DNA from: Citrobacter freundii
GTDB taxonomy: Bacteria; Pseudomonadota; Gammaproteobacteria; Enterobacterales; Enterobacteriaceae
Direction of reading: 5' to 3'
Length of the DNA: 64,000 bases
Assembly: GCF_029717145.1 (NCBI RefSeq)
Contig: NZ_CP099222.1
Coordinates: forward strand, 3,162,001 to 3,226,000
The notes below the pieces were generated by a model, which worked only from the letters and a program-made list of their open reading frames with translations, was not told where the DNA came from and made no database searches. The translations under genes and the position numbers were made by a program. Of this stretch, positions 1 through 64,000 are shown one piece after another. Position 1 is the stretch's first letter; every line of letters begins with the position of its first letter.

Positions 1-311
1 GCAATCGTCAACCAGAATGAGGGCATAAAGCGGCTGGCAATCTCTTCAGCAACCGGACGACGCGACACCATCGAGGTGCCAAAGTCACCTTGCAACACGT
101 TCGTCATGTAATGCCAGAACTGAATATGCAGCGGCTGGTCCAGACCCAACTGCTGGCGCACCAGCTCAATCACCTCAGCGTCGGCCTCCGGTCCGGCAAT
201 CAACCGGGCCGGATCGCCTGGCAACAAATGAACAAATAAAAATACCAGCACCGCGACGATAAGTAGCGTTGGAATCAACCCCAGCAGGCGCTTGAAAACA
301 TAATTAAGCAT
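1..311 (-). CDS. gsiC: Glutathione ABC transporter permease GsiC (partial, N-terminal part)
   Basis: Only the first 103 codons are present; the gene runs off the left edge. The start ATG is at 309-311 and the protein begins [14 protein letters not shown], a basic residue followed by a first membrane helix (about residues 8-30), then a [12 protein letters not shown] stretch typical of DppB/OppB-type dipeptide permeases. GsiC is one of the two inner-membrane subunits of the GsiABCD glutathione importer. It lies 47 bases downstream of gsiB on the same strand, so it is the next cistron of the iaaA-gsiABCD operon; gsiD would lie outside the window. Identity rests on sequence recall and operon position and is secure. 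Confidence 0.93.
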
Positions 312-358
312 CAGACTCCCTTCGGCGGCCCCCGGTGTTCAGGGGCCGAATGAATAGC

Positions 359-1897
359 TTATTGCAAATCCGCATCATCAAAACTAAATCCGGTGTCCGG
401 CATAATCCAGAATCCGGTCAACTTGGTACTGTGCGCAGAGATCAGTTTCTCCACCACCAGCGGGATCCACGGCGACTCTTTCCAGATGATATCCTGTGCA
501 TCTTTGTACAATCGCGCTTTTTCGCTCGGATCGTTCGTTTGCAGCGCCGCGGCTAAATCGCTGTCCACCTGCTTGTTACTGTAAAACGCCGTATTAAACA
601 ACGTTGGTGGCCAGTTTTGCGAAGCAAATAGCGGTGATAATGCCCAGTCAGCTTCGCCCGTCGACGCCGACCAGCCGGTGTAGAACATCCGTACCCCGCT
701 CTCTTTCTGCGCCTTACCTTCAACTTCTGCCGCCCGCTGTCCGGCATCCATCGCCGTCACCTGCGCCTTCACGCCGACCTGCGCTAACTGCTGCTGGGTA
801 AATTGCAGCACTTTCTGCGCGGTGCTGTGATTATGCGATGACCACAGCGTGGTGGTAAAGCCGTTGGGATAACCCGCCTCTTTCAGCAACTCACGGGCTT
901 TCGCCGGATCGTAAGGCCACGGCGTATAGCTTTGCGCGTAGGCTATCGCGGGCGGCAGCACGCCGGTCGCCGGTGTGGCGTAACCGGCAAATGCCACTTT
1001 TACCAACGCCTGGCGGTTAATGGCATAGTTCAGCGCCTCACGCACCTTCGGATTATCAAACGGTTTTTGCGTCACGTTCATGCTGATATAACGCTGCATG
1101 ATCGACGGACTGGCAACCAGTTCCAGGTTTTTGTTCTTCGCCAGTAATGCGGCCTGCTCGTAAGGGATCGGGAAGGCAAATTGTGCCTCGCCGGTCTGCA
1201 ACATCGCCGCACGGGTGTTATTGTCGGTCACCGGACGCCAGGTAATCGTATCAAGCTTCGGCAGGCCCTGCTGCCAGTAACCAGCGAACTTTTTCACCTT
1301 CACAAAATCGGTCTGATTCCAGGTTTCAAGCTGATAAGGCCCGGTACCCACCGGATGGAAGCCGATATCTTTACCGTATTTCTTCAGCGCCGCCGGCGAT
1401 ATCATTGCCGTTGCCGGGTGCGCCAGGATATTAATAAACGCCGAGAACGGCTGTTTCAGCGTGATCTTCACCGTCGTCGCATCAACGGCCTCGGTGTTAG
1501 CGATATTTTTATACAGGTTATAGCGTTTAAGATGATTTTCCGGATTGCTGGCTCGCTCAAGGTTAGCTTTCACCGCCTCTGCATTGAAATCGGTGCCATC
1601 CTGAAACTTCACCCCCTGCCGCAGTTTGACGGTATAGGTTAAGCCGTCATCGGAAACGGTATAGCTTTCTGCCAGCACATTTTTCAGCTTCATCTCTTTA
1701 TCAAGACCGAAAAGCCCCTGATAAAACGACTTCGCCACCGCCTGCGACAGCGTGTCATTCGCGTCATAGGGATCGAGCGTAGTAAAATTAGACCCTACCG
1801 CCACCACCACGTCTTTTGCCGACCAGGCAGGGGACGCAGCCAGTGCAGAGGCAACCCCCAGCGCAACCAGCCATTTACGAGCAACAATTTGTCTCAT
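359..1897 (-). CDS. gsiB: Glutathione-binding periplasmic protein GsiB
   Basis: This 512-residue protein has an N-terminal signal peptide (basic start, hydrophobic core about residues 9-22, cleavage near SPAWSA) and then the SBP_bac_5 fold of extracytoplasmic peptide-binding proteins, with [18 protein letters not shown] at the mature N-terminus. GsiB captures glutathione in the periplasm and delivers it to GsiC/GsiD. The length equals that of the K-12 protein. It is 23 bases downstream of gsiA and 47 bases upstream of gsiC in one leftward operon. No truncation or unusual residue was noticed. Confidence 0.95.
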
Positions 1898-1920
1898 GTT
1901 ATTCTCCTGAACCCTGCCTG

Positions 1921-3792
1921 TTATAGACGCGAAAGCGCATTTTCCACCTGCGGACGCGCAACATAATGCCCCGGCCCCACTAACTGGAGTGACACCGGGG
2001 AAATCTCTTCTCCGCGCTTGCGGATATTGCTGGGGATATCATCCGACAGCAGCACCCGCTGCGGCCGCTGATGAGAGGGATCGGCAACCGGAACCGCCGC
2101 CATTAATTTGCGGGTATACGGATGCTGCGGATTTTCAAACACCGCCCGACGGGGACCAATCTCGACAATCTGCCCCAGGTACATCACCGCCACACGGTGG
2201 CTGATACGTTCGACCACCGCCATATCGTGAGAAATAAACAGGTAGGCGATGCCCATTTCTCGCTGGAGATCGAGCAACAAATTAATAATCTGCCCACGAA
2301 TCGAGACATCCAGCGCCGAAACTGATTCATCGGCAATGATCACTTTTGGATTGAGCGCCAGCGCCCGGGCAATACAGATACGCTGACGTTGGCCACCGGA
2401 AAACTCGTGCGGATAGCGCCAGGCGTGTTCAGGGAGTAGCCCCACCCGCTCCAGCAGCCAGGCGACCCGTTTTGCCGCGGCGTCCCCTTGCAGTAGCCCG
2501 TGCACCCGCAGCGGCTCGAGAATGGAATAACCTACCGTCTGACGCGGGTCGAGCGACGCATAGGGATCCTGGAAAATAAACTGAATATCCCGACGGAGCG
2601 GCTGAAGCTTGCTGCTGGCCAGCGTGTCTATCCGCTGACCGTTAAAGGTGATCTCCCCGTGCTGAGACTCCACGAGTCGCAACAACGCCCGTCCGGTAGT
2701 AGATTTACCACAGCCGGACTCCCCGACCAGCGAGAGCGTTTCGCCTGGCCACAGATCAAAACTGACGTTTTCCACCGCATGCACCTCGCGGGTCACGCGA
2801 TTGAGAATGCCGCTGCGCAGCGGGAAACGCGTCACCAGATTACGCACCTGCAGGATCGGCTCGCCCGCCACCACCGTGTCCTGTTCAGTCTGCGGTTCAC
2901 GGTGGTCGGGGTCCTGCAGCGAAATCAACGGAAAACGGCGCGGCAGTTCATGTCCGCTCATGGCCCCGAGCTGCGGCACGGCAGCCAGCAGCGCTTTGGT
3001 ATAGGGATGTTGCGGGGCGTGAAAAATCTGTTCCACGCTGCCCGTTTCTACAGCTTCACCCTGATACATCACCAGGACGCGGTCGGCAATATCGGCAACC
3101 ACGCCCATATCGTGGGTGATAAAAATCACCCCCATGGCCATGTCCTGCTGTAATACTTTAATCAGCTGCAGGATCTGCGCCTGAATGGTGACATCCAGCG
3201 CGGTGGTCGGCTCATCGGCAATCAATACCGCCGGACGGCACGACAGCGCCATCGCAATCATGACCCGCTGGCGCATACCGCCAGAAAGCTGATGCGGAAA
3301 GCGCGATAAAATGGCCCTCGACTCCGGTATCCGCACCTGGTCGAGCATCCGTTTGGCCTCTTCCATCGCCGCCTCACGGCTAGCCCCCTGATGCAAACGA
3401 ATCGACTCGGCTATTTGCTCGCCGACGGTGAACACCGGATTGAGCGACGTCATCGGCTCCTGGAAGATCATCGCGATATCCGCCCCGCGCACATGGCGCA
3501 TCTGCGACGCGCTCTGTTCGCCCAGTTCAATCACCTGCCGGTTGCGTCGCCGAAGCAACATCTCATCGCAGTTCACCTCACCGCCCGCCTGTTCAATCAG
3601 GCGCATCAGTGACAGCGCGGTGACCGACTTTCCTGAACCGGACTCGCCAACAATCGCCAGCGTTTCCCCACGCTTGAGGCGAAATGACAAATTGCGTACC
3701 GCACTGACCCGCTTATGCTCCTGCACAAACGCAATGTTCAGATTGCTAACCGCCAGTACATCGTTGGCGTCAAGCTCATCACTGTGTGGCAA
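1921..3792 (-). CDS. gsiA: Glutathione import ATPase GsiA (TTG start)
   Basis: This is a fused double ATPase of 623 residues energising the GsiABCD glutathione importer at the inner face of the membrane. Two ABC domains are visible, each with Walker A (GESGSGKS near residue 50; GESGCGKS in the second half), an ABC signature ([16 protein letters not shown]) and Walker B ([16 protein letters not shown]). The second half begins at about residue 310 with oligopeptide-type C-terminal sequence ([12 protein letters not shown]). I chose TTG at 3790-3792 because an AAGGAGA ribosome site lies just upstream and the product then starts PHSDELDA and has the family length of 623. A longer reading to 3933 runs through the end of iaaA and is unlikely. 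The start overlaps iaaA by 14 bases, indicating translational coupling. Confidence 0.94.
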
Positions 3793-4744
3793 CGGTATCT
3801 CCTTTTTCCCGGTAAATACCGGTGGTTGGCGTATCGCCAGCGTATCCCCAGGCACGGTACATGCCTTCACTGTTAAACGGTAAGGCCACGTTACCTTCAT
3901 GATCGACGGCAATAAGCCCGCCGCTACCGCCAAGCGCCGGTAATTTTTCCATGACTACGCGTTCGCAGGCCTCTGACAAGCTCAACCCGCCATAATCCAT
4001 CAGCGCGGCAATGTCATATGCTGCCAGCGCGCGTATAAACACTTCCCCGGTTCCGGTACACGAGACCGCCACGCTGGCATTATTGGCATAACAACCGGCA
4101 CCCACTAACGGGCTATCCCCGACGCGCCCCGGCAGTTTGTTGGTCATGCCACCGGTCGAGGTTGCCGCCGCCAGATTACCGTACTTATCCAGCGCCACCG
4201 CGCCAACGGTGCCCATTTTGCTGCCCTCATCCAACGGCGTACCGCCGTGATCGAGCACCGTTTTCCCCGCTGTACGTGCGGCCAGTAGCTGAGCATACCG
4301 CTCTGGCGTCGAGAAAATATCCGCACTCACGCGATCCATGCCCTGCGCATGGGCAAAATTCTCTGCCCCTTCGCCTATCATCATAACGTGCGGACTTTTT
4401 TCCAGCACCAGACGGGCCGCGAGGATCGGGTTACGCAGGTGGCTGACGCCAGCGACGGCGCCCGCCTGCAGCGTATTTCCGTCCATCACGCAGGCATCCA
4501 GCTCATGGGTTTCATCACGGGTAAATACGGCGCCGATTCCGGCATTAAACAGAGGACACTCTTCCAGTAAGCGTACGGCTTCAGTCACCACATCCAGCGC
4601 GGTTTGGCCCGCCTCCAGCATTCGTTGCCCTACTTCAACGATATCTGACAATGCCTGTATATAACGCAATTCCTGCTCCTGACTCAGCTGCGCGCGGGTG
4701 ATCGCGCCAGCACCGCCGTGAATTGCAATGACTGCTTTGCCCAT
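3779..4744 (-). CDS. iaaA: Isoaspartyl peptidase / L-asparaginase (Ntn hydrolase)
   Basis: This 321-residue plant-type asparaginase removes N-terminal isoaspartyl residues from peptides. The precursor cleaves itself before Thr179, in the motif GTVGAVALD, which becomes the nucleophile of the beta subunit. The IHGGAGA start, the [16 protein letters not shown] stretch and the [17 protein letters not shown] segment after the cleavage site are family hallmarks. It is the first gene of the leftward operon and overlaps gsiA by 14 bases. Coupling a peptidase to a glutathione importer suggests use of imported peptides as a sulfur or amino acid source (inference). It is divergent from moeA across about 200 bases. 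Confidence 0.95.
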
Positions 4745-4945
4745 TTTTATCGTCCATTTAGGTGGCAGGAAACGTGGTTATAAATAGCAGAATTTCGGTG
4801 AGTTATTGATTCGATTTTCGAATATAGAAAGATGCAGACGTCATGTAAAGATAAAGGCCTGCACCTAAGACTGAGGTGGCATACTGTCTGCGTCTGTTTT
4901 CTGACATAATGATCGGATTCGATTTTGCCTCGCAGGAGTCTTCTC

Positions 4946-6181
4946 ATGGAATTTACCGCCGGACTGATGCCGCTCGAAACGGCACTTTCACAAATGCTGT
5001 CGTCGATTACCCCACTCACCGCCGTTGAAACACTGCCGCTGGTGGAATGCTTTGGTCGCGTGCTGGCAACCGACGTCGTCTCACCGATTGATGTGCCGGG
5101 ATTCGATAACTCGGCAATGGACGGTTACGCGGTGCGTTTAGCGGATTTGCAATCCGGTCTGCCGCTTGCTGTCGCAGGTAAAGCCTTTGCCGGTCAGCCT
5201 TTTCATGGGGAATGGCCTGCGGGAACCTGCATCCGCATTATGACCGGCGCACCGGTGCCCGCCGGCTGCGAAGCCGTGGTGATGCAGGAACAAACAGAAC
5301 AAACTGATGACGGTATTCGTTTTACCGCAGAAGTTCGCGCCGGACAAAATATTCGTCTGTGCGGAGAAGATATTGCTCACGGCGCGGTGGTGTTTGCCGC
5401 AGGGACGCGTCTGACAACCGCTGAGCTCCCGGTGCTGGCCTCGCTCGGTATTGCCGATGTGCAGGTTGTGCGTAAAGTGCGCGTGGCGCTATTTTCTACC
5501 GGTGATGAGCTACAGCTGCCAGGCCAACCGCTGGGTGACGGCCAGATTTATGACACCAACCGCCTGGCCGTACACCTGATGCTGCAACAGCTGGGCTGTG
5601 AGGTCATCAACTTAGGTATTATCCGCGACGATCCTCACGCCCTGCGCGCGGCGTTTATCGAAGCCGACAGTCAGGCCGATGTGGTGATAAGCTCCGGCGG
5701 TGTATCGGTCGGGGAAGCGGACTACACCAAAACCATTCTCGAAGAACTCGGCGAAATTGCCTTCTGGAAACTGGCGATTAAGCCGGGTAAACCGTTCGCG
5801 TTCGGTAAACTGAGCAACAGCTGGTTTTGTGGCCTGCCAGGTAATCCAGTCTCTGCAGCCCTCACCTTCTATCAGCTGGTGCAACCGCTGCTGGCAAAAC
5901 TGAGCGGAAATACCGCCAGCGGATTACCCCCACGCCAGCGCGTACGGACCGCATCACGCCTGAAGAAAACGCCTGGCCGTCTGGATTTCCAGCGCGGCGT
6001 ATTGCAGCGTACGGCTGACGGCGAACTGGAGGTCACCACCACGGGTCATCAGGGCTCGCATATTTTCAGCTCTTTTAGCCTTGGCAACTGCTTTATCGTT
6101 CTGGAACGCGATCGCGGCAACGTTGAAGCCGGAGAATGGGTAGACGTCGAGCCATTTAACGCGCTGTTTGGAGGCCTGTAA
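4946..6181 (+). CDS. moeA: Molybdopterin molybdenumtransferase MoeA
   Basis: MoeA inserts molybdate into adenylylated molybdopterin, the last common step of Mo cofactor synthesis, in the cytosol. The 411-residue protein shows the MoeA N-terminal domain with [14 protein letters not shown] (about residues 50-63), then the MoCF-binding domain with STGDEL and [12 protein letters not shown], and a C-terminal beta domain. The start at 4946 is chosen for the CAGGAG ribosome site eight bases upstream and the family-length product; an in-frame start 21 bases earlier lacks support. The stop codon shares one base with the moeB start (TAATG), so the two are co-translated. Confidence 0.96.
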
Positions 6182-6930
6182 TGGCAGAACTCAGCGACCA
6201 GGAGATGCTGCGTTATAACCGGCAAATCATCCTGCGCGGCTTCGACTTTGACGGTCAGGAAGCGTTAAAAGAAGCGCGGGTGCTGGTCGTAGGACTCGGA
6301 GGACTTGGCTGCGCCGCAACTCAGTATCTGGCGGGCGCAGGCATCGGGCATTTAACCCTGCTCGACTTTGATACCGTGTCGGTTTCCAATCTTCAGCGCC
6401 AGACGTTGCATAGCGACGCGACCGTCGGGCAGCCAAAAGTGGAATCGGCACGCGATGCGCTGGCGCGTATTAATCCACATATCACCCTCACACCGGTGAA
6501 TGCGCTGCTTGACGATGCTGCGATGCATGCGTTGGTTGTAGAGCATGACCTGGTGCTGGATTGCACCGATAACGTCGCCGTGCGCAATCAGCTGAACGCC
6601 GCCTGCTTTACGGCAAAAGTGCCACTGGTGTCCGGTGCGGCCATTCGTATGGAAGGACAAATCACCGTCTTTACGTATCAGGAGGGTGAAGCCTGCTACC
6701 GCTGTTTGAGCCGCCTGTTCGGTGAAAACGCCTTAACCTGCGTGGAGGCCGGCGTGATGTCACCGCTGATTGGCGTGATCGGGTCGCTGCAAGCGATGGA
6801 AGCCATCAAGTTACTGGCAAACTTCGGTAAACCGGCAAGCGGTAAAATCGTGATGTACGATGCGATGACCTGCCAGTTCCGGGAGATGAAGCTGATGCGC
6901 AACCCGGGGTGTGAGGTTTGTAGTCGGTAA
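6181..6930 (+). CDS. moeB: Molybdopterin-synthase adenylyltransferase MoeB
   Basis: MoeB is an E1-like enzyme that adenylates the C-terminal Gly-Gly of MoaD so it can be converted to a thiocarboxylate. The 249 residues contain the nucleotide-binding GLGGLGC motif (about residues 38-44), NLQRQ, and the zinc-binding pairs CYRC and CEVC near the C-terminus. It overlaps moeA by one base. Its partner moaD lies in this same window about 46 kb away in moaABCDE. A BIME follows the stop, before fsaA. Confidence 0.96.
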   Translation: MAELSDQEMLRYNRQIILRGFDFDGQEALKEARVLVVGLGGLGCAATQYLAGAGIGHLTLLDFDTVSVSNLQRQTLHSDATVGQPKVESARDALARINPHITLTPVNALLDDAAMHALVVEHDLVLDCTDNVAVRNQLNAACFTAKVPLVSGAAIRMEGQITVFTYQEGEACYRCLSRLFGENALTCVEAGVMSPLIGVIGSLQAMEAIKLLANFGKPASGKIVMYDAMTCQFREMKLMRNPGCEVCSR

Positions 6931-6934
6931 AAAA

Positions 6935-7011
6935 GTCGGGTGGCAACTTCGCCTTACCCGATCTACAACGGCTCGAACGTAGGCCGGGTAAGCGTTAGCG
7001 CCACCCGGCAA
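6935..7011. repeat. BIME: two REP-type palindromes
   Basis: Two imperfect palindromes of REP type lie head to head between the convergent moeB and fsaA ends. The first reads GTCGGGTGGC...CTTACCCGAT and the second GTAGGCCGGGTAAGCG...GCCACCCGGCA. Such elements fold in mRNA, protect 3' ends and can bind gyrase or IHF. Confidence 0.85.
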
Positions 7012-7016
7012 CAGCA

Positions 7017-7679
7017 TCAGATCGACGTACGTCCAAATGCGCTCTGCCAGTCGTGCGCAAATTTCGCCATGGCGGCATCCACGGCCGGGGAGCTAATTAG
7101 CTGCTGCGCCACATCCAGCGGTAGCGTAATGGCTTCACAGCCAGCTAACAGGCAGTCCAGCGCCTGACGCGGGGTTTTAAAACTGGCAGCCAGTACTTTG
7201 GCGTGCGGCGCGTGCATTTTCAGTAAGTTCTGTAAATCAACCACCGTCTGAATACCATCCCCGCCCTGCGCATCCACGCGGTTAACATACGGCGCAATGT
7301 ATTCGGCCCCTGCCAGCGCAGCTAACAGCCCCTGTGCTGCACTGTAAACCGCGGTGCCCAGCGTTGGGATCCCCTCTTTCTTCAGCAGCTTAATCGCCGC
7401 CAGCCCTTCTGCGGTCACCGGTACCTTCACCACGATATCGGGAATCATTGCCCGCAGTTTATGCGCGTCGCTGACCATGCCCTCAGCGGTCGTTGCCATC
7501 ACCTGAGCAAACAAACGCCCCTGCCCGCCAATCGCGTCATGCAGTTCCGGGAGTAACACCTCCAGCGCCTTTCTACCTGCCGCCACAATACTCGGGTTTG
7601 TGGTGACACCTGCCAGCGGAAAAATACGCGCCAGGGTTTTCACCGCATCCACATCAGACGTATCTAAATAGAGTTCCAT
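7017..7679 (-). CDS. fsaA: Fructose-6-phosphate aldolase 1 (FsaA)
   Basis: This 220-residue class I aldolase of the transaldolase family cleaves fructose 6-phosphate or dihydroxyacetone/hydroxyacetone-type donors to glyceraldehyde 3-phosphate. The Schiff-base lysine is Lys85 in DIVVKVPVT, and the N-terminal [10 protein letters not shown] and GVTTNPS motifs fit FSA rather than full-length transaldolase. It is divergent from pflE across 132 bases that contain the shared CTTTC/GAAAG motif. Established work, as I recall it, places FsaA downstream of the glycyl radical enzyme YbiW in a radical-mediated glycolytic route, which fits this arrangement. Confidence 0.95.
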
Positions 7680-7759
7680 AACCGTTCCTCAAACTGATCG
7701 TTAGCATGAATCAACGGTAGCACGACGAAACCGCGCGGTTAGTTGACTCACGTCAATAT

Positions 7760-7797
7760 AACTTTCATTCGAAAGCAATTTAATCTTTATACGAAAG
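7760..7797. promoter_or_regulatory. Operator-like motif, two CTTTC/GAAAG boxes, before pflE
   Basis: AACTTTCATTCGAAA at 7760-7774 is an inverted repeat CTTTC-N4-GAAAG. A second related box, CTTTATACGAAAG, follows at 7785-7797, about 25 bases further and close to the pflE ribosome site. The 15-base core recurs exactly at 11267-11281 and, reversed, at 14378-14392. It may control fsaA, pflE or both. The regulator is unknown; CTTTC/GAAAG half-sites recall DeoR-family operators (inference). Confidence 0.6.
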
Positions 7798-7811
7798 AAG
7801 AGAGGCCGCTT

Positions 7812-8711
7812 ATGATTTTCAATATCCAGCGCTATTCCACCCACGATGGTCCCGGTATCCGCACGGTAGTCTTCCTTAAGGGATGCTCTCTGGGTTGTCG
7901 CTGGTGCCAGAACCCGGAGAGTCGTGCCCGTACGCAGGATCTGCTGTATGACGCGCGTCTGTGTCTGGAGGGCTGTGACCTGTGTGTTCAGGCTGCGCCT
8001 GACGTCATTCAGCGCGCCCTGAACGGCCTGCTTATTCATCGTGAAAAATTGACCGATAAGTCGCTCACCGCACTGACCCACTGCTGCCCGACCCAGGCGC
8101 TTACCGTCTGTGGTGAAGTAAAAAGCGTAGAGGAGATAATGTCCACCGTGCTGCGCGATAAACCCTTCTACGATCGCAGCGGTGGTGGGGTAACGCTCTC
8201 CGGCGGTGAGCCATTTATGCAGCCGGAGCTGGCTGCGGCGTTGTTCAAAGCCAGCCATGAGGCGGGTATTCATACTGCAGTCGAAACCTGCCTGCACGTA
8301 CCGTGGAAGTACATTGAACCTTCATTAGCGTACATCGATCTGTTTCTTGCCGATTTAAAACACATCGCCGATGTGCCGTTTAAGCAGTGGACTGACGGCA
8401 ACGCCGCTCGCGTGCTGGATAATCTGAAAAAACTGGCCACTGCCGGAAAAAAAATGATTATTCGCGTGCCGCTGATTCAGGGCTTCAATGCCAACGAAGA
8501 AGCCATTAAAGCCATTACCGATTTTGCCGCCGATGAACTTCACGTCGGTGAGATTCATTTTTTGCCCTACCACACCTTGGGCATCAACAAATACCACTTA
8601 CTCAGCCAACCCTACAACGCCCCGGACAAACCGCTGGATGCGCCTGCACTGCTCGAATTTGCCCAGCAGTATGCCAGCCATAAAGGTTTAACCGCGACCC
8701 TACGAGGATAA
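7812..8711 (+). CDS. pflE: Glycyl radical enzyme activase PflE (YbiY), radical SAM
   Basis: This 299-residue radical-SAM enzyme would install the glycyl radical on PflF. The SAM cluster motif CX3CX2C is in [13 protein letters not shown] (about residues 26-33), preceded by THDGPGIRT, and a second cysteine-rich segment (CLEGCDLC ... CCPTQ) marks the extra iron-sulfur sites found in activases other than Pfl[10 protein letters not shown] is the SAM-binding GGE motif. Start 7812 is chosen because AGAGAGG lies upstream and the usual [15 protein letters not shown] start results; an in-frame start at 7743 would run through the operator boxes. pflF follows after five bases. Confidence 0.93.
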
Positions 8712-8716
8712 CCGCC

Positions 8717-11149
8717 ATGACCACACTGAAACTGGATACACTCAGCGACCGCATCAACGCACACAAAACAGCCCTGATCCACATTGTGAAGCCGCCGGTG
8801 TGTACCGAGCGCGCCCAGCACTATACCGAGATGTATCAACAGCATCTGGACAAACCGATCCCGGTACGCCGCGCGCTGGCGCTGGCGCATCATCTGGCGG
8901 AACGGACTATCTGGATCAAACATGACGAGTTGATTATCGGTAATCAGGCAAGCGAAGTCCGCGCCGCACCAATCTTCCCGGAATACACCGTATCGTGGAT
9001 TGAAAAAGAGATCGACGATTTGGCCGACCGGCCAGGAGCCGGCTTTGCGGTCAGCGAAGAGAACAAGCGCGTACTGCATGAAATCTGCCCGTGGTGGCGC
9101 GGTCAGACCGTACAGGATCGCTGCTACGGCATGTTTACCGACGAACAAAAAGGCCTGCTGGAAACCGGCATCATCAAAGCCGAAGGCAACATGACTTCCG
9201 GCGATGCGCACCTGGCGGTGAACTTCCCGCTACTGCTGGAAAAAGGCCTTGATGGTCTGCGTCATAAAGTCGACGAGCGTCGCTCGCGCATTAACCTGAC
9301 CTGCCTGGACGATCTCCATGGCGATCAGTTCCTGAAAGCCATTGATATCGTACTGGATGCCGTCAGCCTGCATATCGAACGTTTCGCCAGCCTGGCACGT
9401 AAAATGGCAGCAACTGAAACCCGTGAAAGCCGTCGCGATGAGCTGCTGGCAATGGCAGAAAACTGCGATGTCATCGCCCACGAACCGCCAAAAACCTTCT
9501 GGCAGGCACTGCAACTGTGCTATTTCATCCAGCTTATCCTGCAAATCGAATCGAACGGTCACTCGGTGTCGTTTGGCCGCATGGACCAGTATCTCTACCC
9601 GTTCTATCGTCGCGACGTGGAGCTGAACCAGACGCTGGACCGCGAGCACGCCATTGAGCTGCTGCACAGCTGCTGGTTGAAGCTGCTGGAAGTGAACAAA
9701 ATCCGCTCCGGCTCCCACTCGAAGGCATCCGCGGGCAGCCCGCTGTATCAAAACGTCACTATCGGTGGTCAGAATCTGGTCAACGGCCAGCCAATGGACG
9801 CGGTCAATCCGCTCTCCTATGCCATTCTGGAGTCCTGCGGTCGTCTGCGTTCAACCCAGCCGAATCTCAGCGTGCGTTATCACGCCGGGATGAGTAACGA
9901 TTTCCTTGATGCCTGCGTGCAGGTCATTCGCTGCGGCTTTGGCATGCCGGCGTTTAACAACGATGAAATTGTTATCCCGGAATTCATTAAGCTGGGTATT
10001 GAGCCGCAGGATGCCTACGACTACGCAGCCATTGGCTGCATCGAAACCGCCGTGGGCGGGAAATGGGGTTACCGCTGCACTGGCATGAGCTTTATTAATT
10101 TTGCCCGTGTGATGCTGGCCGCGCTGGAAGGTGGTCGCGATGCCACCAGCGGTAAGGTGTTCCTGCCGCAGGAAAAGGCGCTCTCTGCGGGTAACTTCCA
10201 CAACTTCGACGAGGTGATGACCGCCTGGGATACGCAGATCCGCTACTACACGCGTAAATCCATCGAGATTGAGTATGTGGTTGATACCATGCTGGAAGAA
10301 AACGTCCACGACATCCTGTGCTCTGCGCTGGTGGATGATTGCATTGAGCGGGCGAAGAGCATTAAACAGGGCGGCGCAAAATATGACTGGGTATCCGGTT
10401 TGCAGGTCGGGATTGCTAACCTTGGCAACAGTCTGGCTGCCGTGAAAAAGCTGGTCTTCGATCAGGGTGTTATCGGTCAGCAGCAGCTGGCGGCAGCCCT
10501 GGCAGATGACTTTGCAGGCCTCACGCATGAACAATTACGCCAGCGTCTGATCAACGGCGCACCGAAGTACGGTAACGATGATGACAGCGTCGACACCCTG
10601 CTGGCCCGCGCCTACCAGACCTATATCGACGAACTGAAGCAATATCATAATCCGCGTTACGGTCGCGGTCCGATCGGTGGTAACTATTACGCCGGAACCT
10701 CCTCCATCTCGGCAAACGTACCGTTTGGCGCGGCAACAATGGCAACGCCGGATGGCCGTAAAGCGCATACCCCACTGGCAGAAGGCGCCAGCCCGGCCTC
10801 CGGTACCGACCATCTCGGTCCAACGGCGGTGATTGGCTCAGTGGGCAAGTTGCCGACCGGCGCGATCCTCGGCGGGGTGCTGTTAAACCAGAAGCTGAAT
10901 CCGGCTACACTGGAAAATGAATCCGATAAGCAAAAGTTAATGATCCTGCTGCGTACCTTCTTTGAAGAGCACAAAGGCTGGCATATTCAGTACAACATCG
11001 TCTCTCGTGAAACGCTGCTGGAAGCGAAAAAACACCCAGATCAGTACCGTGACCTGGTGGTGCGTGTAGCTGGCTACTCCGCCTTCTTCACTGCCCTGTC
11101 TCCGGATGCGCAGGACGATATCATCGCCCGAACAGAGCATATGCTGTAA
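8717..11149 (+). CDS. pflF: Glycyl radical enzyme PflF (YbiW)
   Basis: This 810-residue protein is a PFL-like glycyl radical enzyme. The thiyl cysteine is Cys441 in AAIGCIETAVGG, and the radical glycine is Gly786 in RVAGYSAFF near the C-terminus. The GCxE signature is shared with the dehydratase-type enzymes, not with pyruvate formate-lyase (which has a CC pair), so the old name is misleading. Established work, as I recall it, showed that E. coli YbiW opens 1,5-anhydroglucitol 6-phosphate to 1-deoxyfructose 6-phosphate, which FsaA then splits; the adjacent fsaA supports that role here. It acts only under anoxic conditions. A BIME follows the stop. Confidence 0.92.
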   Translation: MTTLKLDTLSDRINAHKTALIHIVKPPVCTERAQHYTEMYQQHLDKPIPVRRALALAHHLAERTIWIKHDELIIGNQASEVRAAPIFPEYTVSWIEKEIDDLADRPGAGFAVSEENKRVLHEICPWWRGQTVQDRCYGMFTDEQKGLLETGIIKAEGNMTSGDAHLAVNFPLLLEKGLDGLRHKVDERRSRINLTCLDDLHGDQFLKAIDIVLDAVSLHIERFASLARKMAATETRESRRDELLAMAENCDVIAHEPPKTFWQALQLCYFIQLILQIESNGHSVSFGRMDQYLYPFYRRDVELNQTLDREHAIELLHSCWLKLLEVNKIRSGSHSKASAGSPLYQNVTIGGQNLVNGQPMDAVNPLSYAILESCGRLRSTQPNLSVRYHAGMSNDFLDACVQVIRCGFGMPAFNNDEIVIPEFIKLGIEPQDAYDYAAIGCIETAVGGKWGYRCTGMSFINFARVMLAALEGGRDATSGKVFLPQEKALSAGNFHNFDEVMTAWDTQIRYYTRKSIEIEYVVDTMLEENVHDILCSALVDDCIERAKSIKQGGAKYDWVSGLQVGIANLGNSLAAVKKLVFDQGVIGQQQLAAALADDFAGLTHEQLRQRLINGAPKYGNDDDSVDTLLARAYQTYIDELKQYHNPRYGRGPIGGNYYAGTSSISANVPFGAATMATPDGRKAHTPLAEGASPASGTDHLGPTAVIGSVGKLPTGAILGGVLLNQKLNPATLENESDKQKLMILLRTFFEEHKGWHIQYNIVSRETLLEAKKHPDQYRDLVVRVAGYSAFFTALSPDAQDDIIARTEHML

Positions 11150-11154
11150 TTTCC

Positions 11155-11240
11155 CGTAGGCCGGATAAGATGTTTTTGCGTCGCTATCCGGCAGCGATAC
11201 CGCCTCAATGCCGGATGGCGCTGACGCTTATCCGGCCTAC
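11155..11240. repeat. BIME: paired REP palindromes
   Basis: GTAGGCCGGATAAG...CTATCCGGCA and TGCCGGATGGCGCTGACGC...TTATCCGGCCTAC form two REP units in opposite orientation between pflF and ybiV. They probably end or protect the pflEF transcript and separate it from ybiV. Confidence 0.88.
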
Positions 11241-11266
11241 AACTGTGCTGTAATAGACGACGGGGA

Positions 11267-11281
11267 AACTTTCATTCGAAA
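11267..11281. promoter_or_regulatory. Operator-like motif before ybiV
   Basis: AACTTTCATTCGAAA, identical over 15 bases to the site before pflE and followed by a similar A/T stretch. It lies 68 bases before the ybiV start, where an operator or upstream promoter element would be expected. Function is inferred only from recurrence at 7760 and 14378. Confidence 0.6.
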
Positions 11282-11349
11282 TTAAATTTGTGCTACAGGT
11301 CACATTGTTATTAGAATGTTTCTGGTTGCAGTGAAAGCCAGGAGCATAT

Positions 11350-12165
11350 ATGACCATCAACGTTATCGTCACCGACATGGACGGCACTTTTCTCGACGAT
11401 GCCAAGCAGTACGATCGCCAGCGATTTATGGCGCAGTATCAGCAATTGAAAAAACGAGATATTGAATTTGTCGTGGCCAGCGGCAACCAGTATTACCAGT
11501 TGATCTCCTTTTTCCCTGAACTCAAAGACGAAATCTCTTTTGTCGCAGAGAACGGCGCCCTGGTGTATGAACACGGCAAACAACTTTTTCATGGTGAACT
11601 TACCCGCCACGAATCCCGTATTGTCATCGGCGAGTTATTGAAGGATAAGCAGCTGAATTTTGTCGCCTGCGGACTGCAAAGCGCCTACATCAGCGAAAAT
11701 GCCCCGGAGGCGTTTGTGGCGCTGATGTCAAAACACTACCATCGCCTGAAACCGGTTAAGGACTTTCAGGACATCGATGATGTGCTGTTCAAGTTCTCAC
11801 TGAATTTACCTGATGGGCAAATCCCGTTGGTTATTGACCATTTGCATACAGCCCTCGACGGTATCATGAAGCCGGTGACCAGCGGGTTTGGCTTTATCGA
11901 TCTGATAATCCCAGGTTTACATAAAGCCAACGGTATCAGCCGCCTGCTTAAACGCTGGAACCTGTCACCGCAGAATGTAGTTGCCATTGGTGATAGCGGC
12001 AACGATGCGGAAATGCTAAAAATGGCACACTATTCCTTTGCCATGGCTAATGCCGCCGACAGCATTAAAGCAATTGCCCGCTACCAGACCGATGACAACA
12101 ATCATCAGGGCGCACTGAACGTGATTCAGGCCGTACTCGACAACACCTCACCGTTTTACGGCTGA
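11350..12165 (+). CDS. ybiV: Sugar phosphatase YbiV (HAD, Cof type)
   Basis: This 271-residue HAD-superfamily phosphatase acts on sugar phosphates. The nucleophile loop is DMDGTF (residues 9-14, Asp9 nucleophile and Asp11 acid/base), the motif II serine/threonine region is VVASGNQ, the lysine is in GLHKANG, and the metal-binding motif IV is [12 protein letters not shown] large C2 cap lies in the middle. An AGGAG ribosome site precedes the ATG. It has its own upstream region with the shared 15-base motif, which ties it to the fsaA/pflEF locus. It converges on the M48 gene across a strong hairpin. Confidence 0.94.
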
Positions 12166-12168
12166 CAT

Positions 12169-12199
12169 AAACCCGGAGTCCGTACTCCGGGTTTTACAT
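12169..12199. terminator. Bidirectional terminator between ybiV and the M48 gene
   Basis: AAACCCGGAGT at 12169-12179 pairs with ACTCCGGGTTT at 12184-12194, an 11-base perfect stem with a four-base loop, with T or A runs on either side. It can serve both convergent transcripts. Confidence 0.85.
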
Positions 12200-12204
12200 C
12201 CCCA

Positions 12205-14136
12205 TCAGAAATCCTCCAGCTCAGCGCGAGCGTGGGCAGAAACAATGTATTGCCCGATAAGCGTCAGCAGCGCTTGCGCATCCAGCTTAACCTTTCCATT
12301 TTCCTGCTGGCGTAACACATCGCCGGCCACCACGATTGCAACCGCATGTTTTCGCGGGTTAAAGCGAATAACCTGCATAAACCGTTTGGTGGTGAGATTC
12401 GGTTGATAATCATCGTCCATGAAGAATTCAATCGTCATCGAACTGGAAATAATCGTCAGGTTATAGTCGGCAATATTTTTTAGCGGTAGCGGCTGAGGCA
12501 ACCACGGGCTGGCGATCGCGTCCTGCGTCAGCACCAGCAGCGGCTGTCGCGTTCGTCGTAAGGTGATAATGCCCAACAGCCCAAAGGCAATTCCGCCGAA
12601 AGGAATCAACACGCACCAAGGGCTGACCGTTTTGAACAGCAGCAAAGCCCCACCGCCCAACAGCATTACCAGGCCCGCAATTATCATATACCATGCTACT
12701 TTCGCACTCATCCACAGCGCCACCGAGCCTGTTGCCAGCCCGGCTTCGGCTTCAAGTGTCTGGCGATAGACCTTACGTTGCGCGGTGATTTTTGTCGACA
12801 GGGTGCGTGAAAGCGATAGGCTCAACACATCCGCATCGGCGAATAGACCACCGAAAAAAGCGTTATCACCTGCCGCAACCGGGCGTAAAGCCCGCGCCAG
12901 AAGTTCACTATCGAGCGGTACTGTCAGTGCCGCAATACGTTCACGCGTCGTCGGATGGCTATCCATTGGATGCGCTATTTCATTATCGAGACTGTTCTGC
13001 AGCGCAAACGGTCCGATTTTCTGTAACGCGACAAGCAGATCGACAAGCCAGTTGGTGCTGGTCACACGCCCATGCAAAAGCTCCCCCAGAAATCGGGAAA
13101 CCGGAACATCCAGCACCGATATCCGTAGTAACGCCGACGCGAACGCCGCTGGAGATGAGACTTTTGCACCCATATTATCCGCCGCATATTCACGGATCCT
13201 GGCCCAGTCACTGACCGCTTCATGGAAGGTCTGCAAAAACCATAACCCCATATCCAGCGACGGGCGCAGTACGATGCGGTCAAGCCATGAAAACCCCTGT
13301 GAGCTGTTCGCCATCTGTTCAAGACTGTTTTGCATCCCGGCATACAGAGGAACAAAACGCAGGCTGTACTGCGTATCCTCGCCGGTAAAATGTCCCAGCT
13401 CATGGCCAATCACCGCTGCCGCTTCCGCGTCATCCAGCAATGCCATATAGGTTAGCGGCAAGTAGAGCGTATTACCCGTGAGTCGTTTGCCCTCTTCAAT
13501 TTGTACGGTATTGGCGGTGACAAAGAAGCCGTCAAAAAATCCGACCACGATATTGTCAGGCAGCGTCAACTCTGCACGCCGGGTGACGTCACGTATCCAT
13601 TGCCAGAGCGCCGGGTTATTCGCGACGGTGACATTCACCCCGTAAATCTCCGTATCGTCAGGTTGAAAGAGAGCGAAACAGCGTCTGATGGAAGTCAGAC
13701 TTTTTAATAGCATCCAGAGGATCGCACCGACGGCGACCAGGATTACCGCCGCCAGTTTGAACCCACCCGCCCCGCCAAAATGCGACATCAGCCAGGTAAC
13801 TTCCGATAACGCCAGACAGATCACCGCCAGTCCGCAGGTCACAATTTCAGCGGCCATCATAAAAGGCAACAGGCGACGGCAACGCGTAAATGTGCGAATC
13901 AAGGTGCTCTGGGAATGGCGCGAAGCGCGGGCGCTGGTTGTACATAGCCCCACTGCCGCCCCCACAACAAGCAAAGCCGCACCGCCAAGCGCTATCGCCA
14001 ACATCGCTAGCGTCTGTCGGAGCAGCCCCTCAGCATCGCCTTCGAGAACATCGGCTACCCGCCAGTACTGCCATAGCGCATAACTAAGAATGCAGACTGG
14101 AACAGTGAAGAGATGAAGCGTGCCTTTTCTTTCCAT
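12205..14136 (-). CDS. Membrane-bound M48 family zinc metalloprotease
   Basis: I recognise the family but not a named gene. The 643-residue protein carries the zinc motif HELGH (His245, Glu246, His249) and the third ligand region REYAAD (Glu316, Asp320), followed by HPTTRERI near residue 395, all typical of peptidase M48. Four hydrophobic segments precede the catalytic domain (about 3-23, 43-65, 90-115, 125-145) and two follow it (about 480-502, 506-525), so it is a polytopic membrane protein with a C-terminal domain of about 115 residues of unknown fold. ATG at 14136 is preceded by AAGGA; a TTG seven codons earlier has no ribosome site. E. coli K-12 lacks a gene here. It is divergent from ybiU and may share its operator. 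Confidence 0.82.
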   Translation of the reverse strand: MERKGTLHLFTVPVCILSYALWQYWRVADVLEGDAEGLLRQTLAMLAIALGGAALLVVGAAVGLCTTSARASRHSQSTLIRTFTRCRRLLPFMMAAEIVTCGLAVICLALSEVTWLMSHFGGAGGFKLAAVILVAVGAILWMLLKSLTSIRRCFALFQPDDTEIYGVNVTVANNPALWQWIRDVTRRAELTLPDNIVVGFFDGFFVTANTVQIEEGKRLTGNTLYLPLTYMALLDDAEAAAVIGHELGHFTGEDTQYSLRFVPLYAGMQNSLEQMANSSQGFSWLDRIVLRPSLDMGLWFLQTFHEAVSDWARIREYAADNMGAKVSSPAAFASALLRISVLDVPVSRFLGELLHGRVTSTNWLVDLLVALQKIGPFALQNSLDNEIAHPMDSHPTTRERIAALTVPLDSELLARALRPVAAGDNAFFGGLFADADVLSLSLSRTLSTKITAQRKVYRQTLEAEAGLATGSVALWMSAKVAWYMIIAGLVMLLGGGALLLFKTVSPWCVLIPFGGIAFGLLGIITLRRTRQPLLVLTQDAIASPWLPQPLPLKNIADYNLTIISSSMTIEFFMDDDYQPNLTTKRFMQVIRFNPRKHAVAIVVAGDVLRQQENGKVKLDAQALLTLIGQYIVSAHARAELEDF

Positions 14137-14325
14137 TGAAAAATATCCTTTTATCAACCGGCACCGCCCTCTTAGTGCTGGCCTTTAGCGGGCAAAATCT
14201 CCCAGAGCAAAGAAGTATAGATAGTCCCACTTGTTGCCGGTTAACGTTTTTATCCACCAGCCCCCATTTTATCGATAGGTCAGCCCAACGCTCACTTACC
14301 CACCCGCGTGCCTTACTGACTTTTA

Positions 14326-14370
14326 AACTTGCATTAACTTATTTTTAACTTATATTATCATTTGCAAGTT
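14326..14370. promoter_or_regulatory. Inverted repeat and tandem TTAACTTAT boxes before ybiU
   Basis: AACTTGCA at 14326-14333 is mirrored by TGCAAGTT at 14363-14370. Between them TTAACTTAT occurs twice, at 14334 and 14345. The stretch is very A/T-rich and contains TATATTATC, a likely promoter region for ybiU, the divergent protease gene, or both. No known regulator consensus was recognised. Confidence 0.4.
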
Positions 14371-14377
14371 AAATTAG

Positions 14378-14392
14378 TTTCGAATGAAAGTT
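14378..14392. promoter_or_regulatory. Operator-like motif before ybiU (reverse orientation)
   Basis: TTTCGAATGAAAGTT is the exact reverse complement of the 15-base motif at 7760 and 11267. It ends six bases before the ybiU ribosome site (GAGGTGG), a position where a bound protein would block transcription or initiation. The same intergenic region serves the divergent M48 gene. Confidence 0.6.
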
Positions 14393-14406
14393 CATGCGAG
14401 GTGGTT

Positions 14407-15669
14407 ATGGCTCTTACTTTTACCAGCGACACGTTGCCTGCCGATCACAAAGCGGCAATCCGTCAGATGAAGCGGGAACTGCGGGCGCAGCTTGGCGACG
14501 TCCAGCAGATCTTCAGCCAGCTTAGCGAGACCATCGCCACCCGCGTGGCGGAGATCAACGCGCTTAAAGCACAGAGTGACGCGGTCTGGCCGGTACTGCC
14601 ATACGCCGATATTCAGGCGGGCACCGTCACCGCTGCGCAGCGAGAACAGATTAAACGTCGTGGATGTGCGGTCATTAAGGGCCATTTCCCCCGCGAGCAG
14701 GCGCTGGGTTGGGATCGCTCAATGCTCGATTATCTCGACCGCAACCGCTTTGACGAGGTCTACAAAGGACCGGGGGACAATTTTTTCGGCACCCTGAGTG
14801 CATCGCGTCCTGAAATCTTTCCGATCTACTGGTCACAGGCACAAATGCAGGCCCGCCAGAGTGAAGAGATGGCTAACGCACAGTCGTTTCTTAATCGCCT
14901 GTGGACTTTTGAAAGCGAAGGTAAGCAGTGGTTTAACCCGGACGTCAGCGTGATCTATCCTGACCGTATTCGTCGCCGCCCGCCGGGAACCACCTCCAAA
15001 GGGCTCGGCGCACATACAGATTCCGGCGCACTGGAGCGCTGGTTGCTTCCGGCATATCAGCGCGTTTTTGCTTCTGTTTTTAACGGCAATCTGGCCGATT
15101 ACGATCCGTGGCAGGCGGCGCATCGCACTGACGTCGAAGAGTATACGGTCGATAACACCACCAAATGTTCGGTGTTTCGCACCTTCCAGGGCTGGACGGC
15201 GCTTTCCGATATGTTACCGGGCCAGGGGTTGCTACATGTGGTTCCCATTCCTGAAGCGATGGCTTATGTGCTGTTACGCCCACTGCTGGATGATGTTCCG
15301 GAAGATGAGCTGTGCGGCGTCGCACCAGGAAGAGTGCTGCCGGTTTCAGCGCAATGGCATCCCTTACTCATCGAGGCGTTAACCAGCATTCCGCAACTGG
15401 AAGCCGGCGATTCCGTATGGTGGCATTGTGATGTAATCCACGCCGTTGCGCCGGTGGAGAACCAACAAGGCTGGGGCAACGTGATGTATATTCCCGCCGC
15501 ACCAATATGCGAAAAAAATCTCGCCTATGCCCACAAGGTGAAGGCCGCGCTGGAGAAAGGTGCCTCGCCGGGGGATTTCCCGCGTGAAGACTATGAAACA
15601 AACTGGGAAGGACGCTTTACCCTGGGGGATTTGAATATCCACGGTAAGCGCGCGCTGGGGATTCTTTAA
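14407..15669 (+). CDS. ybiU: YbiU, DUF1479 putative Fe(II)/2-oxoglutarate-type oxygenase
   Basis: This 420-residue protein belongs to DUF1479, a family with the double-stranded beta-helix oxygenase fold. GLGAHTDSGALERW gives an HxD pair (metal ligands) and WWHCDVIHAVAP a distal histidine, consistent with a non-haem iron dioxygenase. The reaction is unknown to me. Start 14407 is chosen for GAGGTGG just upstream and for the MALTFTSDTLPADHK N-terminus shared with K-12; an in-frame start 45 bases earlier would cover the operator. The gene stands alone, divergent from the M48 protease, and converges on ybiT across an ERIC element. Confidence 0.88.
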   Translation: MALTFTSDTLPADHKAAIRQMKRELRAQLGDVQQIFSQLSETIATRVAEINALKAQSDAVWPVLPYADIQAGTVTAAQREQIKRRGCAVIKGHFPREQALGWDRSMLDYLDRNRFDEVYKGPGDNFFGTLSASRPEIFPIYWSQAQMQARQSEEMANAQSFLNRLWTFESEGKQWFNPDVSVIYPDRIRRRPPGTTSKGLGAHTDSGALERWLLPAYQRVFASVFNGNLADYDPWQAAHRTDVEEYTVDNTTKCSVFRTFQGWTALSDMLPGQGLLHVVPIPEAMAYVLLRPLLDDVPEDELCGVAPGRVLPVSAQWHPLLIEALTSIPQLEAGDSVWWHCDVIHAVAPVENQQGWGNVMYIPAAPICEKNLAYAHKVKAALEKGASPGDFPREDYETNWEGRFTLGDLNIHGKRALGIL

Positions 15670-15695
15670 TTTGTAACTTACACCATTTTTCCTAA

Positions 15696-15805
15696 GTATT
15701 TCGCGTTACAGGAAGGCGGGCAGCCTGTAAATCCCCGGGAGCTTACATAAGTAAGTGACCGGGGTGAACAGGTGCAGCCAACACACCTGTAACACGAAAG
15801 ATGAC
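15696..15805. repeat. ERIC (IRU) element
   Basis: Outer arms TTTCGCGTTACAGG (15699-15712) and CCTGTAACACGAAA (15786-15799) are inverted repeats with one mismatch. The centre holds the ERIC core ATCCCCGGGAGCTTACAT and AAGTAAGTGACCGGGGTGA. The element fills the gap between the convergent ybiU and ybiT and is transcribed from both sides. Confidence 0.93.
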
Positions 15806-15812
15806 GGAATAA

Positions 15813-17405
15813 TTATTCGACGCCTTTGCTACGCAGATAGTCTTCGTAGTTACCGGTGAAGTCGATCACGCGTTCCGGCGTAATCTCAATCACGCGGGTG
15901 GCCAGCGAGCTGACGAATTCGCGGTCGTGAGAAACAAAGATCAGCGTGCCCTGATACATTTCCAGCGCCATGTTCAGCGATTCGATAGATTCCATATCCA
16001 GGTGGTTGGTAGGTTCATCCATCACCAGAATATTCGGTTTCTGCATCATCAGCTTACCGAACAGCATGCGCCCTTTTTCACCACCGGACAGCACTTTAGC
16101 AGGCTTTTTGATATCGTCCTGGCTGAACAGCAGACGACCAAGGAAGCTGCGAACAACCTGCTCGTCATCGCCTTCTTGTTTCCACTGGCTCATCCATTCG
16201 AAAACGGTCATATCGTTTTCGAACTCATATTCGTGATCCTGCGCGTAGTAGCCGATTTGCGCATTCTCAGACCACTTAACGGTGCCATTATCCGGCGCCA
16301 TGTCGCCGACCAGCACTTTCAGCATGGTCGATTTACCCACGCCGTTAGCCCCGATGATGGCAACCTTCTCGCCCACTTCCAACAGCAGATTGAAGTTTTT
16401 AAACAGCGGGCCGTTATCAAAACCTTTGGTCAGTGCTTCGACTTCCAGCGCGTTACGGAACAGTTTCTTATCCTGTTCGAAACGGATAAACGGGTTCTGA
16501 CGGCTGGATGCTTTCACTTCGTCGAGCTTGATTTTATCAATCTGACGCGCACGAGAAGTCGCCTGACGAGATTTCGAGGCGTTGGCGCTAAAGCGGCTGA
16601 CGAAGGATTGCAGATCGGCAATTTGCGCTTTTTTCTTGGCGTTATCGGCCAACAGACGCTCACGTGCCTGGGTTGCTGCCGTCATGTATTCATCATAGTT
16701 ACCCGGATAAACACGCAGCTCGCCGTAGTCCAGATCCGCCATATGCGTACAGACCATGTTCAGGAAGTGACGGTCGTGCGAAATGATGATCATGGTGCTG
16801 TCACGCTCGTTCAGCGTCTGCTCCAGCCAACGAATGGTATCAATGTCCAGGTTGTTGGTCGGTTCATCAAGCAGCAGGATGTCCGGGTTAGAGAACAGCG
16901 CCTGCGCCAGCAGCACACGCAGCTTCCAGCCTGGTGCCACTTCGCTCATCGGGCCGTAATGTTGTTCTACCGGAATACCGACGCCCAGCAGCAGTTCACC
17001 GGCGCGAGACTCCGCCGAATAGCCGTCCATCTCGCCGTATTTAACTTCAAGATCGGCAACTTTGTAGCCGTCTTCTTCGCTCATTTCCGGCAGCGCATAG
17101 ATACGGTCACGTTCCTGTTTCACTTCCCACAGTTCAGCGTGACCCATAATAACGGTGTCCAGAACGGTGAACTCTTCAAAAGCGAACTGATCCTGACGCA
17201 GCTTACCAATGCGTTCGTTCGGATCGAGGGAAACGTTACCCAGCGTCGGTTCGAGGTCGCCGCCGAGAATTTTCATAAAAGTGGATTTACCGCTACCGTT
17301 GGCGCCAATCAGGCCGTAACGGTTGCCGCCGCCAAATTTGACGGAAATATTTTCAAACAGCGGCTTACTGCCGAACTGCATGGTGACGTTGCTGGAAACT
17401 AACAC
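15813..17405 (-). CDS. ybiT: ABC-F family ATPase YbiT
   Basis: This is a 530-residue ABC-F protein with two ABC domains and no membrane segments, of the EttA/Uup/YheS group that acts on ribosomes; the exact role of YbiT is not settled. Walker A motifs are GANGSGKST and GANGVGKST, the linker of about 80 residues ([20 protein letters not shown]) is the P-site tRNA interaction motif region, and [11 protein letters not shown] and [11 protein letters not shown] are the Walker B motifs. The start is GTG at 17403-17405, with CAGGA upstream; reading further to 17561 adds 52 residues unlike the family. It is divergent from ldtB. Confidence 0.93.
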
Positions 17406-17562
17406 TGGCGTATCCTGAAAGAAGAAATATGTGACGAACCGCTTATTATGCCATAAGTCTGGAATAAGATCGCGCCTCTCGTGCGTGAGGGTTAAAGTGA
17501 AAGCAAAGGGAAAAAAATGTGATTTAGTACACATCCGAATTCCTTGTTGCTCCGAATGCACA

Positions 17563-17568
17563 TATAAT
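17563..17568 (+). promoter_or_regulatory. Likely ldtB promoter -10 element
   Basis: A perfect TATAAT at 17563-17568, 62 bases before the ldtB start. The -35 partner is weak (TTCCTT about 17 bases upstream). Confidence 0.5.
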
Positions 17569-17630
17569 GCGTGCCCAACACTACATAAATCTCAACCCAC
17601 TAGCCTGCTTGGCTTCAGAATCTCGCAAAA

Positions 17631-18551
17631 ATGAATATGAAATTGACAACGCTTTTCGCGGCGGCGCTCGCAGTAGTTGGTTTTTGTAACACTGCCTCAG
17701 CCGTCACGTACCCGCTGCCTACCGATGGTAGCCGTTTGATTGGCCAGAACCAGGTCATCACCATTCCTGAAGGCAACACCCAACCGCTGGAGTACTATGC
17801 GGCTGAATACCAGATGGGTCTGTCCAACATGCTGGAAGCCAACCCAGGCGTGGATACCTTCCTGCCGAAGGGCGGCACCGTGCTGAACATTCCTCAGCAG
17901 CTGATCCTGCCGGATACCGTGCATGAAGGTATTGTTATCAACAGCGCTGAAATGCGTCTGTACTACTACCCGAAAGGCACCAACACCGTGATCGTTTTAC
18001 CGATTGGTATCGGCCAGTTAGGTAAAGACACGCCGGTTAACTGGACCACCAAAGTTGAACGTAAGAAAGCCGGTCCGACCTGGACGCCAACTGCCAAGAT
18101 GCACGCAGAATACCGCGCTGCGGGCGAACCGCTGCCAGCCGTTGTTCCGGCCGGTCCGGATAACCCGATGGGTCTGTACGCACTGTATATCGGTCGCCTG
18201 TATGCCATCCACGGGACCAACGCGAACTTCGGCGTTGGCTTACGCGTCAGCCACGGCTGCGTGCGTCTGCGTAATGAAGATATCAAGTTCCTGTTTGAAA
18301 ACGTTCCAGTCGGCACGCGCGTCCAGTTTATCGATGAACCGGTAAAAGCGACGACCGAGCCAGACGGCAGTCGCTACATTGAGGTGCATAACCCACTGTC
18401 TACTACCGAAGAACAGTTCGAAGGCGGGGAAATCGTACCGATTACGCTGACCAAGAGCATTAAGAGCATCACCGCTCAGCCGGATGTCGACCAGGCCGTC
18501 GTTGAGCAGGCAGTCCAGAACCGTTCTGGTATGCCGGTTCGTCTGAACTAA
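17631..18551 (+). CDS. ldtB: L,D-transpeptidase LdtB (YbiS)
   Basis: LdtB links the major outer-membrane lipoprotein to peptidoglycan in the periplasm. The 306 residues start with a signal peptide (cleavage after TASA, about residue 24), then a LysM-like segment, then the YkuD catalytic domain with HGTNANFG and SHGCVRL; His208 and Cys210 are in the catalytic motif. The gene is monocistronic, divergent from ybiT, and followed by a BIME. Length and motif are as in the family. Confidence 0.96.
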
Positions 18552-18562
18552 GCATCAAAAAA

Positions 18563-18636
18563 TGCCGGATGGCGGCTGTCGCCTTATCCGGCCTACAGAT
18601 TAAGTAGGCCCGATAAGCGCTAGCGCCATCGGGCAT
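18563..18636. repeat. BIME: paired REP palindromes
   Basis: TGCCGGATGGCGGC...CTTATCCGGCCTAC followed by GTAGGCCCGATAAGCGC...GCCATCGGGCA, two REP units between the convergent ldtB and ybiR. Confidence 0.88.
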
Positions 18637-18641
18637 AATCC

Positions 18642-19751
18642 TCACATCATCTGCAGCAAACCATATCCCACCAGCGCCGCCCAGATCAGCATCGGCACGG
18701 AATACCAATGAAAACGCCACCAGATACGTCGATCGTTTGCCATGCGTAAGGCAATAAGGTTCGCCAGCGATCCCGGTAACAGTCCAAAACCACCAATATT
18801 GACCGCCCAAGCCAGCAATACCGTTGGCGGGACGTAGTTCAGCAGCAAAATAGTGCTGGGCACATTACTGATAAATTGCGACAGGCCGATTGCCGTCAAC
18901 CATAGACCGGGTTGCGAAAGCGTACCAACGTGGCCCGAAATACCCCCGAGTACAGGTAACTGTGTCAACAGATGCACATCGATAAACATCGCCATAAACA
19001 CCAGCAGCAGCGTCCAGTCCACACTTAAGATCACACGGCGAGCCAGCACCATAAAGCCTGCAGCGACAATCCCTAGCCCCCAAAGCTCAAGCTTGAGTTC
19101 CAGCGCCGTTAAAAAGACCAGATACAATGCCAGGCAACTCCACACCAGTCGGGGTTGCCAGTCAGGTGCAGACGTGCCGGTATGATAGTGCAACGCTTTA
19201 CGCGGAAAACTAAACCAGCACAGCGCCACCAGCGTTAGCATCATCGCACCGGCTAGCGGCGCCATTTGCCAGGTAAACGCGGTAAATGACAGCCCGGATC
19301 GCCCCCACATCAGGATGTTCTGCGGATTACCGATCGGCGTCAGCAGCGATCCAGCGTTGACCGCCAGTGCCTCAAAAATAATCAGACGATTCACCGGGAT
19401 CGCGCACAGTTTTTTCAGGGTGATGGTGAGCGGAACCACAATAAACAGGGCAACATCGTTGGTCAGAAACGTCGACAGTAACGCCGCCGCCAGCACCATA
19501 AATATCGCCAGCTGACGTTCTGTTTTAAAGCGGCGGGTCATCTTGCGGCCTAGCACATCAAAATAACCGCTTAGCTCCACACCTTTGGTCAAAAGCATCA
19601 GCCCTGCGAGCGTAATAATCGTGTGCCAGTCAATGGCCCCCGGCCAGTTCCGGGGCGCAAACGGCGCGAACAGACTCAGTACACACCCGGTAATAATGAG
19701 TAGCTGGAAAAAACGATCGCGCTGCAATGCGCGTAATAAAGGAAAACTCAT
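18642..19751 (-). CDS. ybiR: YbiR, predicted inner-membrane transporter (ArsB/NhaD superfamily)
   Basis: This 369-residue protein is almost entirely hydrophobic, with about ten to eleven predicted membrane helices, and carries motifs of the ion transporter superfamily: [29 protein letters not shown] and [11 protein letters not shown]. The substrate is unknown. Its ATG overlaps the mntR stop by four bases (ATGA), so it is the second cistron of mntR-ybiR; the link with manganese control is suggestive but not proof of manganese transport. Confidence 0.88.
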
Positions 19752-20221
19752 TCAGAGTCGGTGCCTTGCTGTTGGGTAAACCGGCTAAACGCCTCCAGCG
19801 TTTCCTTGCTCACGTGGTGTTCCATCCCTTCCGCATCGCGACGGGCGATTTCCGGGCTGATGCCTAACATTAGCAAGAAATTTTCGACGATCTGATGACG
19901 CTCGCGACTCTCCTGCGCCAACTTCTCGCCTTCTGCGGTTAAGAACACCCCGCGCCATGGGATCATTTCAATCAACCCCACAGAAGCAAGACGCTTGAGC
20001 ATCTTAGCAACGGTGGGCTGGGAAACGCCAAGCCGGGCGGCCATATCCACCTGACGCGCTTCTCCCACCTCAATAATGAGATCGGAAATCAGCTCCACGT
20101 AATCATCGATCAGTTCACGTCGGTGTGCCTCCCTGACCTGACGAAACCCTTCAACATGTTCCTCAACATTCACCAATTGCGTCACTTTTTTTGTTGTTGG
20201 CATACCTGCGCGACGACTCAT
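19748..20221 (-). CDS. mntR: Manganese-responsive transcriptional regulator MntR
   Basis: MntR is a DtxR-family regulator that, loaded with manganese, represses the importer gene mntH and mntS and helps activate the exporter gene mntP. The 157 residues show a winged helix near residues 45-85 ([22 protein letters not shown]) and the dimerisation helices with [10 protein letters not shown] and EGMEHHVS metal-binding residues. It is divergent from mntS, with two MntR-like boxes between, and is followed by ybiR with a four-base overlap. Confidence 0.95.
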
Positions 20222-20311
20222 TCTGCTTCCTCGTTCCTGTGACGCGTTAACAGCATCTGATTAGAGAACGGCCATTGTAAACCAGAGTTGCTTGGGCACA
20301 AAAATTTAACG

Positions 20312-20359
20312 TTTTAGCAATAGCTATATAATATAGCCTGTGCTATATCTGTATATAAT
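20312..20359 (+). promoter_or_regulatory. mntS promoter with two MntR-like boxes
   Basis: ATATAGCCTGTGCTATAT (20331-20348) is a nearly perfect dyad, and TTTTAGCAATAGCTATA (20312-20328) is a second related dyad. A -10 TATAAT follows at 20354-20359. E. coli mntS is repressed by MntR in manganese, and these positions fit. Confidence 0.8.
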
Positions 20360-20407
20360 AAAGACATCCCTCAAGGACTGATGGGAATGTGAAGTCAGGA
20401 GGTTCAT

Positions 20408-20536
20408 ATGAATGAATTCAAGAGGTGTATGCGCGTGTTTAGTCACTCTCCCTTTAAAGTACGGTTAATGCTGATCGCGATGCTGTGCGACATGATCAAC
20501 GGCAAACCGGAGCAGGATAAACCTTCCGGAAAATAA
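20408..20536 (+). CDS. mntS: Small protein MntS (manganese-responsive)
   Basis: This 42-residue ORF starts MNEFKRCMRVFSHSPFKVRL and ends with PSGK, matching the E. coli MntS protein, formerly taken for the small RNA RybA. MntS raises usable intracellular manganese when the metal is scarce, by inhibiting the exporter MntP. A ribosome site (AGGAGG) lies eight bases before the ATG. The gene is preceded by MntR boxes and followed by a terminator. It is easily missed because of its length. Confidence 0.95.
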   Translation: MNEFKRCMRVFSHSPFKVRLMLIAMLCDMINGKPEQDKPSGK

Positions 20537-20537
20537 T

Positions 20538-20566
20538 GCGGCGTCGCGGTACGCCGCTTCTTTTTC
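20538..20566 (+). terminator. mntS terminator
   Basis: GCGGCGT and ACGCCGC form a stem at 20538-20557 with loop CGCGGT, followed by TTCTTTTT. It starts one base after the mntS stop codon. Confidence 0.85.
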
Positions 20567-20813
20567 CTGCCGTCTCCTCGATACGGTGGTCAGTTTGTCT
20601 CCCAATAACCCTTCTTTTTGTCCGTTTTGCCATCCCCTTCGCAAAACATTTTCTTTGTAGTAGTTGACCTTCTCCCGTACACACTCTATCTTTTCGCAGC
20701 CCTGCGTATATTGCGGCTCGCAGATGCGGACCTCATCCCTCTTCTCGCTCTCTCAGGCAGGCAATGACCCTTTGCGCCAGGGTAAGCACATGGCGTTTTT
20801 GCAACAGTGGCAT

Positions 20814-22400
20814 ATGAATTTAACCCTCAAAGATTCGCTTATTGCTCGTAGCCGGGTGCTAAGCCCGTGGACTGGCTTTTATTTCTTACAGTCTCTGCTG
20901 ATCAACCTCGCACTGGGCTACCCGCTTAGCCTGCTTTATAGCGTCGCCTTTACCTGCATACTGCTGCTGTTGTGGCAATATGCACCGCGCACGCAAAAAA
21001 CGCTGATCGGCATTTGTTCACTGATTGCAGCAATGTATTTTCCATTTGGTCAGGCTTACGGCTCGCCCAACTTCAATACCCTGCTGGCGCTGCACTCGAC
21101 CAACATGGAAGAGTCCACCGAAATCCTGACCATCTTCCCCTGGTACAACTACCTGGTTGGCGTGTTTATCTTTGCCCTCGGCGTGCTCGCCGTACGGCGT
21201 AAAAAAGTCGCGACGCAACGCCGCTGGAATAAATTCGACAGTCTGTGTTTGCTGGTCAGCATCGTGGCGTTTTTTGTGACGCCGGTGCAAAACCTCGCCT
21301 GGGGCGGCGTCTTCAAATTAAAAGATACCGGCTATCCGGTGTTTCGCTTTGCCAAGGACGTTATCGTCAATAATTACGAGGTTCTTGATGAACAAGACCG
21401 CATGGCGAAGCTGGCGAGCGTTAAAGACACCTGGACTGTGACGGCGGTGAAACCTAAGTACCACACCTATGTCGTGGTGATTGGTGAAAGCGCCCGTCGT
21501 GATGCGCTAGGCGCGTTTGGCGGCCACTGGGACAACACACCGTTTGCCAGCAGCGTTAACGGCTATATTTTTGCAGATTACATCGCGGCCAGCGGATCAA
21601 CGCAGAAATCACTTGGCTTAACGCTGAATCGGGTGGTCGATGATAAGCCGCAGTTCCAGGATAACTTTGTCACCCTCGCCAACCGCGCCGGATTCCAGAC
21701 GTGGTGGTTCTCTAACCAGGGACAGATCGGTGAATACGATACGGCAATCGCCAGTATCGCCAAACGCGCTGACGAAGTTCATTTCCTGAAAAACGGTGAC
21801 TTCGAAGCCGATAAGAACACCCGCGATGAAGCGCTGTTGAAGATGACTGCTCAGGTGTTAGAAACGGAGCGAACTCAACCCCAGCTCATCGTGCTGCACT
21901 TGATGGGTTCGCATCCGCAGGCCTGCGATCGTACCCAGGGAAAATACGAGACCTTCGTTCAGTCGAGAGAGACATCGTGTTATCTGTACACCATGAAGCA
22001 GACCGACGACCTGCTGCGCCAGCTCTACGATCAGCTGCGTAACAGCGGCGACAGCTTCTCGATGGTTTACTTCTCCGATCATGGGCTCGCCTTTAAAGAA
22101 CGCGGTAAAGAAGTGCAGTATTTGGCACACGACGATCAGTTCCAGCAGAATTTCCAGGTGCCGTTTATGGTGATATCCAGCGACGATAAAGCACACCGAG
22201 TGATTAAAGCCCGTCGTTCCGCGAATGACTTCCTGAGCTTTTTCTCACAGTGGACCGGGATCAGCGCGAAAGAAATTACCAACCGCTACCGCTTTATCTC
22301 GGAGAAAAAAGCCGGACCGGTGTATATCACCAACTTTAAATTACAGAAGGTGGACTACAACCATCTTGGTACCGATATCTTCGAGACCAAATCACGCTAA
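20814..22400 (+). CDS. opgE: OpgE, phosphoethanolamine transferase for osmoregulated periplasmic glucans
   Basis: This 528-residue inner-membrane enzyme of the EptA/OpgE group transfers phosphoethanolamine to periplasmic glucans. About five N-terminal helices (residues 20-175) precede a periplasmic sulfatase-fold domain with VVVIGESARRDALG, the probable threonine nucleophile in ASGSTQKSLG, HLMGSHPQACDR and YFSDHGLAF metal ligands. I keep MNLTLKDSL as the start by similarity. An in-frame ATG at 20790 has a better ribosome site (AGGGTAAG) and cannot be excluded. Confidence 0.92.
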   Translation: MNLTLKDSLIARSRVLSPWTGFYFLQSLLINLALGYPLSLLYSVAFTCILLLLWQYAPRTQKTLIGICSLIAAMYFPFGQAYGSPNFNTLLALHSTNMEESTEILTIFPWYNYLVGVFIFALGVLAVRRKKVATQRRWNKFDSLCLLVSIVAFFVTPVQNLAWGGVFKLKDTGYPVFRFAKDVIVNNYEVLDEQDRMAKLASVKDTWTVTAVKPKYHTYVVVIGESARRDALGAFGGHWDNTPFASSVNGYIFADYIAASGSTQKSLGLTLNRVVDDKPQFQDNFVTLANRAGFQTWWFSNQGQIGEYDTAIASIAKRADEVHFLKNGDFEADKNTRDEALLKMTAQVLETERTQPQLIVLHLMGSHPQACDRTQGKYETFVQSRETSCYLYTMKQTDDLLRQLYDQLRNSGDSFSMVYFSDHGLAFKERGKEVQYLAHDDQFQQNFQVPFMVISSDDKAHRVIKARRSANDFLSFFSQWTGISAKEITNRYRFISEKKAGPVYITNFKLQKVDYNHLGTDIFETKSR

Positions 22401-22414
22401 CCGTGCAAATCACA

Positions 22415-22448
22415 GACAAAAAAAATCCGCCCCTCGAGGCGGATTTTT
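22415..22448. terminator. Bidirectional terminator between opgE and ompX
   Basis: AAAAAATCCGCC and GGCGGATTTTT form a stem around CCTCGA, flanked by an A run and a T run, so it can end both convergent transcripts. Confidence 0.92.
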
Positions 22449-22464
22449 CATATCACCGAAGTGA

Positions 22465-22980
22465 TTAGAAGCGGTAACCCACGCCAGCAATCCAGGTGCC
22501 AACGTCAACGCTACGAATACGGCTCTGCTCGTAAGAGAAGTCCAGAGCAACGTTTTCGATCGGGTTGAACTGCAGGCCCGCACCGTAAGAGAAACCGTAG
22601 TCGCTGGTGCTGTGGTTGTCAGCAGGAGATGCTGCGTTCTGGAATTTACCGTAGCCAACACCAACAACGCCGTAGATGCTTGCCCAGTCGTTCAGACGGT
22701 AAGCAGGACCTGCAGTGATGCCGTAGTATTGGGTTTTGTTGTAGTCGCCAGAAGCATCGGTACGATCTTTTTCAGTGTAAGTGAAAGAACCGATTACGCC
22801 CAGCGGGTTGTTGTCCTGCTCGTAGCGATACTTCAGGTTAAAACCGTTCATTTTGTTCGCAGCGCCCTGAGCATCGCTCTGAGCATAACCACCGGTCACG
22901 GTAGAAGTAGACGCAACAGCGGAACCTGCGGAGAAAGCCAGAACAGCGGCCAGTGCTGAAAGACATGCAATTTTTTTCAT
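22465..22980 (-). CDS. ompX: Outer membrane protein OmpX
   Basis: OmpX is a small eight-stranded outer-membrane beta barrel. The 171 residues have a signal peptide (MKKIACLSALAAVLAFSAG, cleavage after SAVA), alternating aromatic beta strands and the terminal GVGYRF, whose final Phe is the outer-membrane insertion signal. The start at 22980 gives the family length; the in-frame codon two residues earlier is not needed and the GAGGTGG ribosome site fits 22980. In E. coli its mRNA is a target of the small RNAs CyaR and MicA. Confidence 0.96.
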   Translation of the reverse strand: MKKIACLSALAAVLAFSAGSAVASTSTVTGGYAQSDAQGAANKMNGFNLKYRYEQDNNPLGVIGSFTYTEKDRTDASGDYNKTQYYGITAGPAYRLNDWASIYGVVGVGYGKFQNAASPADNHSTSDYGFSYGAGLQFNPIENVALDFSYEQSRIRSVDVGTWIAGVGYRF

Positions 22981-23323
22981 AACCACCTCAAATGTGCTTC
23001 AAGTAAATCTTAAGTTTTAAATATACCAAAAATTGATGGGAAACTCTTTGCGATTAGCGATGTCTAACGGGGGTTTTCATGTAACAGAACATTTCAAACA
23101 CCCACTATCTCTTTCAATTAACATCACTTTTATAACGAATAATGCCATTATTGCGCGCACAATACGGCACATTCATCCGGAAAATTCCTAATCACGCAGA
23201 TTATTAATCCATCACTTTCAGGCCATTGTACGGATCTGTGCAGTTTTTTTTTCAACGAATACTCAACCACCTGCGTGTATTTCCAGTACACTCGCTCTTT
23301 TACTTAAATTGACAGGAGAAAGG
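22981..23323. other. ompX/rhtA divergent intergenic region
   Basis: 343 bases, A/T-rich, with no convincing ORF. It holds the ompX leader (ribosome site GAGGTGG on the minus strand) and promoter, and on the plus strand a T9 run at 23243-23251 before the rhtA leader. I saw no conserved RNA structure. Confidence 0.6.
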
Positions 23324-24211
23324 ATGCTGGGGTCGTCACGTAAAACGCCAGTCTGGTTACCTATTTTGGTTCTGCTGATTGCAATGTCCTCTATACAAAG
23401 CGGGGCATCACTGGCGAAGTCGCTATTCCCTGTTGTCGGCGCACCAGGCGTTACCGCGCTACGTCTGGCACTGGGAACGCTAATCCTCATCGCATTCTTT
23501 AAACCCTGGCGGTTACGCTTTGCCAAAGAGCAGCGTCTTCCTCTGCTGTTTTATGGTCTGTCGCTGGGTGGGATGAACTATCTCTTCTACCTGTCGATTC
23601 AGACCGTCCCGCTCGGTATTGCCGTGGCGCTGGAGTTCACCGGACCGCTGGCAGTCGCGCTGTTCTCTTCCCGACGCCCTGTGGATTTCATTTGGGTCGC
23701 ACTGGCCGTACTCGGGCTCTGGTTCCTGCTGCCGTTGGGTCAGGACGTGTCGCACGTTGACTTAACCGGTGCCGCGTTGGCGCTGGGCGCAGGTGCCTGC
23801 TGGGCAGTCTATATTCTTACCGGCCAGCGTGCTGGTGAAGAGCATGGCCCGGCAACCGTGGCGGTAGGGTCTCTGATTGCAGCGATCATTTTCGTGCCGC
23901 TGGGCGCGATTCAGGCCGGAGATGCGCTGTGGCACTGGTCGATTCTGCCATTGGGCTTAGCGGTCGCCGTCCTCTCTACGGCGCTGCCCTATTCGCTGGA
24001 AATGATCGCCTTAACGCGCCTGCCTACGCGCACTTTTGGCACGCTGATGAGCATGGAGCCTGCGCTGGCGGCTGTTTCGGGCATGATCTTCCTCGGAGAA
24101 ACGCTGACGATGGTACAAATGCTGGCGCTGGGAGCCATTATTGCCGCGTCAATGGGCTCTACGCTCACCATCCGTAAAGAGCCGCAAATTAAGCAACTTG
24201 ACGTGAATTAA
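23324..24211 (+). CDS. rhtA: Threonine/homoserine exporter RhtA
   Basis: RhtA is an inner-membrane DMT-family exporter of homoserine and threonine. The 295 residues contain ten hydrophobic helices in two EamA repeats (about 10-140 and 150-285). Start 23324 follows a strong AGGAGAAAGG ribosome site. A start 15 bases earlier would include the ribosome site itself. It is monocistronic, divergent from ompX, with a hairpin after the stop. Confidence 0.94.
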   Translation: MLGSSRKTPVWLPILVLLIAMSSIQSGASLAKSLFPVVGAPGVTALRLALGTLILIAFFKPWRLRFAKEQRLPLLFYGLSLGGMNYLFYLSIQTVPLGIAVALEFTGPLAVALFSSRRPVDFIWVALAVLGLWFLLPLGQDVSHVDLTGAALALGAGACWAVYILTGQRAGEEHGPATVAVGSLIAAIIFVPLGAIQAGDALWHWSILPLGLAVAVLSTALPYSLEMIALTRLPTRTFGTLMSMEPALAAVSGMIFLGETLTMVQMLALGAIIAASMGSTLTIRKEPQIKQLDVN

Positions 24212-24230
24212 CCTGCCGTTATTCTGCATG

Positions 24231-24260
24231 GTTTGCATAATCATGCAGAATAGCCTTTTG
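24231..24260 (+). terminator. rhtA terminator-like hairpin
   Basis: ATTCTGCATG (24231-24240) pairs with CATGCAGAAT (24242-24251 after a displaced inner repeat GGTTTGCATAAT), giving a stem with a short U tract (CCTTTTG). The inner TGCAT repeats allow more than one register. Confidence 0.5.
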
Positions 24261-24459
24261 TTTATCTCAGCGATTATTATTCTTATAGCGCCATTGTTTC
24301 TCAATTCCTATTTCCTACGAATATAAACATCCAGAAAAAATAGCTGACAACAGATTACAATTGCACTTATGCATATGATCCAATTGAATATTTATATTTC
24401 GCATCCTGTTCACTATTAAAGTGATAGGTAAGGCCAGAAAATTAAAACTAATTTTAGGT

Positions 24460-24467
24460 CTATACTT
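24460..24467 (+). promoter_or_regulatory. dps promoter -10 (sigma-S type)
   Basis: CTATACTT, about 50 bases before the dps start, matches the sigma-S-preferred extended -10 and the known E. coli dps promoter position. The rest of the 304-base gap (24212-24515) is A/T-rich, as expected for IHF binding, without an ORF. Confidence 0.65.
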
Positions 24468-24494
24468 ACTCTCGTTGAATGACCTGGAACATAG

Positions 24495-25019
<525 letters not shown>

Positions 25020-25044
25020 CGGTCATGATAAGAAATTCCTATAT

Positions 25045-25077
25045 AACCCTCGCTCCGGCGGGGGTTTTGCACTTTTT
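25045..25077 (+). terminator. dps terminator
   Basis: ACCCTCGC and GGCGGGGGT form a stem around TCC, followed by TTTTGCACTTTTTT. Confidence 0.82.
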
Positions 25078-25213
25078 TAGTGCATAACATTGATCGATTA
25101 TCACTGTAAAGTAAAATATTTGTAATAATCACCTCACACAATCGTTAACGAAAGATTGTTTTATCAACAATTTTTACGCTAAATAGTCATATCGTTTGTG
25201 CCGCCCCCTTCAC

Positions 25214-25228
25214 GCACCAAATGAGTGC
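25214..25228 (+). promoter_or_regulatory. NtrC-like site upstream of glnH
   Basis: GCACCAAATGAGTGC resembles the NtrC dyad consensus TGCACC-N5-GGTGCA. A weaker half-site (CGGTGCA) follows at 25236. It is about 90 bases upstream of a sigma-54 promoter, as expected for an enhancer. Confidence 0.65.
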
Positions 25229-25297
25229 CCCGAAACGGTGCAGGCTGCCCACTTTGCCCTACTTATTGTGCAGCAAAACGTAACACCTTCTTGTTAA

Positions 25298-26131
<834 letters not shown>

Positions 26132-26144
26132 TAACTCGCGATGT

Positions 26145-26225
26145 TGCCCGGTAGCGCGAAGCTTACCGGGCCTACACCAGCAGATTTGAGACCTGTAGGC
26201 CGGATAAGCCTGGCGCATCCGGCAA
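26145..26225. repeat. BIME inside the glnHPQ operon
   Basis: TTGCCCGGTAGCGC...GCTTACCGGGCCTAC and GTAGGCCGGATAAGCCTGGCGCATCCGGCA are two REP units between glnH and glnP. They probably stabilise the upstream glnH message, giving more binding protein than permease. Confidence 0.88.
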
Positions 26226-26268
26226 AATAGGCATTTGAATATTTACACCACGGTAACAGGAACGACAT

Positions 26269-26928
26269 ATGCAGTTTGACTGGAGTGCCATTTGGCCCGC
26301 CATTCCGCTCTTGATTGAAGGCGCCAAAATGACCCTGTGGATTTCGGTCCTCGGTCTGGCTGGCGGCCTGGTAATCGGGCTGGCAGCAGGTTTTGCACGT
26401 ACCTTCGGCGGTTGGATAGCCAACCACGTTGCGCTGGTATTTATCGAAGTCATCCGCGGCACCCCCATTGTTGTGCAGGTGATGTTTATTTACTTCGCCC
26501 TGCCGATGGCGTTTAACGACTTACGCATTGATCCTTTCAGCGCCGCCGTCGTCACCATCATGATTAACTCCGGTGCCTACATCGCGGAAATCACCCGTGG
26601 CGCAGTGCTCTCAATTCATAAGGGTTTCAGCGAAGCCGGGCTGGCGCTGGGTCTCTCACGCACAGAGACTATTCGTCACGTCATTTTACCGCTCGCGCTG
26701 CGTCGTATGCTGCCACCGCTGGGTAACCAGTGGATCATCAGCATTAAAGATACCTCACTGTTTATTGTCATTGGCGTCGCTGAACTGACCCGTCAGGGTC
26801 AGGAAATCATTGCCGGTAACTTCCGCGCACTGGAAATCTGGAGCGCCGTTGCGGTGTTCTATCTGATTATTACGCTGGTGCTGAGCTTCGTTCTGCGTCG
26901 TCTGGAAAGAAGGATGAAAATCCTGTGA
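26269..26928 (+). CDS. glnP: Glutamine ABC transporter permease GlnP
   Basis: This 219-residue inner-membrane permease has about five helices and the HAAT-type EAA loop ([29 protein letters not shown], about residues 125-153) that docks on Gln[12 protein letters not shown] is typical of amino acid permeases. Its stop overlaps the glnQ start by four bases (GTGA), so glnQ begins with GTG. ORF and order match E. coli. Confidence 0.96.
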
Positions 26929-27647
26929 TTGAATTTAAAAACGTCTCTAAGCATTTTGGTCCTACCCAGGTGCTGCATAACATCGATCTGAATATTGGTC
27001 AGGGCGAAGTCGTGGTGATTATCGGGCCTTCCGGCTCCGGTAAGTCGACCCTGCTGCGCTGCATTAACAAGCTGGAAGAGATAACCTCCGGCGAACTGAT
27101 TGTCGATGGTCTGAAGGTCAACGATCCGAAGGTCGACGAGCGGTTAATTCGCCAGGAAGCCGGGATGGTATTCCAGCAGTTCTATCTGTTCCCACACCTG
27201 ACAGCACTGGAAAATGTCATGTTTGGGCCGCTGCGCGTGCGCGGGGCGAAGAAAGATCAGGCTGAGAAACAGGCCAAAGAGTTACTGGCTAAAGTGGGCC
27301 TCGCCGAGCGTGCGCATCACTACCCTTCTGAGCTTTCAGGCGGCCAGCAACAGCGTGTGGCGATCGCCCGTGCGCTGGCGGTGAAGCCAAAAATGATGCT
27401 GTTTGATGAGCCGACCTCAGCCCTTGACCCGGAACTGCGTCACGAAGTGCTGAAAGTCATGCAGGATCTGGCGGAAGAAGGTATGACGATGGTGATTGTG
27501 ACCCACGAAATCGGCTTTGCCGAAAAAGTGGCCTCACGCCTGATCTTCATTGATAAGGGCCGTATTGCCGAAGACGGTAATCCGCAAACCTTGATTGAAA
27601 ATCCGCCCAGCCAGCGTCTGCAGGAATTTTTACAGCACGTTTCCTGA
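26925..27647 (+). CDS. glnQ: Glutamine transport ATPase GlnQ
   Basis: This is a 240-residue ABC ATPase with Walker [10 protein letters not shown] (about residues 35-43), signature LSGGQQQR and Walker [13 protein letters not shown], energising GlnHP. The GTG start overlaps the glnP stop by four bases. A hairpin of CCTCCCTTC and GAAGGGAGG lies just after the stop but has no clear U run. Confidence 0.96.
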
Positions 27648-27765
27648 TGCTGACACCTCCCTTCTCCCCGAAGGGAGGTTCTCCCCCAGAATGTTCTGAT
27701 TTCATGACCCTCCCGTCCGGGCATCTATACTTATCCTTTTGTGTTTGTTTCTCACGGGAGGAGTC

Positions 27766-30000
27766 ATGCGGTGGATCTTATTCATCTGTTTTTTTCTACT
27801 GAGCGTCCCCGTTCAGGCGGTCACGATACCCGGCGTAACGTCCACCGCCTCCGCCAGCCCACCAGCGGAGCCCGCTGCTGAACCTGACGTTGAGCAAAAA
27901 AAAGCCGCCTACGGTGCCCTGGCAGACGTGCTGGAGAATAATGCCTCACGCCAGGAGTTGATAGGTCAACTGCGTAAAGTAGCGGCAACGCCGCCTCCTG
28001 AACCGGTCCCCACTATCGTCCCTCCCACGCTGACGGAAGAAAAAACGGTACTCGAGAACGTGACCGATGTCAGTCGCCACTACGGGGAAGTTCTCTCCAG
28101 CCGATTCGCCCAGCTTTATCGCAATATCACCGACGCTCCGCACAAAACTTTTAATCCGCAATCGTTCACCAATGCCCTGACTCACTTTTTTATGCTGGCG
28201 GTATCCGTGTTCGGATTTTACTGGTTGGTACGCTTATGTGCGTTGCCGCTGTATCGCAAAATGGGGCAATGGGCGCGGCAAAAAAATCGTGACCGCAGCA
28301 ACTGGCTACAGCTTCCCGCCATGATTATTGGCGCGTTCATCATAGATTTATTGCTGCTGGCCCTGACGCTGTTTGTTGGGCAGATCTTAAGCGATCGCAT
28401 GAACGCCGGCAGCCGCACTATCGCTTTCCAGCAAAGTTTGTTTCTTAATGCCTTCGCGTTGATTGAGTTCTTTAAGGCCATTTTACGCCTGATATTTTGC
28501 CCGACAGTAGCCGAGTTGCGTCCGTTCAACATTCAGACTGCAAGCGCACGCTACTGGAATCGTCGCCTGAGCTCACTCAGCAGCCTGATTGGCTACGGGC
28601 TGATCGTGGTGGTGCCCATCGTCTCGAATCAGGTCAATGTACAGGTTGGCGCCATGGCTAACGTCATCATCATGCTGTGCATTACGCTGTGGGCGCTGTA
28701 TCTGATCTTCAGGAACAAGAAAGAGATCACCGAGCATTTGCAGAGTCTGGCAGAAAGGTCGCTGGCTTTTTTCAGCCTGTTTATCCGCGCCTTTGCGCTG
28801 GTTTGGCACTGGCTAGCCAGCGCCTATTTCATCGTGCTGTTTTTCTTCTCGCTGTTTGATCCGGGCAACAGCCTGAAGTTTATGATGGGAGCAACGCTGC
28901 GCAGCCTGGTGATTATCGGCATCGCCGCCTTTATTTCTGGCATGTTTTCCCGCTGGATCGCCAAAACCATTACGCTTTCACCACACACCCAGCGCAGTTA
29001 TCCGGAATTGCAAAAACGCCTGAATGGTTGGCTGTCGACGGCGTTAAGCATCGCGCGGATCCTGACGGTCTGTGTCGCCATCATGTTGCTGCTCAACGCC
29101 TGGGGGCTGTTCGACTTCTGGAACTGGCTGCATTACGGCGCGGGAGAAAAAACGGTGGATATTCTGATCCGTATCGCGCTGATTTTATTCTTCTCCGCTA
29201 TCGGCTGGACCCTGCTCGCCAGCCTGATTGAAAACCGCCTGACCTCGGATATCCACGGCCGGCCCCTGCCCAGCGCACGTACCCGTACACTGTTGACACT
29301 GTTTCGCAACGCGCTGGCGGTGATTATCAGCACCATCACTATCATGATCGTGTTGTCGGAAATTGGGGTCAATATTGCCCCGTTACTGGCAGGCGCGGGC
29401 GCGCTGGGGCTGGCTATCTCCTTCGGCTCGCAGACACTGGTAAAAGATATTATTACCGGGATCTTTATCCAGTTTGAAAATGGCATGAACACCGGTGATT
29501 TGGTCACCATCGGTCCGCTAACCGGCACGGTTGAACGCATGTCGATTCGCTCAGTCGGTGTGCGCCAGGACACCGGGGCGTACCATATTATCCCGTGGTC
29601 ATCGATAACCACCTTCGCCAACTTTGTACGGGGTATTGGATCGGTCGTCGCCAATTACGACGTGGACCGCCATGAGGATGCCGATAAAGCCAATCAGGCG
29701 TTGAAGGATGCCGTTACGGCGGTGATGGAACGAGAAGATATTCGCGGATTCATTATTGGCGAGCCGTCATTCGCGGGCATTGTCGGGTTAACCAATACGG
29801 CGTTTACGCTGCGGGTGTCGTTCACCACCTTACCGCTGAAGCAGTGGGCGGTACGCTTTGCGCTCGACAGTCAGGTGAAAAAATACTTTGATTTGGCCAA
29901 CGTGCGCGCGCCGGTACAGACCTACCAGGTTTTGCCCGCACCGGTGAATGGCCCCACGGCAGCAGCCGATCCGCTGCCGCCGACAGAACCGACGATTTAG
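27766..30000 (+). CDS. ybiO: YbiO, moderate-conductance mechanosensitive channel (MscS family)
   Basis: This 744-residue inner-membrane protein has a signal peptide ([18 protein letters not shown]), a periplasmic domain to about residue 140, about ten helices, and the MscS pore and beta domain: [23 protein letters not shown] (pore helix) and [25 protein letters not shown]. It protects against hypo-osmotic shock. Start 27766 follows GGGAGGAG. CTATACTT at 27725-27732 resembles a sigma-S -10, which fits RpoS control known in E. coli. The stop overlaps the convergent rlmF stop by four bases. Confidence 0.93.
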
Positions 30001-30923
30001 CGCTGACGCGCCATAAAACGGCGACGCTGATCGTTATCCATAAAGGTCCAGGCAATAAAGCGGCTGTGCTTTTGCCCCTGGGCCATTTCTTTTTTGACCA
30101 CTTTCACCGCACCCACATCCGTCAGGGCGTGGTACAGCGGTGGCAGATTTTCACCGCGTGAAACCAGCGTGGTGAACCACATCACCTGGCGACCAAAGGC
30201 CTGGCTTTCGGCGATCATTTTTTTGATAAACGCCACTTCGCCACCTTCACACCAGAGCTCCTCCTGTTTCCCACCAAAGTTCAGCGCATCGTCTTTGTCC
30301 TGTCCCAGGTTACGACGTTTACGCTCACTTCCGGCGCGGGCAGAAGCCGCTGAATCATGGAACGGCGGATTGCACAGTGTCGCTTCGAACTGTTCATTCT
30401 TATGAATAATTCCGTTGAAGATAGACGACAAATCTTTCTGACGGCGCAGGCGAATAGCACGGGTTAACCCCGGATTGCCGTTAACGATCGCCAGTGCGCT
30501 GCTCAATGCTTCCTGGCTGGTCTCACTGCCGGTAAACCGCCAGCCATATTCGTGCACGCCAATCAGCGGATAAATACAGTTTGCCCCAACGCCGACGTCC
30601 AGCACGCTCGCATTCGCCGGGATAGTTCCCGTCGTTTCGCCCAATAGATCGGCCAGATGATGAATGTAATCCGCCCGACCCGGTACCGGTGGGCACAGGT
30701 AACCTTGCGGAATATCCCAATTAGCCACCGCATAGTAATGCGCCAGCAGGGCTTTATTCAGCGCCTTCACAGCCAATGGGTTAGCAAAATCAACGCTCTG
30801 CTCGCCGCCTGGCGTAATAGTGAGGAATTGCGTCAATTCGGGCGTAACCTGGCATAACGTGGCAAGATCGTAACGGCCATTGTGGCGGTTGCGTGGGTGT
30901 AATCCCGGTTTCTGGGGGGGCAT
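29997..30923 (-). CDS. rlmF: 23S rRNA m6A1618 methyltransferase RlmF
   Basis: RlmF methylates A1618 of 23S rRNA. The 308 residues contain the SAM-binding loop [15 protein letters not shown] and the N6-adenine motif NPPFHDS, followed by SERKRRNLG. Length equals the K-12 enzyme. Its final bases overlap the ybiO stop (TTAG), so both genes end within four bases of each other with no terminator between them. Confidence 0.95.
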
Positions 30924-31134
30924 AACATTCTCCTATTAACAGCGGCGTAAGATACCCGCATAACGCCACGCGGTAAACACGCATGGCACGGAAAATCGAT
31001 AATTTGTGCTGGATTTCCACAAAACAAATCGTTCAAAAAACACTCAGTTGTCCATCAATTTTTTGCGGTAAACGTCCGGCAATGACGTCCTAAACTTATC
31101 AGGCACTACCCGTTGTTTCTCAGAGGATATCATT

Positions 31135-31395
31135 ATGAAGAAATGCCTCACACTCCTTGCCGCTACCGTACTCACCGGCATGACATTTGCGTCTTTTGCT
31201 GCACCGCCTAACACCAGTCCTGCCACCGGCCCGCTACAGGCTTCCGGAACCGTGTCGGCTACCGGCGCGTCAAGCCTGACCGATCTTGAAGACAAGCTGG
31301 CGGAAAAAGCGAAAGAGCAAGGCGCAAAAGGCTTTGTGGTTAATGCTGCTGGCGGTAAAAATCAGATGTACGGTACCGCAACTATCTACAAGTAA
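31135..31395 (+). CDS. mcbA: McbA (YbiM), DUF1471/YhcN family periplasmic protein
   Basis: This 86-residue protein has a signal peptide (MKKCLTLLAATVLTGMTFASFA) and one DUF1471 domain (VSATGASSLTDLEDKLAEKAKEQGAKGFVV...GTATIYK). In E. coli mcbA is repressed by McbR and its overexpression causes colanic acid mucoidy. It is divergent from rlmF and has its own terminator. ybiJ, 4 kb away, is a paralogue with the same C-terminal pattern. Confidence 0.93.
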   Translation: MKKCLTLLAATVLTGMTFASFAAPPNTSPATGPLQASGTVSATGASSLTDLEDKLAEKAKEQGAKGFVVNAAGGKNQMYGTATIYK

Positions 31396-31408
31396 TCTCC
31401 CTCAGCCT

Positions 31409-31442
31409 AACTGCATTCGTCCTGAATGCAGTTTTCTTTTTT
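31409..31442 (+). terminator. mcbA terminator
   Basis: AACTGCATTC and GAATGCAGTT form a perfect ten-base stem (31409-31433) with loop GTCCT, followed by TTCTTTTTTG. Confidence 0.92.
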
Positions 31443-31552
31443 GCTCTCCGTACTCCCTGCACAATTTGTAACCATCATGTTGGAATTTTGAATCCAATGT
31501 AAATAAATGTATTTATTTTTGAATTAATGAATGCTAAAAAGTCGCACTGATT

Positions 31553-31579
31553 AATAATGCTTATCAAAATCATTATCAA
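31553..31579 (+). promoter_or_regulatory. Fur box upstream of fiu
   Basis: AATAATGCTTATCA followed by AAATCATTATCAA resembles overlapping Fur boxes (consensus GATAATGATAATCATTATC). It lies about 105 bases before the chosen fiu start, consistent with iron repression. Confidence 0.85.
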
Positions 31580-31683
31580 TTACGCATTTCATTACGGCGA
31601 GACCTGCAGGCGTAACATCCAAAGAGATGTCCCTTCGCACGAGTGAAACCTTCTACTCAAAAAATAATAAGCTACTCATTAAC

Positions 31684-33969
31684 ATGGATAAAAATCGCAA
31701 CCTGCCGTCCAGTAGTTTCCATTCACTCACCTTTTTTGCCGGTCTGTGCATCGGCCTGTCTCCGGTCGCTCAAGCAGTCGCTGCAGGTGATCAGGATAAG
31801 AAACAAGAAGATACGCTGGTCGTAGAAGCCTCCAAACCGTCGCTGTACGCCCCCACCCACTCTGCCGATCCGAAATTCTCCCGTCCTGTTGCTGATACGA
31901 CGCGCACCATGACGGTGATTTCTGAGCAGGTCATTAAGGATCAAGGGGCAACAAATCTGACCGATGCGCTAAAGAACGTGCCGGGCGTAGGCGCATTTTT
32001 CGCCGGTGAAAACGGCAACTCCACCACCGGTGACGCGATTTATATGCGTGGGGCCGATACGTCGAACAGCATTTACATCGACGGCGTTCGCGATATTGGC
32101 AGCGTGACGCGCGATACCTTCAATACCGAACAAGTTGAAGTGATTAAAGGTCCTTCCGGTACCGATTATGGCCGCAGCGCGCCGACCGGCTCCATCAACA
32201 TGATCAGCAAGCAACCGCGCACTGACTCGGGCATTGATGCCTCTGCCAGCGTCGGCAGCGCCTGGTTCCGCCGCGGTACGCTGGACATCAATCAGGTCAT
32301 TGGCGAGACCACCGCCGCACGATTAAACCTGATGGGCGAAAAGACGCACGATGCCGGACGCGATAGCGTTAAAAATGAACGTTACGGCGTGGCCCCGTCC
32401 ATCGCCTTTGGTTTAGGCACCGAAAATCGTCTGTATCTGAACTACTTGCACGTCACCCAGCACAACACGCCGGACGGCGGTGTTCCCACCATCGGCCTGC
32501 CGGGGTACTCTGCACCTTCTGCGGGGACTTCTGCCCTGAATCATTCAGGGAAAGTGGATACGCATAATTTCTATGGCACCGATTCGGATTACGACGACTC
32601 GACGACCGATACCGCGACGATGCGTTTTGAGCATGATCTGAGCGACAGCACCACCGTGCGCAATACCACGCGCTGGTCACGCGTCAAACAAGATTACCTG
32701 ATGACGGCGGTGATGGGCGGCGCGTCAAATATCACGCAGCCAACCAGCAGCGTAGACACCTGGACCTGGTCGCGTCTGGCCAATACCAAAGATGTCAGCA
32801 ACAAAATCCTCACCAACCAGACCAACCTGACCTCAAAATTTTATACCGGCGCCATTGGCCATGACATCAGCACCGGCGTAGAGTTTACGCGTGAAACGCA
32901 GACCAACTACGGCGTAGTGCCGATCACGCCACCGCCGGTGAATATTTACCATCCCAACAGCAACGTCAGCGTGGGTGGATTAAACCGTAACGGTGCCAAC
33001 GCCAACGGCCAGACCGACACCTTCGGCATTTATGCATTCGACACCTTGCAAATTACCCGTGAGTTTGAGCTGAACGGCGGCATTCGTCTCGATAACTACC
33101 GCACCGAGTATGACAGCGCCACGGCATGCGGTGCATCCGGGCGCGGTGCTGTCGCTTGCCCGGCAGGCGTAGCCAAAGGATCGCCGGTCACCACCGTCGA
33201 TACCGCTAAGTCTGGTAATCTGGTGAACTGGAAAGCGGGCGCGCTTTATCATCTGACAGATAACGGCAACATTTACATTAACTATGCGGTCTCTCAGCAA
33301 CCGCCGGGTGGCAGCAATTTTGCCCTCGCCCAGAGCGGTACCGGCAACAGCGCCAACCGTACTGATTTTAAACCGCAAAAAGCAAAGACCAGCGAAATTG
33401 GCACCAAATGGGAAGTACTGGATAAGCGCCTGCTGTTAACCGCCGCGATTTTCCGCACCGACATTGAGAACGAGGTCGAGCAGAACGATGACGGTACCTG
33501 GTCCCAGTATGGGGAGAAACGCGTTGAAGGGTACGAACTGTCGGTTGCCGGCAACATTACCCCGGCATGGCAGGTGATTGGCGGATATACCCAGCAGCGC
33601 GCCACGGTCCATAACGGTAAAGACGTCGCTCAGGATGGTTCATCCTCCCTGCCGTATACACCGGAACATGCATTCACCCTGTGGAGTCAGTATCAGGCCA
33701 CGGATGATATCTCCGTTGGCGCAGGCGCACGCTACGTGGGCAGTATGCATCGCGGCGCGGACGGCGCGGTGGGCACGCCATCCTTTACTGAAAGCTACTG
33801 GGTCGCGGATGCCAAACTGGGATATCGCGTAAACCGCAACCTCGATTTCCAGCTTAACATCTATAACCTGTTTGACACCGATTATGTCTCCTCGATCAAC
33901 AAGAGCGGATACCGTTACCATCCGGGTGAGCCGAGAACCTTCCTGCTCACCGCCAATATGCATTTCTGA
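31684..33969 (+). CDS. fiu: Catecholate siderophore TonB-dependent receptor Fiu
   Basis: Fiu imports ferric dihydroxybenzoylserine and related catechols across the outer membrane. The 761-residue product has a signal peptide (cleavage near QAVAA), the TonB box DTLVV, a plug domain (TRTMTVISEQVIKDQGATNLTDALKNVPGVGAF, IYMRGADTSNSIYIDG) and a 22-strand barrel ending MHF. I chose ATG 31684 (MDKNRNLPSS) because it gives a normal signal peptide; an in-frame ATG at 31627 adds 19 polar residues and its ribosome site is too close. ybiX follows after a hairpin. Confidence 0.95.
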   Translation: MDKNRNLPSSSFHSLTFFAGLCIGLSPVAQAVAAGDQDKKQEDTLVVEASKPSLYAPTHSADPKFSRPVADTTRTMTVISEQVIKDQGATNLTDALKNVPGVGAFFAGENGNSTTGDAIYMRGADTSNSIYIDGVRDIGSVTRDTFNTEQVEVIKGPSGTDYGRSAPTGSINMISKQPRTDSGIDASASVGSAWFRRGTLDINQVIGETTAARLNLMGEKTHDAGRDSVKNERYGVAPSIAFGLGTENRLYLNYLHVTQHNTPDGGVPTIGLPGYSAPSAGTSALNHSGKVDTHNFYGTDSDYDDSTTDTATMRFEHDLSDSTTVRNTTRWSRVKQDYLMTAVMGGASNITQPTSSVDTWTWSRLANTKDVSNKILTNQTNLTSKFYTGAIGHDISTGVEFTRETQTNYGVVPITPPPVNIYHPNSNVSVGGLNRNGANANGQTDTFGIYAFDTLQITREFELNGGIRLDNYRTEYDSATACGASGRGAVACPAGVAKGSPVTTVDTAKSGNLVNWKAGALYHLTDNGNIYINYAVSQQPPGGSNFALAQSGTGNSANRTDFKPQKAKTSEIGTKWEVLDKRLLLTAAIFRTDIENEVEQNDDGTWSQYGEKRVEGYELSVAGNITPAWQVIGGYTQQRATVHNGKDVAQDGSSSLPYTPEHAFTLWSQYQATDDISVGAGARYVGSMHRGADGAVGTPSFTESYWVADAKLGYRVNRNLDFQLNIYNLFDTDYVSSINKSGYRYHPGEPRTFLLTANMHF

Positions 33970-33977
33970 TGTATCAC

Positions 33978-33995
33978 GTGGGGCGTAAGCCCCAC
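33978..33995 (+). other. Hairpin between fiu and ybiX
   Basis: GTGGGGC and GCCCCAC form a perfect seven-base stem closed by the GNRA-type loop GUAA, with only three T after it. It is more likely an mRNA-stabilising or attenuating hairpin inside the fiu-ybiX unit than a full terminator. Confidence 0.6.
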
Positions 33996-34012
33996 TTTCA
34001 GGAGAAACACTG

Positions 34013-34690
34013 ATGATGTACCACATTCCTGGCGTCTTATCGCCGCAGGACGTTGCCTGGTTTCGCGAACAGCTGGACTCAGCCGAGTGGATAGATGGCC
34101 GCGCAACCACCGGCGCTCAGGGCGCTCAGGTCAAAAATAACCAGCAGGTTGATACGCAGAGCGAGCGCTATGTTGCGTTACATAAAGAGGTGCTGGCCGC
34201 TGTGAACAGCAGCGCGCTGTTCTTTGCTGCAGCATTGCCAAAAACAATCTCCGCGCCGTTGTTCAATCGTTATCAGAACGCAGAGACCTACGGCTTTCAC
34301 GTTGATGGCGCGGTGCGTAGTCACCCGGAAAGCGGCTGGATGCGTACCGACCTTTCCGCCACATTATTCTTAAGTGACCCCGACAGCTATGAGGGTGGAG
34401 AGTTGCGGGTCAATGACACTTACGGTCAGCATGCGGTCAAACTCCCGGCTGGCGACCTGGTGCTCTACCCTTCCAGCAGTCTGCATTGCGTTACACCGGT
34501 GACGCGCGGCGTTCGTATAGCGTCGTTTATGTGGATCCAGTCGATGATCCGCGACGATAAAAAACGCGCCATGCTCTTTGAATTGGATAAGAACATCCAG
34601 TCCCTGAAGGCACGCCACGGTGAAAGCGCCGAGATCCCATCGCTGCTCAATCTCTACCATAATCTGCTGCGCGAATGGTCTGAAATCTGA
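34013..34690 (+). CDS. ybiX: PKHD-type hydroxylase YbiX
   Basis: This 225-residue Fe(II)/2-oxoglutarate-dependent oxygenase has the ligand triad His and Asp in YGFHVDGAV (about residues 96-98) and His in [15 protein letters not shown] (about 158), with the 2-oxoglutarate arginine in the last motif. It belongs to the PiuC family that sits beside TonB receptors for catechol siderophores, so a role in iron uptake or siderophore processing is plausible; the substrate is unknown. The AGGAG site and 43-base gap place it in an operon with fiu. Confidence 0.93.
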
Positions 34691-34766
34691 CGGTGCGCTT
34701 GTGCATTCGTTTTCCATCCATATCATTCACTATAATTATTATACAAACTGAATGTACGGAGGGGCT

Positions 34767-35033
34767 ATGGCATCCGGATGGGCAAATGACGACGCAGTGA
34801 ACGAACAGATCAACAATACTATTGAAGATGCTGTCGCCCGCGCCCGTGGTGAGTTACCCACGGGTGAAAGTCTGTATGAATGCGAAGAATGTGGCAATCC
34901 TATCCCTCAGGCCCGGCGCGAGGCGGTACCTGGGGTACGTTTATGTATCGCCTGCCAGCAGGATAAAGATTCACATAACACCTCACACTCAGGATATAAT
35001 CGTAGAGGATCGAAAGACAGCCAGCTACGTTGA
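34767..35033 (+). CDS. ybiI: YbiI, DksA/TraR-type zinc finger protein
   Basis: This 88-residue protein has one four-cysteine zinc finger (CEEC and CIAC, about 21 residues apart) of the DksA/TraR type, with acidic N-terminal helices. The reduced size resembles TraR-like proteins that bind RNA polymerase through the secondary channel, but a function for YbiI is not established. Start 34767 follows GGAGGGG. It lies 76 bases after ybiX and has a possible promoter (TATAATTATTATAC) before it. Confidence 0.92.
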   Translation: MASGWANDDAVNEQINNTIEDAVARARGELPTGESLYECEECGNPIPQARREAVPGVRLCIACQQDKDSHNTSHSGYNRRGSKDSQLR

Positions 35034-35333
35034 CCCTTCTTTACCAAAAGTTTCAGCGCATACGATTTCCTTTACGAGCACGGTTTTTTGCAATGAGTGT
35101 AGCAAAATGTGCCGTTGTCGCTGGCTCTGTAAATCGCAATGACAAGAACTGTAAATCCGCCTTCCGAATTTATTAATATTCAATAAGTTATTTGTCATTC
35201 AATTTTTTTGATTGATGTCGTCAATTCTATTCGATTTTCTCTCACCTAAAAAAACGTGATACTTCTCACATCGACAAAACAACGTCTACCGAACAAAACA
35301 CTGACTAACAGAATAACCTGCGAGAGATTAATC
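35034..35333. other. ybiI-ybiJ intergenic region
   Basis: About 300 bases, A/T-rich in its second half, without a convincing ORF; a 106-codon frame across it overlaps ybiI and has no homologue I recognise. It should hold the ybiJ promoter and leader. No repeat was seen. Confidence 0.5.
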
Positions 35334-35594
35334 ATGAAAAATATCAAATATGCTGTTGCTGCCATCGCCCTGTCTACCCTGTCATTTGGCGCTTTCGCTG
35401 CCGAGCCTGTTACTTCCACTCAGGCACAGAGCATGAATAAAGTGGGCGTGGTATCTGCTGATGGCGCCAGCACGCTGGATGGCCTGGAAGCCAAACTGGC
35501 TGAAAAAGCTGCCGCTGCAGGTGCAAGTGGCTACAGCATTACGTCCGCTGTCGGCAAAGACAAAATGAGCGGCACTGCGGTTATCTACAAATAA
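35334..35594 (+). CDS. ybiJ: YbiJ, DUF1471/YhcN family periplasmic protein
   Basis: This 86-residue protein has a signal peptide (MKNIKYAVAAIALSTLSFGAFA) and one DUF1471 domain (GVVSADGASTLDGLEAKLAEKAAAAGASGYSI...GTAVIYK). It is a paralogue of mcbA, sharing the layout and the final GTA-IYK. The family responds to envelope or acid/peroxide stress in enterobacteria; the role of YbiJ itself is unknown. Start 35334 follows GAGAG; the ORF upstream extension is not protein-like. A strong terminator follows. Confidence 0.93.
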   Translation: MKNIKYAVAAIALSTLSFGAFAAEPVTSTQAQSMNKVGVVSADGASTLDGLEAKLAEKAAAAGASGYSITSAVGKDKMSGTAVIYK

Positions 35595-35659
35595 CCGACG
35601 AATTACCTGCAAGACCCAATGCTCCAACCCTCATTGACCCTGTTTGTTACCCTTTGTTT

Positions 35660-35687
35660 GCCCGTCCACTGGACGGGCTTTTTTTTG
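35660..35687 (+). terminator. ybiJ terminator
   Basis: GCCCGTCCA and TGGACGGGC form a nine-base stem (35660-35678) followed by eight T. It lies just before the end of the convergent hcxB gene. Confidence 0.93.
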
Positions 35688-35688
35688 C

Positions 35689-36774
35689 TTACTGTTCCAA
35701 CCGATGACGGAATTCTTGCAACACCGTCTCCGGCATCTCCACGAACTGCGCCGCCTCACAAATTGCCTGCCAGCTTCCTAAATCCAGCGGGATGCCCTGC
35801 GCCAGTCGCGCCTCACGCGTATTCACTTCCCACTCACCCGGTAGCAGAACCGGGGCGTCCTCGCCATGCGGCGACGCTTTGACCCATTTCGCAAATGCGG
35901 CAACCTGATGGTCACAATCCGGCGCGCCAAATAATTCCGGGTTTAGAATGATCGTCGTCATGCAGTTAATGATGGCGTCAGCGCTGTCCTGCAAACTGTC
36001 TTCGTGCGTAGTTTTCCCCCCGGAAAGCGCACCGCCCAGAATTTCGCACATTGCCGCCAGCGCATAGCCTTTATGCTGAGCGAAGGTAAGCAGCGAGCCC
36101 AGCGGAGACACCTGCATCACGGCGGGATCGGTAGTCGGAACGCCGTCAGCATCAATCAGACATCCTGCCGCCACTGGCTCACCCTTATGCCACGCAACGC
36201 GCGTTTTGCCAAAAGCAATGGCGCTGGTCGCATAGTCCAGCAGCAGGGGGAAATCATTCTTACGCGGAAACACGGCGCAGAAAGGGTTAGTGCCAAACCG
36301 GCTGTCACGCCCCTGAAAAGGCGCAACCATCGGGATGCCGACCACATTCACAAAGTGAACGGAAACAAAGCCTGCGGCTGCACATTGCTCTGCCCAATAG
36401 CCAATGCGTCCGATGTGATGGGAATTATGTAGCGCCACCGCGGCAATACCGAACTGACGGGCTTTCTCGATTCCCAGCGTGATAGCTTCATGTGCCGCAA
36501 CCTGACCAAACGCACTGTCACCGTCAAGCGTTACCACCGCCCCCGCGTCTTTCACCACTTTCGCGTGGCGGTTTAGCTGCAAATGTCCCTGCGAAAAGGA
36601 ACGAACATAGCTTGGGATCATGCCAATGCCGTGAGAATCGTGCCCGGCAAGGTTCGCGGCGATCAGATGATCGGCAACTAAGCGCGCTTCCTGCTCTTCG
36701 CTGCCCATCTGACGAAAAACGGCCTGAATAAAGCCGTGCAGCGTAGGCGCATGAAAGCGGTGTCCACTGTTCAT
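35689..36774 (-). CDS. hcxB: Hydroxycarboxylate dehydrogenase B HcxB (YbiC)
   Basis: This 361-residue oxidoreductase of the LDH2/MDH2 family reduces 2-oxo acids with NAD(P)H. GHDSHGIGMIPSY near residue 50 and the HNSHHIGRIGYWAEQCA motif near residue 125 are family hallmarks, as is the FGTNPFCAVFPR segment. It stands alone, convergent with ybiJ. Its upstream region carries four GCAGAAAT-like repeats. Confidence 0.92.
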   Translation of the reverse strand: MNSGHRFHAPTLHGFIQAVFRQMGSEEQEARLVADHLIAANLAGHDSHGIGMIPSYVRSFSQGHLQLNRHAKVVKDAGAVVTLDGDSAFGQVAAHEAITLGIEKARQFGIAAVALHNSHHIGRIGYWAEQCAAAGFVSVHFVNVVGIPMVAPFQGRDSRFGTNPFCAVFPRKNDFPLLLDYATSAIAFGKTRVAWHKGEPVAAGCLIDADGVPTTDPAVMQVSPLGSLLTFAQHKGYALAAMCEILGGALSGGKTTHEDSLQDSADAIINCMTTIILNPELFGAPDCDHQVAAFAKWVKASPHGEDAPVLLPGEWEVNTREARLAQGIPLDLGSWQAICEAAQFVEMPETVLQEFRHRLEQ

Positions 36775-36864
36775 GGTTATCTCCTGTTATGTTGCGTGTT
36801 TGTTGTGTTTCTTATTTTTCAACAAACTATGCTGCGCCACGACGCTCAGGAGGTCAATAAACGT

Positions 36865-36906
36865 GCAGAAATTTCACATTGCAGAAATAGCAGGAATAGC
36901 AGAAAA
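36865..36906. repeat. Short tandem repeats upstream of hcxB
   Basis: GCAGAAAT at 36865 and 36881, GCAGGAAT at 36890 and GCAGAAAA at 36899, so units start 16, 9 and 9 bases apart. They lie about 90-130 bases before the hcxB start (minus strand) and could be regulator sites or simple repeat drift. Confidence 0.5.
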
Positions 36907-36956
36907 GGCGGGAACGGGCGGACCTGTAAATCAGGCCCGCCGGGGAGATGAGTACA

Positions 36957-37925
36957 TCAGAAGCACTGGTCGACGCGGGTAAATCCTTCAGCCAGCGTAG
37001 CGACTTCGCCGGTTGCCACCAGGCAGCAGGCCATCTGAATCCTCAACGAGGCCGGTACCGGCTCACTTCCGGCCAGACAACGCTCTATCCAGCGCGCGGT
37101 GGTTTCCGGATCTTTTGCCACCGGCAGCGGCACTGGCTCGTCAGGCATCTCGCTCTGGCGGTCCTGCAGCACTCGTACACCAGAATGGTCTATCAGGCTG
37201 ATCTGCGGGCAACGCTGTGGGTTGGCGTACACCTCCCCTTCCGTGCCGTGCATCAGCAGGCCGCGCCCGCCGATATCACCAAAGAATTTCGCTACCCGCG
37301 ACACGTACTCCGGGTGCGAAACGCTGGCAAGACGCAGTGCGGCATCTTCAGCAAACGGCGTGGCTAATTTCGCGAGCGTATGCGCACTGTTGCGTACGCC
37401 CATCCGCCAGCGCATCGCCAGCTGTTTCTCCAGCGGCGGGCACAGCGCGCTCACTGGGATAAACACCGGCTCATGTCCCTCAAGTTTCGCCTGCGCCTGT
37501 CCGGCATGCAGGGTAGGTGCAATCCCCATCAGGTCAAAAATGGTTTCCGTCAGCACGCGGGTTGGATCTTCGCTCACCCCGTGCACCACGACCGGGAAAC
37601 CCAGCTTATGCAGCAAAATAGCCAGCAACGGCGTCAGGTTAGCCTGCTTGCGCGCACCGTTGTAGCTGGGAATGACGATAGGCATCGGTTTGGCAACGGG
37701 CGGCGTCAGGCGAAGGGTATGGTTTTGCATCGCCTCATAAAAGCCCAGCATTTCTGCCTCACCTTCCCCTTTAATACGCAGCGCAATCAGTACGCCGCCC
37801 ATCTCAAGGTCAGGTACGTCGCCGTTTAACATGTGGGTGTACAGTCCGCGAGCGGTATCCTGGTCCAGGTCACGCGCGTGATTTTTACCTCGCCCAATCT
37901 CTTTGATGATTTTGCGGTAATCCAT
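36957..37925 (-). CDS. ybiB: YbiB, TrpD2-like nucleic-acid-binding protein
   Basis: This 322-residue protein has the anthranilate phosphoribosyltransferase fold (TrpD2 group) with an N-terminal helical domain (GVLIALRIKGEGEAEMLGFYEAM) but no tryptophan genes nearby. E. coli YbiB was shown to bind DNA and RNA without transferase activity, as I recall. It follows dinG after 29 bases on the same strand, so it should be co-transcribed from the LexA-controlled dinG promoter. Confidence 0.92.
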   Translation of the reverse strand: MDYRKIIKEIGRGKNHARDLDQDTARGLYTHMLNGDVPDLEMGGVLIALRIKGEGEAEMLGFYEAMQNHTLRLTPPVAKPMPIVIPSYNGARKQANLTPLLAILLHKLGFPVVVHGVSEDPTRVLTETIFDLMGIAPTLHAGQAQAKLEGHEPVFIPVSALCPPLEKQLAMRWRMGVRNSAHTLAKLATPFAEDAALRLASVSHPEYVSRVAKFFGDIGGRGLLMHGTEGEVYANPQRCPQISLIDHSGVRVLQDRQSEMPDEPVPLPVAKDPETTARWIERCLAGSEPVPASLRIQMACCLVATGEVATLAEGFTRVDQCF

Positions 37926-37954
37926 CGATAACTCCTTGCCTGTTGCTCACATCG

Positions 37955-40105
37955 TTAACGCCGACGGCGGCGTGTGGGTTTCGCTTTTTCTTTTGGTTTT
38001 ACTATAACGTCTGGCACATCAGGTTGCTCTATCGGAAATATGGGTAACGCATTCAGTAAACGCTGACCATAGTTTTTGGTCAATAAACGCTTATCGTAAA
38101 TCACCACTTCGCCCCAGCAACCGTGACTACGAATGAGTCGCCCAACCTGCTGAATCAAATTGAACGATGCCGCAGGTAAACTCTGCACCTCAAAGGGATA
38201 GCGATTCAGGCTTTTCAGCCATTCGCCCTCAGTCACCACCACCGGGCTGTCGATGGGCGGAAACGCAATTTTGTGAATATGAACCTGGGTCAACAGGTCG
38301 CCTTTCAAATCGAGGCCTTCGGCAAAAGACTGCAGCCCAACCAGCACGCTACGCTCACCGTTTTGCACCCGCTTGCGGTGCAGTTCCACCAGTCGGTAGC
38401 GCGGCTGATCGCCCTGCACCAGCAACAGCAGACGCAGATCGGTTACGTGCTCAAGAAAACGCTGCATTGCCCGACCGCTGGCAAAGAGCACCAGCATGCC
38501 CTGATGTTTTTTACTTTCCACCTGTTCGCGGAAATAAGCCGCCATTTCGGCAATATGCTGCTCTTCGTTCTCCATCAACGGTTCGTAACGCATCTGCGGA
38601 ATGACAATTTTGCCTTGCTCGACATGATTAAACGGCGAGTCCAGCGCAACAAAACGGTCCCCTGCTTTTTCTTTCAGGCCGCTCATCTCCTGCAGGCGCG
38701 AGAAACTGTTGAGCGAGCGTAAGGTGGCAGAGGTGACGATAATATGCGGCACGCTGCGCCACAGCAGGCGTTCAAGCTGATCGCTGACGCGGATCCCCAC
38801 GCAGTGAAACCAGACATGCATCTGTCCGTCACGCACGTCACGCGTCACCCATTTGGTCACCGGCGCGCCTGATGACTGCGCCAGTGAAGCCAGCCGCCAC
38901 AGTTTACTTTGCGCTTCAAACATACCCAGCGCCCGGTTCATCTGCAAAATAACCCGATGCAGACGAACGATATCGTGGCTGCCGGTTTTTTCGCTGAGAT
39001 CGTTGAGGAACAGTTCCGCCAGACCGCGTAGCATCTCGGTGAGCTTCGCCAGACGCTGACAAATCTCCATCACTTCCGCAGGCAGCTCACCCATTGCAAA
39101 GCGGTGTTCAGCTTCCTGCGTGGCGGGCAGGTACAGATTGAGGATGTTGTTTAGTGAGGCGATCAGCTCATACAGCTCTTCACAGTGGGCGTTCAGGCGC
39201 TCTGGATTAGCCAGCGGCGGCGTGGTTTTCGGGCGAAACTGCTCCAGGCAGGTCGCCACGAGTTTGCTGAATAAATCCAGCTGCAGCCGATACCAGGGCG
39301 CGGTAATCTCGGCGCTCATTTCCAGCGCATCGCGCGCGACGTCCGGCAGATGGTGGCCTTCATCAAGCACCAGCAACAAATTTTTCGGTTCCGGTAACAC
39401 CGCTTCGCTCTCCATGGCCGCCATCACTAACGCGTGGTTTGCCACCACCACTTCGGCTTCCTGGATCTCACGGCGGGCAACAAAAAATGGGCATTCACGG
39501 TAGTAATGACAGTTACGGTTCAGGCAGCTGGCTTTATCGGTGCTCAGGCGCTGCCAGAGCCCGTCATCAATGGCGATATCGGTGTGATCGCGCAACCCAT
39601 CCCATTTGTAAGTGTCGAGGTCGCCTTTGAGCCTGGCGCAACGTTTTTGTTCTTCCTGGTTGTTGGGCGTCAGATCATCGTCGAGAAACGCCAGCAAATC
39701 CTGCTGATTGGGTTCGGTACTGGCCAAGGCCGCTAAATTACGCGGGCAGACATAGCGCCCTCGCCCAAACGCGGCGGTAAATCGCAGATCAGGGATAATT
39801 TTGCGCAGCAGCGGCAGGTCTTTACTGTAGATCTGATCCTGCAACGCGACGTTGGCGGTACTGACCACCAGCGTCTTTTGTTCGTCACGGGCAATGGCAA
39901 TCCCCGGAATTAAATAGGACAGCGTTTTCCCGACGCCGGTCGGCGCTTCGATAGCCAGATGTCGCCCGTCTTCCCCAGCCAGCGTTTTCGCGACATCAGC
40001 AATCATCTGCCGCTGCGGTGCACGGGGGATAAAGTCGGGGATCTGTTCCTGAAGCGCCTTATACCAGGCGGCAATTTGCGCTTTCAACGCTGCGGTTAAT
40101 GCCAT
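37955..40105 (-). CDS. dinG: ATP-dependent DNA helicase DinG (XPD-like, iron-sulfur)
   Basis: DinG is a 5'-3' SOS helicase that unwinds R-loops and D-loops. The 716 residues contain Walker A APTGVGKT (about 54-61), four cluster cysteines Cys120, Cys194, Cys199 and Cys205, a DEAH-like DEGHHLPD box and the C-terminal motif QQVGRLIRSHGCWG. Length equals the K-12 enzyme. A LexA box lies just upstream, between dinG and the rhlE terminator. ybiB follows. Confidence 0.96.
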   Translation of the reverse strand: MALTAALKAQIAAWYKALQEQIPDFIPRAPQRQMIADVAKTLAGEDGRHLAIEAPTGVGKTLSYLIPGIAIARDEQKTLVVSTANVALQDQIYSKDLPLLRKIIPDLRFTAAFGRGRYVCPRNLAALASTEPNQQDLLAFLDDDLTPNNQEEQKRCARLKGDLDTYKWDGLRDHTDIAIDDGLWQRLSTDKASCLNRNCHYYRECPFFVARREIQEAEVVVANHALVMAAMESEAVLPEPKNLLLVLDEGHHLPDVARDALEMSAEITAPWYRLQLDLFSKLVATCLEQFRPKTTPPLANPERLNAHCEELYELIASLNNILNLYLPATQEAEHRFAMGELPAEVMEICQRLAKLTEMLRGLAELFLNDLSEKTGSHDIVRLHRVILQMNRALGMFEAQSKLWRLASLAQSSGAPVTKWVTRDVRDGQMHVWFHCVGIRVSDQLERLLWRSVPHIIVTSATLRSLNSFSRLQEMSGLKEKAGDRFVALDSPFNHVEQGKIVIPQMRYEPLMENEEQHIAEMAAYFREQVESKKHQGMLVLFASGRAMQRFLEHVTDLRLLLLVQGDQPRYRLVELHRKRVQNGERSVLVGLQSFAEGLDLKGDLLTQVHIHKIAFPPIDSPVVVTEGEWLKSLNRYPFEVQSLPAASFNLIQQVGRLIRSHGCWGEVVIYDKRLLTKNYGQRLLNALPIFPIEQPDVPDVIVKPKEKAKPTRRRRR

Positions 40106-40119
40106 GAGAAAACCTGAAA

Positions 40120-40139
40120 TACTGTATAAACAGCCACTA
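40120..40139 (-). promoter_or_regulatory. LexA (SOS) box of dinG
   Basis: Read toward dinG the site is TAGTGGCTGTTTATACAGTA. It keeps CTG-N10-CAG and differs from the E. coli dinG box by one base as I recall it. It sits 14 bases before the start codon. Confidence 0.9.
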
Positions 40140-40165
40140 TTGTGGCACTTTCTGATACGCGTCGC

Positions 40166-40194
40166 AAAAAAAAAGCCCGGCTATTCGGCCGGGC
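40166..40194 (-). terminator. rhlE terminator
   Basis: On the minus strand GCCCGGCC and a matching GGCCGGGC-type arm (40175-40194) close a short loop and are followed by nine T, seven bases after the rhlE stop. It ends rhlE before the dinG promoter. Confidence 0.93.
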
Positions 40195-40200
40195 TCGCAA

Positions 40201-41547
40201 TTACTGTGCAGAAGACGGTCTGCGAGGACGACGCGGTGGACGCGGTTTGTCGCCTGCCGGTTTGCCTTCACTGTTACGCGGTTTCGCTTTTGGCGCACCA
40301 CCGTCCTGGCGACGCGGCTGCTGACCACGGCCTGCTCCACCTTGCCCACGACCACCGCCGCCGCCACGCTGCTGGCGTCCGTTCTGGATTGGCTCGGCTT
40401 TAATCGACGGGTCCGGCGCATAGCCATCAACCGCAATACGCGGGATCTCTTTTTTCAGCAGTTTTTCGATGTCATGCAGCAGCTTGTGCTCATCAACACA
40501 CACCAGAGACAGCGCTTCACCGGTAGCCGCAGCACGACCGGTACGTCCGATGCGGTGAACATAGTCTTCCGGGACGTTTGGCAGCTCATAGTTCACCACG
40601 TGCGGCAGCTCTTCAATGTCGAGCCCGCGAGCCGCGATGTCGGTCGCCACCAGCACGCGAATATCGCCGGATTTAAAATCGGCCAGCGCACGCGTACGCG
40701 CACCCTGAGATTTATTACCGTGGATCGCCGCGCTGCGAATACCGTCTTTATTCAGCTGTTCTGCCAGGTGGTTGGCACCATGTTTGGTACGGGTAAAGAC
40801 CAGCACCTGCTGCCAGTTACCCTGGCCAATCATCTGTGACAGCAATTCACGTTTACGTTTTTTATCCACAAAGTGAACGAGCTGGCTGACCTGCTCAGAC
40901 GCGGTATTACGACGCGCAACTTCAATTTCCAGCGGGTTATGCAGCAGTTTTTCTGCCAGCGACTTAATGTCGTCAGAAAACGTTGCGGAGAACAGCAGGT
41001 TTTGACGTTTAGCGGGCAGTTTAGCCAGTACGCGACGAATATCATGGATAAAGCCCATATCCAGCATACGGTCCGCTTCATCCAGTACCAGGATCTCAAC
41101 CTGATCCAGTTTCACCGCGTTTTGATGTTCCAGATCGAGCAAACGGCCCGGCGTTGCCACCAGCACATCTACGCCACTGCGCAGTTTCATCATCTGCGGG
41201 TTAATGCTTACGCCGCCGAAAACCACCAGCGAGCGGACGTTCAGATACTTGCTGTAATCGCGGACGTTTTCACCAATTTGTGCCGCCAGCTCGCGGGTTG
41301 GCGTCAGGATCAGCGCACGCACCGGACGACGGCTTTTGCCATGCGGCTGATGGGTAATGAGGTGTTGTAACAGCGGCAGGGTAAAACCTGCCGTTTTCCC
41401 CGTGCCGGTCTGGGCGCTGGCCATCAGATCACGGCCTTCCAGCACGGCGGGGATTGCCTGCTGCTGAATAGGGGTAGGTTCACGGTAACCCTGCTCGGCA
41501 ACGGCGCGCAAGATTTCAGGATCTAAACCAAGGGAATCAAAAGACAT
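40201..41547 (-). CDS. rhlE: DEAD-box RNA helicase RhlE
   Basis: RhlE is an ATP-dependent RNA helicase linked to ribosome assembly. The 448 residues show the Q motif ([11 protein letters not shown]), Walker [13 protein letters not shown] in [11 protein letters not shown], and HRIGRTGR, followed by a basic Arg/Gly-rich tail (about residues 385-448). It is divergent from cecR, with the CecR operator between them, and E. coli rhlE is indeed under CecR control. Confidence 0.95.
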
Positions 41548-41742
41548 AACTACTCCGAACCGCCCTGACCGTTACCGGTGTCGTTTTCAGGACGATACTC
41601 GCAAAAGAGATGACAAAAACCACAATGTCATGAAGGGGCGGAGTGTAGCAGTTTTTGTGATGTACCGCATAAATTATCCCGCCAGCCGCGAAAAACAAAA
41701 TAAACCACCAGACTAGACAAGTGCAGAAATCAGTCATAATCT

Positions 41743-41760
41743 TAATCAATCGATTGATTA
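41743..41760. promoter_or_regulatory. CecR operator (perfect palindrome)
   Basis: TAATCAATCGATTGATTA is an 18-base perfect palindrome between rhlE and cecR, 16 bases before the cecR start. Its position and form fit the autoregulatory operator of the adjacent TetR-family gene. Confidence 0.85.
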
Positions 41761-41776
41761 ATAATTTAGGCATGCC

Positions 41777-42454
41777 ATGAATACATCCACCATGACAACT
41801 AAAGGTGAACAGGCAAAGAATCAGCTAATTGCCGCCGCGCTCGCACAGTTTGGTGAGTACGGACTGCATGCCACTACGCGCGATATTGCCGCTCAGGCCG
41901 GACAAAACATCGCCGCGATTACCTACTATTTTGGTTCAAAAGAGGATTTATATCTCGCCTGCGCCCAGTGGATCGCGGATTTTATCGGTTCACAGTTTCG
42001 CCCTCATGCTGAAGAAGCCGAGCGTCTGTTTACCCAACCCGAGCCGGACCGGGCCGCCATGCGCGAACTGATCCTGCGTGCCTGCAAAAACATGATCATG
42101 CTGTTAACCCAGGATGACACGGTGAACCTGAGCAAATTTATTTCGCGCGAACAGCTCTCCCCCACTGCAGCCTATCAGTTGGTGCATGACCAGGTGATCA
42201 ACCCGCTGCATAGCCACCTGACCCGCTTAATTGCCGCTTATACGGGTCGCGATGCCAATGACACCCAAATGATCCTGCATACCCACGCCATATTGGGTGA
42301 AGTGCTGGCCTTCCGTTTGGGTAAAGAAACTATTCTGTTGCGCACGGGTTGGTCACAATTTGATGCGGATAAAACCGCGCTAATTGAACATACGATCACC
42401 TGTCACATCGATCTTATTCTGCAAGGTTTAACGCAAAGGAGTCTGGAGTTATGA
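41777..42454 (+). CDS. cecR: TetR-family regulator CecR (YbiH)
   Basis: This 225-residue TetR repressor controls ybhGFSR and rhlE and alters sensitivity to cefoperazone and chloramphenicol in E. coli. The helix-turn-helix is at about residues 30-52 ([27 protein letters not shown]), followed by a ligand-binding helical domain. It overlaps ybhG by four bases and lies just behind a perfect palindrome, so it is the first gene of a self-controlled operon. Confidence 0.95.
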
Positions 42455-43446
42455 AAAAACCTGTCGTTCTCGGGCTGGTTATCGCGGCCCTCGTTGCCGT
42501 GATTGCTGGTGGAACGTGGTGGTATCAAAGCCAACAAGATAACGGCCTGACCCTGTACGGCAACGTCGATATCCGCAGCGTCAATTTAAGTTTTCGCGTA
42601 GGCGGCAGGCTGGCCTCGCTGGCGGTTGACGAAGGTGATGCGATTACTGCCGGTCAGGTACTGGGCGAACTGGACCACGCCCCCTACGAAAACGCGCTAA
42701 TGCAGGCGAAGGCTAACGTTGCCGCCGCGCAGGCGCAGTACGACCTGATGCTGGCCGGGTATCGTGAAGAAGAAATCGCACAAACCGCGGCGGCCGTGAA
42801 GCAGGCCCAGGCAGCGTATGACTACGCGCAGAACTTTTATAATCGCCAGCTCGGATTATGGAAAAGCCGCACTATCTCAGCCAACGATCTGGAAAACGCC
42901 CGTTCTTCACGCGACCAGGCGCTGGCAACGCTGAAATCCGCGCAGGACAAACTCAGTCAATACCGCAGCGGTAATCGACCGCAGGATATAGCCCAGGCGA
43001 AAGCGACGCTCGAACAGGCTCAGGCGCAGCTGGCGCAGGCTGAACTCGATTTGCATGACACCACGCTGACCTCCCCGTCTGACGGCACACTGCTTACCCG
43101 TGCGGTCGAGCCCGGCAGTATGCTGAACGCGGGCGGCACGGTGCTGACGCTGTCGCTTACCCGGCCGGTGTGGGTCCGCGCCTATGTGGACGAACGCAAT
43201 CTGAGCCAGGCGCAGCCAGGACGTGAAATTCTGCTTTATACCGATGGCCGCCCGGATAAACCGTACCACGGCAAAATCGGCTTTGTGTCGCCAACAGCAG
43301 AGTTTACACCGAAAACGGTAGAGACCCCGGACCTGCGTACCGACCTGGTCTACCGCCTGCGTATTGTCGTGACCGATGCCGACGATGCGCTGCGTCAGGG
43401 AATGCCGGTGACGGTGAAGTTCGGTGACGAGGCGCGGCATGAATGA
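42451..43446 (+). CDS. ybhG: YbhG, membrane fusion protein of the YbhGFSR exporter
   Basis: This HlyD-type adaptor of 331 residues has an N-terminal anchor (residues 5-24), a beta-barrel/lipoyl start ([19 protein letters not shown]), a long alanine/glutamine-rich coiled coil (about residues 85-200) and a barrel domain. It links the ABC-2 exporter to the outer membrane. It overlaps cecR by four bases and ybhF by eight. Confidence 0.94.
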
Positions 43447-45175
43447 CGCAGTCATTACCCTCAACGGGCTGGTTAAGCGCTTTGCCGGGATGGAAAAACC
43501 GGCGGTCGCCCCGCTCGACTGCACGATTCACGCAGGTTATGTCACCGGTCTGGTAGGTCCCGACGGCGCAGGGAAAACCACGCTGATGCGGATGCTGGCG
43601 GGCCTGTTGAAGCCGGATGGCGGCAGCGCGACGGTGATTGGCTTTGACCCCATCATCAACGACAGCGCCCTGCATGCGGTGCTGGGCTATATGCCACAGA
43701 AATTCGGCCTGTATGAAGATTTGACCGTCATGGAGAACCTCAATCTCTATGCCGATTTACGCAGCGTTACCGGTGAAGCGCGGGAGAAAACCTTTGCCCG
43801 TCTGCTGGAGTTTACCTCGCTGGGGCCGTTTACCGAACGTCTGGCGGGGAAACTCTCCGGCGGCATGAAGCAGAAACTGGGCCTTGCCTGTACGCTGGTC
43901 GGCGAACCCAAAGTGCTGCTGCTGGATGAGCCCGGCGTGGGCGTAGACCCAATATCCCGCCGCGAATTGTGGCAAATGGTGCATGAACTGGCCGGGGATG
44001 GCATGTTGATCCTCTGGAGCACCTCGTATCTGGACGAGGCCGAGCAGTGCCGCGATGTGCTGCTGATGAACGAAGGTGAATTGCTCTATCAAGGCGATCC
44101 GACTCAGCTGACGCAAACCATGGCCGGACGCAGTTTTTTAATGAGCAGCCCGCAGGAAAATAACCGCAAACTGCTACAACGCGCGCTCAAGTTACCGCAG
44201 GTCAGCGACGGCATGATTCAGGGGAAATCCGTGCGCCTGATTCTGAAAAAAGCGGCCACGGCGGACGATATTCGCAAAGCTGAAGGCATGCCGGAAATCA
44301 CCATCACCAGTACAGCCCCGCGCTTTGAAGATGCGTTTATCGATTTACTCGGCGGCGCGGGAACCTCTGAATCGCCGCTGGGGGCTATCCTGCACACCGT
44401 AGAAGGTACCGCCGGTGAAACGGTGATTGAAGCCAAAGCGCTGACCAAAAAATTCGGTGATTTTGCCGCCACCGACCATGTGGACTTTGCCGTCCAACGC
44501 GGTGAGATTTTTGGCCTGTTAGGCCCCAACGGGGCGGGTAAATCGACCACGTTTAAAATGATGTGCGGCCTGCTGGTTCCCACCTCAGGTAAAGCGCTGG
44601 TGCTGGACATGGACCTGAAGGTCAGTTCCGGAAAAGCACGCCAGCATCTGGGTTATATGGCGCAGAAATTCTCCCTGTACGGTAACCTGACGGTGGAGCA
44701 GAATCTGCGCTTTTTCTCCGGCGTCTACGGCCTGCGCGGACGCGCACAGAAAGAAAAAATCGATCGTATGAGCGAGGCGTTCGGCCTGAAGAGCATAGCC
44801 TCTCATGCCACCGACGAACTGCCGCTAGGCTTTAAGCAGCGTCTGGCGCTGGCCTGTTCGCTGATGCATGAACCCGACATCCTGTTCCTCGATGAACCGA
44901 CCTCCGGGGTTGATCCCCTCACCCGTCGCGAGTTCTGGCTGCATATCAACAGCATGGTAGAAAAAGGTGTGACGGTAATGGTCACGACCCACTTTATGGA
45001 CGAGGCGGAATATTGCGACCGTATCGGGCTGGTGTACCGCGGTAAGCTAATCGCCAGCGGCACGCCGGACGACCTGAAAGCGCAGGCGGCCGATAACGAC
45101 ACGCCGGACCCGACTATGGAGCAGGCGTTTATCACGCTTATCAATGACTGGGATAAGGAGCACGCACATGAGTAA
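43439..45175 (+). CDS. ybhF: YbhF, double ABC ATPase of the YbhGFSR exporter
   Basis: This 578-residue fused ATPase has two ABC domains: Walker [10 protein letters not shown] and GPNGAGKST, signatures LSGGMKQK and a degenerate LPLGFKQR, Walker [12 protein letters not shown] and [11 protein letters not shown]. The degenerate second signature (LPLGF for LSGGQ) is a feature of the family, so one site may be less active. It drives export of drugs (tetracycline in one E. coli report) and cations. Start 43439 overlaps the ybhG end; ATGAGTAA joins it to ybhS. Confidence 0.94.
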
Positions 45176-46301
45176 TCACGCGCTTTCATGGCGACGCGTG
45201 CGCGCGCTGTGCATTAAAGAAACGCGGCAGATCGTGCGCGATCCCAGTAGCTGGCTGATTGCCGTGGTGATCCCATTACTGTTGCTGTTTATCTTCGGCT
45301 ACGGGATTAACCTCGATTCCAGCAAGCTGCGGGTGGGGATTTTGCTCGAGCAACAGAGCGAAGAGGCGCTGGATTTTACCCATACCATGACCGGCTCGCC
45401 GTATATTGACGCCACCATCAGCGACAACCGCCAGGAGTTAGTTGAGAAAATGCAGGCCGGGCGTATTCGCGGACTGGTGGTGATCCCGGTGGATTTTGCC
45501 CAGCAGATGGCGCGGCCAAACGATATTGCGCCCATTCAGGTGATCACCGATGGCAGCGAACCGAACACGGCCAACTTTGTGCAAGGCTATGTAGAAGGCA
45601 TCTGGCAGATTTGGCAAAAGCAGCGGGCAGAAGACCGCGGCGAATCGTTTGAACCGCTGATCGACGTGCAGACCCGCTACTGGTTCAACCCGGCGGCGAT
45701 CAGCCAGCATTTTATTATTCCAGGAGCGGTGACCATTATTATGACGGTCATCGGCGCGATCCTGACCTCATTAGTGGTCGCACGTGAATGGGAGCGCGGT
45801 ACCATGGAAGCGCTGCTGTCGACCGAAGTCACCCGCGTCGAATTGCTGCTGTGTAAACTGATCCCCTATTATTTTCTCGGCATGCTGGCGATGCTGCTGT
45901 GTATGCTGGTGTCGGTGTTTATTCTTGGCGTGCCCTATCGCGGTTCTCTGCTGATTCTGTTTTTTATCACCAGCCTGTTTCTGCTCAGTACGCTTGGCAT
46001 GGGATTACTGATCTCCACCATCACCCGCAACCAGTTTAATGCCGCGCAGGTGGCGCTCAACGCCGCTTTCCTGCCATCTATTATGCTGTCGGGCTTTATC
46101 TTTCAGATAGACAGCATGCCCGCCATTATTCGCGCGGTGACGTATATCATTCCCGCACGTTATTTCGTCAGCACCCTGCAAAGCCTGTTTCTGGCGGGAA
46201 ATATTCCGGTAGTGTTGATCATCAACGTGCTGTTTTTAATCGCTTCGGCGGTGATGTTTATTGGTCTGACGTGGCTTAAAACCAAACGTCGGCTGGATTG
46301 A
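45168..46301 (+). CDS. ybhS: YbhS, ABC-2 type permease subunit
   Basis: This 377-residue ABC-2 permease has one N-terminal helix (about 25-45), a large periplasmic domain (about 45-175) and five C-terminal helices. It pairs with YbhR, to which it is homologous. The start overlaps ybhF by eight bases and gives the family length; an ATG-less extension upstream lies within ybhF. Confidence 0.94.
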
Positions 46302-46311
46302 GGGGACGGCC

Positions 46312-47418
46312 ATGTTTCATCGTTTATGGACATTAATTCGCAAAGAGCTGCAGTCGCTGTTACGCGAGCCGCAGACGCGGGCGATCCTGATTTTACCGGT
46401 GCTGATTCAGGTGATCCTGTTTCCGTTTGCAGCCACGTTAGAAGTGACCAACGCCACTATCGCCATCTATAACGAAGACAACGGCAAGCATTCAGTGGAA
46501 TTAACACAGCGCTTTGCCCGCGCCAGCGCCTTTACCCATATCCTGCTGCTGAAAAGCCCGCAGGAGATCCAACCGACCATCGACACGCAAAAAGCCCTGT
46601 TGCTGGTGCGCTTCCCGGCCGACTTTTCGCGTAATCTGGATACCTTCCAACAAGCACCTATGCAGCTGATCCTTGACGGGCGCAACTCAAACAGCGCGCA
46701 GATCGCAGCGAATTATCTGCAACAGATCGTTAAGGAATACCAGCAGGAGTTGATGGACGGCAAAGCGAAGCCGAACAACAGCGAACTGGTGGTGCGTAAC
46801 TGGTATAACCCGAATCTGGATTACAAATGGTTCGTCGTTCCGTCGCTGATCGCCATGATCACCACCATCGGTGTGATGATCGTCACCTCGCTGTCGGTAG
46901 CCCGCGAACGTGAGCAGGGCACGCTGGATCAGCTGCTGGTCTCTCCGCTCACCACCTGGCAAATTTTCATTGGCAAAGCGGTGCCTGCGCTGATCGTGGC
47001 TACCTTTCAGGCCACTATCGTGCTGGCTATTGGCATCTGGGCCTATCACATTCCGTTTGCCGGTTCGCTGGGCTTGTTTTACTTCACGATGGTGATTTAC
47101 GGGTTGTCGTTGGTGGGCTTTGGTCTGCTGATTTCATCGCTGTGTTCAACCCAGCAGCAGGCGTTTATCGGCGTGTTCGTCTTTATGATGCCGGCAATTT
47201 TACTGTCAGGATACGTTTCTCCGGTCGAAAACATGCCGGTCTGGCTGCAGAATCTGACGTGGATAAACCCAATTCGTCACTTTACGGACATCACGAAACA
47301 GATTTACCTGAAGGATGCGAGCCTGAAGATTGTCTGGGGAAGTTTGTGGCCACTGTTGGTGATAGCGGCCACGACCGGATCAGCGGCGTATGCGATGTTT
47401 AGACGCCAAGTGATGTAG
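46312..47418 (+). CDS. ybhR: YbhR, ABC-2 type permease subunit
   Basis: This 368-residue permease has the same layout as YbhS: helix at about 20-40, periplasmic domain, then helices near 170-360 with the ABC-2 motif ([19 protein letters not shown]). It closes the cecR-ybhGFSR operon, eleven bases after ybhS. Its last 39 bases overlap the 3' end of the convergent ybhQ gene. Confidence 0.94.
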
Positions 47419-47790
47419 TTTTTTGTCTTTCGCCAGCAGCGAAATCACTGCGGGTCCGGCAAGGATCGCCAGTCCCGCTAACGCCAGTAAGACGTTGTTT
47501 TGCAGCACGCGGGACAGCAGCCACAGCACGATCATCGCCGCACCGAAATACCACGTGGTGGTCAGCTCTTCCAGTACGTCGGCGACATCACGCCAGCGCT
47601 GTTCATGATGACGCTGCAGCGCCAGCATTAATAAAACCGTGACGCCATAAACGACGCATAATCCCAGGCCGACGCGCACCAGCGTGCCGCTCATCCAGCC
47701 CATTACCAGCAATGCCACTACCAGTAAATGCAACACAATCTGCCAGCAACTAAGACCTGTTGCGACACGAACACGTTGTTGCCACCTCAT
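47380..47790 (-). CDS. ybhQ: YbhQ, inner membrane protein of unknown function
   Basis: This 136-residue protein has four hydrophobic segments (about 17-35, 38-55, 78-93, 97-115) and a basic C-terminus ([16 protein letters not shown]). I know no function. It is convergent with ybhR and overlaps its coding end by 39 bases, and is divergent from ybhP across 130 bases. The reading frame and length match K-12, which supports it as a real gene despite the overlap. Confidence 0.88.
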
Positions 47791-47920
47791 GGCTTTTCTC
47801 CTGAAGGATCTTTAACTAATTGTTCAGAGTACCGGACTTTACGGAAAATTCCGTAACACCGCATCCTTTTGTGACGCCGACTACACTATTTAAAGGAAAA
47901 ATGACGCCGACAGGAGAATC

Positions 47921-48682
47921 ATGAGCGGACAAACAGTTCAATTTTCATTCAATGTGCTCACAATTAATACTCACAAAGGTTTTACCGCCTTTAATAAGCG
48001 ATTTATTTTGCCTGAGCTACGCGATGCCGTCAGAACGGTCGGTGCGGACATTGTGTGCCTGCAGGAAGTGATGGGTGCGCACGAGGTTCACCCTCTGCAC
48101 GTGGAGAACTGGCCAGATACCACGCACTATGAATTTCTCGCAGATACCATGTGGAGCGACTTCGCCTACGGACGCAATGCCGTGTATCCGCAGGGGCATC
48201 ACGGTAACGCGGTGCTGTCGCGCTATCCCATTGAACATTATGAGAATCGTGATGTATCCGTCGGCAGCAGTGAAAAGCGCGGTGTGCTTTACTGCCGCAT
48301 CGTGCCGCCGATGCTCCCTCACCCCATCCATGTGATGTGTGTACATCTTGGTTTGCGTGAAGCCCACCGCCAGGCGCAGTTGACCATGCTGGCGGATTGG
48401 GTCAATGCCCTGCCTGAAACGGAACCCGTGGTGGTGGCCGGGGATTTCAACGACTGGCGGCAAAAGGCCAATCATCCTTTGAAAACACAGGCAGGTCTTG
48501 ACGAGATTTTTACCCGCGCCCACGGACGCCCGGCGCGTACCTTTCCGGTACGTTTGCCACTGCTGCGCCTCGACAGGATCTATGTGAAAAATGCCAATGC
48601 CAGTATTCCGACGGCGCTGGCACTACGTCACTGGCGACATTTGTCCGACCATGCCCCCCTGAGCGCGGAGATTCATTTATGA
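47921..48682 (+). CDS. ybhP: YbhP, endonuclease/exonuclease/phosphatase family protein
   Basis: This 253-residue EEP-family protein shows [16 protein letters not shown] (metal-binding Glu), [18 protein letters not shown] and SDHAPL, the complete metal-dependent phosphoesterase set. The family includes DNA repair nucleases and lipid phosphatases. Position before clsB and ybhN suggests a role with phospholipids (inference). The stop overlaps clsB by four bases. Confidence 0.92.
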
Positions 48683-49920
48683 AATATGGCTGGCGTGAAG
48701 GCAATCAAATTCAGCTGCTGGAAAACGGCGACCAGTACTACCCCGCCGTGTTTAAGGCCATTGAACAGGCGCAGCAAAAAATCATCCTTGAGACTTTTAT
48801 CTGGTTTGAAGATGCGGTCGGGAAACAATTGCATGCGGCACTGCTCGGTGCGGCACAGCGTGGTGTCAAAGCCGAAGTGCTGCTCGACGGCTACGGGTCA
48901 CCGGATCTCAGCGAGGAGTTTGTCAGCGAACTCACCACCGCGGGCGTGGTTTTCCGCTATTACGACCCACGCCCGCGGTTGTTCGGCATGCGGACCAACC
49001 TTTTTCGCCGCATGCACCGCAAAATTGTGGTGATTGACGACCGTGTCGCTTTCGTCGGCGGGATTAACTATTCCGCCGAGCATATGTCCGATTACGGCCC
49101 GGAGGCCAAGCAGGACTACGCCGTGCGTATTGAAGGTCCCATCGTGGCAGACATCCTGACCTTCGTGCTGGAAAACCTGCCGGGGCAAAGCGCCGTGCGC
49201 CGCTGGTGGCGACGTCATCATCGGGCAATCGAAAATCGCCAGCCCGGCGAGGCGCAGGCGCTGTTTGTCTGGCGCGATAACGAAGAACATCGTGATGATA
49301 TTGAACGCCATTATTTGAAAATGCTCACCCAGGCCAAACGCGAAGTGATCATTGCCAACGCCTATTTCTTTCCCGGCTATCGCCTGCTGCATGCGCTGCG
49401 CAAAGCGGCGCGACGCGGCGTGCGGGTCAAACTGATAGTGCAGGGTGAACCGGATATGCCGATTGTGAAAGTCGGCGCTCGCCTGCTGTACAACTATCTG
49501 GTGAAAGGCGGCGTCCAGGTGTATGAATACCGTCGCAGACCCCTGCACGGCAAAGTCGCGCTAATGGACGATCACTGGGCGACGGTAGGCTCCAGCAACC
49601 TCGACCCGCTCAGCCTGTCGCTGAATCTGGAGGCCAACATCATTATCCATGATCGCGCATTTAACCAGGTCCTGCGGGACAATCTGCATCCCATTATTAC
49701 CGAGGATTGCCAGCAGGTAGATGAATCGATGCTGCCCAGACGCACCTGGTGGAACCTGACCAAGAGCGTGCTGGCGTTCCACTTTTTACGCCACTTTCCG
49801 GCGCTGGTCGGCTGGCTACCGGCGCACACGCCGCACCTTACCGAAGTCGCGCCTCCCACGCAGCCGACTCTGGAAACGCAGGACCGCATTCAGGCTGAAG
49901 ATGCAGGAGGGAAACCCTGA
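48679..49920 (+). CDS. clsB: Cardiolipin synthase B ClsB (YbhO)
   Basis: ClsB is a phospholipase-D-type cardiolipin synthase of 413 residues without the N-terminal helices of ClsA. Two HKD motifs are visible: His113-Lys115-Asp120 (HRKIVVIDD) and His290-Lys292-Asp297 (HGKVALMDD). It overlaps ybhP by four bases and ybhN by one (TGATG), so the three are one unit. Confidence 0.95.
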
Positions 49921-50882
49921 TGGCGAAAGCATCTCCCCGCTGGCGGTTAGCAAAAAAGATCCTCACCTGGCTGTTTTTTATCGCGGTGATCGTACTGCTG
50001 GTGGTGTATGCCAGCAAGGTCAACTGGGAAGAGGTCTGGTCGGTTATCCGGGATTACAACCGCCTCGCCCTGCTCAGCGCCATTGGTCTGGTCATCGTCA
50101 GCTATCTGCTGTACGGCTGTTATGACCTGCTCGGACGCTATTATTGCGGACACAAGCTGGCAAAACGTCAGGTGATGCTGGTGTCGTTTATCTGCTACGC
50201 CTTCAACCTGACGTTAAGCACCTGGGTGGGCGGCATTGGCATGCGCTATCGACTCTATTCCCGCCTCGGATTACCGGGAAGCACGATCACGCGCATTTTC
50301 TCACTCAGCATTACCACCAACTGGCTTGGCTATATTCTGCTCGGCGGGTTTATTTTTACCTTCGGCGTCGTTCAACTGCCCGCACACTGGTATATCGACG
50401 AGGCCACACTGCGCATTCTGGGTATCGTACTGCTGCTGATTATTGTCATTTATCTGTGGTGTTGCGCCTTCGCTAAACATCGGCATATCACGATTAAAGG
50501 GCAAAAACTGGTGCTGCCATCGTGGAAATTCGCGCTGGCGCAGATGGCCATATCCGGAGCAAACTGGATGGTGATGGGAGCGATTATCTGGCTGTTATTA
50601 GGCCAGGATATCCATTATTTCTTCGTGCTGGGCGTGCTACTGGTCAGCAGTATCGCCGGGGTTATCGTACATATTCCGGCGGGTATCGGCGTGCTGGAAG
50701 CGGTATTCATGGCACTGCTGGCGGGCGAAAATACCTCGCAAGGCACGATCATCGCCGCCCTGCTCGCGTATCGCGTACTGTATTATTTTATCCCGCTGCT
50801 GCTGGCGTTGATGTGTTACTTGTTGCTGGAGAGTCGGGCGAAAAAACTGCGGGCAAAAAACGAGAAGGCGATGGCGAAATAA
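49920..50882 (+). CDS. ybhN: YbhN, conserved inner membrane protein
   Basis: This 320-residue protein has about eight hydrophobic helices of the lysylphosphatidylglycerol-synthase TM (UPF0104) type, with the conserved LSTWVGGIGMRYRLYSRLG and HIPAGIGVLEAVF motifs. The family has been linked to lipid handling; no reaction is established for YbhN. It is translationally coupled to clsB. In K-12 ybhM follows; here a BIME and ybhL follow directly. Confidence 0.9.
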   Translation: MAKASPRWRLAKKILTWLFFIAVIVLLVVYASKVNWEEVWSVIRDYNRLALLSAIGLVIVSYLLYGCYDLLGRYYCGHKLAKRQVMLVSFICYAFNLTLSTWVGGIGMRYRLYSRLGLPGSTITRIFSLSITTNWLGYILLGGFIFTFGVVQLPAHWYIDEATLRILGIVLLLIIVIYLWCCAFAKHRHITIKGQKLVLPSWKFALAQMAISGANWMVMGAIIWLLLGQDIHYFFVLGVLLVSSIAGVIVHIPAGIGVLEAVFMALLAGENTSQGTIIAALLAYRVLYYFIPLLLALMCYLLLESRAKKLRAKNEKAMAK

Positions 50883-50895
50883 CCGTGAAGGTTAT

Positions 50896-50975
50896 TGCCG
50901 GATGCGGCGTAACGCCTTATCCGGCCTACTTTCGACGCAACACGGTAGGCCGGATGAGCGCAGCGCCATCCGGCA
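50896..50975. repeat. BIME: paired REP palindromes
   Basis: TGCCGGATGCGGCGTAACGCC...TTATCCGGCCTAC and GTAGGCCGGATGAGCGCAGC...CATCCGGCA, two REP units between the convergent ybhN and ybhL, where K-12 carries ybhM. Confidence 0.88.
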
Positions 50976-50982
50976 GCAGAAA

Positions 50983-51687
50983 TTAACGACGATTGCCGAA
51001 AATACGCAGCAGCATCAGGAACAGGTTGATAAAGTCCAGATACAGCGTTAACGCCCCAAGGATCGCGTATTTACGCAGGTTGGAACTGTCGCGCAGATCG
51101 ATTTGCTCGCCGATGTTTTTCAGCTTCTGCGTGTCATAGGCGGTCAGGCCGACAAACACAATCACCCCAATGTAGGTCACCGCCCACATCAGCGCTTCAC
51201 TCTTCAGCCAGAAGTTAACCAGCGAGGCCAGCACGATGCCGATCAACGCCATAAACAGCATGTTGCCAAAACCACTGAGATCGCGCTTGGTGGTGTACCC
51301 ATACAGGCTCATGATACCGAACATCCCGCCAGTGACCACAAACGTGCTGGCGATAGACGAGTAGGTATAGACGATAAAGATGCTCGACAGCGTCAGCCCG
51401 GTTAATGCCGAATAGAGCATAAACAGCGTGGTGGCCATACCGGCGCTGAGCCTTTGCACCATGCCGGAAAGGACAAACACCAGCGCCAGTTGGGCGATGA
51501 TCAGCCCAAAGAAGGTGATTTTGCTGGAAAAGACAAACGTCATCACCGCCGGCGTGTTCGCCGCATACCAGGCAATAAACGCCGTCAGTAACAACCCGCA
51601 GGTCATCCAGCCGTAGACTTGCGCCATATAGGTTTGCAGACCGGAACGGGCCTGCACAATAGAATCGGTTCGTGGGAATCGGTCCAT
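50983..51687 (-). CDS. ybhL: YbhL, BAX-inhibitor-1 family membrane protein
   Basis: This 234-residue inner membrane protein has seven helices and the BI-1/TMBIM C-terminal signature (YDTQKLK...ALTLYLDFINLFLMLLRIFG, with the conserved aspartates). Members of the family act as calcium or proton leaks; function in enterobacteria is unclear. It lies 41 bases before the end of moaE on the same strand, so read-through from the moa operon is possible. Confidence 0.93.
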   Translation of the reverse strand: MDRFPRTDSIVQARSGLQTYMAQVYGWMTCGLLLTAFIAWYAANTPAVMTFVFSSKITFFGLIIAQLALVFVLSGMVQRLSAGMATTLFMLYSALTGLTLSSIFIVYTYSSIASTFVVTGGMFGIMSLYGYTTKRDLSGFGNMLFMALIGIVLASLVNFWLKSEALMWAVTYIGVIVFVGLTAYDTQKLKNIGEQIDLRDSSNLRKYAILGALTLYLDFINLFLMLLRIFGNRR

Positions 51688-51728
51688 GACAATCTCCTGA
51701 GTCAGTATGTACCTAAACCAATTGTACT

Positions 51729-52181
51729 CTACCAGCGTTTTGCTGCTTGCTTATCGCTGTCGCGGGCATCAACCCAACGGTCGCCTTCCGGCGTGGCCTC
51801 GCGTTTCCAGAACGGCGCGCGGGTCTTAAGATAATCCATAATAAACTGTCCGGCGTCAAAGGCACTGCTGCGATGCGCGCTGGTCACGCCAACGAAGACT
51901 ATCTCATCTCCCGGCCACAGCTCACCAATACGGTGGATAACCGTCACGCGGCCCAGCGGCCAGCGTTCACGCGCCTCATCGACGATTTCCGCCAGCGCTT
52001 TTTCGGTCATGCCCGGGTAATGTTCCAGCGTCAATGCCTGCACGCTGTCCCCGAGATTGTGATTACGCACTTTACCGGTAAACGTGACCACCGCGCCGTC
52101 TTCATCGCGCTCTGCCAGCCAGGGATATTCTTCCCCAACGCTAAACGGCGCAGGCCCAACAACAATTCGCGTTTCAGCCAT
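51729..52181 (-). CDS. moaE: Molybdopterin synthase catalytic subunit MoaE
   Basis: MoaE, with MoaD, puts two sulfurs into precursor Z (cyclic pyranopterin monophosphate) to make molybdopterin. The 150 residues include RVTVIHRIGEL, FVGVTSAHRSSAFDAGQFIMDYLKTRAPFWKRE with the catalytic lysines. It follows moaD with a one-base gap and is last in moaABCDE. Confidence 0.96.
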   Translation of the reverse strand: MAETRIVVGPAPFSVGEEYPWLAERDEDGAVVTFTGKVRNHNLGDSVQALTLEHYPGMTEKALAEIVDEARERWPLGRVTVIHRIGELWPGDEIVFVGVTSAHRSSAFDAGQFIMDYLKTRAPFWKREATPEGDRWVDARDSDKQAAKRW

Positions 52182-52182
52182 C

Positions 52183-52428
52183 TCAGCCTCCGGTTACCGG
52201 TGGGAAGAAGGCCACTTCATCACCTGCGTTGAGGGGATGGTCGAAGCTCACCAGCGTCTGGTTGACGGCCGCCAGCAGCTTGCCATCTTCTAAAGCCAGC
52301 GCCCAACGATCGCTTTGCGCAGCCAGATGCTGGCGCAAGGCTTCCACCGTGGGAAAATCTGCCGCGACCTCTAACGTATCTGCGTTCACCAGTTCTCGCA
52401 CCTGGGCAAAGAAAAGCACCTTAATCAT
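52183..52428 (-). CDS. moaD: Molybdopterin synthase sulfur carrier MoaD
   Basis: This 81-residue ubiquitin-like protein ends PPVTGG, the Gly-Gly that MoeB adenylates and that becomes a thiocarboxylate. Start 52428 ([13 protein letters not shown]) gives the family length; the frame is open further upstream inside moaC, but that is not part of the protein. ATGATTAA joins it to moaC by an eight-base overlap. Confidence 0.96.
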
Positions 52429-52906
52429 CTGCATCCACCTTAAAATCACCCGACTTGCCGCCGCTTTTCGCCAGCAGACGTACCGGACCAATCACCATAT
52501 CCTTTTGAACCGCTTTGCACATGTCGTAGATGGTCAGCGCCGCCACCGATGCTGCGGTTAACGCTTCCATTTCGACGCCGGTTTTCCCGGTCAGTCGGCA
52601 CAGCGATTCAATGCGCACACGGTTGTGTTCCGGCTCGGCGCGCAGATTAACTTCAACCTTGCTGAGCATCAGCGGGTGACATAGCGGGATAAGATCCCAG
52701 GTACGCTTGGCGGCTTGGATACCGGCAATACGTGCCGTCGCGAAAACATCGCCTTTATGGTGGCTGCCGTCGATAATCATCGCCAGGGTTTCGCTACGCA
52801 TAGTGACGAAGGCTTCGGCGCGCGCTTCACGTACGGTTTCGGCTTTGGCGGAAACATCCACCATGTGCGCTTCGCCAGCGGCGTTAATATGAGTCAGTTG
52901 CGACAT
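52421..52906 (-). CDS. moaC: Cyclic pyranopterin monophosphate synthase MoaC
   Basis: MoaC converts the MoaA product (3',8-cyclo-GTP) into cyclic pyranopterin monophosphate. The 161 residues contain [14 protein letters not shown], with the active-site His, and [31 protein letters not shown] with the catalytic lysine and aspartate. It overlaps moaD by eight bases and follows moaB after two bases. Confidence 0.96.
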
Positions 52907-52908
52907 AC

Positions 52909-53421
52909 TTATTTCTTCAAATGGGGGTGGAAGTTACAAGGACGCGTACGGGCATCGAGCTGCGGCGCAATGATATTTTCCCAGGCAGTGCGACACGCTT
53001 TGGTCGACCCCGGCATGGCAAAAATCAGCGTTTTATTGGCCACACCGGCAATCGCGCGTGATTGCAACGTCGCGGTGCCAATCTCTTCAAAGGAGAGCAT
53101 GCGGAACACTTCGCCAAACCCTTCGACTTCACGGTCGAACAGCGGCAGCAGCGCTTCTGGTGCCTGGTCGCCTTCGGTCAAACCGGTACCGCCGGTAATC
53201 AGCACCACTTGCACATCGTCACTGGCAATCCAGGCGGAAACCTGGGCGCGGATGGCATAGCGGTTCTCTTTAACAATCGCCTTGTCTACAATCTGATGAC
53301 CCGCCTCCAGCGCACTGTCGCGCAGATAATGGCCGGAGGTATCGTCCTCTTCGCCACGACGGCTGGAAACAGTAAGAATAGCAATGCGTGTCGGGATAAA
53401 TTCAGCGCTTACCTGACTCAT
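52909..53421 (-). CDS. moaB: MoaB, molybdopterin-binding family protein
   Basis: This 170-residue protein has the MogA/MoCF fold with [33 protein letters not shown] and MPGSTKA. It resembles molybdopterin adenylyltransferases, but in E. coli moaB is not required for cofactor synthesis (MogA does this). It lies between moaA (19 bases) and moaC (2 bases) in the operon. Confidence 0.94.
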
Positions 53422-53440
53422 GAAAAACTCCTTTTAGCGA

Positions 53441-54430
53441 TCAGCCGCCAATGTAAGATAAGTTTTGCGTAATACCGGTATTGTTCTGATGCAGGAAGTG
53501 GGTCTGCTTTTTCTCCAGCAACGCGCTTGAGATACGTTCTTCCAGCGCAGACTGCTGAGCGTCATCTTCCAGCAAATCACGCAGGCTGACCCCGCCTTCA
53601 CCGAATAAGCACAGATGCAGTTTGCCGACAGAAGAGACGCGCAGACGGTTGCAGGTGGCGCAGAAGTCTTTCTCATACGGCATGATCAGACCGATTTCAC
53701 CCGCATAATCGGGATGACAGAAAACCTGCGCCGGACCGTCGCTGCGCTGGCGTAGCTGATGGATCCAGCCGCGACGCAGCAGTTCATCGCGCAGTACCTG
53801 GCCGGAGATATGGTGTTTACGGAAGAGAGAACTGCCTTCGCCGGTTTCCATCAGCTCAATAAAGCGTAATTGAATCGGACGTGGCTGGATCCAGGCGAGA
53901 AAGGTGTCCAGTTGATGGTGGTTTACATCGCGCATCAGCACGGTGTTCACTTTGACTTTCTCAAAACCGGCATCAAAGGCGGCATCAATGCCCGCCATCA
54001 CCTGTTGAAATTTATCCTGCCCGGTAATGGCATGAAACTGACGGGCGTCAAGGCTGTCGACGCTGACGTTCAGCGCCGTGAGCCCCGCCTCACGCCAGGT
54101 GGCGGCATCCCGTGCCAGACGATAACCGTTGGTGGTCACCGCTATCTGGCGGATGGCGTCATTTTCTCGCACGGCGGCGATGATGTCGGTAAAGTCACGA
54201 CGCAATGACGGCTCGCCCCCGGTCAGACGCACTTTTTCCGTTCCCAGATTGGCGAACGCACGCGTGACGCGGCGAATTTCATCAACGGTCAAAAAACCGT
54301 TATTGGTGACCCCACCGGGCTTGTAGCCATCCGGCAGGCAGTAGGTGCAACGAAAGTTACACACATCGGTAATCGACAAACGTAAGTAGTAAAACTTACG
54401 TGCGAAAGCATCGGTAAGTTGAGAGCCCAT
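53441..54430 (-). CDS. moaA: GTP 3',8-cyclase MoaA (radical SAM)
   Basis: MoaA catalyses the first step of Mo cofactor synthesis from GTP. The 329 residues have the SAM cluster cysteines Cys24, Cys28 and Cys31 (CNFRCTYC), a GGEPSLR motif, a C-terminal second cluster ([18 protein letters not shown]) and the terminal Gly-Gly needed for activity. Start 54430 (MGSQLTDAF) follows GGAAAGG; a start eleven codons earlier would enter the riboswitch. The gene is first in moaABCDE behind the Moco riboswitch. Confidence 0.96.
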
Positions 54431-54556
54431 GTACACCTTTCCAAATACGGGAGGCGGAGTCATTTCTTCCTGCGCCCTGGTGACAATCTGATGTAAGCCT
54501 TGTCACGGCCAAAGCACCGTATCATTTGACCCAGGTGCAGAGGCTAGAGTGTTTAT
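54431..54556 (-). ncRNA. Molybdenum cofactor (Moco) riboswitch, moaA leader
   Basis: The minus-strand leader has the elements I recall from the E. coli moaA leader: CACCTGGGTCAAATGATACGG, GTGCTTTGGCCGTGACAAGGC, CACCAGGGCGCAGGAAG and ACTCCGCCTCCCGT before the ribosome site GGAAAGG. CCTGG pairs with CCAGG, and GGA/TCC and GGC/GCC close a hairpin next to the ribosome site, so binding can mask translation start. Exact ends are approximate. Confidence 0.88.
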
Positions 54557-54630
54557 ACTCGTCATACGTCGAGTACATGTTGGTTATGCCGATACTAGCG
54601 TGTAAATAACAGTTTTGCCATGTACACTTT

Positions 54631-54654
54631 CGCTATATAATCCTATACATAGCG
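54631..54654. promoter_or_regulatory. ModE-like binding site upstream of moaA
   Basis: CGCTATATAA and a partner TATACATAGCG form an imperfect dyad, close to the ModE consensus (CGCTATATA-N6-TATATAACG). It is about 200 bases before moaA, consistent with ModE activation of moa in E. coli. Confidence 0.75.
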
Positions 54655-54851
54655 ACATGATCGTGCAATTTCGCTACAGAATAAGCAAAAATCACAGTTT
54701 TGCATTGATATACATCATCTTGCTATCAGGTGGATGTCGTCAAAAAGAGGTAGATCGCCTAAATTTATTTTCACACAACACCACCAGATAATTGCTGAAA
54801 ACCCGTAATTTACGCTACTGTAACGGCGATCAATTAATATCAGGAATAACT

Positions 54852-55760
54852 ATGCGCACTCGCACGTTGGCGGATCTGGATCGCGTTGTCGCTCTCGGCG
54901 GAGGGCATGGATTGGGACGCGTCCTCTCTTCACTTTCTCCTTTAGGTTCACGCCTGACGGGCATTGTCACCACCACCGATAACGGCGGCTCTACCGGTCG
55001 AATTCGCCGCTCCGAGGGAGGTATTGCCTGGGGAGATATGCGTAACTGTCTGAACCAGTTAATTACCCAACCCAGCGTCGCATCCGCGATGTTTGAGTAT
55101 CGTTTTGGCGGTAATGGCGAACTTTCCGGGCATAACCTCGGAAATCTGATGTTAAAGGCATTAGATCACCTCAGCGTACGGCCTCTGGAAGCGATCAATT
55201 TAATTCGCAGCCTGTTGAAAGTTGACGCGCATTTAATTCCGATGTCCGAGCTGCCGGTCGATTTAATGGCTATCGACGATCAGGGACATGAGATTTATGG
55301 CGAGGTGAATATCGATCAGCTCACTATCCCACCTCAGGAACTGATGCTGTCGCCAAAGGTGCCGACCACGCGCGAAGCGGTAGAGGCTATCGCTGAAGCC
55401 GATTTGATTCTGATTGGGCCGGGCAGTTTTTACACCAGCCTGATGCCGATCCTGCTGCTCGACGAACTGGCGCAGGCCTTACGTCGCACACCGGCTCCGA
55501 TGGTATACATCGGCAATCTGGGGCGTGAACTAAGCCTCCCTGCCGCCAGTCTGACGCTTAACGATAAGCTGACTATCATCGAACAATATGTCGGGAAAAA
55601 AGTGATTGATGCGGTGGTTGTCGGGCCAAAAGTCGATGCTTCAGCCGTGAGTGACCGCATCGTGATTCAGGACGTGCTGGAAGCCAGCGATATTCCGTAT
55701 CGCCACGACCGTCAGCTGTTGCACGACGCGCTGGAAAAAGCGGTGCAAGCGTTAGGCTAG
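54852..55760 (+). CDS. ybhK: YbhK, YvcK/CofD-like protein
   Basis: This 302-residue protein has the CofD/UPF0052 fold: [26 protein letters not shown] and [16 protein letters not shown]. Bacillus YvcK, in the same family, binds nucleotide-sugars and affects cell wall and gluconeogenic growth; YbhK function is not known. Start 54852 follows CAGGA; the extension to 54792 has no support. It is divergent from moaA over about 420 bases and convergent with uvrB. Confidence 0.93.
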
Positions 55761-55768
55761 GTGGAATT

Positions 55769-55914
55769 GCCTGATGGCGTTACGCTTATCAGACCTACCG
55801 AAGCGTTCTGTTCCGCCATCCGGCACCAAACACTGCCTGATGTGCTGCGCTTATCAGTCCTACCAACGCGCTCTATCCCGCAGGCCGGATAAGGGATTTA
55901 TCCCGCATCCGGCA
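55769..55914. repeat. Three REP-type palindromes between ybhK and uvrB
   Basis: TGCCTGATGGCGTTACGCTTATCAGACCTAC, a CGCCATCCGGCA half, TGCCTGATGTGCTGCGCTTATCAGTCCTAC and GCAGGCCGGATAAGG...GCATCCGGCA. Several units carry the variant CTGATG/ATCAG instead of CGGATG/ATCCGG. Confidence 0.85.
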
Positions 55915-55919
55915 CCCAC

Positions 55920-57941
55920 TTACGATGCCGCGATAAACAGCTCGCGCAGCTGGTGCAGCTGATCGCGGATTTGAGCAGCTTCTTCAAACTCCAGGTTCTG
56001 CGCGTGCTTCATCATCTGCCCTTCCAGTTCATGGATTTTCTGCTGCAGCGCCTTCGGCGTCATATCCAATTCAACCACCTCGGACTTCGCGCCGGAACGC
56101 GACTTGCCTCGGCCCTTGGCTTTGGTCTTGGCAATATTTTGCCCCAGCGCCAGAATGTCGACCACCTTCTTGTTCAGCCCCTGCGGCGTAATACCATGCT
56201 CTTCGTTGTACTGATGCTGCTTCTCACGACGCCGTTCGGTTTCGCCGATCGCCTTTGCCATTGAGGCCGTAATTTTATCGCCGTAGAGGATCGCTTTACC
56301 GTTGATGTTACGTGCCGCACGGCCGATAGTCTGGATCAGCGATCGCTCAGAACGCAGGAACCCTTCTTTGTCGGCGTCCAGAATCGCCACCAGAGAGACC
56401 TCTGGCATGTCCAGACCTTCTCGTAACAGGTTGATACCCACCAGCACGTCAAACTCGCCCAGACGCAGGTCACGAATGATTTCCATACGTTCCACGGTGT
56501 CGATGTCCGAGTGCAGATAGCGCACCCGCTCGCCGTGCTCTTCGAGGTATTCCGTGAGGTCTTCCGCCATCCGCTTGGTTAGCGTCGTCACCAGTACACG
56601 TTCGTTGATCGCCGCGCGGATACGAATTTCAGACAGCAGGTCATCGACCTGTGTTGCCACCGGGCGCACTTCAATCACTGGATCCAGCAGGCCGGTCGGT
56701 CGTACTACCTGATCAACGACGTCATCGCCGGATCTCTCCAGTTCATAGTTGCCCGGCGTGGCGGAAACATAGATGGTTTGCGGGGCCAGCGCCTCAAACT
56801 CTTCAAACTTCAACGGGCGGTTATCCAGTGCTGACGGCAGACGAAAACCGTACTCGACCAGCGTCTCTTTTCGCGCCCGGTCGCCGCGATACATACCGCC
56901 GATTTGCGGAATAGTCACGTGGGATTCATCGACCACCAGCAGGCCATCGGCTGGCAGGTAGTCAAACAGCGTCGGCGGCGGCTCGCCAGGCCCGCGCCCG
57001 GAGAGATAGCGGGAATAGTTTTCAATGCCCGAACAGTAGCCCAGTTCGTTCATCATCTCCAGATCGAACTGCGTACGCTGGCTTAAGCGCTGTTCTTCCA
57101 GCAACTTGTTGTTCGCCAGCAGGTTTTTACGCCGCTCGGCAAGCTCGACCTTAATGTCTTCCATCGCCTGCACAATGCGTTCGCGTGGCGTAACGTAGTG
57201 CGTTTTGGGGTAAACGGTAAAACGTGGAATGCTGGATTCAACCTGCCCGGTCAGCGGGTCAAACAGTGACAGGCGCTCCACTTCTTCATCAAATAGCTCC
57301 ACGCGCAGCGCAATGTCGTCAGATTCTGCCGGGAAGATGTCGATCACTTCACCGCGCACGCGGAATGTACCGCGCTGAAATGCCTGATCGTTGCGGGTAT
57401 ATTGCAGCTCTGCCAGGCGACGCAAAATGGCGCGTTGATCGATGATCATCCCGACAGTCAGGTGCAGCATCATTTTCAAATACAGGTCCGGGTCGCCCAG
57501 ACCATAGATCGCGGAAACCGAGGCCACCACAATGACATCCCGACGCTCCAGCAGCGCCTTGGTTGCCGACAGTCGCATCTGCTCGATGTGTTCGTTAACC
57601 GACGCATCTTTCTCGATGAACGTATCAGAGCTCGGTACGTACGCTTCCGGCTGGTAATAGTCGTAGTAGGAGACAAAATACTCTACCGCGTTATCCGGGA
57701 AGAACTCTTTCATCTCGCCATACAGCTGGGCCGCCAGCGTCTTGTTGGGTGCCAACACCATGGTCGGGCGCTGGAGGTCCGCAATGACGTTGGCGATGGT
57801 GAACGTTTTCCCCGAACCCGTTACGCCCAGCAGCGTCTGATGCGCCAGACCATCCTCCAGCCCTTCTTCCAGGCGACGAATCGCCTCAGGCTGATCGCCA
57901 GAGGGTTTAAAAGCGGAATTCAGTTTGAACGGTTTACTCAT
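55920..57941 (-). CDS. uvrB: Excinuclease ABC subunit B UvrB
   Basis: UvrB is the helicase-fold subunit that opens DNA at lesions in nucleotide excision repair and hands over to UvrC. The 673 residues contain Walker A GVTGSGKT (about 39-46), the beta hairpin [12 protein letters not shown] (about 92-103), DEAD-like DESH, and the C-terminal UVR domain ([23 protein letters not shown]). A LexA box precedes the gene. Length equals E. coli UvrB. Confidence 0.97.
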
Positions 57942-58014
57942 GAGCAGCTACCTGAAGCAATGGGCGGGCAGGTGTCTAATTTTACTCGCAGCAGTAGATT
58001 TTGCCAGTAAAATA

Positions 58015-58034
58015 TACTGGATGGAAAAACAGTA
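58015..58034 (-). promoter_or_regulatory. LexA (SOS) box of uvrB
   Basis: Toward uvrB the site reads TACTGTTTTTCCATCCAGTA. It keeps CTG-N10-CAG and resembles the E. coli uvrB box. It lies 74 bases before the start codon. Confidence 0.9.
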
Positions 58035-58336
58035 ACACACCACAATATTTCTGTTACGCCCCCTTAACCCCCATCACGGCGGGCTAAAATTTCACCGCAG
58101 GCAAGATAAAACACCAGCAAAAATGTGTTATCCCCAGACCTATGACTTTTTTAACATTTGTCAAGCCAGGAGATGAAAGTTTTATGGCAACGGATGACAC
58201 TTCAGCGACAGCCATTGCTTTTATCTAACAATCTGTATTTGAATAACTATTTTCTCAAGCCGTCTTTCGCAGCAATTTAGTCGCAGGCCGCGTCTTCTCT
58301 CGCTTACATAGTGTTTTCTAACTCTAATGCACAAGG

Positions 58337-58359
58337 TTATCCACAGGAATAGTGGATAA
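58337..58359. promoter_or_regulatory. Inverted pair of DnaA boxes upstream of uvrB
   Basis: TTATCCACA at 58337-58345 is a perfect DnaA box. AGTGGATAA at 58351-58359, read on the other strand, is TTATCCACT (one mismatch). They are 5 bases apart and about 400 bases before uvrB. DnaA binding upstream of uvrB is known in E. coli. Confidence 0.7.
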
Positions 58360-58572
58360 CTGTCTCCAGCCCGTGCTGACTGCCACCTGGCAGAAACGTA
58401 TCGATGTCCTTTTTTGGTCGAATAAAAAAAAATTATCGCTAAATTTTGATATTTATCAGCTAACGAAGCGGGCTGGAGCAGTCGAGATCCTGCTCGCATT
58501 TTCATCATTTTTTGCCTGCCCAGGGCGTTAACACGGGCAGGCCACAGCAGCCTATCCGCACCAGAATAGCGC

Positions 58573-59253
58573 CTAAGGCAGTGTGCTCAGATCGATATAG
58601 CGTCCGGTCTCTGCCCGCTCCGGCGTCGCTGACAGCCACGGGATCTCGCCCAGCAGCGGTGCCGCAAGTGTGCGCCTCAGCGTCGCCATGTATTCAGCGT
58701 GACGCTTCCCTGGCGGGGTTACGTCATTGGCAACCCAGCCGACCAGCGTCAGCCCGGCCTGGCGTATCGCCTGCGCGGTCAGGAGGGCATGATTGATACA
58801 GCCGAGCTTCACGCCCACCACCAGAATCACCGGCAATTGTTCCGTTTGCACCCAGTCGGCAAAGCTCAGCGTCGGCGAAAGCGGGGTCAACCATCCCCCG
58901 GCCCCTTCTACCAGCACCCAGTCGGCCTGTTTCTCCAGGGCGCGTAAACCGGCAGACATCACCGGGGCCTGAATCGGTCGCCCTTCATCGGCGCTGATAA
59001 TATGCGGTGACGTGGGTTCGGCGAAGGTATACGGATTGATGGCCGCATAGTCCACTGCCAACGTACTGTTCCGCTGCAACGCCAGGGCATCGCTGTTGCG
59101 CAGGCCGTCTGCCGTCATTTCACTGCCCGAGGCGACCGGCTTGTAGCCCACGGTCCGGTAGCCCAACTGTCCTGCCGCCTGTAACAATGCACAGCTGGCG
59201 ATGGTTTTACCGACCTCGGTGTCCGTCCCGGTGACAAAATACGTTTTAGTCAC
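58573..59253 (-). CDS. bioD: Dethiobiotin synthetase BioD
   Basis: BioD closes the ureido ring of dethiobiotin with CO2 and ATP. The 226 residues begin [16 protein letters not shown] (P-loop) and contain PVASGSEMT and [11 protein letters not shown], typical of the family. It overlaps bioC by eight bases and is last in bioBFCD. Confidence 0.95.
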
Positions 59254-60001
59254 GTTGAATCACTCCCAAAAAAAGATAGTACGTCAGCGGGTATTTCCCC
59301 TGTTTCTGGGGCCAGGCTAACTGTAACTGTTGCAGCTGTGAGCGGGTCAGCACGCGCTGTTCGCGACCTTCATGCAAATGCGTCGCGCCAATGCCTTTGA
59401 GCGAACGCATGGCGCTCAGCGCATCGTCAAACCACAGCGTGACGGCCTGCATCTGATACTCAACCTCCCAGCCGTGCAGCGCGTTTTCCAGCTGTTCGAC
59501 GGGTAAAAAACGGTTGGCGTGCGCTCGGTTATCCACCGCCTGCCACGCCTGACGCAGTTCCGGCATCGAGCCATGCGCCAGGGTGCTGAAGGCCACCGTC
59601 CCGCCGGGGCGCACGACGCGGTAGAGTTCGCCTAATGCGTGGCGTAAATCGCCGCACCATTGCACGGCCAGATTGCTCCAGGCCAGGTCAAACGTCGCGG
59701 TATCTTGCGGAATGGCCTCAATATCAGCCAGCAGATAATGGTGCGCCGCATCGTGCCGCTGGGCTTGCGCTAGCATAGGCGCAGACAAATCCAGGGCGCT
59801 GACCTCGCTCCCCTGCTCTCGCCAGTAGCGACTCATACGACCTGGCCCGCAGCCGGCATCCAGCACGCGGGCATACTGCCGCCCCGCCAGCCGCGCCAGT
59901 AACGCATCGGCGCTTTGGCGCTGTAATTCAGCGTGTTGTTCGTAGTGGGAGGCAGCGCGTCCGAACGCGGCGGCAATGGCCTGCTTATCAACCTGCGTCA
60001 T
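59246..60001 (-). CDS. bioC: Malonyl-ACP methyltransferase BioC
   Basis: BioC methylates malonyl-ACP to start pimelate synthesis on the fatty acid pathway. The 251 residues contain the SAM motif VLDAGCGPG (about residues 44-52) and [11 protein letters not shown]. The start at 60001 ([17 protein letters not shown]) gives the family length; further upstream the frame only continues inside bioF. It overlaps bioF by 14 bases. Confidence 0.95.
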
Positions 60002-61142
60002 GCAGCACCTCCAGCAAGCGGTCGATATCCTGAGCTTCATGCGCCTGAGTCAGCGTCAGTCGCAGTCTGGCAGTACCAACCGGCACGGTAGGTGGCCGGA
60101 TTGCCGTCACCCAGCAACCCCGATCGCGTAACGTCTGCGCCAGCTGCAACGCTTTTTGGTTATCGCCGACGATCAGTGGCTGAATGGCGCTGTCTGACTG
60201 TGCCAGCAGCAAATCAGGGTTCGTCATACCGGCACGAAAACGCTGGATAAGCATCGCCAGCTTTTCCCGGCGCTCGTCGCCTTCAGGGCTGCGGATCACC
60301 GCCAGCGCGGCGCGCAACGCCTGAGCCTGTGCCGGGGGCATACTGGTGCTGTAAATCAGATGGCGAGCAAACTGCAGCAGATAATCGGCCACGCTGTCAG
60401 AGCAGAGAATGGCCGCCCCGCTGACGCCAAAGCCTTTGCCGAAGGTCACCACCAGCAGCTCGGGCTTGACCTGCTGCTGCCAGCACGAACCGCGTCCTTC
60501 CTCACCAGTGACGCCAATACCGTGAGCATCATCCACCAGCAGCCACGCCTCCTGGCGCTGCGCCTCGGCGTGGATTTGCGCCAGCGGCGCGCTGTCGCCG
60601 TCCATGCTGAATACACCTTCGGTGACCACCAGCTGTTGCCCCGGACAGGGAGCCGCCAGCAGACGAGCTAAATGCTGAGTGTCGTTATGGGTAAAGCGGC
60701 GCAGCATGGCCGGGCTCAGACTGGCGGCCTCCAGCAGCGAAGCGTGGCTGAGTCGGTCTGCAACAATGCGATCCTGTTTACCCATCAGCGCGGCAATCAC
60801 CGCTTGATTGGCGGCAAACCCGGAGGTAAACAGCAGCGCGCGTGAATAACCCAGCCATTGTGCCAGTTCGTCTTCCAGCGCCTGATGCGCTATGGAATAA
60901 CCGCTGACATGCCCTGAGCCGCCGCTGCCGACGCCAAATCGGTCGGCCCCTTGCTGCCACGCACAGACGATCTGCGGATGGTGGCTTAGCCCAAGGTAAT
61001 CGTTACTGGAAAAATTCAGATATTGACGACCATCTGCCTGCAGCCAACGCCCGGCGCCCTGTGTCACCGCATGACGACGGCGCAGAGCATCGGCAGAACG
61101 ACGAGCCGCCAGCGCATCGTCAATTTTTTGCTGCCAGGTCAT
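59988..61142 (-). CDS. bioF: 8-amino-7-oxononanoate synthase BioF
   Basis: BioF condenses pimeloyl-ACP with alanine using PLP. The 384 residues contain the PLP-binding lysine in [12 protein letters not shown] (about 236), NDYLGLSHH, and [15 protein letters not shown]. It overlaps bioB by four bases (ATGA) and bioC by 14. Confidence 0.95.
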
Positions 61143-62179
61143 ACAGTTGCCGCGTTGTAGTAATCGTCAGTGTCTGGAGTGCGCAGGGCCTGTTCCAGAC
61201 GCTGCTGCTGTTCGTTATCGCCCGCCAGCACCGCCGTTTGCTGGGGATTCAGGCCCAGCTTGCGGAACAGCAGAAGGTCTTTATCTTCGTTCGGGTTCGG
61301 CGTGGTCAGCAGTTTACAGCCGTAGAAAATCGAGTTAGCCCCGGCCATAAAGCACATGGCCTGGGTCTGTTCGTTCATTTGTTCTCGTCCTGCAGACAGA
61401 CGGACATACGAGGTCGGCATCATGATGCGCGCCACGGCGATGGTGCGGATAAAATCAAACGCATCCACATCGTCATTATCCGCCAGCGGCGTGCCCTTCA
61501 CCTTCACCAGCATATTGATGGGGACGCTTTCCGGCGGAGTGGGCAGGTTTGCCAGCTGCAGCAGCAACCCGGCGCGGTCAGTGACCGTTTCGCCTAAGCC
61601 GACAATGCCGCCAGAGCAGACTTTAATCCCGGCTTCACGCACTTTATCCAGCGTATCCAGGCGTTCCTGATATGAACGGGTAGTGATGATATTGCCGTAA
61701 AACTCCGGCGAGGTGTCGAGGTTGTGGTTGTAGTAGTCGAGACCCGCGCTGGCCAGACGCTGCGCCTGCGTTTCGTCCAGCGTACCCAGCGTCATACAGG
61801 CTTCCAGCCCCAGTTCTTTCACGCCCTGCACCATTTGTTCCAGGTAAGGCATATCGCGCTCGTGTGGATTCTTCCACGCAGCGCCCATGCAGAAACGCGT
61901 TGAACCGGCTTGTTTGGCCTTACGCGCAGAGTCCAGTACCTGCTCAACTTCCATTAAACGCTCGGTTTCCAGACCGGTTTTATAGCGGGAACTTTGTGGG
62001 CAATATTTGCAGTCTTCCGGACAAGCGCCGGTTTTTATCGACAACAACGTACTGACCTGTACCTGCTGCGGGTCAAAGTGCTGACGGTGGATCTGTTGCG
62101 CTTCAAACAGCAGATCCAGCAGTGGTTTTTCAAATAATTCGGTAACTTGCGACATTGTCCAGCGAGAAGAATGAGCCAT
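61139..62179 (-). CDS. bioB: Biotin synthase BioB (radical SAM)
   Basis: BioB inserts sulfur into dethiobiotin. The 346 residues have the SAM cluster cysteines Cys53, Cys57 and Cys60 (CPEDCKYC), then YNHNLDTS and the [2Fe-2S] ligand region ([25 protein letters not shown]). It is first in bioBFCD and is divergent from bioA across the BirA operator. Confidence 0.97.
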
Positions 62180-62215
62180 ATTGGTGTTCGTTTCATTTTG
62201 AGTTTCGTGTAGACT

Positions 62216-62248
62216 CGTAAACCTAAATCTTTTTAATTTGGTTTACAA
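62216..62248. promoter_or_regulatory. BirA operator (bioO) between bioB and bioA
   Basis: CGTAAACC at the left and GGTTTACAA at the right are half-sites separated by 16 bases (TAAATCTTTTTAATTT), as in the E. coli bioO consensus. The 76-base gap serves both divergent promoters. The left half-site departs by one base (CG for TG). Confidence 0.92.
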
Positions 62249-62255
62249 GTCGATT

Positions 62256-63545
62256 ATGACAACGGACGATCTTGCCTTTGACCAACGCCATATCTGGCAC
62301 CCTTACACCTCGATGACCTCCCCACTGCCGGTGTATCCGGTAGCGCGCGCTGAAGGTTGTGAACTGATTTTAGCCAGCGGCGAGAGACTGATTGACGGGA
62401 TGTCGTCCTGGTGGGCGGCGATCCACGGTTACAATCACCCGCAGCTGAACGCCGCGATGAAAACGCAAATCGACGCCATGTCACACGTGATGTTTGGCGG
62501 CATTACCCATGCCCCGGCCATTGCACTGTGCCGCCAGCTGGTTGCCATGACGCCAGAACCACTGGAATGCGTTTTCCTCGCGGACTCAGGCTCCGTTGCC
62601 GTGGAAGTAGCGATGAAAATGGCGCTGCAGTACTGGCAGGCAAAAGGCGAATCTCGCCAGCGTTTCCTGACGTTCCGTAACGGGTATCACGGTGACACCT
62701 TCGGGGCGATGTCGGTCTGCGATCCTGACAACTCAATGCACAGTCTGTGGAAAGGGTATCTGCCGGAAAACCTGTTCGCCCCAGCCCCGCAAAGCCGGAT
62801 GGGCGGCGAGTGGGATGAGCTGGATATGGTGCCCTTTGCCCGTCTGATGGCGGCCCATCGCCACGAGATTGCGGCAGTGATCCTGGAGCCTGTCGTTCAG
62901 GGTGCAGGCGGCATGCGCATGTACCATCCCGAGTGGTTAAAGCGCATCCGTAAGATGTGCGATCGCGAAGGTATTCTGCTGATTGCCGACGAAATCGCCA
63001 CCGGCTTTGGCCGCACCGGTAAGCTGTTTGCCTGTGAACACGCCGACATTACGCCGGATATTTTATGTCTCGGCAAAGCGTTAACCGGCGGGACGATGAC
63101 CCTTTCTGCCACCCTGACCACTCGCCAGGTGGCGGAAACCATCAGTAACGGCGAAGCGGGCTGCTTTATGCACGGTCCGACGTTTATGGGCAATCCACTG
63201 GCCTGTGCCGTCGCCTCCGCCAGTTTGTCTCTGCTGGAGTCGGGCGAGTGGCGCTCACAGGTGGCTGCAATCGAAGCGCAACTGCGCCGCGAACTGGCAC
63301 CGGCGGCGGATTCGGCGTATGTCGCCGACGTGCGCGTTCTCGGTGCCATCGGCGTGATAGAAACCACCCACCCGGTGAAGATGGCGGCGTTGCAGAAGTT
63401 CTTTGTCGATCAGGGCGTATGGGTCAGACCGTTTGGCAAGCTTATCTACCTGATGCCACCGTATATTATCCAGCCCGAACAACTGCGTCGTCTGACCCAG
63501 GCGGTGAACGACGCCGTGCGCAATGCAACATTTTTTAGCGATTAA
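62256..63545 (+). CDS. bioA: DAPA aminotransferase BioA
   Basis: BioA converts 8-amino-7-oxononanoate to 7,8-diaminononanoate using SAM as amino donor and PLP. The 429 residues contain [23 protein letters not shown] and the PLP lysine in [10 protein letters not shown] (about 274). Start 62256 ([13 protein letters not shown]) equals the family; a start six codons earlier lies within the operator. It is transcribed rightward from the shared bio promoter region; ybhB follows. Confidence 0.97.
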
Positions 63546-63602
63546 TCGGCGGTAAACTGTGCGTTTTCTGGCTACACTTTTTGGCTAACGAGAGGAGTCG
63601 GC

Positions 63603-64000
63603 ATGAAACTTATCAGTAACGATCTGCGCGACGGGGACAAACTCCCGCATCGCCACGTTTTAAACGGCATGGGGTATGACGGGGACAATATTTCCCCGCA
63701 TCTGGCGTGGGACGATGTGCCCGCCGGGACCAAAAGTTTTGTCGTGACCTGTTACGATCCTGATGCACCAACCGGCTCCGGCTGGTGGCACTGGGTGGTG
63801 GTTAACCTGCCTGCAGATACCCGGGTTCTGCCGCAAGGGTACGGCTCCGGATTGGTTGCGTTGCCGGAAGGCGTGCTGCAAACGCGCACGGACTTTGGTA
63901 AAGCTGGCTACGGCGGCGCGGCACCGCCAAAAGGGGAAACGCATCGCTATATCTTTACGGTTCACGCGCTGGATGTGGAGCGTCTTGATGTCGATGAGGG
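63603..64000 (+). CDS. ybhB: YbhB, Raf kinase inhibitor (PEBP) family protein (partial)
   Basis: The N-terminal about 132 residues are present; the gene runs off the right edge (family length about 158). The PEBP motifs NISPHLAWDDVPAGTKSFVVTCYDPDAPTGSGWWHWVV and GAAPPKGETHRYIF are clear. These proteins bind phosphate groups; the E. coli function is unknown. It follows bioA after 57 bases with an AGAGGAG ribosome site. Confidence 0.94.
   Translation, partial: MKLISNDLRDGDKLPHRHVLNGMGYDGDNISPHLAWDDVPAGTKSFVVTCYDPDAPTGSGWWHWVVVNLPADTRVLPQGYGSGLVALPEGVLQTRTDFGKAGYGGAAPPKGETHRYIFTVHALDVERLDVDE

Follow-up and report, generated by a model that had tools for sequence, protein, structure and literature searches.

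Three transcription units within 6.7 kb of the Citrobacter freundii genome are preceded by one and the same 15-base sequence, AACTTTCATTCGAAA, which raises the question of which regulator reads it and what the genes behind it have in common. The window analyzed here, a stretch of 64,000 nucleotides, contains this locus (Table 1). Almost certainly, this motif is the site recognized by YciT, a known but little-studied DeoR-family regulator, and the three copies are, as the best explanation overall, very probably operators of this protein, which is encoded elsewhere in the genome. Binding at ybiV and ybiY/fsaA and a change in expression are taken from the literature on Escherichia coli K-12; the conservation, co-occurrence and linkage patterns were established here.

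Table 1. Genes and regulatory elements of the locus, in window coordinates; a point in the strand column marks palindromes.
Feature	Coordinates	Strand	Basis
fsaA, fructose-6-phosphate aldolase	7017..7679	-	Pfam TAL_FSA
FNR-like palindrome TTGACTCACGTCAA, predicted class II activator site of the ybiYW promoter	7743..7756	.	motif conservation
YciT box 1, CTTTCATTCGAAAG, common to ybiY and divergent fsaA	7762..7775	+	window scan, conservation, K-12 ChIP-exo
Predicted -10 hexamer TTTAAT of the ybiYW promoter (predicted start site near 7791)	7779..7784	+	sequence and conservation, inferred
Weaker second YciT box TCTTTATACGAAAG, offset by 22 bp from box 1	7784..7797	+	secondary PWM peak
ybiY (pflE), radical SAM activase	7812..8711	+	Pfam
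ybiW (pflF), glycyl radical enzyme	8717..11149	+	Pfam PFL-like and Gly_radical; TIGR01774
YciT box 2, CTTTCATTCGAAAT, before ybiV	11269..11282	+	window scan, conservation
CRP-like palindrome TGTGCTACAGGTCACA, downstream of box 2	11289..11304	.	motif conservation
ybiV, HAD-type sugar phosphatase	11350..12165	+	Pfam Hydrolase_3
Lineage-specific M48 peptidase-like gene separating ybiV and ybiU, unsupported as target	12205..14136	-	Pfam
Predicted ybiU promoter: TTGCAT (14329-14334), 18 bp, TATTAT (14353-14358)	14329..14358	+	sequence and conservation, inferred
ArcA-like direct repeat TTAAC-N6-TTAAC within the predicted ybiU -35/-10 spacer	14334..14349	+	motif conservation
YciT box 3 (GTTTCGAATGAAAG on the forward strand), downstream of the predicted ybiU start site	14377..14390	-	window scan, conservation
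ybiU, DUF1479/Gig2-like, putative Fe(II)/2-oxoglutarate dioxygenase	14407..15669	+	Pfam PF07350

Distribution and Conservation of the Motif

Exact copies of the motif occupy positions 7760-7774 and 11267-11281 on the forward strand and 14378-14392 on the reverse strand, every one of them in a promoter region; they precede pflE (ybiY)/fsaA, ybiV and ybiU and are the only exact copies in the 4.74 Mb Citrobacter genome, which confirms the preliminary description of an identical intergenic 15-mer occurring three times within 6.7 kb. At up to two mismatches, the 64-kb window contained no further copies, and the whole genome yielded 12 matches, compared to five for a reversed-pattern control. The half-site pattern CTTTC-N4-GAAAG, also proposed for scanning earlier, produced 22 matches with two mismatches against 25.9 expected by chance; this loose pattern was dropped as uninformative, and only the full box carries information.

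The expectation that the motif is conserved in related genera was borne out: of 70 Enterobacteriaceae loci with three readable upstream regions, 68 have a box in each of them. E. coli K-12 has the exact 15-mer at ybiY/fsaA and at ybiU, and a version with one mismatch at ybiV. Across loci, a box was found before ybiY in 82/82 cases at up to two mismatches, always 34-38 bp from the gene, and before ybiV in 72/73 cases at up to three mismatches (locus L034 lacks it), the best site being 66-71 bp from ybiV in 71/73. For ybiU, with distances in the comparison counted from codon 2, all 69 loci with a proper gene have a box at up to three mismatches; a locus with only a ybiU fragment (L033) was excluded from this count.

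YciT as the Candidate Regulator

Contrary to the preliminary description, which knew of no published regulator for this gene set, YciT of E. coli has been mapped by ChIP-exo to ybiV and ybiY/fsaA, binds a palindromic motif in K-12, and alters expression when deleted; its named targets include ybiO, ybiV, ybiY and an "operon ybiUVWY" (Gao et al., 2021, PMC8464067). A preprint from 2025 also reports enrichment of YciT at ybiYW by DNA chromatography and mass spectrometry (PMC12132413). All of these binding data come from E. coli. The earlier proposal of one regulator for fsaA/pflEF, the sugar phosphatase and ybiU would accordingly be upheld by the shared boxes, together with the K-12 ChIP-exo sites at ybiV and ybiY/fsaA, and the earlier remark that the half-sites recall DeoR-type operators agrees with the family of YciT. 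Among other YciT targets in K-12, ybiO has an upstream box with intact CTTTC-N4-GAAAG arms, and phnA/yjdM, identified by Reg-Seq mass spectrometry, has one at two mismatches; no box within three mismatches was found at the named targets cusF and ompX. The region upstream of K-12 yciT itself also lacks a box within three mismatches, and autoregulation is therefore unsupported there.

The genome of the window encodes YciT at C1:2536889-2537629, with 83% identity to the K-12 protein and a score of 499.5 bits against the NCBIfam model NF040887 (cut-off 450). Among 52 sequences, identity to K-12 averages 0.87 in the recognition-helix stretch (residues 29-42), compared to 0.63 over residues 1-60 and 0.66 over the sensor. 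YciT shares its Pfam architecture, HTH_DeoR followed by a DeoRC sensor, with the DeoR-family repressors AgaR, SrlR, UlaR and GlpR, and its hits to the AgaR, SrlR and UlaR models fall short of the respective cut-offs; it differs from these proteins in having an NCBIfam model of its own and probably in its CTTTC-N4-GAAAG palindrome, and it is encoded away from the targets discussed here, both in K-12 and in this genome.

Within the family, yciT was present in 83 of 198 genomes, including 68/68 genomes with ybiY (within 5 kb of ybiY in 27 of them) and 67/68 genomes with ybiU; Fisher values for this co-occurrence overstate its significance, since related genomes are not independent. At the cut-offs applied, seven genomes with yciT lacked both ybiY and ybiU. 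Boxes at up to one mismatch numbered 2.72 per genome with yciT (control 0.96) and 0.61 per genome of at least 3 Mb without it (control 1.05). Locus-level examination covered 20 of the 27 genomes in which yciT lies near ybiY, and 17 of these have a box at up to two mismatches before ybiY; the other three (L179, L181, L201) do not, and at the same threshold a box was missing from two of eight loci with yciT beside ybiU (L190, L196) and from 10 of the 25 ybiU genes that are divergent or unlinked in yciT-containing genomes. Outside the family, 13 of 23 matched genomes were sampled; in eight of these loci ybiY-ybiW and yciT occur together, accompanied in each case by one or more intergenic boxes at up to two mismatches, and the remaining five have yciT without ybiY-ybiW nearby. 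Extra near-perfect boxes in three genomes did not reveal a coherent additional target.

Promoter Architecture

Box 1, 14 bases long, ends 36 bp before the ybiY start codon, with its opposite end 82 bp away from the start of fsaA; it is predicted to sit in the -35/-10 spacer of the ybiY promoter, at approximately -29 to -16. The weaker second copy that had been suspected near 7785 is real; an offset of +22 is the top secondary PWM peak across ybiY loci (z 4.1), and the second box in the window scores 8.4 compared to 21.5 for box 1. A similarity in the bases downstream of the copies, also remarked upon earlier, is explained in part by the likely -10 hexamer at ybiY.

Upstream of box 1, the palindrome TTGACTCACGTCAA is predicted to be centered at -41.5 of the ybiYW promoter, the position of a class II activator site. 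The pattern TTGAY-N4-RTCAA occurs upstream of ybiY in 82/82 loci, exactly once over the whole length of each locus, but in 0/73 ybiV and 0/70 ybiU promoters; its spacing to the box is constant in 81/82 ybiY loci and fits the TTTAAT hexamer. FNR recognizes a TTGAT-N4-ATCAA-like consensus, from which the window site differs by two mismatches. FNR would be a candidate for the unnamed activator reported upstream of the ybiYW promoter, which is active anaerobically (PMC12132413). A literature search joining FNR, ybiY and ChIP returned no paper, and the passages retrieved for ybiW, FNR and anaerobic conditions contained nothing on the ybiYW promoter.

At ybiV, box 2 ends 67 bp before the gene and is followed by a palindrome that resembles the CRP consensus; the pattern TGTGn-N6-nCACA was found in 57/72 ybiV promoters.

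At ybiU, where box 3 ends 16 bp before the gene, the repeat TTAAC-N6-TTAAC is present in 62/70 promoters compared to 0/338 control promoters (ybiY 82, ybiV 73, fsaA 67, moeB 76, ybiT 20, ldtB 20), and in none of the eight divergent ybiU upstream regions listed. ArcA sites consist of direct repeats phased at 11 bp. The M48 gene, which the preliminary description had tentatively included among the targets, lies about 240 bp from box 3; among the 70 loci with both ybiV and ybiU, a full-length copy separates the two in the window and L011 only, and L012 retains a remnant. Since ybiU keeps its box in genomes without M48 at this place, including K-12, control of the M48 gene is unsupported.

The product of ybiU is an uncharacterized enzyme and probably an oxygen-using one, a putative dioxygenase. 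H202-x-D204, H339 and H344 (numbered from codon 2) are invariant across 104 sequences and supply the HxD...H metal triad of Fe(II)/2-oxoglutarate dioxygenases; YbiU has no NCBIfam match, and a divergent relative shows an additional weak match to PhyH.

Proposed Mechanism and Alternative Explanations

From these elements we infer operator function at ybiU, repression, binding as a dimer, an effector, and roles for FNR and ArcA. A YciT dimer would bind the palindrome CTTTCATTCGAAAG, and at ybiY the weaker box two helical turns away may assist. YciT would then sit between the FNR-like activator site and the likely -10 hexamer at ybiYW, just upstream of the likely -35 at ybiV, and just downstream of the likely start site at ybiU, an arrangement consistent with repression lifted by a phosphorylated sugar. 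The likely effector would be 1,5-anhydroglucitol-6-phosphate or its product 1-deoxyfructose-6-phosphate, since YbiW converts the former to the latter and FsaA presumably can split ketose phosphates such as 1-deoxyfructose-6-phosphate. In this reading, one switch would join an oxygen-free sugar-cleaving set, a sugar phosphatase and a probably oxygen-using enzyme.

The identity of three copies within 6.7 kb might merely reflect a duplicated promoter segment or repeat devoid of regulatory function; yet the flanks diverge beyond the box, the best ybiV site differs in orientation between genera (one direction in 43, the other in 30 of 73), and in nearly every locus the box keeps its place relative to the start codon concerned, so that the chance of this is negligible. 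That another DeoR-family paralog or a different regulator uses the boxes in Citrobacter, with YciT binding in E. coli being secondary, would accommodate the matches of YciT to several other family models, albeit below their cut-offs, and the finding that only 23 of its 49 ChIP-exo sites lie in regulatory regions (PMC8464067). It is nevertheless yciT that is linked to ybiY-ybiW and ybiU across genera and families, near-perfect boxes exceed the control only in genomes that have it, and the one ybiU genome without it (G119) has no box at ybiU; a regulator other than YciT is very unlikely.

How YciT acts is a separate matter. It has been presented as a regulator of osmolarity, and its deletion caused an osmotic growth phenotype and did not significantly impair growth on the carbon sources tested (PMC8464067); RefSeq names it a dual regulator. 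YciT could accordingly be mainly an activator, or a general osmotic-stress regulator, at these promoters. This is possible but unlikely, as the boxes overlap or flank the predicted ybiY core promoter and, at ybiU, follow the predicted start site. In addition, the conserved targets encode enzymes acting on sugar phosphates, and YciT has a DeoRC sensor domain. Repression released by a sugar phosphate is the reading preferred here.

Relation to Published Systems and the 1,5-Anhydroglucitol Pathway

The regulator, the ybiV and ybiY/fsaA promoters and the palindromic motif are all as in K-12, where one study hints at an uncharacterized pathway (PMC8464067) and the other at an anaerobic role (PMC12132413). 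The predicted ybiU-adjacent operator, second box at 22 bp, FNR-like ybiYW site and ArcA-like ybiU repeats go beyond the passages of these papers that were available, as do the linkage of yciT across genera and the proposed sugar signal. YciT would thereby gain a small conserved core regulon of fsaA, ybiYW, ybiV and ybiU, which would also connect the uncharacterized YbiU with an established sugar pathway.

The key enzyme of the radical-mediated pathway for 1,5-anhydroglucitol (Ma et al., 2024, JACS, cited in the review PMC12441222) is YbiW, which cleaves 1,5-anhydroglucitol-6-phosphate to 1-deoxyfructose-6-phosphate anaerobically; the available passages of this review mention neither regulation nor YbiU. 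One speculative and rather doubtful extension is that YciT regulates 1,5-anhydroglucitol use and that its targets divide one substrate by oxygen: FNR-driven YbiW/FsaA would act anaerobically, and the putative dioxygenase YbiU, with its ArcA-like repeats, would be the aerobic counterpart that oxidizes C1 of 1,5-anhydroglucitol or of its 6-phosphate, giving glucose or glucose phosphate; the role of YbiV would be to adjust the pool of phosphates or to detoxify it. If this were true, genomes with ybiU and yciT but without ybiYW would be aerobic-only users. According to the review, a probiotic directed at 1,5-anhydroglucitol will probably fail unless an enzyme is found that can metabolize the compound aerobically (PMC12441222), which would make the activity of YbiU directly relevant.

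Among selected neighbors of yciT and ybiU, no transporter or kinase gave a clear lead to the substrate; transport genes, including a beta-glucoside PTS, lie near yciT or ybiU in single loci. In one genome (G145, locus L188), a box with one mismatch is located between yciT and fsaA.

Conserved operator-like boxes at ybiY, ybiV and ybiU

The three identical 15-mers noted in the preliminary description were recovered by pattern search and are the only exact copies of AACTTTCATTCGAAA in the 4.74 Mb genome; the window holds no further match with up to two mismatches, and at this threshold the whole genome yields 12 matches vs. 5 for a reversed-pattern control. The scan for CTTTC-N4-GAAAG that had been proposed alongside did not rise above chance level with two mismatches, and the case therefore rests on the full box.

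Coordinates of the 15-mer copies and neighboring features in the window
Feature	Position	Strand	Location or role	Basis
Exact 15-mer AACTTTCATTCGAAA	7760-7774	+		pattern search
Exact 15-mer AACTTTCATTCGAAA	11267-11281	+		pattern search
Exact 15-mer AACTTTCATTCGAAA	14378-14392	-		pattern search
FNR-like palindrome TTGACTCACGTCAA	7743-7756		upstream of ybiY	predicted site
Conserved TTTAAT	7779-7784		candidate -10 of ybiY promoter	register and conservation
REP/BIME-like inverted repeat, 14-nt perfect arms GTAGGCCGGATAAG	11156-11240		between ybiW and ybiV	

A 14-base box, CTTTCATTCGAAAG, was compared across the window, E. coli K-12 and 80 named Enterobacteriaceae loci fetched via YbiY (the best 80 of 342). 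The window genome's own YbiY shares 100% identity with the Citrobacter gillenii UMG736 protein. The box precedes ybiY in 82/82 loci (≤2 mismatches), ending 34–38 bp 5′ of the start codon; at ≤3 mismatches it precedes ybiV in 72 of 73 loci, locus L034 being the sole exception, and ybiU in all 69 loci with a proper ybiU gene (L033, the 70th, is excluded: it has only part of ybiU, and the box counted there is that of ybiV). Boxes stand at all three promoters in 68 of the 70 loci where all three upstream regions are readable, and the motif is kept upstream of these genes in related genera. Among 224 box sites, the TTTC and GAAA of the inner arms are nearly invariant, and the outermost positions vary (C in 191, G in 160). 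In E. coli K-12 the 15-mer is exact at ybiY/fsaA and ybiU and has one mismatch at ybiV. Fifteen of the 82 loci, those of Klebsiella and Raoultella included, gave no fsaA gene; the ybiY box is still there. Because only the window and L011, among 70 loci holding both ybiV and ybiU, have a full-length M48 gene between the two (L012 has a remnant), the adjacent box belongs to ybiU, and the earlier suggestion that this protease might share the regulator was not borne out.

YciT as the predicted regulator

The statement that this gene set had no published regulator was wrong; in the available text of two studies, the DeoR-family protein YciT is reported at ybiV, ybiY/fsaA and ybiYW. Its 49 ChIP-exo sites include peaks upstream of “operon ybiUVWY” and of fsaA, its motif is palindromic, and expression of ybiV, ybiY and fsaA changes when yciT is absent (Gao et al., 2021; PMC8464067); a further study found YciT enriched at the promoter of ybiYW, which works under anaerobic conditions, with an unidentified activator placed upstream (2025 preprint, PMC12132413). 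Reg-Seq with mass spectrometry, in the text available, assigned YciT to phnA/yjdM (PMC7567609). Previous work had already described the regulator, its palindrome and two of the three promoters. Searches of a literature set with few subscription papers and no supplements turned up no mention of the predicted ybiU operator, the paired boxes, FNR-like or ArcA-like wiring, the linkage of the genes or a sugar signal.

Four lines of evidence (K-12 targets, co-occurrence, yciT linkage and box counts) identify the box as the predicted YciT operator. In K-12, the CTTTC-N4-GAAAG arms are intact upstream of the ChIP-exo target ybiO, and phnA/yjdM, two names for one gene, has an upstream box with two mismatches; cusF and ompX have no box at ≤3 mismatches. 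Among 198 family genomes, yciT occurs in 83, and ybiY and ybiU in 68 each; yciT is present in every ybiY genome and in 67 of the 68 ybiU genomes, and the one ybiU genome without it (G119) has no box at ybiU. When the comparison is limited to genomes of at least 3 Mb, ybiY and yciT co-occur in 68, ybiY stands without yciT in 0, yciT stands without ybiY in 15, and 41 lack both; the corresponding figures for ybiU are 67, 1, 16 and 40. Kinship inflates the significance of both comparisons.

In 27 of the 68 ybiY genomes, yciT and ybiY are no more than 5 kb apart; among 20 of these loci that were fetched, 17 have a box before ybiY (≤2 mismatches), and 12 adjoin osmB-yciH-pyrF, the neighbors of yciT in K-12. 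By coordinates, yciT directly adjoins ybiU in nine genomes (G020, G031, G068, G075, G106, G130, G146, G171, G196); six of the eight fetched loci have a ybiU box at ≤2 mismatches, and the best match in the other two (L190, L196) has three. Outside the family, 13 loci were fetched; in 8 of them ybiY and ybiW accompany yciT, and all 8 contain one or more intergenic boxes (≤2 mismatches). Boxes with at most one mismatch average 2.72 per yciT-positive genome (control 0.96) and 0.61 per yciT-negative genome of at least 3 Mb (control 1.05). Divergent or unlinked ybiU genes in yciT-positive genomes (n = 25) have a box at ≤2 mismatches in 15 cases and none in 10.

Promoter architecture

The sites below are named for their likeness to the FNR, CRP and ArcA consensus sequences. 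The FNR-like palindrome lies upstream of ybiY in 82/82 loci, with fixed spacing to the box in 81; since the pattern matches exactly once over the full length of each locus, its single moeB-promoter match is one of the same ybiY sites. With TTTAAT as -10, the predicted position of the FNR-like site is -41.5 and that of the YciT box -29 to -16, a layout that would fit the footprint in the available text of the preprint (PMC12132413) if the start predicted there were moved by ~20 bp. A second, weaker box follows the main ybiY box 22 bp downstream (z 4.1), and ybiU loci have a weaker secondary peak at -22 (z 3.2); ybiV loci have no secondary peak at 22. A CRP-like palindrome lies 3′ of the ybiV box in 57 of 72 promoters. 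ArcA-like direct repeats, TTAAC-N6-TTAAC, occur in 62/70 ybiU promoters vs. 0/338 control promoters, inside the likely -35/-10 spacer, and are missing from all eight divergent ybiU upstream regions listed; the ybiU box lies downstream of the likely transcription start.

Possible signal and the role of YbiU

By analogy, the most plausible role of YciT is that of a repressor that would be released by a phosphate of the 1,5-anhydroglucitol pathway, because sugar phosphates are the usual effectors of DeoR-type proteins, YciT carries a DeoRC sensor domain, and the YbiW reaction involves such compounds. FsaA is able to split compounds such as 1-deoxyfructose-6-phosphate. YbiW converts 1,5-anhydroglucitol-6-phosphate to 1-deoxyfructose-6-phosphate, according to the available text of a review (PMC12441222, citing Ma et al., 2024). 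YbiU belongs to the Pfam Gig2-like family, with solved relatives 2dbi, 2csg and 4rgk; it is probably an oxygen-dependent enzyme, since its HxD...H triad is kept in 104 sequences. The tie between yciT and ybiU persists in genomes without ybiY (G020, G031, G068, G106, G146, G171), which suggests that YbiU may act on the same signal or substrate.

Additional boxes and YciT homologs

In K-12, the ybiO box (L209:7571-7584) lies in the middle of an extended, perfect inverted repeat, CTCCCTTTCACCCGAAAGGGAG, which might form a hairpin as well. Beyond the window, the same genome has a one-mismatch box, CTTTCATTCGAAGG (L241:6593; C1:3110592 in the genome), ~120 bp 5′ of a gene for a molybdopterin oxidoreductase, with a DmsC gene (DMSO-reductase-like) close by; the two other genomes of the genus in the set each have this sequence once. 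In locus L178 (G130), ybiU (5178-5927) is a partial match only (residues 168–418, one stop), and a one-mismatch box is kept upstream. Two YciT homologs each occur in genomes G017 (locus L177), G186 (L183) and G163, the more divergent copy adjoining ybiY-ybiW. Three loci (L254–L256) of an outside family, f2, have a YciT homolog without ybiY or ybiW nearby; in L254 a HAD/5′-nucleotidase-like gene immediately precedes it, and L256 has a box-like site ~50 bp 5′ of the yciT frame.
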